NCBI RefSeq assembly: GCF_030646925.1
Contig: NZ_JAUSKL010000020.1
Coordinates: forward strand, 1 to 47,998
From: Candidatus Binatus sp.
GTDB lineage: Bacteria; Desulfobacterota; Binatia; Binatales; Binataceae
Length of the DNA stretch: 47,998 nt
Direction of reading: 5' to 3'
Shown here one piece after another: positions 1 through 47,998 of the stretch; position 1 is the first letter of the stretch, and each line of letters begins with the position of its first letter. The translations under genes were made by a program, and so were the position numbers. The notes beneath the pieces were generated by a model. That model was not told the DNA's origin and ran no database searches. It saw only the letters and a program-made list of their open reading frames with translations.

Positions 1-232
1 AAACCTCCGGCGGTTAATCCGTGGCGCTTCTCGTAAACCATTGCAAAGAGCGCGGGCGCGGGGTACTGATCGCCTTTGAGCAGTACCCGGCGGCAGGTGG
101 GGATGTTAACCCGAATCGCGCGGACTTTCAAAGCGTTCCCCGCGGCCACGGAATGTGAAAGTGAACGTTATGGCGCTCGACTCGCTCAGGCGGCGTGAAA
201 GGGTGCTCGAGGTTGCACGAAGGAGAAACACC

Positions 233-441
233 ATGGTCAAGCTCTTACGGCACATCAAACTCGAGGTCGGCGCGTTGCCTATTTATGGGCGCTCGAAGAA
301 CTCGGGCTGACCTATGAACACGTGCCGATTAAAGTCGCGGACGCAAAAAGTCCGGACCACCTGAAACGCAACCCCAACGGACATATTCCCGCGATGGAAG
401 ATGACGGCGCCGTCTTGTCCATCGCGGGGCGAAGGTTCTGA
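233..441 (+). pseudogene. Glutathione S-transferase N-terminal fragment, frameshifted
   Basis: An ATG at 233 follows a good ribosome binding site (AAGGAG) but its frame stops after 26 codons. From about 271 another frame reads RVAYLWALEELGLTYEHV, then NPNGHIPAMEDDG. This is the thioredoxin-fold N-terminal half of a GST (the beta-alpha-beta start and the NP.G.IP turn with its cis-proline). It stops at 441 without any C-terminal helical domain. The gene is therefore frameshifted near 265-271 and truncated at 57 residues. Nothing recognisable lies at 1-232 or 442-546. A complete, unrelated GST is encoded at 37019-37789. Confidence 0.55.
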
Positions 442-546
442 ATGGCGGCATCCGCAAATGGAGGCCGAGGGTCGTTCGCTCACGCGCGAGGCGCCGTCGC
501 CACCGCCCGCCAAGTTCAAACCGCAAATTTCGGGCTGCCGGAACCC

Positions 547-1740
547 TTAGCGCGGTTTATTTTCGGTTTTGCGCGGCGGCGGGAAAAGCATCCTGGCGAT
601 GTTGGCGAGCACGGTGTCGTTAGTGATTCCCATCACCACTCCAGCCCGTGCGTCGCGGAGGAAGCGGTCGAAGGTCAGTCCGCGGCGCGCGAACGCGGTA
701 CCTCCCCCCATTCCCATAATCTCGGACGTGACGTGAACGCCCGTCTCCGAGCAAGCGAATTTGGCTTGTGAACAGGCCAGCGTGCTGGTGGGCTGATCAT
801 GATCGAATGCGGAGGCGGCGGAATACAGCAACGCCCGCGACCGCTCGATCTCGACGCTAAGCTCCGCCATGCGATGGCGGGTCACGGCATTATCGATCCG
901 AGGCTTGGTCTCGTCATCGGAATATTCGAGAAACCGCTTGGCCTCCTCGAACGCACCGGCGGCGACGCCAAGATAGACCGCCGCGTAGGTGGCAGTCACC
1001 ACCGGTAGAAACATGCGCCCCTGATCCCTCATCACGGTGTGCTCCGACCCCATCAGATTCCCCTTGGGCACGACTCCATTGAAGATCACGGGACAACTGT
1101 TATTCCCGCGCATCCCAAGTCCGTTCCACGGCTCGTCGATCTTCCAATCGATCTTGTCGCGCTCGACAATCAGCACGCTGACTTGATCGGGGGTGGTCTC
1201 CTTGCCGACCCTGCACAGGAAGAAATGATGGGTGGCAATACCGGCCGAGGTGACATAGCTCTTGCGAATATTATCGAGGTGGTAGCCGTCGGCAGTCGGG
1301 GTCACCGCGGACATGGCATTATTCTGGGCGAACGCGCCACCCCGGCCGGCAGCCTCGGAGCCTGCCACCGTGTAGAGAGCGTCGCCGGAAACGATCGGCC
1401 GCACCAGACGTTCCACTTGATCAGGGGTGGCGATACGGGCGACTAGCTCGGACGCCTCAAGGTGCATCTTGTAGCACAGCGACGTCGACGCGCATCGTTT
1501 CGCCAGCGCCTCGGTGACGAGGACCGTCGTCAAGAGGTCCTGTTCCAGTCCCCCGTGCTCGCGGGAAACGCGGAGTTTCCAAAACCCCTCGCGCTTGAGA
1601 GCTGCCAAACCCTCGGCAGGGAAAGTCCCGGTCCGATCCGTCTCCACCGCACGTGGCGCGAGCTCGCGTTGCGCGATGTCCGCCGCGCGCGCGGCCCACT
1701 CTTGTTGTGCGCTCGTCAGAGGGAAAAACCCGTCCGCCAT
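547..1740 (-). CDS. Acyl-CoA dehydrogenase family flavoprotein
   Basis: The 397-residue product has the acyl-CoA dehydrogenase architecture: an N-terminal helical domain (about 1-115), a central beta domain with VAGSEAAGRGG and RKSYVTSAG (about 120-230), and a C-terminal four-helix domain ending in RDARAGVVMGITND. The family oxidises acyl-CoA thioesters with FAD, or acts as related flavin oxygenases. The start chosen is the ATG at 1740 because AGGAGAG lies just upstream; an in-frame start further upstream lacks that site. The usual C-terminal YEG segment that carries the catalytic glutamate reads VMG here, so the base may sit elsewhere, as in isovaleryl-CoA-type enzymes, or the protein may not be a simple dehydrogenase. 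The cupin gene lies 66 bp upstream on the same strand. Confidence 0.85.
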   Translation of the reverse strand: MADGFFPLTSAQQEWAARAADIAQRELAPRAVETDRTGTFPAEGLAALKREGFWKLRVSREHGGLEQDLLTTVLVTEALAKRCASTSLCYKMHLEASELVARIATPDQVERLVRPIVSGDALYTVAGSEAAGRGGAFAQNNAMSAVTPTADGYHLDNIRKSYVTSAGIATHHFFLCRVGKETTPDQVSVLIVERDKIDWKIDEPWNGLGMRGNNSCPVIFNGVVPKGNLMGSEHTVMRDQGRMFLPVVTATYAAVYLGVAAGAFEEAKRFLEYSDDETKPRIDNAVTRHRMAELSVEIERSRALLYSAASAFDHDQPTSTLACSQAKFACSETGVHVTSEIMGMGGGTAFARRGLTFDRFLRDARAGVVMGITNDTVLANIARMLFPPPRKTENKPR

Positions 1741-1806
1741 CTGTCTCTCCTCGCGCTTCCCCTCACCGGGGTGCTGGTTGTAGTTCTCGGACAAACTAGT
1801 ATTTTA

Positions 1807-2361
1807 TCAGGACTGTGCCCCAGCCATGAGCTCGCGGGCATAGTTCGTGATGAGCTTGATGTCGTATGGATGTTCTTCGAAGGTGAACGGGTTCCATACG
1901 CTGCGGTTCGAGAAATTCAATAGGTCACCACCGTAAATATGGATTGCGCAGGATGGGCGGTCGAGCGGATTTGCGATCGCGTGAATCGCGTCTTCGCCGA
2001 GAACTACAACATCGCCGGTTTTCAGATCTTTGCCGCCCGCCTTTTCCAAACCCCTCTCGCCGCGCCGGTAAAAGGTATTGTCTTCCTGCCCGTCATAGGT
2101 GCCGATCACTGCCCACATATTGTGATTATGCGGGGGCGTTTTGAACTTTGGCGGTGTGGCCGCCTTAAGCACCGTAAGCGTCGGTGAGCGAAAAAAGATC
2201 AAATCGGCGATACCTGCCTTCGAAAGGTCCCGACCCGCGAATTCGGCGTCGATCGCGGCGCTAACGGCGGCCGGATCGCGCAGTGCCCCCTGGATCAAAT
2301 CTTTGACCGCCGATGCCGGTTTGCCCTTGCAGTTCTCAATAAATTGTTTGAGGTCAAACAT
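1807..2361 (-). CDS. Cupin-fold putative metal-dependent enzyme
   Basis: A 184-residue protein with a double-stranded beta-helix core. The segment TPPHNHNMWAVIGTYDGQE (about residues 75-93) supplies two histidines, and DAIHAIANP (about 125-133) supplies a third, as in cupin motifs 1 and 2. It resembles the cysteine-dioxygenase-like group of predicted metal-dependent cupins. The substrate cannot be read from sequence. An ATG at 2361 is directly preceded by GTG at 2364, and GGGAGA lies upstream of both. It lies upstream of the acyl-CoA dehydrogenase on the same strand with a 66-bp gap and may be co-transcribed with it. Confidence 0.75.
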   Translation of the reverse strand: MFDLKQFIENCKGKPASAVKDLIQGALRDPAAVSAAIDAEFAGRDLSKAGIADLIFFRSPTLTVLKAATPPKFKTPPHNHNMWAVIGTYDGQEDNTFYRRGERGLEKAGGKDLKTGDVVVLGEDAIHAIANPLDRPSCAIHIYGGDLLNFSNRSVWNPFTFEEHPYDIKLITNYARELMAGAQS

Positions 2362-2529
2362 CACTATTTCTCCCGCTTGCTCCTGTTAAAATTGGGACTC
2401 CCGTAAATGTGCCGAGTGTCATGGAGGCGCAATTCTCTGACAAAAAGGCCTCTGCTCGACGCCGCAGCCATTCTCTTCGGCGCTGCTTGCGTTCCGGTTC
2501 CTCATGCGTACCGCTGTTGAGATACTCGC

Positions 2530-2849
2530 TCATGGCCGGAAAAAAGAAAAGACCGATGATCCGCCTCCGGTTCGATTTCGTGCGGCCGCCATACTCAGCA
2601 CCGGATCGAGACTCAACAGCGCGTTGTACGCTTCGCCATCCTCGGCGCAATAGGCTTCCGTGTGCAGACTGACGACCGCGAAAAAGCCGCCGAGGTCGCG
2701 CTCCAGGATGCGTCCTTCATCCCGGCCGGATGAACCAGCGTCGCCTTGCTGTCGATACCATTCCAGTAGTTCTCATCGCTGTAACGGCATCCTCGCGCAA
2801 TGAATGACGCCGCATGCTGCGTATCCTCGTATGCTTGCTTGAGGATGCA
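2530..2849 (-). pseudogene. Decayed coding remnant, family unknown
   Basis: The 690-bp stretch 2365-3056 has no intact gene. On the minus strand one frame from about 2849 reads ILKQAYEDTQHAASF, then YSDENYWNGIDSKATLVH. A second frame continues as LERDLGGFFAVVSLHTEAYC and EDGEAYNALLSLDPVLS before a stop at 2530. The protein-like composition and the switch of frame near 2715 suggest a frameshifted gene that has lost its ends. I do not recognise the family. Confidence 0.3.
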
Positions 2850-3056
2850 CGCCCGCCATGCGCCCGGCGATGGTGCTCAATGCAGGCATGCGGCAATCGC
2901 GCAAAGACGCGACGCCATTATCTGCGCCGCAAAGCCGGATGATCCCGATCGCCTCGGCACACTTCACTCAGACTGGGACGGAGTAGTGCAGCGCCACCGC
3001 GGCCGGCGATGAGCCCCATTGAAACGCGTCGTTGATCGGAAGATCCCGAAACCGGT

Positions 3057-4127
3057 TCAGCGGCGCAGGAGGAAGATCTGATGGATCGGATTCTTCACCG
3101 GCAATCTCTCGAACCGCGAGAAGCCGGCTTCTCCGGCCATCGCGCGCGCCTTGGCTTCGCCGATTACCGAACCCAAGGCCTCACCGCCCTGCGCCAGCGA
3201 CACCGTCATGCAATGCATCGTGCTGGAGGCATACATCGTACGCCCTTGCGGATTGAGGTTTTGCTCGAGCCGGTCCCCGGCTTGCGCCTCCGACCACAAG
3301 GCGGCGCCATCGGGCTTGACGATTCGGTGAAGCGCGGCCAAAACCTGGCGCGGGCGCGCCATGTCATGGATACAGTTGAAGGCCATCACCAGGTCGAAGC
3401 GGTCCGCGAACGGCAGTTCCTCCGCCGCGATTCGCTCGAAAGCGACGCGCCCGGCAACTCCGGCCTGGGCGGCTTTACGACGGGCCCGCTCGATCGATGT
3501 TTGGTCCACGTCGTAGCCGAAAAAGCGGCTGTTGGGATAGGCCGTCGCAACCGGAATGAGACATTGCCCGGCGCCGCATCCCACTTCCGCCGCTTCACCT
3601 CCGGCTATCAGCCGTTGATGAATATCCGGCACCGCCGGAATCCATTGCTGAGCGACCCAGGTCTCGTATCCGGTGTGGAAAAGCCGCTCGATAGCTTCGA
3701 CGATATCGCTGCCGAAGTCGGTGAAGGGAACGCCGCCGCCATGCTCGAACGACTCCATCAACTTCGGAAGCTGGCGGTAACACGCCACCGCATACTGAAA
3801 AGCTCCGCCCATGAAGTAGGTGTTGTCGTCGCTCGCCAACACCGTCGCCTGCTCGGGGTTTAATCGAAAGGTTGCATCGGCCGGGTTGTAGTCGAGGTAT
3901 CCGGACGCCGCCATGGTAGCGGCCCATTCGCGGATATAGCGCTCGCTGAGCCGGGTACGTTCGGCCAGCTGCGGCGAGGTCATCGGCGTACCTCCAGCCA
4001 ATGCCTTGAAAATTCCGAGGCGGTCACCGATGTAGGCGAGGGCAACCGTCATTGCTGCGCCGAAATCCACGCCCACCTGACGCGTCAGGGCGGCGGCTTT
4101 TTTTCGATCCGCTGTAATTTCATCCAT
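3057..4127 (-). CDS. Class I SAM-dependent methyltransferase with N-terminal winged helix
   Basis: The 356-residue protein starts with a winged-helix-like dimerisation region (about 30-90: LGIFKALAGG, SPQLAERTRLSERYIREWA), followed by a Rossmann methyltransferase domain. Motif I is EVGCGAGQ at 181-188, followed by an acidic ribose-binding segment (FFGYDVDQ) and the motif IV-like region FDLVMAFNCIHDM. This layout is shared by small-molecule O-, N- or C-methyltransferases of secondary metabolism and ubiquinone-type pathways. The acceptor is unknown. The start was placed at ATG 4127 because homologous-looking sequence begins there; the open frame extends upstream but reads as junk. It is divergent from the Rieske gene. 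Confidence 0.8.
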   Translation of the reverse strand: MDEITADRKKAAALTRQVGVDFGAAMTVALAYIGDRLGIFKALAGGTPMTSPQLAERTRLSERYIREWAATMAASGYLDYNPADATFRLNPEQATVLASDDNTYFMGGAFQYAVACYRQLPKLMESFEHGGGVPFTDFGSDIVEAIERLFHTGYETWVAQQWIPAVPDIHQRLIAGGEAAEVGCGAGQCLIPVATAYPNSRFFGYDVDQTSIERARRKAAQAGVAGRVAFERIAAEELPFADRFDLVMAFNCIHDMARPRQVLAALHRIVKPDGAALWSEAQAGDRLEQNLNPQGRTMYASSTMHCMTVSLAQGGEALGSVIGEAKARAMAGEAGFSRFERLPVKNPIHQIFLLRR

Positions 4128-4316
4128 AGCGTCGTCAAATCTAGCATCTGGGCGGTTCGCCCTCAAAACTAACCTGACGATGCACGCGGCGCTTGCGTAA
4201 CTTGACCTTTGCCGGGCTGCTGTGGTACTGCGGCTGATGGGCTGGTACCGTTGGAAAAGCGAATCGACGAGTCCGACGTTTCGCGTTACCACCTTCCATA
4301 CAAATTGGAGGACACA

Positions 4317-5270
4317 ATGAGCCGTTTCCCGTTCGAGTATGCGAAGGACTGGCACGTGGTTTCGTATTCAGACGAGCTGGCCCGCTCGGAGGTCAAGGCG
4401 ATCCGCTACTTTGGGCGCGATCTCGTGATCTTTCGCACCGAGGGCGGACAAGCGTCGGTGCTTGACGCGTACTGCCCGCATCTCGGGGCGCATCTTGGTA
4501 TTGGAGGCACGGTCGCAGGCGAGTCGATCCAGTGTCCTTTCCACCACTGGCAGTACGGAACGGACGGCAGGTGCGTGCACGTGCCACGCGCCCACAAGAT
4601 TCCCGCCAAGGCGGTGGTTCCAGCTTGGCCGGTTATCGAGCGCAACGGCTGGATAGCAGTCTGGTACCATCCTGACCGCAAGGATCCGGAATTCGATCTG
4701 CCCGCGATCAAAGAGTGGGGCAATCCGGCGTGGAGCGAGCGCTATACCAAGTTTCGCTGGGAGATCCGAACTCATCCCCAGGATATCATGGAAAACACCG
4801 CCGACTTCGAGCACTTCATGGAACTGCACGGCGCTCCGCAGCTCGAAGAACGCATCCAGAAAATCGACGGGACCACCCTCCACTGGGGTCTAACCTATCG
4901 GCTTACGGACGGACCGGCCGCCAACGGCAGGTTCCTTATTGAGGGAGACTCTTGGGGGCTGGGGTGCGGACCCAACTACATCGATACCGGTACGTTCAAG
5001 GTGGTGGCGATGGCGGGTGCGACGCCAATCGACGAGGAGCGCACGGAGCTGCGGCTCGGCTTTCTTATTCCGCGCGAGGTCAAAGCCGACGCCAACCTGT
5101 CAGCCGCCGCGGAGGCTTACATGCAGGGTCATACCGGCGCGATCGATCAGGACGTGCCGATTTGGGAAAACAAGCTGTATCGGCCTAAGCCGGTACTATC
5201 AGACGTGGACGGGCCTATCGGTGCATACCGCAAGTGGGCCCGCCAATTTTATGCGGAGGTACGACAATGA
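4317..5270 (+). CDS. Rieske [2Fe-2S] oxygenase (KshA / DAF-36-like)
   Basis: 317 residues. The Rieske cluster ligands are C53-P-H55 (CPHLGAH) and C73-P-F-H76 (CPFHHW). The mononuclear iron site is the N-x-x-D-x-x-H-x4-H motif at 160-171 (D163, H166, H171). The sequence around the Rieske motif resembles 3-ketosteroid 9-alpha-hydroxylase oxygenase (KshA) and cholesterol 7-desaturase (DAF-36/Neverland), so a sterol or other polycyclic lipid is a plausible substrate. That is an inference. No cognate reductase is nearby. The start at 4317 has GGAGG seven bases upstream. The stop overlaps the next start (ATGA at 5267-5270), so it is translationally coupled to the TauD-type dioxygenase. Confidence 0.9.
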   Translation: MSRFPFEYAKDWHVVSYSDELARSEVKAIRYFGRDLVIFRTEGGQASVLDAYCPHLGAHLGIGGTVAGESIQCPFHHWQYGTDGRCVHVPRAHKIPAKAVVPAWPVIERNGWIAVWYHPDRKDPEFDLPAIKEWGNPAWSERYTKFRWEIRTHPQDIMENTADFEHFMELHGAPQLEERIQKIDGTTLHWGLTYRLTDGPAANGRFLIEGDSWGLGCGPNYIDTGTFKVVAMAGATPIDEERTELRLGFLIPREVKADANLSAAAEAYMQGHTGAIDQDVPIWENKLYRPKPVLSDVDGPIGAYRKWARQFYAEVRQ

Positions 5271-6226
5271 GCCAAGCAACTGTGCTGGCGCGGTCACCGC
5301 GGCGACTCATGAGCGGCATAACGATTGAAGATCTCGCGCTGCCGCGAGAGATGCGGGTCGAACCAAGTGGCGGATCCTGCGGTGCGATAGTGCATGGAAT
5401 CGATCTGGCCGACGATCTTCCAGGCGACGTAATTGCGGGGCTGCTGGCATTGGTGTGTCACTCAGGCGTGATGATCCTGCGCGGACAATCGCGGCTCACT
5501 CCCGAGCGTCAAAGCGTCGTCACGGAGTGGCTCGGTAAGCCCTTCTTTCGAGATAGCGGCGTTGACAATATGGCGATGGTCGGCCGAACCCCGGTGCAGA
5601 TCCTGGGCTCACAGGCGAAGGATCCGGGCGGCAAGGTAGCAGCAGCCGACGTCGACAACGGCTTGAAACTCGGGCCTCACAGCGATGTTCAGGACTATCA
5701 GGTCACCCCGGATTTTACCATTCTCCACGCCGTCGAGGTGGTGCCAAGCTCTCAAGGTGGAAACACGTATTGGGCAAATCTCTACCGGGCGTACGACGAA
5801 CTTGATCAGGATACGAAGCGGCTGGTCAGCGGCTTGCAATGGATGCCGGCCAGCACCCAAGCCACGGCATATGGCGTCGGGATGCAGAGGGCCAAGGCCG
5901 AAGTGGAAAAGAGCGGCCTCAAACTCGACTCCGACGTTCGACATCCCGTGGTCCGCACGCATCCGGTAACCCGGCGCAAGGCGCTGTGGGTGTCGAGCTT
6001 CACGATTCGGGTGACTGGACTCGGCGATCAAGAGCGGGAGCAAGAGCTCACTGACCGGCTCAAGAAACACGTGAACCAGGACCATCTCTGGTACAAGCAC
6101 GAGTGGAGCAAGGATGACGTTGTAGTGTGGGATAATCGGAGCGTCAATCATTGGCGGGAGGCATGGAACCCGGACTTGAGGCGCACCATGCATCGAAGTC
6201 AGGCGGGATCCGCCCGACCCTTCTAG
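5267..6226 (+). CDS. TauD/TfdA-family Fe(II)/2-oxoglutarate dioxygenase
   Basis: 319 residues with the facial triad of the family: H138-x-D140 (HSD) and distal H295 in WDNRSVNH. An arginine that binds 2-oxoglutarate follows (R306 or R310 in RRTMHR). The family hydroxylates substrates such as taurine, 2,4-D or alkyl sulfates, often releasing a heteroatom group. The specific substrate is not visible. It is coupled to the Rieske gene by a 4-bp ATGA overlap and has its own GGAGG site. A clear hairpin terminator follows 26 bp later, so 4317-6226 is a two-gene transcription unit. Confidence 0.88.
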   Translation: MSQATVLARSPRRLMSGITIEDLALPREMRVEPSGGSCGAIVHGIDLADDLPGDVIAGLLALVCHSGVMILRGQSRLTPERQSVVTEWLGKPFFRDSGVDNMAMVGRTPVQILGSQAKDPGGKVAAADVDNGLKLGPHSDVQDYQVTPDFTILHAVEVVPSSQGGNTYWANLYRAYDELDQDTKRLVSGLQWMPASTQATAYGVGMQRAKAEVEKSGLKLDSDVRHPVVRTHPVTRRKALWVSSFTIRVTGLGDQEREQELTDRLKKHVNQDHLWYKHEWSKDDVVVWDNRSVNHWREAWNPDLRRTMHRSQAGSARPF

Positions 6227-6252
6227 CTCAGTGCAGGCGGTTCATGATTTGA

Positions 6253-6288
6253 GGGGAGGACCGGTGAGGCCGGTTTCCCCCTTTTTCC
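6253..6288 (+). terminator. Rho-independent terminator after the Rieske-TauD operon
   Basis: GGGGAGGACCGG pairs with CCGGTTTCCCC across a short TGAGG loop, with a one-base bulge, and is followed by CTTTTTCC. The hairpin begins 26 bp after the TauD-type stop codon. Confidence 0.75.
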
Positions 6289-6499
6289 TTAGGCGCTGAT
6301 ATTCGGGGAAAAAATGAGATGGGCGCGCGCTCGGCGGCGCCCGTTTCGCGTACGCTTATAACTGCGGACCCGCCGCTAGCATGACCAGCGACAATTTAGA
6401 TTGCGCAGGGACGGCGGCGATGATTTTACGCGCCATCGGAGCAGCGCGATCCAGTCTGGTGGCGGCGCTGCAAAGAAAGACCAACCGTGCAGGCGAGAC

Positions 6500-7393
6500 A
6501 TGCCCAAAGATGACATAAGATATCACGATCCCGATGCGCTGGTGCAAACTGACTGGCTTGAGGCCCATCTGGGCGATGCCAATCTGCGCATTTTCGATTG
6601 CACGACGCACCTGATGCCCGCGGACGCCAACACCGATGCCCCCTACCGCATCGTCAGCGGTAAGGCGGAATATGACGCCGCGCATATTCCGGGCGCGGGG
6701 TTTCTCGATCTCCAAGGGGAACTGTCGGACAATACGACGAAGCTGCGGTTCATGCTGCCGTCGGCCGGCCAGTTCGCCGCAGTAATGTCTCGTTGCGGAG
6801 TTGGAGAAGGCAGCCGCGTCGTCCTATACAGTGCCGACGGTATCATGTGGGCGACTCGAGTCTGGTGGATGCTGCGGGCGTTTGGCTTTGACCACGCTGC
6901 GGTATTGGATGGAGGCTGGGAGAAATGGCAGACCGAAGGCCGCCCGGTTTCTGCCAAGCCCTGCGCGTATCCTCCTACTACCTTCATTGCGCGACCACGC
7001 CCCGAGCTATTCGTGGGCAAGGACCAGGTGCGGGCCGCGCTGGCGGATAGCAACACCGTCATCGTTAACGCCTTACCCTCTGAGCTTCATCGCGGGACCA
7101 GCCCCAGCCGCTATGGTCGCCCTGGGCGAGTTCCCGGCAGTGTCAATGTGCCGGCGGCGAGGTTACTCGATCGCAACACCAAGACCTTCGTGCCGTTGGC
7201 GGACGCCAGCACAAAGTTCGGTGCGGCCGGCGTTGAACCATCCAAGAATGTCATCTGTTATTGCGGCGGCGGGATATCAGCCACCGTCGATTTGTTTCTG
7301 TTGTATCAGCTCGGATATGGACAACTTACCTTGTATGATGGTTCCATGGGCGAATGGGCTAGAGACCCCTCGCTACCGATCGAAACAGATTGA
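6500..7393 (+). CDS. Tandem-rhodanese sulfurtransferase (thiosulfate / 3-mercaptopyruvate type)
   Basis: 297 residues with two rhodanese domains. The first (about 10-150) is non-catalytic, with the CH2A-like AAHIPGAGFLD and YSADGIMWATRVWWMLR. The second (about 170-295) carries the active-site loop CYCGGGIS with catalytic C255. The family transfers sulfane sulfur from thiosulfate or 3-mercaptopyruvate to thiophilic acceptors. The CGGGIS loop is nearer to the 3-mercaptopyruvate class than to CRKGVT-type thiosulfate enzymes, but substrate choice is uncertain. ATG 6500 was chosen; the open frame upstream does not look like protein. The MBL-fold gene follows after 23 bp in the same direction. Confidence 0.85.
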   Translation: MPKDDIRYHDPDALVQTDWLEAHLGDANLRIFDCTTHLMPADANTDAPYRIVSGKAEYDAAHIPGAGFLDLQGELSDNTTKLRFMLPSAGQFAAVMSRCGVGEGSRVVLYSADGIMWATRVWWMLRAFGFDHAAVLDGGWEKWQTEGRPVSAKPCAYPPTTFIARPRPELFVGKDQVRAALADSNTVIVNALPSELHRGTSPSRYGRPGRVPGSVNVPAARLLDRNTKTFVPLADASTKFGAAGVEPSKNVICYCGGGISATVDLFLLYQLGYGQLTLYDGSMGEWARDPSLPIETD

Positions 7394-7416
7394 GGCCGTG
7401 ACAGCGCGAGGTTCCA

Positions 7417-8394
7417 ATGGCTAGCATTGCGCCGATCGATAAGGTCGAGATTCACGTCCTGGTCGATAATGCGACCGACAGCCTTTCGAGCACTCCCGCT
7501 CACGCGGAATCCGAGTTCGCCTTTCTGGAACGGCACGGTATGCGGGAGCTGTCCGGTGACTGTCTTTGCTGCGCATGCCACGGCCTCTCCCTCCTGATCA
7601 CGGCCACTCGCGGCGCACATCGGCACACTGTCCTTTTCGACACCGGACCTGAAGAATATGCGTTCGAGCGCAACTCGATGCGCCTTGGCGTTGATTTGGG
7701 AACGGTCGAAAGCATCGTGCTGTCCCATGGGCACTGGGATCATGCTGGAGGGATGCTGAAAGCGCTCGATCTCATCCGCAACCGTAACGGCGGCCGGGCC
7801 ATTCCGTATTATGCTCATCCCGGGATGTTCCGATCGCGAGCCCGGCGACTGCCCAACGGCACTATGTTCCCGATGAAGGACGTTCCAGCTATCGAAGCTC
7901 TGACCGCGCATGGCGCACAGGTTAACTGCACGCGAGAGCCGCAGGTCTTTGTTGATAGTATGTTTTACCTGAGCGGTGAAATCCCGCGAGTGACGCCGTT
8001 CGAGCGCGGACTGCCCGCGCACTATCAAAAGACCGAAGAAGGGCAGTGGATGCCCGACCCGATGTTGATCGACGAGCGATTTTTGATGGTAAACGTCGCC
8101 GGAAAAGGGCTGGTGGTGTTCACCGCGTGTTCTCATGCCGGGTTGGTAAACGTCTTGAAGCATGCCCGCGACTGCGCGCCGGGCGTTCCGCTCTACGCTG
8201 TGCTTGGCGGGTTCCATCTCTCCGGCCCAAATGAAAAAATCATTGCGGAGACCGTTCAAGCCGTCAGCGAATTCAGCTTGCGCACAATCGCCGCCGGGCA
8301 TTGCACCGGATGGCGAGCGGTCAGAGCATTTGCCAACGCCGTCGGCGAGACGGTGGTGGACCCTTCGGTAGTCGGTAAGCGCTACACGTTCTGA
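7417..8394 (+). CDS. Metallo-beta-lactamase-fold hydrolase (COG1237-like)
   Basis: 325 residues. The dinuclear metal motif is H104-x-H106-x-D108-H109 in SHGHWDHAGG. Later ligands are suggested by TACSHAGLVN (about 237-246), GGFHLSG and AGHCTGWRA. The TACSHAGLVN signature is typical of the COG1237 group that includes MptA-like and ribofuranosyl-aminobenzene phosphate synthase homologues. The true substrate is unknown. An early cysteine cluster (CLCCAC, about 49-54) could also bind metal. It probably shares a transcript with the sulfurtransferase 23 bp upstream, so sulfur or thioester chemistry is possible. Confidence 0.82.
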   Translation: MASIAPIDKVEIHVLVDNATDSLSSTPAHAESEFAFLERHGMRELSGDCLCCACHGLSLLITATRGAHRHTVLFDTGPEEYAFERNSMRLGVDLGTVESIVLSHGHWDHAGGMLKALDLIRNRNGGRAIPYYAHPGMFRSRARRLPNGTMFPMKDVPAIEALTAHGAQVNCTREPQVFVDSMFYLSGEIPRVTPFERGLPAHYQKTEEGQWMPDPMLIDERFLMVNVAGKGLVVFTACSHAGLVNVLKHARDCAPGVPLYAVLGGFHLSGPNEKIIAETVQAVSEFSLRTIAAGHCTGWRAVRAFANAVGETVVDPSVVGKRYTF

Positions 8395-8470
8395 TCCACG
8401 GGGCCAGCAGTCGAGACCCTGGCACCCGGTCGTGCTTGCGTGCCGAATACCCGCTTGTGATCGTCCCGGC

Positions 8471-9277
8471 TCAGCGGTCGCGATAATGGCCGGGACGCTT
8501 CTCCTTGAACACGGCCATCGCCTCCGCCATGTCGTCGCTGGCGATGCAGGAAAGTCCCATGTATCCGTCGGCAAAAGTGATGTCGCCGAGGCGGCCGTTG
8601 CCCAGCGCCTTGAAAAAATCCTTGGTGCGCCTAAGCGCCATTGGGGGCTTGCCGGCAAGTTTCGCGGCGAACTCCAGCGCCGCCGTACTGAGCCGCTCTG
8701 CCGGTACCACCTGGTTGACCAACCCAATCTTCAACGCCTCCTCCGCGCTCACCTCGTCGCAGGTCATGATCATTTCCTTGGCTTTGCTCATCCCCACCAG
8801 GTTGATGAGCCGAGCGACCGAGCCCCACATATACGGTACTCCGAGGCCGACCTCCGGTATCCAGATGCGCGCAGCGGCGGACGCGATGCGAAAGTCACAC
8901 GCCATCGCAAGCGACAATCCGCCGCCGATCGCAAAGCCGTTGACCGCCGCGATGGTTATCTGGTCCAGCCGCTCCCACTCCTCCATCAGGCGCCATCCTG
9001 TGCGCGCCGCGCGCATCCGGGCCGCATCGCTCTGAGCGCGCTGCGCTTGCGCGCCCGCACCGGCGGTAAGCCCGCCAATATCGGCGCCGACACAGAACGA
9101 GCGTCCTTTGCCGGTCAGGATCACGACGCGCGAGGCCTCATCCTCCTGCAGCTCATGGGCGATGGCGAGCATCTCGCTCATCAGCTTTCCGCCTATCGGA
9201 TTGAGCTTCTCGGGCCGGTTGAAATACACGGTCGCGATCGCGCCGGCGCGCTCGACGATGAAATTCTCGTATGCCAT
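8471..9277 (-). CDS. Enoyl-CoA hydratase/isomerase family protein
   Basis: 268 residues of crotonase fold. It shows the oxyanion-hole segments FCVGADIGGL and NGFAIGGGLSLAMACDFRIAS, then the active-site strand RIWIPEVGLGVPYMWGS. The family hydrates or isomerises enoyl-CoA thioesters in beta-oxidation and related pathways. A ribosome-binding-like GGGGGAC precedes ATG 9277. It converges with the MBL-fold gene, separated by 76 bp. Substrate chain length cannot be judged. Confidence 0.88.
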   Translation of the reverse strand: MAYENFIVERAGAIATVYFNRPEKLNPIGGKLMSEMLAIAHELQEDEASRVVILTGKGRSFCVGADIGGLTAGAGAQAQRAQSDAARMRAARTGWRLMEEWERLDQITIAAVNGFAIGGGLSLAMACDFRIASAAARIWIPEVGLGVPYMWGSVARLINLVGMSKAKEMIMTCDEVSAEEALKIGLVNQVVPAERLSTAALEFAAKLAGKPPMALRRTKDFFKALGNGRLGDITFADGYMGLSCIASDDMAEAMAVFKEKRPGHYRDR

Positions 9278-9501
9278 CTCTGTCCCCCGGGTGGTTCTTC
9301 AGCAGCCGAAGCCCACAACTCTTTTAAGATATTACTCCAGCGCCGTCCACGGTCCACTATTCCGCAGCTACCGCCGCCGACTTATCCAATGCGACCAAAA
9401 GTCAAAAGCTGGATGCGCAGACGTTCGAGTTGTGGGGTGCTCATCGCGCGTCACCTCCTTCGCTCTGGCTGACCGCGTCCACGGCCGCGGTCCCAGTCCA
9501 A

Positions 9502-10011
9502 TCACGAGCTGGCATGCCGCAGGAGAGCCAAAGAGACTGTTCTCGGGGACTCGTATTTGAGCGGCGAGCACGGCGTCTCCGCTAGCTTGACCGCCAGAGT
9601 CACCAAATCGATTGACGGATTGTCCTCAATTTCAAAGCGAGCGAGCAAAGCCAGGTCGTTGAGCGAGCCCAGCACGCGGCGGTTCGCGGTCACGCCGATC
9701 GCAAACGACCCCATCTCTCGCACTTCCCGACCCACGATAGCCCCTGCTCCGATGCCTTGCAGCACCGACCGAGCGGCATCGTGAAAACGCGGACTGAAGG
9801 AAGACGCGCCTCTGGCTTCAACGATCACCGGGAGCAGCGACCGTTCGCTAATGCAAATGATAAGCGGCACATGCCTGACGAAAACCAGATTGGCATACCA
9901 GTTGCCGAGGCGATTGGTCGGTGAAAGCGGATCGACGATCGCTTCTGCGCCCAAACGTTTCAGGAGTTTGCGAGTACAGCGGATAGTCAGCACATTCCCG
10001 ACGGTTTGCAT
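9502..10011 (-). CDS. DUF6933-like conserved protein
   Basis: 169 residues beginning MQTVGNVLTIRCTRKLLKRL, then GNWYANLVFVRHVPLIICI. The LTIRCTRKLLKRL start and the following W-YANL-F strand match my memory of the DUF6933 family, which has no assigned function. There is no signal peptide or membrane segment. It stands alone, with 224 bp to the enoyl-CoA hydratase downstream and no recognised gene immediately upstream. Confidence 0.6.
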   Translation of the reverse strand: MQTVGNVLTIRCTRKLLKRLGAEAIVDPLSPTNRLGNWYANLVFVRHVPLIICISERSLLPVIVEARGASSFSPRFHDAARSVLQGIGAGAIVGREVREMGSFAIGVTANRRVLGSLNDLALLARFEIEDNPSIDLVTLAVKLAETPCSPLKYESPRTVSLALLRHASS

Positions 10012-10287
10012 TCAAGGGTGTGTCGGTTGAGTCGCCGACCCGCCGGCCGACCAACTGACAAAGCCCTCAGGAGTTTTCCAAGGCTCGACTATCGCACGCA
10101 TTTGGAGTTTTGAGTAGACACATGTCGATGCCTACCGAGCACGCGTCGATTACGCGCAATCTCATGGACTCTGCGGCAAGGATGTCGACTACCACAGAGA
10201 ATTCGGCGAGCAAGGTAGACACCCTCTTCCAAAGTGATCGCGTTGCCCCCTCCCTCGCGATCGCGTCGACAGTCGCCCTTGGGCCAA

Positions 10288-11171
10288 CTAGTTCGACGAC
10301 ATCGCCCAGTTGCGGGCGTCCTCTCCCGGCGAGTAGCCGATGATGCTTTGAGAAGGATTGCGATTGACTAGCCGCCGCAAATATAGCGGATGCTTCATGC
10401 TGCGAACTTCGTGCTCGACGGCAAACAACACTTTGCCGTTGTCAGGGTCGACAATATCCTGGAATCGATACTGATGCTGATCGCTCTCCTGACTGATCAG
10501 TCCCTTCGCAACCAGACGGCGATGGGGACCTGAGAAATCGTTAATGTAGATTTGAATATGATGTTGATCGTAGGGCTGACTTAGCCGGTTAGTTTCCCGG
10601 AAAAAAAGATTTTGCCCAGTCCCGGCGGTGACGCAGGCAAAGCGGCCCTGCGCGTCCTCCAGCGGTGCTGCTTGCGCGCCTAGAATCTGCGAGTAAAAAC
10701 GCGCGATCCCGTCAGCTGTTCCAACCGGCACGTCAAACTCGACGTAGGGGATACCAACCGCCATGGGGCCGAAGCGCTGATTCGGAGCAAAGCAACGAAT
10801 CCGATTGCCCCACGGACAAAGCGCCTCGATGAATCCGTCACGCTCATGACATTCAAACCGCGTGTCGGCGAGCGACTCACGTACGCGGCTCAGGCGCTGC
10901 GGCAGGGCGTCATAGTCCGAGACAACCACCCCGATATGACCGCGCAACACCTGGGGCTTGCTGGTGGGTAAATGGAATTGCTGACGGCCCGCATTAACCC
11001 ACATATTGGCCGGACCGGTCATCATGTAGGGTCACGCGTCAAACCCAGTCCGTTGATATAAAACAACGCCGCCTTCTCTTGATCGGGAACAGTTACGTTA
11101 ACATGCTCGAGGGCAACGATATTGCCGAGGTCTTCAGCTGCGCGATCATAGGGTTTACCGGCTTCCATCAT
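10288..11171 (-). pseudogene. VOC-superfamily (glyoxalase/dioxygenase-like) gene with one frameshift
   Basis: The downstream frame (from 11025) encodes 245 residues with paired beta-alpha-beta-beta-beta modules, including HIGVVVSDYDALP, YVEFDVPVGTADGIARFYSQ and HHIQIYINDF. The sequence upstream, in another minus-strand frame from ATG 11171, reads LGNIVALEHVNVTVPDQEKA and then AALFYINGLGLTRDP, which is the missing first VOC strand set. The two frames join at the GGG of 11029-11031, where one base is lacking. A repaired protein would be about 294 residues. Either a sequencing indel or a real mutation could explain it. Confidence 0.75.
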
Positions 11172-11354
11172 TTCTGGCCATGGCGCCTGGAGCGTCAAGG
11201 CCGGCGTCCCCTAACAGCTTGCGAACTCGGGCGGGTCGCGGTGATGACGCAGCCTGTGAGCCGTCGCCAGTCCGTTGCGATAGGCCTTGCTGTGTAAGCG
11301 TCTCCTGCGATGAGTCAAAAAGGATATTCCGGTTTAGAAGCAAGGGAGCAACCT

Positions 11355-12765
11355 ATGGCATCGCAGACTCAGCGGACCAGTATTACCGAATTGAGCGGCC
11401 CTGCACCGATGCCGCTGCAAGCTTACGACCTCGCTAATCTAGGCTATGTGGAGGAGGAGTTTCTCCTTCAAGGCACAGCTACATGCTTCAAGTTCATCGG
11501 CGAACGCACCGCCGAGGGAAAATGGCTCGTAGAACCTGATCGGCGGGCACCGTTCGTCACGCGTCTACTCGTTCGACGTCCCGCGAACTCCGCGCGATTC
11601 AGCGGAACCGTCATCGTCGAATGGAACAACGTAAGCGGTGGCATCGACGCATCGCCCGATTGGACCCTGCTTCATCGCCATATCGTTCGGCGTGGCCACG
11701 CGTGGGTAGGAGTGACGGCACAGAAGGTCGGCGTTGACGGGGGGAGGATTGGTCGACGGGCTCCATCTGAAGAAGATCTCGCCCGAGCGCTACGGAGCAC
11801 TCGTCCACCCTGGCGATGCCTGGTCTTTTGACATCTTCAGTCAGGCCGGGGCTGCGCTGCGAACTCCTGGTTCATCACCGCTTGGTAAGTTCCAGCCGGC
11901 CAGACTAGTCGCGATCGGCGAGTCGCAATCGGCGATGTACCTGATCACCTACATAAACGCGATCGACTCGATCGCGCGAGTTTACGATGGCTTCTTCGTT
12001 CACGGACGCGGCATCTCCGGCGCGCCGCTCGACGGCTCATCGCTTATTCGAGGTGGTGGTAATATTGCAGACCGATTGCGCAACTCACCCGCTGAGCGTA
12101 TCCGCGATGACGCCCGCGTCCCGGTGCTGGTGCTTCAGAGCGAAACCGAGGTCCTTTCTCTGGGAGGCGGGCGCCCTAAGCAACCCGACTCCGAGCGCTT
12201 GCGTCTATGGGAAATAGCCGACACAGCGCACGCTGACACTTACCTTATTATCGCAGGTCCACAAGACGATGGTCGGCTGACGCTCGAGCGTTTCGCCGAA
12301 CTTCTCAAGCCTACAAATCACCTGGTAATCGGCGACACCGAGAGTCAAATCAATTCCGGGCCGCAGCAACACTACGTCGGCCACGCAGCAATCGAAGCCC
12401 TCGACCGATGGATGCGCGGCGGCGCTGCTCCATCATCTGCTCTACGACTGGAGATCGACGGGAGCGCCACCGGGTTCTTGCTCGACGAAAATGGGAATGC
12501 TGCAGGCGGAATCCGCACCCCGTGGGTCGACGTTCCGACGGGAATCCTCTCCGGGCTCGGTCAGAGCGGAGGCGTATTCGGATTTCTGTTCGGCACAACC
12601 AAACTGTTCGAGGCCGCTAGCCTCGCCGGACTCTATCCGGGCGGAAAGCAAGAGTACGTGGCGCGGTTCGTGCGGTCGCTCGACGAGGCGATCTCAAAAG
12701 GCTTCCTGGTTGCCGACGATCGCGAAGAAATCGCTTCATTAGCAGCCGCTTCCTTCAACGCCTGA
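11355..12765 (+). pseudogene. Alpha/beta-hydrolase domain protein (Abhydrolase_10-like) with one frameshift
   Basis: Frame one (from ATG 11355, with GGGAG upstream) encodes the N-terminal part, including TVIVEWNNVSGGIDASPDWT and VTAQKVGVDGG. Frame two continues as GLVDGLHLKKISPERYG, then LVAIGESQSAMYLITYINA, which holds the nucleophile elbow GESQS, to the stop at 12765. They join inside the six-G run 11739-11744, which has one base too many. A repaired protein is about 469 residues. The GxSxS elbow and overall shape match the uncharacterised alpha/beta-hydrolase family common in catabolic soil bacteria. It starts about 180 bp from the divergent VOC gene. Confidence 0.78.
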
Positions 12766-13030
12766 GCGTTCAGCTATGCCCGTCTTTTGCGAACTGGTCG
12801 CGAGACGTTCATTTCCGTCGAGCCGCTGCTGCACTCCCGCCCAAACCTCGCGTGGCAAAGTCGCTTCGTGCTGCCCGGGACGGCGCTCCTTGTCGCTTCT
12901 CAAAACTTGGTCTGGTCCGGACTCCAGCGCCAGTTGACTCGGGCAGTTCCGCAGGCCCAATCTCTCAATTCCATATTCGCTCGGAATGGGCCTAACTCCG
13001 GTCGCCCGGCTTCGCTCGAAGGGGATAGAG

Positions 13031-14057
13031 ATGACAGGAAAGAGGCGCTATTGGGGACTGCTGTTTCCGTCCGACGCGGCAACCATGTCTCAGGTTGCAC
13101 AAGGGTGCGAAGCCGCCGGCTTGGAAGGGATCTGGGCCGTACAACTCTACGGACCGCCGTTTTTGTCGCTCGCTGCGGCTGCGATGGTCACCAAGCGCCT
13201 CAAACTCGGGAGCGGTGTCGCGCTCGCGTTTACCAGAAGCCCGCTCGAAACCGCGCTCAGTGCAATCGATGTCGACACGATGAGTGGCGGGCGGATGGTG
13301 CTCGGGCTTGGAACGAGTATTCGATGGTGGAACGAGAGCTGGCATGGCGTCGCCTATGGTAAACCCATCGCCCATCTGCGTGAGGTGGTCCGCATGGTAC
13401 GCGAGATCATTGCGGGTGCGCACGGCGGCAAACTCGGCAAGATCGCCGGTGAATATCACCAGCTCGATCTGAGGGGCTTCAGCACAATGGCGCCGCCGGT
13501 ACGAAATCGGATTCCGATCTACCTGCCCGCGGTCTTCGAAAGCGCCGTACGCCTAGCTGGTGAAATCGCCGATGGTCTCCCGGGTCATCCAATATGGTCG
13601 GCTCGATGGATCGAGAACGAGGTTCAGGAGAATCTCGAAGCTTCGCTCAAGCAAGCGGGGCGCCAGCGTTCGGAGTTTGATCTCAACGTGTGGGCGTTCG
13701 TAACGATCGACGAGGATCGCAAGCCGGGCGATCAACGACGCGCGGGCGACGGTCGCATTCTATTCCTCGATGGCGCAATACGAGAAATACTTCGCGGCGC
13801 ACGGCTTTGGCGCAGAGGCTCGAGCGGCATGCGCCGCCGCACAGGGCGGCGATCAGGCTGCGATGTTCGCCTCGATTCCCGACGAGATGGTCACGACGTT
13901 CGCGGTAGCCGGCACGCCGGACGAGGTTCGCGGGCGAGTCGAAAAGCTGTGGGAAAGCGCGAACTCGATGACGCTCGCGCCGCCAGCTGTCGGCCTCGAC
14001 GGCGCGAGTATCGCGCGCCACCAGACCGCAATCGCGAAGATGTTCTATACCGTTTGA
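13031..14057 (+). pseudogene. LLM-class (luciferase-like) flavin oxidoreductase with one frameshift
   Basis: From ATG 13031 the frame reads KRRYWGLLFPSDAATMSQVA, then LEGIWAVQLYGPPF and DTMSGGRMVLGLGTS, typical of LLM/F420-dependent TIM-barrel oxidoreductases. Near 13724-13728 (a GGG run) the frame is lost. The remainder continues in the next frame as AINDARATVAFYSSMAQYEK and ends at 14057 after VAGTPDEVRGRVEKLWE, a typical LLM C-terminus. A repaired product is about 341 residues. The flavin or F420 choice and the substrate are unknown. It follows the frameshifted hydrolase after 265 bp, which hold only the motif GCTTCTCAAAACTT. Confidence 0.78.
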
Positions 14058-14157
14058 CCTTGCGAAAATGTGTCCGCGCTCCGACATGCAATCCGTACGA
14101 CGAGCGTGAATGAGATCAAGATCGTTGATCTGTCGAAGAACCTCGATGTCGGGGGTG

Positions 14158-14468
14158 GTGGCTTCTCAAAACTTAGTCCGCACGAATTCATTGGTGGTTT
14201 CGAACGCCTGGCGATAGCCTGCCCTCATGGCGATGCCGACAAGCGGAGCGGTCCCGGTCGCCCGAAGCGAACCCCGAACCCGCACCGCGTTGCTGTTGGA
14301 AGAGATCGCGCTGCGCCATCAAATCGCCGTGCTCGAGCGCAGCGGAACTAATCGCCCGTTGTGGCTTCTCAAAACTTGATCCGGGCGGATTCATTGGTGG
14401 TTTTGATCGCCTGCGGATAAGCCTTCGTTCAATGCGATGCCGGTAAGGGGAGCATTCCTGGTTGTCGC
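14158..14468. repeat. Two diverged direct copies of a roughly 100-bp sequence
   Basis: Copy one is about 14158-14260 and copy two about 14361-14468, spaced by 203 bp. Both begin GTGGCTTCTCAAAACTT, continue with a shared ATTCATTGGTGGTTT segment, and reach a shared GCGATGCCG segment. A third occurrence of the leading GCTTCTCAAAACTT lies near 12896. They look like ends of a decayed insertion sequence. Confidence 0.55.
14227..14379 (+). pseudogene. Truncated integrase-core transposase N-terminus
   Basis: A 50-codon frame from ATG 14227 contains ALLLEEIALRHQIAVLERSG. This resembles the N-terminus of IS481-like/integrase-core transposases, where a helical RxENxALRHQLAVLxR motif is common. It is cut off by the start of the second copy of the 100-bp repeat, which contributes the last residues (WLLKT). 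No DDE catalytic region remains. Confidence 0.45.
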
Positions 14469-14598
14469 TACCGAAAACCCCGGATCTGAAGGTTGGGCGG
14501 CAGCGTACTGACGAGGCCGCATCCAACCCGTCGCTTCCTAAGTAATACCGCACGATGGATCGTCCTGTTTGGCCCGTTGAATGAACCTCAAAGCGGCT

Positions 14599-14682
14599 TC
14601 CCTGTTATTCGAAGAAAATTCCCTGTTCCTCTGAAATAATTCCCTGTTCCAGCAAAATAATTCCCTGTTCGGTTGAGTAGGG
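14599..14682. repeat. 21-bp tandem repeats, four units
   Basis: TCCCTGTT begins at 14599, 14620, 14641 and 14662, an exact 21-bp period. Units share TCCCTGTTCC at the front and AAATAAT at the back, with a variable middle. The minus strand would read a 7-residue GNYFxGT repeat, but that frame lacks other coding character. Similar arrays with TTCCCTGTTC units occur as noncoding repeats in soil proteobacteria, from memory. Confidence 0.7.
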
Positions 14683-14770
14683 AATTCTCACAAAAACCCG
14701 AGAGAAGATAAGGCTTATTTGGCTCCAAGGCGGCCCTGGGAGGGCCGAAATCGCGATAATTCCCTGTATT

Positions 14771-14789
14771 TTCCCTGATGATCAGGGAA
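14771..14789. repeat. Perfect 9-bp palindrome made from the tandem-repeat motif
   Basis: TTCCCTGAT and ATCAGGGAA flank a single central G. The arms carry the same TTCCCTG core as the 21-bp tandem repeats about 110 bp upstream, and another TCCCTGT unit sits directly before it at 14761. Confidence 0.65.
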
Positions 14790-14794
14790 TTCGA

Positions 14795-15413
14795 TGCGGA
14801 GAGCAGTTCGCATCGGACTGCGTCATCCGCCAAGCAGTCCTCGATGTTCGGCATTCTCCGCCGAACCTTCTGAAATTCGCGCGTGTGAACGGCTTCACGG
14901 CGATCAAAGGGAACTGGAGAATCCCCGATTGCCGACATCGTGGCGTATCTCGCCGGGTTCCTCTCCGCCCGCCGTTCACCCGGTGCGCTCTCCGCTCAAC
15001 GGCCGCTCCACCAAGCCCCCTATCTGGCGCGCGGACTGCAAAAGCCTCGAGACGATTTCGCGGTTGCTCAGGTTGTGATCGGCACTATCGGCCGCGACCA
15101 ATCACTCGCTCTTAATCCAGATCGAGATACTCATTCAACAACCCGGCCCGATGCGTCGTACGCGAATATCCCGTTGACGAGGTGCGGCTTTTTTCCACGC
15201 GATGGGTGGCGCTCGGCCGGTTGGAGCGGGACCAATGATGGCTCCTCGCAAAGCGGAGGATAGCCACCGCGCGAACGTCCGAGCCGCAGTTTTGGGGCTG
15301 ACGCAAGCGGGTCCGCGCGCGATAAGATGCGTGAACTTGATTTGCGCCGCATTGGGTGAATCGGGCACAATCTGTCGGATTCAGCGGCTTAGGCATACAC
15401 GAGAGGAGGCAGC
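14795..15413. other. Noncoding debris, no gene recognised
   Basis: Several overlapping short frames exist on both strands, but none has a ribosome binding site or a recognisable domain. The first 150 bp (to about 14940) look like the continuation of the repeat element that carries the TTCCCTG units. The rest, up to the lipoprotein gene, shows nothing I can name. Confidence 0.5.
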
Positions 15414-15704
15414 ATGCGATCACCAATCCGACGCGCGAGGTTCTGGATTCTCGCACTAGTTCCGTTACTTGCCCCTTTGTACTCGTGCGCGGGAGCCGGT
15501 GGCGGTCGGGCGGTCAATTGCGACATCGTCCGGCTGCAGCGGGATGAGGGCCTCCCTCCGTCGCAGATCGCGGCAAGCTTCCAGGTCAGCGAGGCTGATA
15601 TCGCCAAATGCGCCAACGCGAGCCCCGCGGCCAAAGCGGCTCCTCCGCCGGTCGAATCGGGTGAATCGTCTCCGAGCGGCTCGCAAGGCAAGTCATTACC
15701 TTAA
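15414..15704 (+). CDS. Small putative lipoprotein
   Basis: 96 residues. A strong AGGAGG site lies 5 bp before ATG 15414. The N-terminus is a lipoprotein-type signal: positively charged MRSPIRRARF, a hydrophobic core WILALVPLLAPL, then a lipobox-like LYSC at 22-25. The mature part begins CAGAGGG and ends in a Pro/Ser/Gly-rich tail. A short central region (about 35-66) with LPPSQIAASFQVSEADIAKC looks like a helix-turn-helix-like helical pair. No function can be assigned. Confidence 0.6.
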   Translation: MRSPIRRARFWILALVPLLAPLYSCAGAGGGRAVNCDIVRLQRDEGLPPSQIAASFQVSEADIAKCANASPAAKAAPPPVESGESSPSGSQGKSLP

Positions 15705-15869
15705 TCGCTCAGAGCGTCCTGGCTTGGAGCGCCGGCCACAGGTGATTCCTGCTCGATTCTCTCCGTCGAGAACCGAGCCGGTGCTATTCGGCTGCCGAGC
15801 TGCTCGTTTGGACGCTAACCGGAATGCGGCGCTCGACACGTAATTGATCGATCCGTGAAGCATCTCAGT

Positions 15870-15945
15870 TCAGAGCTGGGCAACCACCTTGATCTCAACC
15901 AGCGCGCCCGGGATGGCGAGTGCCCTTGTTCTCTTCGTGCCCTTT
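15870..15945 (-). pseudogene. RidA/YjgF-family C-terminal remnant
   Basis: The minus strand reads TRALAIPGALVEIKVVAQL and then a stop at 15870. This matches the typical C-terminus of RidA (enamine/imine deaminase) proteins, where a proline-glycine-alanine-x-VEI strand ends the fold. Upstream the sequence runs directly into the dispersed repeat at 15943, so only the last 25 or so codons survive. Confidence 0.4.
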
Positions 15946-16060
15946 ACTAACAGGCCGAAGACCGCATCCTTACCCGATGCGATTCGGCCCTCCGGCCCGA
16001 AGTCGGCTTCGCATCGCCACGGGAAGCCCCCTTCGACCGAACCTCAGGGTAAACTCCACC
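15943..16060 (+). repeat. Dispersed repeat, type 1 (copy 1)
   Basis: About 118 bp from TTTACTAACAG to GGGTAAACTCCACC. The reverse complement recurs at 39299-39417, and a shortened copy lies at 41392-41430. The centre (15979-16012) is the 34-bp palindrome-like core that starts GCGATTCGGCCC and ends GTCGGCTTCGC, which also occurs at 31866, 39344 and 47788. The rest of 15705-16137 holds only the RidA remnant and AT-rich sequence before lhr. Confidence 0.8.
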
Positions 16061-16137
16061 TGCGTTAGGTTTCGGTTTTTTTATTCTTCAGTTTCCTTTT
16101 CTTCATGTTCGCGTCGCCGAGGTGATATAAAGTTCGG

Positions 16138-19100
16138 ATGCGCGCCGCGATTTCGAAATTCCATCCCGCGGTTCGCGGCTGGTTCGAGCGCCGCTTCGGC
16201 GCGCCGTCGCGCGCGCAGGAAGCAGGATGGCCCGTTATCGGCGCCGCGAATCAATCGCCCGGCTACGACGTGCTCCTCTGCGCGCCCACTGGCAGCGGCA
16301 AAACGCTCGCCGCATTTCTGTGGGCGATCAATGGTCTCGTGCTCGACGCCGAGCGCGGCGACCTGCGCGACGAAGTCTCGGTGCTGTACGTTTCGCCGCT
16401 GAAGGCGCTCGCCAACGACATCAGACTGAATCTCGAGGAGCCGCTGCAAGGCGTGCGCGAAGTTGCCGCCGAGTCCGGTCTCGATTGCTCGAAGATTCGC
16501 GCCGGGCTCCGCACCGGCGATACTTCCGCGAGCGAACGCACCCAGATGCTCCGCCGTCCGCCGCACATTCTCGTCACCACGCCGGAATCGCTCTTCATCC
16601 TGCTGACCTCGCCGAAATTCCGCGAGAAGCTGTCCGCGGTTCGCCACGTGATCGTCGATGAATTGCACGCACTCGCCGGCAACAAGCGCGGCGCGCATCT
16701 GGCGCTGACGCTCGAACGCCTCGAGCGCTACGTCATGCAGAGCGGTGGTCGGCGGCCCAATCGAATCGGGCTGTCCGCGACGCTCAATCCGATCGAGCAG
16801 CTTGCCGAATTTCTGGCCGGCTTCGACGTTGCCGATGACACCACGCGCACGCCGCGCCCGGTGCGGATCGTTCGTACCGACGATCGCGCGCGCCAGATGG
16901 ACCTCGAGGTGGTCGCCGCCGGTCCCGACCTCGGCCCGCTCGCGACGCATCCGCATTGGGACGCGATGTACGACGAAGTTGCGCGCCTCATCGGCGAGCA
17001 TCGCACCACGCTGGTCTTCACGCTGAGCCGTCGAACCGCCGAGCGCGTCGCAGTGAATCTGCAAAAACGCCTCGGCGCCGACGCCGTGATGGCGCATCAC
17101 GGCAGCCTCGCGCGCGCCGAGCGTCTCGACGCCGAACAAAAACTCAAGCGCGGCGAGTTGAAGGCGATCGTCGCAACCGCGTCGCTCGAACTCGGTATCG
17201 ACGTGGGCGCGGTCGAACTCGTTTGCCAGCTCGATTCCCCGCGCTCGATTTCCGCCGCCATCCAGCGCGTCGGCCGCTCCGGCCACAGTCTCGATGCGAC
17301 GCCCAAGGGCCGGTTCTTTGCGATGACGCTCGACGATTTGCTCGAATGCGGCGCGGCAATTCGCGCGATTCGCGGCGGACAACTCGACCAGGTCGAAATT
17401 CCGCTCGGATGCCTCGATGTCGCGGCCCAGCAAATCGTCGCGATCGCTGCCGAAGACGAGGAAATTTCCGAGATCGATCTCCTGTGCATTCTCCGCAGCG
17501 CGTACAATTTCGGTGGCCTCGATTCGGCCGGGCTGACGCACCTGCTCGAACAACTCGCCGCCGAACTCCCCGAACGAATCCAGGGCGCCGCGCCGAAAAT
17601 TTTCTACGATCGCATCAATCGCCGCTTGCGACCGCGCCGCTCCGCGCGCCTTGCCGCGATCACCTCGGGCGGCACGATCCCCGAAGCCGGCAACTACGAC
17701 GTCGTGATCGAATCGGAGGGCCGCAAAATCGGCGACGTCGAAGAGGACTTCGCGCAGGAATCGGTGCGCGGCGCGGTGTTTTCGCTCGGCTCGATGCCGT
17801 GGCAAATCCAGCGCATCTCGCGCGGACGCCTGATGGTCGAACCGGCGCCCGGCATGGCGCCGACGATGCCCTGGTGGCAGACCGAAGCCGGCGGCCGCTC
17901 GCAGGCACTGTCGTCCAGCATCAGCGATCTGCGCCACGAGATCGCCGATCGTCTCGAGCGCAACGAGTCGCCGCTCGAATGGCTGATGACCGAATGCGCG
18001 ATGACCGAACGCGCCGCGATGCAGGCAATCGATTATGTTCGCCGCGGCGTCGCTGCGCTCGGCGCGATCCCCGACGACAAGACCGTCGTCGTCGAGCGCT
18101 TCTTCGACGGTATCGGCGGCACTCAGATCGTCATCCACTCGCCGTTCGGAATCAGGCTGAATCGCGGACTCGGCCTCGCGCTGCGAAAACGCCTTTGCCA
18201 GTCGTTCGATTTCGAAATCCAGGCGTCCGCGATCGACGACGGCATCCTGCTCGCACTGAATTCGCGCCACAGCTTCCCGCTCGACACGCTGTTCTCGATG
18301 CTCAAATCGCGCAACGCGCGCGACGTGATGGTGCAGGCATTGCTCGCCGCCCCGATGTTCGAAGTGCGCTTCCGCCACGTCGCGACGCGCGCGCTCTCCG
18401 TGATGCGCTCCTCGCGCGGGCGCAAAGTCCCGGCCTGGATTCAGCGGCTGCGCTCGCAGGAATTGCTCTCGTCGATTTTTCCCGGCCAGCAGGCGTGCTT
18501 CGAAAATCGTCCGCCCGAAATAAAACTCCCCGATCATTTTGTGATCGACGAAACGATTCGAGAATGCCTCGAGGAATCAACCGATCTGCCCCGCACCGTG
18601 CAGATGCTCGACGGAATCGAGCGCGGCAGCATCCGCGTCGTCAGCGTCGATTCGATTGCCCCGTCGGTGTTTGCGCATCGATTGCTGCTCGCGTGGGACT
18701 ACTCCTTCCTCGACGACGGCGAGCGCGCCAACCGCCGCTCGCGCACCGTCACGATGAATCGCGGCATGGCCGAAGATGTGTTCCGCAAGGAAGATTTGTC
18801 CGAGATGCTCGCGAGCGACGCGGTCGATACCGTTGTCGCCGAAGTGAGCGGACGCGCGCCCGGGCGCAGACCGCGCTCTCGCGACGAGTTGTGCGAACTG
18901 ATTCGCGCGCACGGCTCGCTTACTCAATTCGAAATTGAAGAACGCCTCGACGACAACTGGCGTGCGATGATTTCCGAACTCGACGCCGAGCATCGAATCG
19001 CGCGCATTAATTTCGGTATCGATTCCGGCGCCGCCGAACGAATCATCGCGGCCGACGACGCCACATTGTTTGCCGCCGCGTATCCCGACGCGAGGATCGA

Positions 19101-20892
19101 AGGAGCGATCGTTCCGCCCGATTCCGCTATCACGGATGACGACGCTCGCGAGGAAATTCTTCGCCGCGCGCTCAAAACCTCGGGACCTACGACCGCGATC
19201 GAGCTTGCGTCACGCGTGCGACTCCCCGAACGTGCCGTCGAACATCTTCTTGCCGCGATCGAATCCAAAGGCGCGATCTTTCGCGGCCACTTCACTCGCG
19301 CCGACGTCATTCAATGGTGCGATCGCTACAACCTCGAACGAATCCATCGCATGACGCTGGCGCGCGTCCGTGCCGAAATCGAGCCATGCGCCGATTATGA
19401 ATACGCGGCGTTCCGCCTCAAATGGATGCACGTCGGCGGTTCCGAAATCACCGCCGATCAGACGGGCGTCGCCGCGGTTCTCGAACAGTTGTCAGGCGTC
19501 GCGTTTGCTCCGGAAATCTGGGAGCGCTCGATTCTGCCCGCGCGCATCCCCGGCTATCGACCCGAGATGCTCGACCTCGTATGCATGAGCGGCCAGATGA
19601 TGTGGCTCGCGATGCCCGAAGATGCGCGCGCCGCCGCGACCCCCTCGCGCATCACGTTCATTCCGCGCAAAAGCAATCTGTTCGTGCCGCGCCTCGACAT
19701 CGACGAATCGCAATCAACGGCGCCGCCGGATCCGAAGGACGCCGCGATCATCGAGGCGCTCGCAACTGCCGGCGCGCAGTATCTCGACGAACTCAGCGAG
19801 CGCGCCAATCTCTCGGAACGCGATTCGCTCGCGGCGCTGTGGCGCCTTGCGGCGTCGGGCCGCGTCACCAACGACAATTTCGCGCCGCTCAGGATGTTCG
19901 CCAGCGATCGCGGTGCCGAACGCGCGCTCGCCGCAGTCTCCGATCGCACGCATACTCGCCGCGACGCCGCGGTGCGCGCCCGCCTCAAATCGAGTCTCGC
20001 CGGCCGCTGGTCGTTGACTCGTGCGATCGAGAAACAAACCCCGGAAAAACGTCCGCAGTCTTCCGGCAAGGCGCAGCCGTCGTCCGATGCCGCGCGCGAT
20101 CTCGCGCTCGCTTTGCTCGAGCGGCACGGAATTCTCGCGCGGGAAATGTTGAACGCCGAAACTGCCTCGATCTCGTGGAACGAAATGGTCTTCGCGCTCC
20201 GCCGTCTCGAATACTCAGGCTCGATTCGCCGCGGATGGTTCGTGCGCTCGCTGTCGGGCGAGCAGTATGCGCTCCCCGAAGCGGTCGAGATGCTGCACGC
20301 ATCGCGCAACCTGAACCTCGCGGGCGAGCGTCCTTACGCCTTGTGCGCAATCGACCCCGCCAACCCGTATGGCGCGATGCTCCCCGGATGCGGCGTCGCG
20401 CGCGAGCCGTCGAACATCGTCGTGATCCGCGCCGGCCGCGTGATCGCTGGCCTGCAGGGTCGCGCGTTGATTACCGGTGGCGACGTCGATGACGAAGCCT
20501 TCAGCGCCGCGATTGCCGCGATCCTCGCGATGCGCCCGCGCGTCGTGCTCGATTCGATCGACGACGTCGCGGCGCTCGAATCGCCGCGCGTCGGCATCCT
20601 CGCTGCGATGCGTTTTCATTCCGATGGCCGCGCGTTGCTGTTCGACGGCTTGCACGGTCCGGCGCCGTCGCGCGCCCCCCCCGCACCTCGGTTCGTCAGC
20701 GCTGAGCGTGCATTCGCGTTTTCAGGATGCGGTTCGCGATTTCAGAAAATAGATCGGTCGCGACGATCACGATGCGCGCAGGCGCACCCGCCGGTTCCCG
20801 AAACTGGCCACCACCTCGAGCTCTCCGCCCAGGGCGATCACGTATTTTCTGAGCGTCGAGATGCGAAAATCATCGCGGCGTTCCAGGTTTGA
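16138..20892 (+). CDS. lhr: Lhr-type large ATP-dependent helicase
   Basis: As sequenced the frame is 1,584 codons. The N-terminal superfamily 2 core carries Walker A TGSGKT (51-56), DEAH-box-like VDELHAL (about 176), ATASLELGIDVG and the motif VI-like QRVGRSGH. The long middle and C-terminal regions match the Lhr winged-helix, beta-barrel and Lhr-CTD layout of full-length bacterial Lhr, a DNA/RNA-DNA helicase linked to repair. The last 60 or so codons run antisense over the antitoxin gene (20767-21069) and do not look like protein. Removing one base from the eight-C run 20675-20682 gives a stop at 20752 and about 1,537 residues, close to E. coli Lhr. I think that is the real end. No clear ribosome binding site precedes ATG 16138. 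Confidence 0.92.
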   Translation: MRAAISKFHPAVRGWFERRFGAPSRAQEAGWPVIGAANQSPGYDVLLCAPTGSGKTLAAFLWAINGLVLDAERGDLRDEVSVLYVSPLKALANDIRLNLEEPLQGVREVAAESGLDCSKIRAGLRTGDTSASERTQMLRRPPHILVTTPESLFILLTSPKFREKLSAVRHVIVDELHALAGNKRGAHLALTLERLERYVMQSGGRRPNRIGLSATLNPIEQLAEFLAGFDVADDTTRTPRPVRIVRTDDRARQMDLEVVAAGPDLGPLATHPHWDAMYDEVARLIGEHRTTLVFTLSRRTAERVAVNLQKRLGADAVMAHHGSLARAERLDAEQKLKRGELKAIVATASLELGIDVGAVELVCQLDSPRSISAAIQRVGRSGHSLDATPKGRFFAMTLDDLLECGAAIRAIRGGQLDQVEIPLGCLDVAAQQIVAIAAEDEEISEIDLLCILRSAYNFGGLDSAGLTHLLEQLAAELPERIQGAAPKIFYDRINRRLRPRRSARLAAITSGGTIPEAGNYDVVIESEGRKIGDVEEDFAQESVRGAVFSLGSMPWQIQRISRGRLMVEPAPGMAPTMPWWQTEAGGRSQALSSSISDLRHEIADRLERNESPLEWLMTECAMTERAAMQAIDYVRRGVAALGAIPDDKTVVVERFFDGIGGTQIVIHSPFGIRLNRGLGLALRKRLCQSFDFEIQASAIDDGILLALNSRHSFPLDTLFSMLKSRNARDVMVQALLAAPMFEVRFRHVATRALSVMRSSRGRKVPAWIQRLRSQELLSSIFPGQQACFENRPPEIKLPDHFVIDETIRECLEESTDLPRTVQMLDGIERGSIRVVSVDSIAPSVFAHRLLLAWDYSFLDDGERANRRSRTVTMNRGMAEDVFRKEDLSEMLASDAVDTVVAEVSGRAPGRRPRSRDELCELIRAHGSLTQFEIEERLDDNWRAMISELDAEHRIARINFGIDSGAAERIIAADDATLFAAAYPDARIEGAIVPPDSAITDDDAREEILRRALKTSGPTTAIELASRVRLPERAVEHLLAAIESKGAIFRGHFTRADVIQWCDRYNLERIHRMTLARVRAEIEPCADYEYAAFRLKWMHVGGSEITADQTGVAAVLEQLSGVAFAPEIWERSILPARIPGYRPEMLDLVCMSGQMMWLAMPEDARAAATPSRITFIPRKSNLFVPRLDIDESQSTAPPDPKDAAIIEALATAGAQYLDELSERANLSERDSLAALWRLAASGRVTNDNFAPLRMFASDRGAERALAAVSDRTHTRRDAAVRARLKSSLAGRWSLTRAIEKQTPEKRPQSSGKAQPSSDAARDLALALLERHGILAREMLNAETASISWNEMVFALRRLEYSGSIRRGWFVRSLSGEQYALPEAVEMLHASRNLNLAGERPYALCAIDPANPYGAMLPGCGVAREPSNIVVIRAGRVIAGLQGRALITGGDVDDEAFSAAIAAILAMRPRVVLDSIDDVAALESPRVGILAAMRFHSDGRALLFDGLHGPAPSRAPPAPRFVSAERAFAFSGCGSRFQKIDRSRRSRCAQAHPPVPETGHHLELSAQGDHVFSERRDAKIIAAFQV

Positions 20893-21069
20893 GATCTCTG
20901 GCTGTGCCGTCTGCAGCAGTTTCGCGACTTCTTCCTGCGTCTTGCCGGCCGCCTCGCGCAGTTCGCGAAGATCCATCTCGTGCAGTTCCTCGGCAACTTC
21001 GCGCTCAATTTTTGCGATTCGCTCAGGCGTCATCTTGCGGAGTTTGAGATCACGCCACTTGGAAGTCAT
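20767..21069 (-). CDS. XRE-family antitoxin (HigA-like)
   Basis: 100 residues. An N-terminal helical region (1-38) is followed by a helix-turn-helix: AAGKTQEEVAKLLQTAQPEI and then SNLERRDDFRISTLRKYV (about 40-78), then a short beta strand LEVVASFGNRRVRL. AAGKTQEEVA and ISNLERR are typical XRE signatures. It follows the toxin gene with a 19-bp gap, the toxin-first order of HigBA systems. AAGGAG sits 7 bp before ATG 21069. The antitoxin would bind the toxin and repress the promoter. Confidence 0.85.
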   Translation of the reverse strand: MTSKWRDLKLRKMTPERIAKIEREVAEELHEMDLRELREAAGKTQEEVAKLLQTAQPEISNLERRDDFRISTLRKYVIALGGELEVVASFGNRRVRLRAS

Positions 21070-21088
21070 CTTAAATTCTCCTTTCGTG

Positions 21089-21423
21089 TTACTTCAGCCC
21101 TAAATGCCGTTTGTATATCTGCTCAGCAATCGGGACATACTTTTCGTAGAATCGATCGTCTCCACTCTTATCTCCACCGAGCAACAAAACAGCGGCGCGT
21201 TTTGGATCGAACGCATAGAGGACGCGCAATGGTCGCCCGCCGGATTGGACTCGCAGTTCGCGCATCGCGATCGCTGAGCCTTTAATTTGGCTGCTGTAAG
21301 GATAGCCAAGCGCTACCCCCTTTGCTCCAACGAATCGACCGCACGCACCACGGCCTCGGTATCCTGATCCTCCAACTCCATGAACCAAGCTTCAAACTCC
21401 GAGCTGAAGTCGATCTCCGTCAC
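21089..21423 (-). pseudogene. HigB/RelE-like (Gp49-type) toxin gene with one frameshift
   Basis: From GTG 21423 the frame reads EIDFSSEFEAWFMELEDQDT and then EAVVRAVDSLEQRG, the N-terminal half of a phage Gp49-like/HigB mRNA-interferase toxin. A second frame supplies VALGYPYSSQIKGS, MRELRVQSGGRPLRVLYAFD and AAVLLLGGDKSGDDRFYEKY, ending at 21089. The join lies at the five-C run 21316-21320 (plus strand), where one base is lacking. A repaired protein is about 111 residues, normal for the family. As sequenced, the toxin would be inactive while its antitoxin is intact. Confidence 0.78.
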
Positions 21424-21429
21424 GCAGAA

Positions 21430-21458
21430 ATTATATGATGAAGCATATATATCGTCAA
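21430..21458 (-). promoter_or_regulatory. Near-consensus sigma-70 promoter of the toxin-antitoxin operon
   Basis: On the minus strand TTGACG (21458-21453) and a perfect TATAAT (21435-21430) are separated by 17 bp in an AT-rich patch. The predicted transcription start falls at or next to the GTG start at 21423, so the toxin message would be leaderless or nearly so. Confidence 0.75.
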
Positions 21459-21580
21459 GCCTATGATTCGACTCGTGCCGTTCCAAAAGCTCGCGCGGGA
21501 TTTTGCCCGGATGCAATCAGCTTGAGATTTCGAGTAAATTTACGGCGACACTCTTAAAGACTGGAAATTATAAATCTAAA

Positions 21581-22063
21581 GTGACACTTGAAAAAAATCC
21601 GCCCGACCTTGCCGCCCTGCAATCCATCATCAACCGCAGCATTCGCACCGCGACGCCGTCGGTCGCCGACTCGCTTGCATTTCCCGCGCGCCAGATGACC
21701 GCGCCGCAGTTCGTCGAGTTCTGGACCAGTGTCCGGCTCGTTGCGATGGCCACCGTCGGTGACCACGGCCAGCCTCATATCGCGCCCGTCCACGCGCGGA
21801 TCGAAGGCGCGACGCTTCGCCTCGTCATCTACGACAATACCGTCCGCCGAGTCGATCTGTCCCGCAATCCACGCGTCGCGTTCACCACCTGGGATGCCGA
21901 CGGCGCCGCCGCGATCGTCTATGGACGCGCCCGCGAAATCGACGGCTCGATCCGCGACGCGCGCCCCGGCCAGAGCGGCAAGCCACGCTCCGTCGTCGAG
22001 ATCGAAGTGACGCTCACTCGAATCTACGCGATGCGCGCGCCGTCACGCTCCTCAATTTCTTGA
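21581..22063 (+). CDS. Pyridoxamine 5'-phosphate oxidase-like FMN-binding protein
   Basis: About 160 residues. FVEFWTSVRLVAMATVGDHG, QPHIAPVHARIEGATLRLVI and NPRVAFTTWDADGAAAIVYG form the split-barrel fold of PNPOx-like and F420/FMN-binding proteins. The family includes true PNP oxidases and many uncharacterised flavin reductases. The start is uncertain: GTG 21581 is suggested, but TTG 21587 or an upstream TTG is possible and no clear ribosome binding site is visible. It is divergent from the toxin-antitoxin promoter. Confidence 0.7.
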   Translation: MTLEKNPPDLAALQSIINRSIRTATPSVADSLAFPARQMTAPQFVEFWTSVRLVAMATVGDHGQPHIAPVHARIEGATLRLVIYDNTVRRVDLSRNPRVAFTTWDADGAAAIVYGRAREIDGSIRDARPGQSGKPRSVVEIEVTLTRIYAMRAPSRSSIS

Positions 22064-22213
22064 GCGCGGTTGATTGCGCCCCGCTGCGCGCTATTCTGAA
22101 CATCGGATTCGTCGTTCACAAAAATTCGAAGTGGCAGGTTTGATTGGATTCGCCCGCCGCCGAAGGCGCGGACATACCAGGCACTCGCCCAAATGGAGAC
22201 TTGAGGCATCAAG

Positions 22214-24976
<2,763 letters not shown>

Positions 24977-25101
24977 ACTGAGCGCCGCACCATGCATCCG
25001 GCTCGCAGCTTTCATCCGGCCGGGGCCTTAGCCCTTAAGCCGGCCTTATGGTAATCTGGCGGCGTTCGGGGCGAACCCAATAGCCCTCAAAAGGTTGTGT
25101 C

Positions 25102-25854
25102 ATGTCGGGTCATTCCAAGTGGAGTTCGATCAAGCATAAGAAGGCCCTTACCGACTCGAAGCGCGGCAAGGTCTTTACCAAGCTGATCAAGGAAATAACG
25201 ATTGCGGCGCGGCTCGGCGGCAGCGATATCAACGCGAATCCGCGACTTCGCACCGCGGTTACGATCGCCAAGAAGCAATCGATGCCCAACGACAACATCG
25301 ATCGCGCGATCAAGAAGGGCACCGGGGCGACCGGCGCCGACGCGCTCGAGGAAATCACCTACGAAGGTTATGGGCCCGGCGGCGTCGCAATCATGGTCGA
25401 AGTGTTGTCGGACAATCGCAATCGAACCGTCGCGGAGATCCGGTTTATCTTCTCACGACGCGGCGGGAACATCGGTGAGACCGGATGCGTCGGCTGGATG
25501 TTCAAAAAGCGCGGCGTAATCGGGATCGAGAAATCGGCAATCGACGAGGATAAGCTGCTCGAGATCGCGCTGGACGCCGGCGCGGACGACGTCACCTCGG
25601 ACGACGACACGTTCCAGGTGCTTACTGCGCCGGAGCATTTTGCGACGGTGCGCGACGCGCTCGAAAAATCCGGGCTCGCGATCGCGCATTCGGAATTGAC
25701 GCGGATCCCGGAGAATACGGTCGCGGTGTCGGGTCATGCAGCCGGGCAGGTGTTGAAGCTGATGGAAGAACTTGAGGACCACGACGACGTGCAGAATGTC
25801 GCGGCCAATTTCGACATCAGCGAGCAAGAGATGGCGCAATTCTCGGCGGCGTAG
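25102..25854 (+). CDS. yebC: YebC/TACO1-family translation factor or regulator
   Basis: 250 residues with the invariant start [20 protein letters not shown] and [12 protein letters not shown], then [28 protein letters not shown] and [14 protein letters not shown]. The family was long annotated as a transcriptional regulator. Recent work links members to relief of ribosome stalling at polyproline stretches. It lies 27 bp upstream of ruvC, the yebC-ruvCAB order found in many bacteria, and probably shares their transcript. Confidence 0.96.
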
Positions 25855-25881
25855 CGGCCGCGCGGGCGGCGGAGGTGGGGT

Positions 25882-26430
25882 ATGCGCGTACTCGGGGTGG
25901 ACCCCGGGAGTGCGGTTTGCGGATACGGAGTCGTCGAAGGACGCGCCGGAAATCCGCAGTTCGTCGCGGCAGGCACGATTCGATCGACGATGCTCGCGCC
26001 CGGTCCCAAGCGGCTTCATCGGATTCACGATCACCTGCTCGCGATCATCGACGAGTTCGCGCCCGATTCGTTGAGTCTCGAGCGTCACTTCGTCGCAATC
26101 AATGTGCAGAGCGCGTTTCGGCTCGGCGAGGCGCGCGCGATGGCGATGCTCGCGGCGGCTGAACGCAATCTCGAATTTTTCGAGTATCCACCCAACGCAG
26201 TGAAGCTCTGCGTCGCCGGCCACGGCCACGCCGACAAGGCGCAGGTCAAATACATGGTGCGCCGCACGCTGAAGCTAGACCCATCGCTCGAATTGGCCGA
26301 CGATGCCGCCGACGCGCTGGCGGTTGCGATGTGTCATCTTGGCCGCGGCCGCATCCCGAACATGGTCGAGAGCGTCGAGCGCAGCCGTCCGGCCGCCGCG
26401 CGATCGCGATCGAAGGTGCATCCGCAATGA
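25882..26430 (+). CDS. ruvC: Crossover junction endodeoxyribonuclease RuvC
   Basis: 182 residues. RuvC resolves Holliday junctions as a dimer. The RNase H-like acidic residues are visible: D7 (VDPGSAVCGYG), E67 (SLERHF), and D140/D141 with D144 (LADDAADALAVA). GGAGG lies upstream of ATG 25882. The stop overlaps the ruvA start (ATGA at 26427-26430), so the two are translationally coupled. Confidence 0.96.
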   Translation: MRVLGVDPGSAVCGYGVVEGRAGNPQFVAAGTIRSTMLAPGPKRLHRIHDHLLAIIDEFAPDSLSLERHFVAINVQSAFRLGEARAMAMLAAAERNLEFFEYPPNAVKLCVAGHGHADKAQVKYMVRRTLKLDPSLELADDAADALAVAMCHLGRGRIPNMVESVERSRPAAARSRSKVHPQ

Positions 26431-27068
26431 TTGCGACTCTGTCCGGAACGCTGACGACGCGCGACGCGGGGCGAATCGTGGTCGAGACCGCCGGCGTCGG
26501 CTACGAAGTCCTGATTCCGCTCAGCACCTACTACAAGTTGCCGGCTAGCGGTGAGCGCGTCGCGCTCGAGATCCGTCAAGTTGTCCGTGAAGACGCGCTG
26601 CTGCTGTACGGATTTTCGAGCACCACCGAAAAGCGATCGTTCGACTTGCTGATGAGCGTGCAGCACGTCGGACCCAAGCTGGCGCTCGCGATTCTCTCGG
26701 TGCTCGCGCCGGAAGAACTGGTTGCAGCAATCTCGAAGGGCGACGTCGAACGAATCGACGCGGTGCCGGGGGTCGGTCCGAAAGTCGCGGAACGCGTCGT
26801 GCGCGAGTTGCGCGACAAGGTCGGCGATTTGAAACTGGTCGCGCCGTCGTCGCTGCATGCCAACGGATCGCCGCGTCAAGCGAGTCCTGAAAACGCCGCC
26901 CCGGCCGGACCGCTCGAGCAGGCCGTTTCGGCGTTGATCAATCTTGGGATGAAACCAATCGAGGCGAAGCACGCGGTTGAATCCGTGGCCAACGCCGACG
27001 AAACTACCGCGGGCAACCTGGAAATCCTGATCCGCAAATCATTGGCGGTGCTGCTTGGCGAAAAGTGA
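26427..27068 (+). CDS. ruvA: Holliday junction branch migration protein RuvA
   Basis: 213 residues. Domain I is the OB-fold start [20 protein letters not shown] (1-20) with the GVGYEV strand. Helix-hairpin-helix motifs follow: [17 protein letters not shown] (about 75-91) and [19 protein letters not shown] (about 110-128). A flexible linker leads to the C-terminal domain III that contacts RuvB ([20 protein letters not shown]). RuvA tetramers bind the junction and load RuvB. The start overlaps ruvC by 4 bp. The end overlaps ruvB by 14 bp. Confidence 0.96.
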
Positions 27069-28119
27069 TCATCAGGAAAGCGACCTCAACGTCCTCGACA
27101 ACGCCGGCGCGACGGAAGGGCGCGTCACGTCGCGCGTCGCCGTCGAGGACGATCACAGAATCGACCTGGCGCTCCGGCCGCGCGCGCTCAAAGAGTTCGT
27201 CGGGCAGGAACGAATCAAAAAAATTCTCGGGATGTCGATCGAGGCGGCGCACGGACGCGCCGAAGTGCTCGATCACGTGTTGTTCGCGGGACCGCCGGGC
27301 CTCGGCAAGACTTCGCTCGCACACATTATTGCGCGCGAACTCGGCGTGAACGATCATGTGACCTCGGGTCCCGCGCTCGAGCGCGCCGCCGATCTCGCGG
27401 CGATCTTGAACAATCTGGAAGAGCACGACGTGCTCTTTATCGACGAGATTCATCGCCTGCAAAAAGTCGTCGAGGAGAGTCTCTACTCGGCGATGGAGGA
27501 CTTCGAGTTTCATATCGTGGTGGGCGAGGGGATGGGCGCGCGCACCATGAAGCTCAAGGTCAAACCGTTCACGCTGGTCGGCGCGACGACGCGTTCGGGA
27601 CTGCTCAGTTCGCCGCTGCGCGATCGATTCGGCCAGCATTTTCATCTCGACTTTTACAATCACGCCGAGTTGTCCGAGATCGTTCGACGTTCGGCCGCGC
27701 TGCTGAAGGTCGCGATCGACCAACCCGGCGCCGAAGAACTGGCCACCCGCTCGCGCGGTACTCCCCGAATCGCCAACCGGCTGCTGCGACGCGTCCGCGA
27801 CTTCGCGCAGGTGAACAAGGCGCCGATCGTCACGCGCGAGATTGCACTGGCGGCGCTGGAGTTGCTCGAGATCGACACGGCCGGATTCGACAAGATGGAT
27901 CGCTCGATCCTGGGCGCTATTATCGACAAGTTCGACGGCGGTCCGGTCGGCGTCGAAAGCCTGGCGGCCGCGGTCGGCGAGGAATCCAACACGATCGAGG
28001 AAGTGTACGAGCCGTACCTGCTGCAGGAGGGCTATCTCGCGCGCACCTCGCGCGGACGGGTCGCGACGCAGCGCGCGTATACGCATCTCGGACGCACGCG
28101 CCGCGGCACCTTGTTCTAG
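27055..28119 (+). CDS. ruvB: Holliday junction branch migration ATPase RuvB
   Basis: 354 residues with an AAA+ core. [12 protein letters not shown] is the typical N-terminal entry. Walker A is [10 protein letters not shown] (about 79-88), Walker B is LFIDEIHRL (about 127-135), sensor 1 is [11 protein letters not shown] and the arginine-finger region is [10 protein letters not shown]-terminal winged helix ends the protein ([15 protein letters not shown]). RuvB drives branch migration on RuvA-bound junctions. TTG 27055 is the likely start, overlapping the end of ruvA. Confidence 0.96.
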
Positions 28120-28184
28120 TCCAGTCTCAAATCCTCGCTCGGTTCGCGGCAGAATCACGAGATTCGATTTGTTAGGATCGTTCG

Positions 28185-28895
28185 ATGGCGAAAATTTACG
28201 TGCTGCAGCATCACGCGGTCGAGAATCTCGGCAGTATCGCCGACGCGCTCGAAGGCGCCGCGCTCGCGTGGCAATACGTGCGGGTTCATGACGGCCAGCC
28301 GATTCCCGCGGAGATGAAAGGGGCGGGCGGTCTCATCGTGATGGGCGGTCCGATGGGCGTTTATCAAACCGACCGCTATCCGTTTCTCCGCGAGGAGATG
28401 GCGCTGATCGAGGATGCGATCGAGCACAATCGGCCGGTGCTCGGTGTATGCCTGGGCGCGCAGATCGTCGCGGCGGCTCTAGGGGCAAAAGTTGATCGCA
28501 ATCCGCGCGGCAAGGAAATCGGATGGCATCCGATTCGGCTCGAGCCCGCTGCGCGCGACGATCGCCTGATGCGCGGCCTGCCTGAAACGCTCACGCCGTT
28601 TCACTGGCATGGCGACATTTTCGATCTGCCGGCGGGTGCGGTATCGCTCGCATCGTCGGACAAGACTCCGTGCCAGGCTTTCCGCTACGGCGACAAGACC
28701 TACGCCCTTCAGTTCCACTTCGAAGTGACGGATGCGAGCGTGCGCGCGATGGCGGATGCATTCGCGAAGGATTTGCAGCGCGAGAAGATCGCAGCCGCGG
28801 AAATGATCGCGGATTCAGATCGATACGCCGCGCCGCTCGAGCAAATCGCCGATACCGTGTTTTCGCGCTGGGCGTCGCCGATCCAGGGTACCTGA
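28185..28895 (+). CDS. Class I glutamine amidotransferase-like protein (GuaA N-domain type)
   Basis: 236 residues forming a stand-alone class I amidotransferase domain. The nucleophile elbow is GVCLGAQ with C89, and the partner residues are H178 and E180 in QFHFE. GGLIVMGGPMGVY is the oxyanion segment. No synthetase domain is attached, so it may act as a gamma-glutamyl hydrolase/peptidase or serve an unknown synthetase. It starts 66 bp after ruvB and converges with the P450 gene, with 23 bp between the stops. Confidence 0.85.
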   Translation: MAKIYVLQHHAVENLGSIADALEGAALAWQYVRVHDGQPIPAEMKGAGGLIVMGGPMGVYQTDRYPFLREEMALIEDAIEHNRPVLGVCLGAQIVAAALGAKVDRNPRGKEIGWHPIRLEPAARDDRLMRGLPETLTPFHWHGDIFDLPAGAVSLASSDKTPCQAFRYGDKTYALQFHFEVTDASVRAMADAFAKDLQREKIAAAEMIADSDRYAAPLEQIADTVFSRWASPIQGT

Positions 28896-28918
28896 ACGGC
28901 GGGTTTGCACTCAAATGC

Positions 28919-30175
28919 CTAGGCGTTTGCCGGCGTCCCAGTGCTCGCGCGATTCGGCGTGAAGCGCACCGGCATGTGCTTGATGCCCGCGACGAAGTTC
29001 GAGCGCAATCGCTCGGTCGGCCCCGCGAGTTCTAGATCGGGCATCCGCCGCAGCACTTCCTCGATCATCACGCGCAACTCGAGCCGCGCCAGATTGACGC
29101 CGATGCAGAAATGCTCGCCGTGCCCGAACGCGATGTGATCGTTGGGCGTGCGCGTCACGTCGAAGGTGTCGGGATGCGCAAAGATCGCCTCGTCGCGATT
29201 TGCCGACGCATTCCAGATCACTACTTTCTGGCCGTCGCGGATTTTCTGCCCACGCAGTTCGCCGTCCCTCTTCGCGACGCGCATGATGTGCGTCACCGGA
29301 CTGGTCCAGCGCAGAAATTCCTCGAGCGCGACCGGCAACAATGCCGGATCATTCCTTAACTTCGCCCGCTCCGCCGGGTTTTCGATCAGCGCGAGAATCC
29401 CGCCTGAGGTCGCGTTGCGAGTGGTCTCCTGTCCGCCGATGATCAGCAGGAAACAGTTGAACAGCACTTCGAGGTCGGTGAGTTTCGCGCCGTCCACGTC
29501 GCCGTGAATCAGCGCGCTGATCAGGTCCTCGCCCGGATTCACCCGCCGCTCCGAGATCCACTTCGAGAAGTAGCTGAAAATTTCGGCCTGCGCCGCCATC
29601 CCGGTTTCAGCCGCTGAACGGCCCTGCTGATACTCGGGATCGTCGGTGCCGATCGACTGGTTGCCGATCGTGAACATCAGGTCCCAGTACTCAGCCGGGA
29701 TACCCATCATGTCGCAGATGACCGCAGTCGGTAGCTTCGCGGCGACATCGACGACGAAATCGCATTGGCCCTTGCCGATCACGTTGTCGATCACGCCGGT
29801 GGTGATTTGCTTGATATGCGGTTCGAAGAGGCCGACCGCGCGCGGCGTAAGCCGCCGATTGATCAGCGAGCGGATTTTTCCGTGGCGCGGCGGATCGGTC
29901 ATGATCATCATCTGGCCGAAGCCCGCCTGCTCCGCGCTGGCGTCCGCGCCGACGGTCGTGAACTGCAACGAGATGCCGCGTTCGGAGCTGTAAGTGTCGG
30001 GGTCATGATAGACCTTGAGCGCATCGTCGTAGCGGGTGACCGACCAGAAGCCTTGGCCCGGCGCACGCTCCTGCCAGAACAGCGGCGCTTCGGCGCGCAA
30101 TGTCCGCCACGCCTCGTACTGTTCGCCGCGCACGAAAAGATCGAGATTGTTTAAATCGATGTCGTCGAGTTTCAT
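28919..30175 (-). CDS. Cytochrome P450
   Basis: 418 residues, soluble bacterial type (no membrane anchor). The I-helix oxygen-activation motif is LIIGGQETTRN (about 245-255), the K-helix ExxR is in LEEFLRWTSP, and the heme-binding loop is FGHGEHFCIGVNLAR with the cysteine ligand near residue 364. Here the usual acidic-alcohol pair AGxxT appears as GGxET. Similarity to CYP125/CYP142-like steroid or terpene hydroxylases is possible but unproven. ATG 30175 has GAGGA upstream and is preferred over an in-frame TTG at 30190. No ferredoxin gene is nearby. Confidence 0.93.
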   Translation of the reverse strand: MKLDDIDLNNLDLFVRGEQYEAWRTLRAEAPLFWQERAPGQGFWSVTRYDDALKVYHDPDTYSSERGISLQFTTVGADASAEQAGFGQMMIMTDPPRHGKIRSLINRRLTPRAVGLFEPHIKQITTGVIDNVIGKGQCDFVVDVAAKLPTAVICDMMGIPAEYWDLMFTIGNQSIGTDDPEYQQGRSAAETGMAAQAEIFSYFSKWISERRVNPGEDLISALIHGDVDGAKLTDLEVLFNCFLLIIGGQETTRNATSGGILALIENPAERAKLRNDPALLPVALEEFLRWTSPVTHIMRVAKRDGELRGQKIRDGQKVVIWNASANRDEAIFAHPDTFDVTRTPNDHIAFGHGEHFCIGVNLARLELRVMIEEVLRRMPDLELAGPTERLRSNFVAGIKHMPVRFTPNRASTGTPANA

Positions 30176-30290
30176 GGGAATCCTCGTCAAGGACAGGCGA
30201 TCCTAGCGTTTATCCCGATGGCTGTCATTGGGCGAGTAAGCGGGGCGGGTTAAAAGGGAAACCGAAAAAAAGAGTAACCGCAGAGCTTTT

Positions 30291-30411
30291 CCGTCATCCC
30301 GAGCGGAGGCTGCCGGAGTCGAGGGATCTCGATGCCGGCGATCCAGCACCCTCACCGCCGTCGTCGCTGCGCGCCTCGGCCGCCTCTCCCGCAACAGAGC
30401 GGGCGAGGCAC
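30291..30411. repeat. Dispersed repeat cluster between P450 and acyl-CoA dehydrogenase
   Basis: The 44 bp from 30291 (CCGTCATCCCGAGCGGAGGC onward) recur, inverted and with few changes, near 32057-32102. The part from 30348 (CACCCTCACC, then GCCTCTCCCGCAAC and GCGGGCGAGGC, a hairpin) is a shortened version of the type 2 repeat at 31826-31975. The rest of 30176-30454 shows no gene. Confidence 0.7.
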
Positions 30412-30454
30412 AGGGCTCCGGCAGCCTGCGCCAGCCGAGCGATGGTGCTGACTA

Positions 30455-31669
30455 TCAACCTTTCGGCAGCTTCAGCACGCGCTCGCCGATGATGTTGTGC
30501 TGAATCTCGCTCGAGCCGGCCGCGATGGTGAATGCGCGCGCTGCCAGCGTGCGATTCATCCAGCGCCCGCCCTCGACCGCGCCGAGACTGCCCGGCGCGA
30601 GCGCGCCGTATGGCCCGAGCATCTCATCGGCGAACATCGCGACCCGTAGATTCAGCTCGCTTCCAAACAATTTGCCGAAGGAACTCTCCACGCCCGGAAG
30701 TTTGCCTTTGAGCTGCGAAGTGAGCGAGCGATAGCGGCTAAGCCGCAGGCATCGCCCCTCGGTCGCGAATTGAGCAAGCTTCTGCCGCACATAAGGATGC
30801 GAGGTCGCAGGGACGCCCTGAAACTCGACCGTCTTCGCGAGATCGATCAGCTCGCCGATCGTGCGCTCGACCGGATGCCGCGTGCCGCCCGAGACCCGCT
30901 CGTACATCAGCGTCGCGATCGACACTTGCCATCCCGCATTCAGCTCGCCGACCAGATTTTCCTTGGGCACCCGAACGTTGTCATAGAAGACCTCGTTGAA
31001 TCCCGCGTCGCCGGTGATCTGCACCAGCGGCCGCACCGTGATTCCGGGGCTGTGCATATCCACCAGCAGATACGAGATGCCCTTGTGCTTCGGCGCCGAC
31101 GGATCGGTGCGCACCAGCAGTACCTGCCAATCCGCGCGATGCGCCAGACTCGTCCACACCTTCTGCCCGTTGACGACGAACGTGTCGCCATCGAGCACCG
31201 CGCGCGTCTGCAATCCCGCGAGGTCGGAGCCCGCATTCGGCTCCGAATAGCCCTGACACCAGATTTGCTCGCCGGTGAGCATCTTGTGCAGATGCCGTTT
31301 CTTCTGCTCCTCGGTGCCGAGATGCATCAGCGTCGGCCCGATGCGATCGATCGCAAGTTGGTTCGCGCCGTAAAGCGGGAGCCCGAGGCGCAAGGCCTCA
31401 TCCTGGTAGATTGCCTGCTCGATCATGCTCGCGCCGCCGCCACCCCATTCCTTGGGCCAATGCAGTGCGACGATGCCGTCACGGTAGAGGCGCCGATGGT
31501 AATCGAGCAGTTGCGACCAGCGCCGATCGTCGAGCACGTCGAGCTGGTTGGCAGTCGAACTGCTTGGGCCGTCGCCCTTGCGCCCGAACGCTTCAGCCGA
31601 ATTTTTTTCGAGCGATGCGCGCAGCTTGCCGCGATATACTTCCTGTTCAGGTGTGAATGTGAAGTCCAT
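30455..31669 (-). CDS. Acyl-CoA dehydrogenase, FadE type
   Basis: 404 residues. MDFTFTPEQEVYRGKLRASL is a typical ACAD start. The FAD/substrate regions are QGYSEPNAGSDLAGLQTRAV (about 137-156) and NGQKVWTSLAHRADW. The C-terminus TIAAGSSEIQHNIIGERVLK matches the usual GGTSEIQRNIIAER signature with the acid residue in SSEIQ. It resembles the large actinobacterial-type FadE family acting on branched or steroid side-chain acyl-CoA. It lies upstream of the P450 on the same strand, separated by 279 bp of repeats. AGGAG lies 12 bp before the ATG. Confidence 0.9.
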   Translation of the reverse strand: MDFTFTPEQEVYRGKLRASLEKNSAEAFGRKGDGPSSSTANQLDVLDDRRWSQLLDYHRRLYRDGIVALHWPKEWGGGGASMIEQAIYQDEALRLGLPLYGANQLAIDRIGPTLMHLGTEEQKKRHLHKMLTGEQIWCQGYSEPNAGSDLAGLQTRAVLDGDTFVVNGQKVWTSLAHRADWQVLLVRTDPSAPKHKGISYLLVDMHSPGITVRPLVQITGDAGFNEVFYDNVRVPKENLVGELNAGWQVSIATLMYERVSGGTRHPVERTIGELIDLAKTVEFQGVPATSHPYVRQKLAQFATEGRCLRLSRYRSLTSQLKGKLPGVESSFGKLFGSELNLRVAMFADEMLGPYGALAPGSLGAVEGGRWMNRTLAARAFTIAAGSSEIQHNIIGERVLKLPKG

Positions 31670-31825
31670 TTGCTTCGTCCGCTCCTACCGCGAGATACCC
31701 GCGCGGCTTCCTAATCGCGCGGTAGAGAAGATTTTTCATCGGCGGGATTTTGCGGCAGTATAGCGCGTTGCCGATAACAGCGTTAACGATGCGTGTGCAT
31801 GAATCGACGCTCCTTTTTTGCCTCG

Positions 31826-32102
31826 CCCGCTTTGTTGCGGGAGAGGCCGCCGAAGCGCGTCAGCCGCGAAGCCGACTTCGGGCCGAAGGGCCGAATCGCT
31901 CTACGATAGAGAGGCGGGTGAGGGTGCAGTCGTCGCGAGAACAAGTGCCGCAAAGAAGATCCGGGATTCCTCGCGCGTCAGCCACACGCGGGAATGACAA
32001 GAAGTGAGGCGGGCGTCGTGATATCGCTCGCGCAAGTCGGACCATCGCGATGCTCGATCGAGATCCCTCGACTCCGGCAACCTCCGCTCGGGATGACGGA
32101 AC
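31826..32102 (-). repeat. Dispersed repeat, type 2, plus an adjoining short repeat
   Basis: 31826-31975 is about 80-90 percent similar by eye to 47703-47868 in reverse complement. It contains the 34-bp core at 31866-31899 and a hairpin with arms GCCTCxxCCGC and GCGGxxGAGGC. 32057-32102 is the inverted counterpart of 30291-30334. Together they fill the 434-bp gap between the acyl-CoA dehydrogenase and MAPEG genes, with no coding sequence. Confidence 0.75.
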
Positions 32103-32103
32103 T

Positions 32104-32490
32104 CTAGATCGTCAGCAGCACCGCGATGCAGAGCGCGAAGCCTGAGAGATAAGTGCCCAACGCTCCGATGAACCGCACCGGATGCGGTTTGGCCAGCGTC
32201 GGTGACATCAGGATTCCCGCCGCGTTCAAATAGCGGCACGCGACGGCGATGCCCATTACCCAGAGCACCCACATCGCGGGATTCCGCTCGCCCGCAATCA
32301 GAATCAGCACCGCCATCATCGGCGCGTATTCGGCGGTATTACCGTGGGCGCGTATCCGCTTGAAAAATGGATCGGCGGGGTCGGTCGGATAATCGCCCGC
32401 CTTGCCGGCTCCTCGAGCCATCGAGACATTCAGGCCAAGCGCGAAGAGCAGCACTCCGAGTAACGCCGTGCACACGATTGCAACCGTCAT
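32104..32490 (-). CDS. MAPEG-family membrane protein
   Basis: 128 residues with four hydrophobic segments: about 2-22, 55-72, 73-92 and 106-126. The signature RAHGNTAEYAPM (about 46-57) matches the RxHxNxxE motif of MAPEG proteins (membrane-associated eicosanoid/glutathione metabolism). Bacterial members can conjugate glutathione, but many have no known activity. AGGAGG precedes ATG 32490. It is divergent from icd. Confidence 0.85.
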   Translation of the reverse strand: MTVAIVCTALLGVLLFALGLNVSMARGAGKAGDYPTDPADPFFKRIRAHGNTAEYAPMMAVLILIAGERNPAMWVLWVMGIAVACRYLNAAGILMSPTLAKPHPVRFIGALGTYLSGFALCIAVLLTI

Positions 32491-32745
32491 GAGTGACCTC
32501 CTGTTACGAAGCGGGCTCAGCGGCGCATACGTTAGCCGGGTTCGCCGCACAAATACACAGGTCAAATGACGCTGGCTGACGAGTAATCGAAACGCCGATG
32601 CCGGATGCTGGCATCAGCAATCCTTTGCTATATGATACGGGATCATCCGAACGGCGCGGGCGAGAGAGCAGGGCGGCGACGCAATCGCTCGCACCGTCAA
32701 AATTACAAAGGCGAAGAGCCGAATCAGAGGCAGACAACGACGCAG

Positions 32746-33993
<1,248 letters not shown>

Positions 33994-34008
33994 TCGCAGT
34001 TCTCAGGC

Positions 34009-34046
34009 GGGGACGCGGTGCATCGATGATCGATGCCCGCGGCCCC
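34009..34046. terminator. Strong hairpin after icd
   Basis: GGGGACGCGGTGCATCGA pairs with TCGATGCCCGCGGCCCC around a TGA loop, about 16 bp with one mismatch and one bulge, starting 16 bp after the icd stop. There is no long T-run (only GCTGTTT), so factor-independent termination is likely but not certain. Confidence 0.5.
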
Positions 34047-34086
34047 GCTGTTTATCCACACTTATCGGCGAAAACCCGCCCTGCGG

Positions 34087-34113
34087 GACGACGCATTTTC
34101 GGGCGGCGTCGTC
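34087..34113. terminator. Hairpin between the convergent icd and VTT-rhodanese genes
   Basis: GACGACGC and GCGTCGTC are perfect 8-bp arms around an 11-nt loop, placed between the two convergent stop codons (33993 and 34180). It could act as a bidirectional terminator. There is no T-run. Confidence 0.4.
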
Positions 34114-34179
34114 TTCATCACCGGAGAGAGCGATTCGTTGATCATCTATGCACTGACGGTCTGGGACGATTCCAAAATT

Positions 34180-35154
34180 TTAATTTCTCTCTACCGGATA
34201 GCCCGCCTTGTTCCAACTTTCCATCCCGCCGCGCAGCACGAATACGTCGTCGAAGCCCGCATCTGAAAGGAGTGCCGCCGCGCTCGCCGAGCGCTTCTCG
34301 GTCCGTCAGATGGTTATCATCGGCTTTCCGCGCAAGTCACTTAGGTCCGGAAGTCTCGCGGATAGTTCCGCGAGCGCAATGTTGCGTGCGCCCGCGATGT
34401 GGCCGAGCGGTCCTCGGAACTCTTCGGCGCTACGTACGTCTATCAGGGCCACGGCTTCGCCGTTCTGCAGCCGATGTCTAAGTGTTGGAGCGTCCGTGAA
34501 GCGCGGACCCTTGAGCTTACGAACCAGGCGTGGCAGGAAAGCGACGGTTGCGAGTAGCGCCAAGGCAAGCAGAGCCTTGTGGATTGCCCCGGCCTGCCCG
34601 GACGCGGCCTCACGCCCCGCGTAGCCCAGATAGGTATACGCGAGTGCACCCGGCATCATGCACGCGAAGGAGGCGAGCACGTACTCGCCAAGGCCGATTC
34701 GCGTCAGTCCGAAGGCGTAGTTCACAATATTGAACGGAAACAGCGGCACCAACCGGACGAACGCAACGAAGCGCCAGCCTTCCTCCTCCACCCCCCGCAT
34801 CAGCCGCGCCAGTCGTTCACCCGCGCGCATTGAAACCCAGTCGGAGGCGACGTATCGGGCGATCATGAAGGCTAGCGTGGCCCCCAAGGTCGCGCCGATG
34901 AGGTTCCATAGGGTTCCCGCTACCGGACCGAACAAAGCGCCGCCAGCCACGGTGAGCAGCGATCCGGGCACGAACAGCACTGTGGCCAAGGCATAGAGCA
35001 GAACGAACAAGATGGGAGCGAATCGACCGAAGCGCTGTAGTTCCCGCTCAAGCGTAGTGGCCTGGAGAAATTCGCGATGGAGGGCGAGCCACACAATCGC
35101 TGCGACCAGCGTTGCCACCAGAATCAGACGAATGATGAGACTACGCCTATTCAT
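34180..35154 (-). CDS. VTT (TVP38/DedA-like) membrane protein fused to a rhodanese domain; in-frame TGA at the catalytic Cys position (candidate selenoprotein)
   Basis: Residues 1-215 are a VTT/SNARE-associated-type membrane domain with hydrophobic segments near 8-26, 46-64, 84-100, 128-150, 158-176 and 192-208, and the conserved VPGSLLTVAGGALFG. A rhodanese domain follows: ALIDVRSAEEFRGPLGHIAG (236-254), KPMITI (277-282), then TGA at 34308-34306, then RTEKRSASAAALLSDAGF and VFVLRGGMESWNKAGYPVE to TAA at 34180. The TGA sits exactly at the catalytic Cys of the CRTxxRS loop, and conserved sequence continues in the same frame for 41 residues. The reading preferred is selenocysteine at residue 283 of 324. 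Otherwise it is a nonsense mutation or base error and the product stops at 282. It is coupled to the hydroxylase gene by an ATGA overlap. Confidence 0.85.
34280..34294 (-). promoter_or_regulatory. Candidate bacterial SECIS hairpin
   Basis: Eleven nt after the in-frame UGA (34308-34306) the mRNA has GCGCUC-GGC-GAGCGC, a perfect 6-bp stem with a 3-nt loop whose first base is G. In E. coli fdhF the upper SECIS stem also begins 11 nt after UGA and carries a G in the loop. A competing stem CCGAG/CUCGG overlaps it. Confidence 0.5.
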
Positions 35155-35978
35155 GCCGCGCGCCTCCAGGTGATCGCGTAAGCGCCCGCGGGGCCGCGGA
35201 AAGGTTGCAAGAGCATTCGGTCGAGCCACAGTTCGCGCGCCTCGCGGAACTGCTCGATACCGATGGTCATCCCGTCGTGGCCGGCGGCTGGCTGATCGCG
35301 ATAGGTCCCGAACAGTCGATCCCACCAAGGCAGGTTGAAGCCGAAGTTGCTGTTGGTTTCGTTAACCACGATCGAATGGTGGACGCGATGCATGTCGGGC
35401 GTAACCACGAGCCATCGAAGATAGCGATCGAGCCGGACCGGGATGAGAACGTTCCCGTGATTGAGCATCGAGGTTGCGTTTAGCAGGACCTCGAAGATGA
35501 GCACGCCGAGCGCCGGTGCTCCCAGCGCCACGACGACGCCGAACTTGATTAGCATCGACAGAACAATCTCGATTGGGTGGAAACGCGCGCCCGTCGTCAC
35601 ATCGAAGTCGAGGTCGGCGTGATGCATCCGATGCACCCGCCAAAGCGCGGGCACCGCGTGGAACATCACGTGCTGGAAGTAGATGGCGCCATCAAGCAGC
35701 ACCACCGACGCAACGACAGCCATCCAAGGCGGAATCGGCAGGTTGTTGAGCAAGCCCCAGCCGCGCCTTTCCCCTGCCAGCGCCAGACTAACGGCCGTGG
35801 CGGGAAGCAGGATTCTCACCAGCGCGCTATTCAGCGCAACGATACCTAAGTTGCTCGGCCAGCGCCTGAGCCTCGAATATGACCTTGTCCGGCGCGGCGC
35901 GCGCGCCTCCCACAGCGCCATTGCAGTGAACACTGTGATAAACGCTCCTAAGCGTATGGCAGCCTCGCGAGTCAGCAT
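35151..35978 (-). CDS. Fatty acid hydroxylase / sterol desaturase family membrane enzyme
   Basis: 275 residues with membrane segments near 8-24, 45-68, 84-103 and 144-172. The diiron histidine clusters of the superfamily are present: FQHVMFH (about 101-107), HRMHHAD (about 116-122), and HRVHH (about 195-199). Members hydroxylate or desaturate lipids and sterols using O2. The substrate is unknown. It starts 17 bp from the palindrome at 35996-36017 and its stop overlaps the next start (ATGA), so it is the first gene of an operon with the VTT-rhodanese protein. Confidence 0.87.
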   Translation of the reverse strand: MLTREAAIRLGAFITVFTAMALWEARAPRRTRSYSRLRRWPSNLGIVALNSALVRILLPATAVSLALAGERRGWGLLNNLPIPPWMAVVASVVLLDGAIYFQHVMFHAVPALWRVHRMHHADLDFDVTTGARFHPIEIVLSMLIKFGVVVALGAPALGVLIFEVLLNATSMLNHGNVLIPVRLDRYLRWLVVTPDMHRVHHSIVVNETNSNFGFNLPWWDRLFGTYRDQPAAGHDGMTIGIEQFREARELWLDRMLLQPFRGPAGAYAITWRRAA

Positions 35979-35995
35979 GGTTGATCTGTTTCAAA

Positions 35996-36017
35996 CATTC
36001 AATTAATGTCTTGAATG
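35996..36017. promoter_or_regulatory. Palindrome between divergent genes, likely ArsR-family operator
   Basis: CATTCAA and TTGAATG are perfect 7-bp arms around 8 bp. A shorter palindrome ACATT-CAATT-AATGT overlaps its left side. It lies in the AT-rich 61-bp gap between the hydroxylase start (35978) and the ArsR-rhodanese start (36040). AT-rich palindromes of this kind are typical ArsR/SmtB operators. Confidence 0.6.
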
Positions 36018-36039
36018 AGACTAAGAGGTTTCGTTCGCC

Positions 36040-36714
36040 ATGTCAAGCCAGAATCCCAAACGTGCTATGTTCGAACAGTTCGCCGCCGTAGCCCGTACCC
36101 TCGGTTCCGCCCACCGCCTCGAGCTGCTCGAGCTGCTCGCGCAGACCGAGCGTAGCGTCGAGGAACTGGCCCGGCTGAGCGGCCTTACGATTGCCAACGC
36201 ATCACAGCATCTGCAGCAACTCCGCCGCTCTGGACTCGTCGAGGCACGCAGGGACGGGAAGCGGGTGCTCTACAGGCTCGCCGACGGCGACGTAGTCGCG
36301 CTGCTCGGCGCTCTGCGCCGAATCACTGAACGCAACGTCGGCGCTGTCGAAAAGGTGCTCAATGGTTACTTTCGAGAGCGCGACAACCTCGAACCCGTAT
36401 CGCGCAAGGAACTGTTGCGGCGCATGCGGGACGGGCTGGTTACAGTGATCGATACCCGCCCGGCAGAGGAGTTCGCCGCCGGTCACCTGCCCGGCGCGCT
36501 CAATGTGCCGCTCCGCGAACTCAAGCGCCGGTTACGGGAATTGCCCCGCGACCAGGTGATTGTTGCCTACTGTCGTGGAACATATTGCGTGCTCTCCTAC
36601 GAAGCGGTCGCCGAGCTGCGCAAGCGCGGCTTCACGGCCTTTCGGCTTGAAGAGGGATACCCCGAATGGAGGGCCGCCGGGCTACCGGTAGAGCGTCTGA
36701 CAGCAACCGCCTGA
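36040..36714 (+). CDS. ArsR-family transcription factor fused to a rhodanese domain
   Basis: 224 residues. The winged helix (about 10-100) contains RTLGSAHRLELLELLAQTE and LARLSGLTIANASQHLQQLR, then the wing RRDGKRVLYRL. It has no cysteine, so classical metal or thiol sensing in the DNA-binding domain is unlikely. The rhodanese domain (about 115-218) carries TVIDTRPAEEFAAGHLPGA and the active loop AYCRGTYC, with C178 and C183. The protein could sense sulfane sulfur, persulfide or a related oxidant through those cysteines. It likely represses itself and the divergent hydroxylase/VTT-rhodanese operon through the palindrome between them. Confidence 0.9.
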   Translation: MSSQNPKRAMFEQFAAVARTLGSAHRLELLELLAQTERSVEELARLSGLTIANASQHLQQLRRSGLVEARRDGKRVLYRLADGDVVALLGALRRITERNVGAVEKVLNGYFRERDNLEPVSRKELLRRMRDGLVTVIDTRPAEEFAAGHLPGALNVPLRELKRRLRELPRDQVIVAYCRGTYCVLSYEAVAELRKRGFTAFRLEEGYPEWRAAGLPVERLTATA

Positions 36715-36744
36715 ATCGAGGGTCGGGGATTCGGAGGAAACGTT

Positions 36745-36991
36745 ATGCAGCCCTGGGGAACGATGCCCTGGTACGGAATGGTCTTCGGCCCAATCATGAT
36801 GATCGTCTGGCTGGCTATCCTGATCTTTGTGGCGGCAGCGGTAATCCGATGGCTCCAACGGGGCACTGTCGGCCCGCTCCCGCGCGTGGGAAAACCGGAA
36901 GCGTGCCCTGAAAATCCTGGAGGAGCGCTTCGCCACGGGCGAGATCGACAAGGATGAATTCCAGGAGAAGAAGCGCCTGCTTTCGGACTGA
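36745..36991 (+). pseudogene. Short SHOCT-domain membrane protein gene with one frameshift
   Basis: From ATG 36745 the frame reads WYGMVFGPIMMIVWLAILIF, one membrane helix, then RWLQRG. Another frame continues as RKRALKILEERFATGEIDKD and then EFQEKKRLL, a SHOCT motif, ending at 36991. The join is near the GGGG at 36857-36860, which has one base too many. A repaired protein is about 81 residues, the usual helix-plus-SHOCT layout. It follows the ArsR-rhodanese gene after 30 bp in the same direction. Confidence 0.7.
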
Positions 36992-37018
36992 ATCTCGGCC
37001 TCACGATTTGCCGCTGAG

Positions 37019-37789
37019 TCAGGACGCGTCGGGCGGAAACATCATCTTGCCCGCGTGAAACTCGCGGGCAACAAGATCGATGAAGCCATGGCGGATCGGC
37101 CATTCCAAGCGGCTATCTCGCCAATGGACGCGGCCGTCCGGGCCCTCGAATTCATCCGCGATGCTGCGCAGCTCGGCCATCGCCTTGCCGATACGCTCTT
37201 GGTCCGCAGCCACCACGGAAATACGGCGCATACGCCCAGTCCAAGCCTGCAGCCGCGCGAATTCGCCGAGATTCACACCCATGGTCTTGGCTCCCGGCAC
37301 GTAACAGATCGCCGCGAAATCAGCCAGGCTCACCTCACCGCAGAAAAAATTCCGGTCGCCGAGCTCACGTTCCAGCACCGCGAGTAGGCGCCGCAGTTCA
37401 TCTGCCGCAGCTTGCTTCATCGCCTGAGACTCCGGTGCCTGTTCCCTCAACACCGAGAGCCAGAAGCCGAACCCGACCGCGTCAAAGCTCCGGTCGCACA
37501 AATCTTCGATCGTGCGCACCCGCGCCCGTTCGTAGGGGTCTTTCGGATACAGCGGCGGCTCCGGATAAACCTCTTCGATGTACTCGGAGATGATGGTGGA
37601 GTCCGTAATCGTTCGGCCGTCATCGAGCACCAGAGTCGGAACCTCGGCGCGAAGGCTGACGCAGCGCAGGTCTTCCTTGCGATCAAGGGAGTAACAGCGC
37701 TCGAACGGCTCGTAGCTCACGCCCTTGTAATCGAGCGCCATTCTGACTTTGCGCGCATACGGACTGGTCGCGTACGTGAATAGCTTCAT
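37019..37789 (-). CDS. Glutathione S-transferase family protein
   Basis: 256 residues. The N-terminal thioredoxin fold starts MKLFTYATSPYARKVRMALD with a serine in the SPYARKVR turn, and the cis-proline segment EVPTLVLDDGRTITDSTII follows (about 55-73). The C-terminal helical domain contains VSLADFAAICYVPGA. The family conjugates glutathione or acts in isomerisation and dehalogenation. AGGAG lies 7 bp before ATG 37789. It is last in a minus-strand series with the SnoaL-like and TetR genes. Confidence 0.88.
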   Translation of the reverse strand: MKLFTYATSPYARKVRMALDYKGVSYEPFERCYSLDRKEDLRCVSLRAEVPTLVLDDGRTITDSTIISEYIEEVYPEPPLYPKDPYERARVRTIEDLCDRSFDAVGFGFWLSVLREQAPESQAMKQAAADELRRLLAVLERELGDRNFFCGEVSLADFAAICYVPGAKTMGVNLGEFARLQAWTGRMRRISVVAADQERIGKAMAELRSIADEFEGPDGRVHWRDSRLEWPIRHGFIDLVAREFHAGKMMFPPDAS

Positions 37790-37874
37790 GCTTTCGCTCC
37801 TGAGCACGGCACCCGCGGCACTGCCGCACCCGCCGAGGGGTGAGTACTTCGCTCAGGCGCCAGGCCGTTAGCTC

Positions 37875-38240
37875 CTATGCGGCTTTGGCCGGTACGGATT
37901 GATGATAGTCGCGGATCTCCTTGATCTTGCCGTCCACGATCTCCATTACTTCCGCGCCGATCGCCTCAACTCTGCCGCTTCCGGCTCGCGTTCCCGAGAA
38001 GAAGGACTCCGCGACTCCGTGGCCGTTGTTGCCCGTGCACACACGCAAATCGCAGTGCGCGTCAGCAAACATGGCGAACTCGCTCTCGTACGATTTGCGC
38101 ACTTCGGCGCGACCCGCACAGCGCTTGCCTGCCGGGCTAACCAGAACCGGCTCTTCGTGATAGCACGCCATCACTCCTTCGATGTCGTGGCGGTTGAATG
38201 CGTCAAAGTAACGTTTGATCAGTTGTTCCTCGGGCGTCAT
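37875..38240 (-). CDS. SnoaL-like / NTF2-fold protein
   Basis: 121 residues with a typical SnoaL start, LIKRYFDAFNRHDIEGVMAC, then ADAHCDLRVCTGNNGHGVAE and EVMEIVDGKIKEIRDYHQ. The cone-shaped alpha+beta fold serves isomerases, cyclases and small binding proteins. The role here is not visible. A ribosome binding site lies upstream of ATG 38240. It is 25 bp downstream of the TetR gene and 85 bp upstream of the GST gene. Confidence 0.85.
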   Translation of the reverse strand: MTPEEQLIKRYFDAFNRHDIEGVMACYHEEPVLVSPAGKRCAGRAEVRKSYESEFAMFADAHCDLRVCTGNNGHGVAESFFSGTRAGSGRVEAIGAEVMEIVDGKIKEIRDYHQSVPAKAA

Positions 38241-38265
38241 TTTCCTTCTGCCTCCTGCAATTGAG

Positions 38266-38844
38266 TTAAGCCTTAATCATGCCCCAGCAGCCTTGTACGA
38301 CTTCTTCAAGCTGCGTGTTCAGTTTTTTGCGCCGTCCCGTGCCAAGCCACGTCAGCGCCACCGCGCATAGAGCACCGCTTAGCATGTCCGCAAGCAGATC
38401 CGGGCTTCCTGCCCGCACCTCTCCTTGGGCCTGCCCGCCCCGAATGAAGGCCGTAAAGACCCGCCGGGCGCTCGCTATCTCTGGGGGAAGGCTCCGCACG
38501 AAGCGCGCTTCATTCTCGCAGAAATAGACAAAGGCGTCGCTATGGTCGGTCACGGCCGTGAATTCGTGACGCACGATCTCGTGGAGCTTGTCCAGAATGC
38601 CGCCCGGACCGCTCACGATGCGCTGGAGTTTCTCGCAATACCAGCCGTACCAGCTCAGGAATATTTCGCGCGCGAGGTCGTCTTTGCCCGCAAAGTGACG
38701 ATAGATGGCGGCCTCCCGCACTCCAGCCGCCTCGGCGATGGCGCGCATGCTCGTCCCGTCGATGCCTCTCTCGGCAAAGAGCGAGGTGGCGGCCCGCACG
38801 ATCACCGGCCGCTTCGTATCCGGCTTCTGGTTCAGCGTTTCCAC
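38266..38844 (-). CDS. TetR-family transcriptional repressor
   Basis: 192 residues. The N-terminal helix-turn-helix is TSLFAERGIDGTSMRAIAEA then AGVREAAIYRHFAGKDDL (about 20-57), a canonical TetR DNA-binding domain. The C-terminal ligand domain (about 60-192) has no assigned family. The start is GTG 38844, only 3 bp from a perfect palindrome at 38847-38866, so it should control itself and the SnoaL-like and GST genes downstream. The ligand is probably the substrate or a toxic product of those enzymes. Confidence 0.88.
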   Translation of the reverse strand: METLNQKPDTKRPVIVRAATSLFAERGIDGTSMRAIAEAAGVREAAIYRHFAGKDDLAREIFLSWYGWYCEKLQRIVSGPGGILDKLHEIVRHEFTAVTDHSDAFVYFCENEARFVRSLPPEIASARRVFTAFIRGGQAQGEVRAGSPDLLADMLSGALCAVALTWLGTGRRKKLNTQLEEVVQGCWGMIKA

Positions 38845-38846
38845 GT

Positions 38847-38866
38847 GTTAGTGAACGACCACTAAC
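38847..38866. promoter_or_regulatory. TetR-family operator palindrome
   Basis: GTTAGTG and CACTAAC are perfect 7-bp arms around AACGAC, directly upstream of the tetR start. The TTAGTG/CACTAA form is common for TetR-family operators. Confidence 0.75.
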
Positions 38867-39046
38867 AGAAACCGATGAGGGCTGTCAACTTCGCGCCGAG
38901 CCAACTGGGATCAGGCCACCCAAGCCTGCGTTTATCGACCCAGACCTGCGCGGCGCCTGCGGCGTACTATCGCATTGACGCCGCGATTTCTGCGGCTTGG
39001 CTGTGCTCGATTCGGAGCTTAGACTTCCGGGCCAAGAGTTACCGAC

Positions 39047-39247
39047 ATGGGGAAGCCTCTGATGAAAGCTCGATTGGCTGGAATCAAGTTAGTTTTGGCC
39101 TACCAGATCGCATCCGGTGGTGTAGCGTTTGCTAATGACACGGCGGGCGCGAACAAGACCGTGACTTACGATTTCGAGCGGCTGATGACCGGCGCGAAGC
39201 TGCTGAAGTGCTCGGAGTTCGGCAAAGCAATCGTGGACAATATGTAA
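39047..39247 (+). pseudogene. Chimeric fragment: signal-peptide-like start joined to a copy of the icd C-terminus
   Basis: The first 33 codons contain [20 protein letters not shown] and then VAFAND, similar to the signal peptide of the secreted protein at 41614 (MKSRLIAITFIMACLSTTGG). The last 32 codons before the stop (39149-39247) encode [20 protein letters not shown] and the rest of the icd C-terminus, identical in protein to the end of icd at 33993. The nucleotide differences are all at third codon positions. It looks like a recombination scar, although the frame is open throughout. The surrounding 38867-39592 holds no other gene. A 39478-39590 plus-strand frame with IELGCGEIVINVES may be another remnant. 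Confidence 0.6.
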
Positions 39248-39298
39248 CTTCTGAATTGCCTTTTTCTTATTCCTTCGCCGGCGCCGGCTTGCAACACT

Positions 39299-39417
39299 GG
39301 GTGGAGTTTACCCTGAGCCTCGAAGGGGACTTCCTGTGGCAACGCGAAGCCGACTTCGGGCCGCAGGGCCGAATCGCAAAGAGGATTAGGATGCGCGCTC
39401 CGCGCTGTTAGTAAACG
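39299..39417 (-). repeat. Dispersed repeat, type 1 (copy 2, inverted)
   Basis: Reverse complement of 15943-16060 with scattered changes, from GGTGGAGTTTACCCTGAG to the TTAGTAAACG end. The 34-bp core is at 39344-39377. It lies about 50 bp downstream of the icd-tail fragment. Confidence 0.78.
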
Positions 39418-39592
39418 TTCAGAAAAACGACTACTCGCGATGAGGTCTCGAGTCGGTCCCGCGAAGTGGCGCCATCGAACTGGGCTGCGGCGAAATTGTC
39501 ATCAATGTCGAGAGCAATGCTGTCACCATCGTGCGCGAGGGCGATTGGGGCGGAATGAGGAAGGCGTACCGATGCCTGACGTAAATATAATC

Positions 39593-40687
39593 TCAATGTG
39601 ATTGTGAAGGCTGAATGGTCCGCTGGACTATGAACGCCGCTCTTTCGTACAGTTCATCAAAAGTAAGAATTTCAGGATTTGTAAGGTTTCTGCGAAACAA
39701 TTCAAATGACTGAATACGCGCGCGGTCGTCTTTCAATTGTTTCAGGTTTCCAACGACAAGTATCCCCTTAGGCTGGATCGTAAATGCTTCCTTCAGCGCA
39801 TCACGATTCCCGGCGCTATCTGAACTCTCTTGCCACTGACGGCAAGCCGTCTGCACTTGGGCTGCTCCCCCCGCTACGTCATCACCTGGAGGATAGACTC
39901 CGTTCCGATATTCCTTGGGCCGCACGAGCGGAGACTGCGGACGCTTGATTTCCACAAGAACCGTGAATTTCACTTGAGCTTCGGAGAGGCCCATAAAATC
40001 CCCTAGTTTGCCTCCGCGCCCGCTTATGGTTGTGCCACCCAGATGTGGCTTCGACTGAGATAGGCTTATAAATCGGTAACTGAGACCGTAGCCAAAGATC
40101 CAAGTATTTTTCTGAAAAAAATGCTGCCACCATTCCTCTTGCTCTTCGCGGTCGAGATGCGCTTTGAACTCGGCCAGAGCTGCGGCACGTTCCTCTTGGA
40201 GTTTTGCATAAGACAGCTTAAGTAGGATGCCTGGACGCGCATTCTCTAAATCGTGCCACAGTTCGTCCGGCGATTCTGCCAGTTCGCGCAAGGTAGCAAT
40301 TCTTTCCTTTTTCGCTTGTACGATCTCATTTGCACTGGCAACTACTAAGGTCCTTTTGCCAGGGGTTATGCCTGCTTGTCGTTTCGCCGCATACAACTGA
40401 GAGAGATGATGAAACAGGTTCAGGGTCCGCGCCGAGTCAAGCGTGAACCGGGCGACCCCTCCTGCCTTGAGCCTGCTCAGCGATTCGGATGGCAGATTTT
40501 CCCATTTCTCCCCGGCCCGTTTCCTCCTATGGAATAAATGAACCTTGATGCAGGCATTCGAGTCGTGTGGATTGTTCACTTCCTCAGCGAATAAACTGGT
40601 TCGCGTGTGGACTTTAGAACCAAGCACGACCTCATCGACGACCGCCGAATTCGGAGATGTACTTTGAATGTTGTATTTATCAGCCAT
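39593..40687 (-). CDS. sduA: Shedu-type (SduA, DUF4263) anti-phage nuclease
   Basis: 364 residues. The C-terminal domain has the DUF4263 layout: WWQHFFQKNTWIFGYGLSYR (about 186-205), then a PD-(D/E)xK nuclease core with D230 (GGKLGDFMG) and E246-x-K248 (VLVEIKRPQ), followed by a helix with Q277 (AAQVQT). The N-terminal half (about 1-180) is variable across Shedu proteins and probably controls activation. Shedu is a single-gene phage-defence nuclease. It is divergent from a broken DUF4238 gene, with a 70-bp AT-rich gap. The base composition is lower in GC than its neighbours, consistent with transfer. Confidence 0.85.
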   Translation of the reverse strand: MADKYNIQSTSPNSAVVDEVVLGSKVHTRTSLFAEEVNNPHDSNACIKVHLFHRRKRAGEKWENLPSESLSRLKAGGVARFTLDSARTLNLFHHLSQLYAAKRQAGITPGKRTLVVASANEIVQAKKERIATLRELAESPDELWHDLENARPGILLKLSYAKLQEERAAALAEFKAHLDREEQEEWWQHFFQKNTWIFGYGLSYRFISLSQSKPHLGGTTISGRGGKLGDFMGLSEAQVKFTVLVEIKRPQSPLVRPKEYRNGVYPPGDDVAGGAAQVQTACRQWQESSDSAGNRDALKEAFTIQPKGILVVGNLKQLKDDRARIQSFELFRRNLTNPEILTFDELYERAAFIVQRTIQPSQSH

Positions 40688-40757
40688 AAACGACCCCCGT
40701 TTCGCTGGGAAAATACGGTCAATTCAAGATCGGTTGATTATGATATAATTGGTAAAG

Positions 40758-41240
40758 ATGGAACACCACATCAATCCGTAGTGTCACTTGCGTGGATTTC
40801 ATGATCCGGGAGTAGACGCGAGGATGGGTCCGCGAGTTTGGGTCGTTGACCTCAAACACCAGACAATGAAGCTGAGGTCTCCGAAGGGCATATTAAAGCG
40901 GACGGATTACTATGCGATGTACAACCTCAAGGATCTGCCGCCCCAATCTTTCGAGACGGACTTTCTCCGGCGCGTGGAGGATGAAGCCGCCCCACTGTTG
41001 GTTAAGCTTCGTGACGGCGGTTACAGGCTCTCTGACTCTGAGCGGAGCCGCTTGGCCGTCTTCATAGCTCTACTCTTCGCCCGGACACCGGCGAACCGCG
41101 ACGCGATGGAAGGTCTGGCCGCGAAGATGATAGAGGCTCTAGCGCGGACGAAAGCACGCGGTCCTGAGTTTGCGCGCACGATGCGCGAAGCGAGTAAGGG
41201 ACGCGAAATCTCCGATAACCGGATTGAGGAACTGAGATGA
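40758..41240 (+). pseudogene. DUF4238-like protein, amber codon near the start and short C-terminus
   Basis: From ATG 40758 the frame reads MEHHINP, TAG, CHLRGFHDPGVDAR and then VWVVDLKHQ, LKRTDYYAMYNLKDLP and SDSERSRLAVFIALLFARTP. HHxxPQxYLRxF is the usual start of DUF4238 proteins, so the TAG at 40779-40781 most likely replaces CAG (Gln). The frame ends at 41240 after 160 codons, roughly half the usual length. A TTG at 40788 could allow a shortened product. A TATAAT sits 8 bp before the ATG. DUF4238 genes are often found among defence genes, but the function is unknown. Confidence 0.7.
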
Positions 41241-41391
41241 AAGCTTCTCAAACCAGCGCGATTCGTTGTCGGATCATCCCTGAGTTCACACTGTTATCAA
41301 TACTGAATGCGACCGATGCGGAAAGGATTCCGCCGGGCAGTCGTCGAATCTTCGAGCCGCCCGGCTTTACCCTCCGTCCCGTTTACTAACA

Positions 41392-41430
41392 GCGCGTAGC
41401 GCGCATCCTTAATCGCGACAGGAAGCCCGA
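41392..41430 (+). repeat. Partial type 1 dispersed repeat
   Basis: TTTACTAACAG followed by GCGCATCCTTAATCGCGAC and GGAAGCCC matches the ends of the 15943-16060 repeat with the 34-bp core deleted. The remaining gap 41241-41613 has no gene. Its last 80 bp are similar to 38985-39060 (see findings). Confidence 0.6.
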
Positions 41431-41613
41431 AACCCCTAACAGGGTGTTGAAAAACGAAGACCGAACTGCCTGTTTTGATTTCCGGTGCTTCAACACCGCG
41501 GCGTCCGCCAGACGACATACCTACTGCGTCGCCCGCGGTATCCGCGGGTTGGCGATGCTCAATCCAGAGCTTAGACTTTTGGGTCGGGAGTTAGCGAGTT
41601 ACAGGGGCATCAA

Positions 41614-42405
41614 ATGAAAAGCCGACTAATCGCAATCACATTCATCATGGCCTGCTTATCGACGACGGGCGGTCTCGCTGCTGGCCGTGACATGGAAAGG
41701 ATGAACATGAAGACCGGCGACGTGTCGCAGATGAAGGGCGCGGCGCCGGACCCGTCCAACATGAAAGAAGGCGAAGTCGAAGCGATGTCAGGCGGGTCGG
41801 AAACAGATCACGACATGCATATGGGTCATGGGGCGATGAAGAACATGGCGCTGCACATGGCGTACACGGATCTACGGTCAATGACTGACGCCGACAAAAA
41901 ACGCGCCGGCGAAATCCTCGCGGAACTGCAGAAGGCGCTGACCAAGTATCAGGACGTTCACGCCGCTGAGGCCGACGGCTACCAGCCGTTCCATCCGGAG
42001 TTCAAGCAGGCGGTCGTACATTTCACGAAAAAGTGGAACGGGCTGAAAGCCGCGTTCGTATTCGACGCATCGGAGCCAACTTCGCTGCTCTATCAGCGCA
42101 CCGCCGACGGCGGCTACAAATTGATCGGCGCGATGTACACCGATCGAAAGGGCGCGAGCGAGGCACAGCTAAACGATCGAGTGCCGCTTAGCGTCGCGCG
42201 ATGGCATCGGCATATCAATCTGTGTTTTCCGCGCAAAGGAGAGAGCCTCCAGAGCGTCGATTGGACCAGCTTCGGCTTCAACGGTTCGATCGCCACCAAA
42301 GACGCTTGCGACGCTGCGGGCGGCCGCTTTTATCCGCAGGTCTTCGGCTGGATGGTGCACGTCTATCCGTGGGAGACCGATCCGAAGCTGGTTTGGGCGC
42401 ACTGA
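41614..42405 (+). CDS. Secreted Met/His-rich protein, function unknown
   Basis: 263 residues. The signal peptide is MKSRLIAITFIMACLSTTGG followed by LAAG, cleavage near 23. Residues about 26-82 are rich in Met and His (DMERMNMKTGDVSQMKG, DHDMHMGHGAMKNMALHM), a pattern seen in periplasmic copper or silver binders. A conserved-looking C-terminal domain (about 85-263) contains AEADGYQPFHPEFKQAVVHF, ARWHRHINLCFPRKG and QVFGWMVHVYPWETDP. I recognise it only as a conserved hypothetical. AGGGG lies upstream of the ATG. The ABC transporter genes follow after 18 bp, which suggests metal handling or export. Confidence 0.65.
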   Translation: MKSRLIAITFIMACLSTTGGLAAGRDMERMNMKTGDVSQMKGAAPDPSNMKEGEVEAMSGGSETDHDMHMGHGAMKNMALHMAYTDLRSMTDADKKRAGEILAELQKALTKYQDVHAAEADGYQPFHPEFKQAVVHFTKKWNGLKAAFVFDASEPTSLLYQRTADGGYKLIGAMYTDRKGASEAQLNDRVPLSVARWHRHINLCFPRKGESLQSVDWTSFGFNGSIATKDACDAAGGRFYPQVFGWMVHVYPWETDPKLVWAH

Positions 42406-42423
42406 TTCGACGATAGTGGCTGG

Positions 42424-43323
42424 ATGCAGCCGCGGGTCGAACTGATCGCCGTCCGCAAATCCTACGACGGCTTCGTCGCCGTTGACGATCTGACCTTCTC
42501 GATTTTTCCCGGACAGATTTTCGGCTTGCTCGGCCCCAACGGCGCGGGCAAGACCAGCACGATTCGCATGATGATCGGGATCATCGCGCCCGATTCCGGC
42601 ATCGTAAGGATTTTCGGCGCACCGCTTTCGCGCGCCGCGATGCATCGCGTCGGCTATCTGCCGGAGGAGCGCGGACTCTATCGCCGCATGACGGTGCGCG
42701 AGAATCTCTCGTTCCTCGGACAGTTGGCGGGCCTTTCGACCGCGCTCGCGGCGGAGCGAACCCAGAACTGGGCGGCGCGCCTCGCGATCGACGACCGGCT
42801 CGGCGATCGCGTCGAGGAACTCTCGAAGGGGATGCAGCAGAAGATCCAGTTCATCGCGGCGCTGCTGCACGATCCCGACCTGATCATCATGGATGAGCCG
42901 TTCGCGGGCCTCGACCCGGTAAACTCGATGCAACTCAAAAACGTCCTGGTCGAACTGAAGAGCGCGGGCAAGACCATTCTCTTCTCGACGCATCGGATGG
43001 ACCAGGTCGAGAAGTTGTGCGACTCGATTTGCCTGATCGACCATGGCAAGTCGGTGCTGCAGGGCAATCTGAGCGAAATCAAAGCTGGTTACGGCAATCG
43101 CTTCGTGCAGATCGACTATGACGGCGACGGCCGGTTCCTCGCGCACAGCGGGCTGGTCGAATCGTTGAACGACTACGGCAATCACGCGGAGTTGAGCCTC
43201 AAGCCCGGCGCCGATTCGCAGGATTTGCTCAGGCTTGCGATGTCGTCGCTTCGAGTGCGGCGGTTCCAGGTGATGGAGCCGTCGCTCGAGCAGATTTTTA
43301 TCGATCACGTGACGCCTAAATGA
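42424..43323 (+). CDS. ABC transporter ATP-binding protein (NatA-like)
   Basis: 299 residues. Walker A is GLLGPNGAGKTSTIRMM (about 36-52), the Q-loop region leads to GYLPEERGLYRRMTV, the signature is VEELSKGMQQK (about 133-143), and Walker B is LIIMDEPFAGLDPVNS (about 156-171). The last 75 residues are the DUF4162-type tail found in ABC-2 exporters. It pairs with the next gene by an ATGA overlap at 43320. Confidence 0.92.
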   Translation: MQPRVELIAVRKSYDGFVAVDDLTFSIFPGQIFGLLGPNGAGKTSTIRMMIGIIAPDSGIVRIFGAPLSRAAMHRVGYLPEERGLYRRMTVRENLSFLGQLAGLSTALAAERTQNWAARLAIDDRLGDRVEELSKGMQQKIQFIAALLHDPDLIIMDEPFAGLDPVNSMQLKNVLVELKSAGKTILFSTHRMDQVEKLCDSICLIDHGKSVLQGNLSEIKAGYGNRFVQIDYDGDGRFLAHSGLVESLNDYGNHAELSLKPGADSQDLLRLAMSSLRVRRFQVMEPSLEQIFIDHVTPK

Positions 43324-44591
43324 GCGAGTTGTCGCTGCGCAACATTTTTATCGTCGCACGGCGCGAATACCTCGAACGGGTGCGCACGCGATCCTTCCTG
43401 GCGTCCACGTTCGCGACGCCGGTGCTGTTGAGCATCCTGCTCTTGCTGCCCGCGCTGATCACGTCGTCGGCGAAGCGCAATCTCGCGAGCCAGGAGTCGG
43501 CGCCGATTCGGCTGGTGTTCGCGTCCGACAATCCGGCGGTGGCGGAACTCGCGCGCAGTCAACTGATTCGCGAGGGCGGCGCGCATTACGACATCTCGAT
43601 CGATGCGTCGCTCACGCCCGAGGAGCGCGACGACCTCGCGAGCCGGCTCGATTCCGCCCGAATCGACGGCTACGTCTGGCTGAAGGACGGCGCCGGCGCG
43701 AATCCGCAGGTTGTCTTCACGACGCATCGCGCGGGCGACGCGGTGCTGCATCAGAAGCTCGGCTCGGCGCTCACGTATGCGTATTCGGCGGAGCGGATGC
43801 TGAAGCACGGGCTTTCGGTGAACGACACCGCCACGATGCTGCAGCGCGTCGATTTGCGCGTCGTCAAGGGCGGACATTCCAGCGCGTACAACGAACTCCG
43901 CGGCATGATGGCGGTGATGCTGCTGGTGTTCGTGATGTTCTTTTCGCTGCTCTCCTACGGCGTCGTCGTGATGCGCTCGGTGCTCGAGGAAAAAGCTTCG
44001 CGCATCACCGAGGTGCTGCTTTGCTCGACGACGGCGGGCGAATTGATGGCTGGCAAGATAATCGGCACCGGCGGCGTCGGGATGACGCAGGTGGCGGTGT
44101 GGCTGTCGATTGCGGCGGCGGGAGCGTCGCGCAGCCCGTATCTCCGGGCGGCGATCGGCGAGCTCCAGATGCGCGGTCCGCTGATGATCTATTTCGTGAT
44201 TTTTTACATCCTCGGATTTTTGCTGTACGCCTCGATCTTCGCCGGCGTGGGCGCCGCCTTCAATTCGGTGGACGAGGCGCAGCAATGGAACTTCGTGATT
44301 CTGCTGCCGCTCATCGCGGCTTCGGCGCTGATTCTGCCGATCGCCACCTCGCCCGATTCGATCATGTCAGTCGCAGTTTCGATCTTTCCGTTTTGCGCGC
44401 CGGTGCTGATGTTCGAGCGGATTGCCGTGCACAATCCGCCGGCCTGGCAAATCGCTCTGTCGCTCGTGCTGATGCTCGCGACGATTGCGGCCTCGTTCTA
44501 TGTCTGCGGACGCATCTATCGCATCGGCATCCTGATGTATGGCAAGCGGCCGTCACTCCGCGAACTGGCGCGATGGTACCGCCACGCTTGA
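43320..44591 (+). CDS. ABC-2 type transporter permease (NatB-like)
   Basis: 423 residues. An N-terminal helix (about 20-45) is followed by a large extracytoplasmic domain (about 50-195) and then five or six membrane segments between about 196 and 405. RREYLERVRTRSFLASTFAT is the typical coupling region of NatB-like permeases. EEKASRITEVLLCSTTAGEL is the conserved EKxxRxxEVLL-S loop motif of ABC-2 permeases. With the ATPase it should form an exporter of sodium, drugs or lipids. The substrate is unknown. Confidence 0.9.
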   Translation: MSELSLRNIFIVARREYLERVRTRSFLASTFATPVLLSILLLLPALITSSAKRNLASQESAPIRLVFASDNPAVAELARSQLIREGGAHYDISIDASLTPEERDDLASRLDSARIDGYVWLKDGAGANPQVVFTTHRAGDAVLHQKLGSALTYAYSAERMLKHGLSVNDTATMLQRVDLRVVKGGHSSAYNELRGMMAVMLLVFVMFFSLLSYGVVVMRSVLEEKASRITEVLLCSTTAGELMAGKIIGTGGVGMTQVAVWLSIAAAGASRSPYLRAAIGELQMRGPLMIYFVIFYILGFLLYASIFAGVGAAFNSVDEAQQWNFVILLPLIAASALILPIATSPDSIMSVAVSIFPFCAPVLMFERIAVHNPPAWQIALSLVLMLATIAASFYVCGRIYRIGILMYGKRPSLRELARWYRHA

Positions 44592-44612
44592 AGCAAAATT
44601 CCGGTGCGACGA

Positions 44613-44628
44613 TGTTTCACGTGAAACG
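44613..44628. promoter_or_regulatory. parS: parS-like centromere site (ParB binding)
   Basis: TGTTTCACGTGAAACG matches the universal bacterial parS consensus TGTTTCACGTGAAACA at 15 of 16 positions. It sits in the intergenic region 22 bp after the permease stop. parS sites bind ParB and mostly lie near the replication origin. One copy was seen in this window. Confidence 0.75.
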
Positions 44629-44710
44629 TATGAAAGTTCAGGAGAGTTGGGGGGAACGAAACACGAATTGCCCGTATGGAACTGCGGCTCTAGCGTCTGT
44701 CATCCTCATC

Positions 44711-44735
44711 AGGGCAATAATATACTTGACTGACC
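44711..44735 (+). repeat. Left terminal inverted repeat
   Basis: Begins AGGGCAATAATATAC and ends TTGACTGACC; a perfect inverted match to 47669-47693 over 25 bp. The TTGACT inside it could serve as an inward -35 box. Confidence 0.9.
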
Positions 44736-44760
44736 TTGCCCTTGGTAATGAGGTGGCGTA

Positions 44761-46509
44761 ATGTCCACCGACTACCAAAGGGCGAGGTGCTCGCGAATGA
44801 ATACGTTTGGCAATATCAGCGTTGAAGGCGGAAAAACGCTCGGCGGAATTCTGAATGAAGGGCGACTTCGTGTGCCAGCAAATCAACGTGAATTTTCATG
44901 GAAACAAACACACGTTCGCGAACTGTTTCAGGACATTAAGCCGATAATAGACGACCGCAGCGGGCAGGAATACTTTCTCGGCACGGTAGTGGTGCTGCGC
45001 AACCCTCAAGACCCGAATCGCTACCGCACGGTCGTTGACGGGCAGCAACGGCTGGCTACGGTCGCCATTTTTCTAGCGGCAGTGCGTGACTACTTTGTCA
45101 GAGAAAACGACGACGACGGTGTTAAGTCTGTTGAGCCGGAATACCTTCTTAAAATCAAAATGCCGGAGCGGAAGATTATTCCGCAGCTACAGCTAAACGA
45201 TAACGATCATAGTTTCTTTGAACATCGTGTACTTTCGAGAGCCGGTACGGATGAACGAAAGCAAGCCACACACGAGCGGCATCGATCTTCCCATCGCCTA
45301 ATCCATCAGGCGGCTAATACTGCGTCCGATCAGGTAGCCAGTATTGTACGCGATGAGAAGTCAGAGAATCGCGCAGCGGCGCTCACGCGATGGGTTGACT
45401 TTTTCAGCAATCAGGCACGCGTGATTATGGTCATCGTAGAGGATGAAGCAGTTGCGTACACAGTATTTGAGACTATGAATGATCGCGGATTGGAACTCTC
45501 CGCTACGGACCTGATTAAGAATCGTCTGTTTTCTTTGTCTCAAGAACAACTGGACCAAACGAAACGCAATTGGGCGAAGATGTTGGGCATCCTTGAGAGC
45601 ATTCAGTCCACTACCATCGTGAAAGATTATGTTCGGCACTATTGGATTTCAAAGCATGGTCGGACCCGCGCGCCAGTTCTTTTTAAGGCCATACGGGAAG
45701 AAGTCTCGAATCAGAAAAGAGCGATTGATTTTGCGGCCGAACTTGAAAAAAATGCCCTACAATACGTTGCTCTGCTGAATCCGGAAAATGAACTGTGGCA
45801 TACCTTTCGTCCGATCATGAAGGACTACATTTCAGCGCTCACCACGCTCGACGTGAAGCAGATTCGTCCTCTGCTGATTAGCGTTCTCGCAGCATTTCCC
45901 AAGGGCGAGGCTATCAAGGCTTTCCGGTTGATGATCTCGATCTGTGTGCGGCTAATGGCAGCGGATCAACTAGGACGAGGATCGCTTGAAACAGAATATG
46001 AAAGCGCCGCGCTAGAGGTGTATGAGCGGAAGATCACCACGGCGGCCGCCCTAACCAACAAACTAAAGTCGATCATTCCGGCTGACAATAAGTTCCGCGA
46101 AGATTTTGCAACATTCGAGGTAACCAATGAGCCGCATGCGCGATACTTGCTGAAGGCTCTAGACGTAGCAGAGACCGGCTTAGCACTGACTGGCATGTCC
46201 TCAAAAGATGAACCCACTTTGGAGCATCTGCTTCCGCTTAATCCTAAACACTTGGCGGACTGGCCCTTCACATCTGAGGAACATGAAGATTATGTACACC
46301 AATTCGGCAACCAGGCGCTGCTCCCGAACGAATCAAACAGCACTGCTGGAAGCGAAAAGTTTACGGTCAAGCGTCTGATACTAGCGAGACAACCAAACCA
46401 ACTCACTAAAGAGATCGGGCAGTTGACTGCATGGGGAAGGGGCGAGATAGACACGCGCCAGAAGAGACTGGCTGCAATCGCGACTAAGGCTTGGCCGTTG
46501 CGCGTCTGA
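44761..46509 (+). CDS. DUF262-DUF1524 protein (GmrSD-like type IV restriction enzyme)
   Basis: 582 residues. The N-terminal DUF262 (GmrS-like, ParB/Srx-fold) domain has RVPANQREFSWKQTHVRELF (about 37-56), the VVDGQQRLAT motif with DGQQR at 93-97, and FETMNDRGLELSATDLIKNR (about 236-255). The C-terminal DUF1524 (GmrD, HNH/His-Me finger) shows LEHLLPLNPKHLADWP (about 494), then FGNQALLPNESNSTAGSEKF, as in the EHI-P and GN-LL-N motifs. Such fused proteins cut modified phage DNA using NTP. Both domains appear intact. GAGGTGG precedes ATG 44761. It is cargo of an IS1595-type transposon. Confidence 0.85.
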   Translation: MSTDYQRARCSRMNTFGNISVEGGKTLGGILNEGRLRVPANQREFSWKQTHVRELFQDIKPIIDDRSGQEYFLGTVVVLRNPQDPNRYRTVVDGQQRLATVAIFLAAVRDYFVRENDDDGVKSVEPEYLLKIKMPERKIIPQLQLNDNDHSFFEHRVLSRAGTDERKQATHERHRSSHRLIHQAANTASDQVASIVRDEKSENRAAALTRWVDFFSNQARVIMVIVEDEAVAYTVFETMNDRGLELSATDLIKNRLFSLSQEQLDQTKRNWAKMLGILESIQSTTIVKDYVRHYWISKHGRTRAPVLFKAIREEVSNQKRAIDFAAELEKNALQYVALLNPENELWHTFRPIMKDYISALTTLDVKQIRPLLISVLAAFPKGEAIKAFRLMISICVRLMAADQLGRGSLETEYESAALEVYERKITTAAALTNKLKSIIPADNKFREDFATFEVTNEPHARYLLKALDVAETGLALTGMSSKDEPTLEHLLPLNPKHLADWPFTSEEHEDYVHQFGNQALLPNESNSTAGSEKFTVKRLILARQPNQLTKEIGQLTAWGRGEIDTRQKRLAAIATKAWPLRV

Positions 46510-46645
46510 CAGGCTTACGCAATTTCTTGCGACCGCGATCGATTTCTTTGCTTGAAACGGTCAATATCGCCCGTGCCAAGTTGCGCAATTTGGCAAACGA
46601 TTCCGTCGGCTCAAATCGTAAATCTCCTACCTTCGGCGATTTCAC
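46484..46645 (-). CDS. Small accessory protein next to the transposase
   Basis: 53 residues from GTG 46645: VKSPKVGDLRFEPTESFAKL, then RNLARAILTVSSKEIDRGRK. Small proteins with an F-x-x-L-x-x-LxxxILxVxxxEI pattern commonly accompany IS1595-like transposases, from memory. The frame is open upstream, so the start is uncertain. It overlaps the end of the DUF262 gene by 26 bp on the other strand. Confidence 0.4.
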   Translation of the reverse strand: MKSPKVGDLRFEPTESFAKLRNLARAILTVSSKEIDRGRKKLRKPVRRATAKP

Positions 46646-46685
46646 AATCGGCAGCTTACCACGACGCCGTCTGCCTCTCCACTGC

Positions 46686-47643
46686 TTATGCGGGTAAGGG
46701 TTCCGCTGTCGATTCGGTCTTGCCAGTCAGTTCGGCATACGTGAGCCGACGGCCAAGAACGGAACTGGCAACGCCGATGAAGCGCTCGCCGTCATTCGCC
46801 TTGCGCTCGTTAAATCGGTACGCCTGTTCATCGAGATAACGGAACAGGTGAAACGGCTCGACGCTGACGTAGGTTCCCTTCAGGCCGCGTTTCAGGAGGC
46901 TCCAAAAATTCTCGATCCGGTTCGTATGCACGTTCCCTTGAACCTAGGTTTCCGCGTGGTCAATGACCTTGTGAACGTAATTTTTGATCGAGGCCATGAT
47001 AACCAGCCCAAGCGTCAGTGAAAACATACGAGCCACCCCGAACATACCGGCGCACGTGAGTCTTGAGCGCATCGCCTTGCGTGTTTGGTACATGAAGCAG
47101 ACGGACCTTGGCGCTATGACGATCCAGCAGTCCCATCACGATTGCTTTTCCGGCCCCGCCCGTGCCCGTGATTTTGGCCTTCTTATCCTTGTGCATATTT
47201 CGAGCGAGGCCGCCGATAAAAGTTTCGTCCGCTTCAACCTCGTTGCCGTCGAATTGCGTGAGCGAACGATCCTGCATCGCGAGCTGGATGCGATGATCCA
47301 TGAACCACGCGGTTTTCTGCGTCACGCCAAGACCACGCGCGATCTCATAACTGCTAATCCCATTCTTACAGTTGGCGATTAGCCACATTGCAGTCAGCCA
47401 CTTGTCGAGTCCAATTGGCGAGTCCTCGAAAATCGTTCCGACCTTGAGCGAGAACTTTGCGCGTGGATGCTTCGCATAGCATTTCCAGAGTCGCGCCTTT
47501 TCGAGATACTTAACCTTGTCGGCTCCGCACGTCGGGCATCGGACCTTGCCGTCCGGCCAGCGCATCTCGATCATGAAACGCTGGCAGTTCTCGAAGTCCT
47601 TGAAATACTGAATCGCTTGCTGGAGCGTGCTTGGAGCCTTCAT
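46686..47643 (-). pseudogene. IS1595-family transposase, frameshifted and with an amber codon
   Basis: From ATG 47643: a zinc-ribbon VRCPTCGADKVKYLEKARLW then KCYAKH (about 34-60), ISXO2-like DDE parts EVEADETFIGG (about 143) and YVFTDAWAGYH (about 211), then loss of frame at the T5 run 46981-46985. The next frame continues YVHKVIDHAET, TAG (46944-46946), VQGNVHTNRIENFWSLLKRG and runs to TAA at 46686. The TAG replaces the usual Tyr of ETYVQG. A repaired product is about 318 residues, normal for the family. The TIR supplies TTGACT, 17 bp before a weak -10 near the start. Confidence 0.85.
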
Positions 47644-47668
47644 GCTTCAAACGTAGCAAATGGAGCGT

Positions 47669-47693
47669 GGTCAGTCAAGTATATTATTGCCCT
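47669..47693 (-). repeat. Right terminal inverted repeat
   Basis: Perfect 25-bp inverted match to 44711-44735. It lies 25 bp upstream of the transposase start. Confidence 0.9.
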
Positions 47694-47702
47694 CATCGGC
47701 AA

Positions 47703-47868
47703 CTCCCCTTTGTCATTCAGAGCGTAGCGAAGAATCCCGGATTTTTGCTCGAGCCGTCTGCACCCTCACCACCCTCTCTATCGTAGAGCGATTCGGCCCT
47801 TCGGCCCGAAGTCGGCTTCGCGGCTGCCGCGCTTCGGCGGCCTCTCCCGCAACGAAGGGCGAGTATGC
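47703..47868 (+). repeat. Dispersed repeat, type 2 (copy 2)
   Basis: Runs from CTCCCCTTTGTCATTCAGAG through CACCCTCACCACCCTCTC to the GCCTCTCCCGCAACG hairpin. It is the reverse complement of 31826-31975 with modest divergence, and includes the 34-bp core at 47788-47821. The remaining 130 bp to the window end show no gene. Confidence 0.78.
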
Positions 47869-47998
47869 CGAACTTGACTAGAGCAAGTCGAGCGGCCATA
47901 CTCGTCTCGTCTTTTCGGGAGAGGGGCAATGCTGTCTCTCGCTCATAGCCGGACGCGATCGCGCTTCCGCATGGGGGGAGAAATTCCCTCTATGCGGA

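Follow-up and report, generated by a model that had tools for sequence, protein, structure and literature searches.

The window analyzed here is a stretch of 47,998 nucleotides from one contig (NZ_JAUSKL010000020.1) of a draft genome of Candidatus Binatus sp. On its minus strand lies a gene whose frame joins a VTT membrane domain to a rhodanese domain, with a single in-frame TGA codon falling inside the latter (Table 1). A standard reading frame call ends the gene at this UGA, and 41 residues of the same frame lie downstream of it. The gene immediately upstream encodes a fatty acid hydroxylase whose own TGA stop overlaps the start codon of the VTT-rhodanese gene (ATGA), and beyond it a regulator that also carries a rhodanese domain is transcribed in the opposite direction. 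Elsewhere in the window, at 39593-40687 (-), is a gene for the Shedu defence protein SduA (Pfam SduA_C, E 3e-27; SduA_N, E 8e-17). No Rfam family matches anywhere in the window at gathering scores.

Table 1. Features of the VTT-rhodanese locus, in positions of the window
Feature	Position	Strand	Details
Predicted VTT-rhodanese selenoprotein gene	34180..35154	(-)	324 residues, Sec at 283; ATG at 35154, TAA end at 34180
In-frame TGA, predicted to be read as selenocysteine	34306..34308	(-)	Residue 283; catalytic position of the rhodanese loop
VTT membrane domain	34621..34971	(-)	Residues 62-178; Pfam
Rhodanese domain	34207..34482	(-)	Residues 225-316; Pfam
SECIS-like hairpin	34280..34294	(-)	Arms GCGCTC (34294-34289) and GAGCGC (34285-34280); loop GGC (34288-34286)
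Fatty acid hydroxylase (sterol desaturase family), OlsE-like	35151..35978	(-)	PF04116, 93 bits
Divergent regulator, ArsR/SmtB helix-turn-helix plus rhodanese domain	36040..36714	(+)	Cys-bearing loop YCRGTYC

The first-pass annotation had placed the TGA at the catalytic Cys position of a rhodanese loop and had noted that the rhodanese frame continues beyond it to the TAA. Both observations are borne out, the former by the span of the Pfam match and by alignment with solved structures. The rhodanese match (PF00581) scores 68.2 bits against a Pfam cut-off of 22.2 (E 1e-18). In the alignment, residue 283 corresponds to a Cys of 5ve3, a persulfide dioxygenase-rhodanese, and to a Ser of its mutant 5ve4, the title of which states that mutation at C314 inactivates the rhodanese domain. 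In an AlphaFold model of the protein (mean pLDDT 81, pTM 0.59), residue 283 sits directly after a strand (residues 279-282) and ahead of a helix (residues 286-298). The pLDDT value is approximately 90 in most blocks of the rhodanese domain and 55-70 for residues 101-160 of the membrane domain. With a catalytic residue in the active-site loop and PF00581 above its cut-off, this part of the protein belongs to the rhodanese superfamily.

The membrane part likewise belongs to the VTT/DedA superfamily, as its match to PF09335 scores 95.1 bits against a Pfam cut-off of 33.9 (E 5e-27). As for subfamily, the product names of the 30 plasmid relatives listed, out of 276 records, are TVP38/TMEM64 in 16 cases and VTT in 5. 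The stretch that follows the last hydrophobic helix (residues 208-225) is rich in Lys and Arg, with five K/R versus one D/E, which suggests that the rhodanese domain faces the cytoplasm.

Homologues of the gene carry either Cys or TGA at the catalytic column. We fetched 158 loci and kept 102 (score >= 600), of which 96 align over the column and six do not. Seven of the 96 (L077-L081, L086, and L088) were dropped as repeats of loci from the same genomes, recognized by identical scores and, in four cases, by contigs of identical length, leaving 89 loci for the codon count and the tree. A Chelativorans plasmid match covering residues 165-322 only, in two pieces and without an annotated gene, was dropped as well. 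Both of the forms that had been anticipated at this column were found, with 9 of the 89 loci carrying TGA, 80 carrying TGC or TGT, and none carrying any other codon. Cys at the TGA column in homologues is one of the marks by which bacterial selenoproteins are recognized. Each of the nine TGA genes is from a different genome, and these genomes belong to three families within a single class; the contig scan retained the 80 best of 576 confirmed stretches, so that the Sec form is spread at least this widely. None of the nine has a further stop in its aligned frame, and the three residues that follow the TGA are RTE, RTQ, RTA, RTD, RTK, NKE, or NTE. The same TGA in eight other genomes argues strongly against a sequencing or assembly error that turned TGC or TGT into TGA in the window's contig. 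Such an error is hardly conceivable, even in a draft of 126 contigs.

Some relatives differ from the window's gene in their architecture or number. One gene of the TGA form (L061, genome G050) has lost approximately 60 rhodanese residues in frame and has kept the Sec codon, the hairpin arms, and the C-terminus. Four genes from the same bacterial family (L063-L066, 64-68% identical) have a TGA stop soon after residue 215 and thus encode a VTT domain without rhodanese. In genome G048 the VTT-rhodanese gene is present twice (L060 and L068), both times at full length and with Cys, and these copies are 67% and 55% identical to that of the window.

A maximum-likelihood tree of the 89 rows, two of which are identical, requires two changes between Cys and Sec, and well-supported branches force this number. 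Of the nine Sec genes, six make up a clade (99/98) that is nested among Cys relatives from their own family. The remaining three form a second clade, beside three Burkholderiales Cys proteins, in which the branch joining L015 to L069 and L070 is weaker (96/52). The direction of change between Cys and Sec is not fixed by this tree, because its root is a midpoint root.

The codons that follow the TGA also bear the imprint of selection on the protein. Over the 15 pairs of TGA genes from the window's family (six genes), dN is 0.08-0.29 and dS 0.43-2.02 in the 39 codons that follow the TGA. With dN well under dS, these codons are under purifying selection. Upstream dN/dS values for pairs with L010 are ignored because an indel spoils them. 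Where two genes encode the same residue, they use the same codon in 65 of 76 comparisons within the hairpin versus 158 of 313 elsewhere after the TGA; in an upstream stretch of four of the six genes, the count is 540 of 983. When six-codon windows are ranked over these four genes, that of the hairpin comes fourth of 263.

The window's genome (4.58 Mb in 126 contigs, 98% complete and 3.5% contaminated) encodes the apparatus for selenocysteine insertion. Its selA gene scores 580 bits (cut-off 268), selB scores 334 bits, or 365 with a second piece (cut-off 242), selD scores 383 bits (cut-off 125), and tRNA-Sec scores 74 bits (cut-off 47), with the anticodon TCA as read by ARAGORN. Absence of this machinery had been named beforehand as grounds for abandoning the reading; it was looked for, and selA, selB, selD, and tRNA-Sec are all present, as in bacteria that make selenoproteins. 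A second match to RF01852, just above the cut-off, is a tRNA-Ser. The selD gene of the same genome (L055, around 1501-2427) has its own in-frame TGA near the start of the matched stretch, in the context AAG-TGA-AGK, which we take to be the catalytic Cys/Sec position of that protein. The window's contig and the sel genes are on different contigs of the draft, and relatives show the same pairing. Indeed, selA and selB are found in 9 of 9 TGA genomes and tRNA-Sec in 8 of 9, the one miss being a genome that is 74% complete. However, selA is also present in 123 of 148 genomes of the class, including Cys-form genomes such as G010 and G021. The machinery is therefore necessary and not specific, and its presence agrees with Sec without proving it alone.

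Further evidence comes from a hairpin just downstream of the TGA, whose loop in the window's gene is separated from the TGA by 17 nt. The rules for bacterial SECIS elements, as set out in the available part of a recent review (PMC13188914), specify a loop of 3-9 nt with G in the first two positions, a stem of 4-16 bp, a spacing of 16-37 nt, and an energy of at most -7.5. These rules are passed by 9 of 9 TGA genes, with the window's gene at -8.3, versus 6 of 80 Cys genes. The 5′ arm lies over the same Arg-Ser codons in eight of the nine, and the stem hardly varies within the six-gene clade. Loops include GTC in L059 and GGT in L061, the latter a gene in which another, longer hairpin scored better in scans. 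L069 and L070 have the hairpin CCGCTC-GGTCA-GAGCGG, and that of L015 is shifted (CTCCGCC-CGGGC-GGCGGAG). The selD gene of the window's genome carries a comparable element after its TGA (GGTCC-GGC-GGACC), with the same GGC loop and the same distance of 17 nt. Considered by itself, this stem has little strength (-5.8) and would fall short of the -7.5 rule.

Synonymous recoding (500 recodings for each gene) likewise separates the two forms. The TGA genes have a median p of 0.038 (range 0.010-0.114), with six of nine at or below 0.05, and the Cys genes have a median p of 1.0, with 4 of 80 at or below 0.05. The window's own gene (p 0.096) is among the three TGA genes that singly miss 0.05. Compared as groups, TGA and Cys genes differ by a Mann-Whitney test (p 1.3e-7) that treats the genes as independent despite their relatedness. 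Furthermore, the eighth residue after the site is Ser (6) or Arg (3) in the TGA genes and Lys in 50 of the 80 Cys genes, among which Ser and Arg occur four times each. To judge from the sequences, it is as if this residue in the TGA genes were dictated by the RNA stem.

Given the frame and its domains, the exchange of Cys and TGA, the machinery, the hairpins, and the selection after the TGA, we conclude that the UGA at residue 283 is almost certainly read as Sec and that the gene most probably encodes a true bacterial selenoprotein. The selenocysteine proposed by the first-pass annotation is thereby supported. If the TGA were instead a real stop, the product would be a VTT protein of 282 residues followed by a decayed rhodanese tail, or pseudogenised C-terminus. 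The VTT-only relatives that end at TGA (L063-L066) indicate that the membrane part can stand alone, and the shortened rhodanese domain of L061 could also be seen as a sign of decay. Nevertheless, decay would have to accommodate a TGA at the identical codon in nine genes on two branches of the tree with no other stop in the aligned frame, purifying selection on what follows, the Sec machinery, and the hairpins, and we regard it as very improbable. The recurrence of the TGA, the selection after it, and the machinery lead us to reject both this truncation and an assembly error. An altered genetic code in which TGA specifies Trp or Gly was also considered and rejected, since the neighbouring hydroxylase gene uses TGA as its stop and the genome has a normal Sec system.

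The two genes beside the selenoprotein candidate recur with its homologues. The best NCBIfam model for the hydroxylase is the ornithine lipid hydroxylase OlsE (87 bits, below the cut-off of 475). The regulator scores above the cut-off of the general ArsR/SmtB model, and its resemblance to BigR and TsoR falls short of theirs. With repeats dropped, 8 of 9 TGA loci and 73 of 80 Cys loci have the hydroxylase upstream, and an ArsR-type match is found in 7 of 9 and 58 of 80, extending into the rhodanese part in 7 and 53, respectively; these are lower bounds, as contig ends cut the flanks. Counted with the repeats, the hydroxylase is present at 11 of 12 and 77 of 84 loci and the ArsR type at 10 of 12 and 60 of 84. 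The ArsR-type gene is divergent in 5 of 7 TGA loci and 56 of 58 Cys loci, and on the same strand in L069, L070, L125, and L133. Neither neighbour is found in the 1.5 kb of upstream DNA of L015, and no ArsR-type regulator in the 1.3 kb of L061.

The same three-gene set is annotated on a Roseibium plasmid. Its VTT protein (WP_208992489.1) is 60.5% identical to that of the window over residues 71-321, and the order of genes, with a sterol desaturase and a divergent ArsR, is also the same, whereas the catalytic codon is TGC (Cys) rather than TGA. Homologous ArsR-rhodanese regulators on four other plasmids have varied neighbours, and on one of these plasmids the regulator is beside DsrE, a metallo-hydrolase, and a cysteine desulfurase. 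On another of the four, from Methylobacterium (L160 5001-7071), the genes near the ArsR-type regulator include those for MerT, a mercuric transporter, and for a GDCCVxC (seleno)protein.

Rhodanese selenoproteins as such are established, and the available part of the 2026 review lists five forms, with the motifs UxxS, UxxG, CxU, UxxG, and UxxxxU (PMC13188914). The protein described here shares with them a rhodanese domain with Sec, but none of the nine TGA genes has G or S at +3, C at -2, or a second U at +5, and here the rhodanese is fused behind a VTT membrane domain. Two NCBIfam models of related proteins align with the rhodanese part alone and fall far below their cut-offs, namely NF041203 (rhodanese-related (seleno)protein, 48 bits versus 115) and NF045694 (TsoB rhodanese/DsbD fusion-like selenoprotein, 19 bits versus 805). 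By these motifs, as the available text of the review gives them, and by these cut-offs, the protein lies outside the catalogued forms. The terms DedA, VTT, SNARE, and sterol desaturase do not occur in the same portion of the review, and the rhodanese selenoproteins listed in the accessible parts of a 2022 review (PMC9312934) and a 2008 ocean survey include none fused to VTT. The best match of the rhodanese domain in both sequence and fold is BpPRF, a persulfide dioxygenase-rhodanese fusion (5ve3/5ve4/5ve5) whose Cys aligns with Sec283. BpPRF is a cysteine enzyme, however, and its rhodanese is joined to a dioxygenase rather than to a membrane domain.

The first-pass annotation knew of no description of a membrane-tethered seleno-sulfurtransferase. 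This holds for the Sec form, for which we found no report in the open literature, a source that cannot show it to be wholly unreported. Cys fusions of DedA and rhodanese have been published. Fusions of COG0586 DedA proteins to PF00581 are noted in the available portion of one paper, which calls the link to undecaprenyl phosphate unclear (PMC10127716), and PA1209 of P. aeruginosa is given in an excerpt of another as a DedA protein with a C-terminal rhodanese domain (PMC12893004). These share with our protein the PF09335/DedA membrane domain and the rhodanese. They are presented as DedA proteins, without mention of Sec in the parts of the two papers at hand, whereas the plasmid relatives listed for the window's protein are mostly named TVP38/TMEM64. 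Searches that paired a VTT domain with rhodanese, alone or together with selenoprotein, returned no literature, nor did those for rhodanese with the ArsR family and sterol desaturase or for ArsR with a rhodanese domain and persulfide. A search for ornithine lipid with rhodanese gave a single paper, which led no further. Broader searches, such as selenocysteine with DedA, gave no such protein by title among the matches listed, and the two listed papers holding both selenoprotein and the DedA family describe no DedA selenoprotein in their accessible text.

It seems reasonable to speculate on how such a protein might work. Sec would be inserted at the UGA by SelB with the aid of the SECIS hairpin just downstream, yielding a protein with an integral VTT membrane domain and, after it, a rhodanese domain that faces the cytoplasm and has Sec283 as its nucleophile. 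The selenolate would most likely attack a sulfane-sulfur donor, either a persulfide or thiosulfate, and form a Se-bound persulfide, the sulfur of which may then be passed on or reduced at the membrane. The VTT-rhodanese protein probably works in a set with the OlsE-like lipid hydroxylase, under the ArsR-rhodanese regulator, which may itself sense reactive sulfur. In this scheme we infer the topology, the sulfur donor, the acceptor, the regulation, and the link to lipids.

The selenoprotein could also use its Sec for redox defence, by reduction of peroxide or persulfide, rather than for sulfur transfer to an acceptor. This is a real possibility that falls somewhat short of probable. In its favour, persulfide dioxygenase-rhodanese fusions are the nearest matches among solved structures, and the available part of the 2022 review (PMC9312934) assigns nearly all selenoproteins whose function is known to antioxidant defence. 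The ArsR half of the regulator also resembles, below its cut-off, the sulfite-sensing repressor BigR. However, there is no partner reductase among the annotated immediate neighbours. A weaker rival holds that the membrane domain of the selenoprotein handles selenium, as selenite, or other oxyanions rather than moving lipids. According to the excerpted text of a review (PMC11422209), mutants of Ralstonia metallidurans suggest that DedA takes part in selenite uptake, although the paper cited there concerns, by its title, another DedA protein. Because 80 of the 89 homologues carry Cys with the same neighbours, the gene set is not specific to selenium, and we consider this rival improbable.

Returning to sulfur transfer by the Sec-bearing rhodanese, the hydroxylase and the VTT domain suggest, rather tentatively, that this transfer is tied to membrane lipids. 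Perhaps the three genes form a membrane-lipid cassette responsive to reactive sulfur, composed of an ArsR-rhodanese sensor, an OlsE-like hydroxylase, and a VTT translocator with its own sulfur-transfer domain, in which Cys and Sec were exchanged (Cys to Sec) on two branches within one class, coupling sulfur and selenium chemistry to lipid movement. The varied neighbours of related regulators on the four plasmids, and the lack of both neighbours in L015, count against a link to lipids. This proposal is speculative, and we hold it to be no more than a doubtful possibility at this time.

With its UGA read as Sec, the gene adds an integral-membrane rhodanese to the bacterial selenoproteome. In this family, a presumed lipid translocator bears a domain for sulfur transfer, a connection that the DedA literature calls unclear, at least in the part of PMC10127716 available. 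The nested Cys and Sec forms within the one family, with their recurrent neighbourhood, provide natural pairs for learning what selenium adds to persulfide chemistry.
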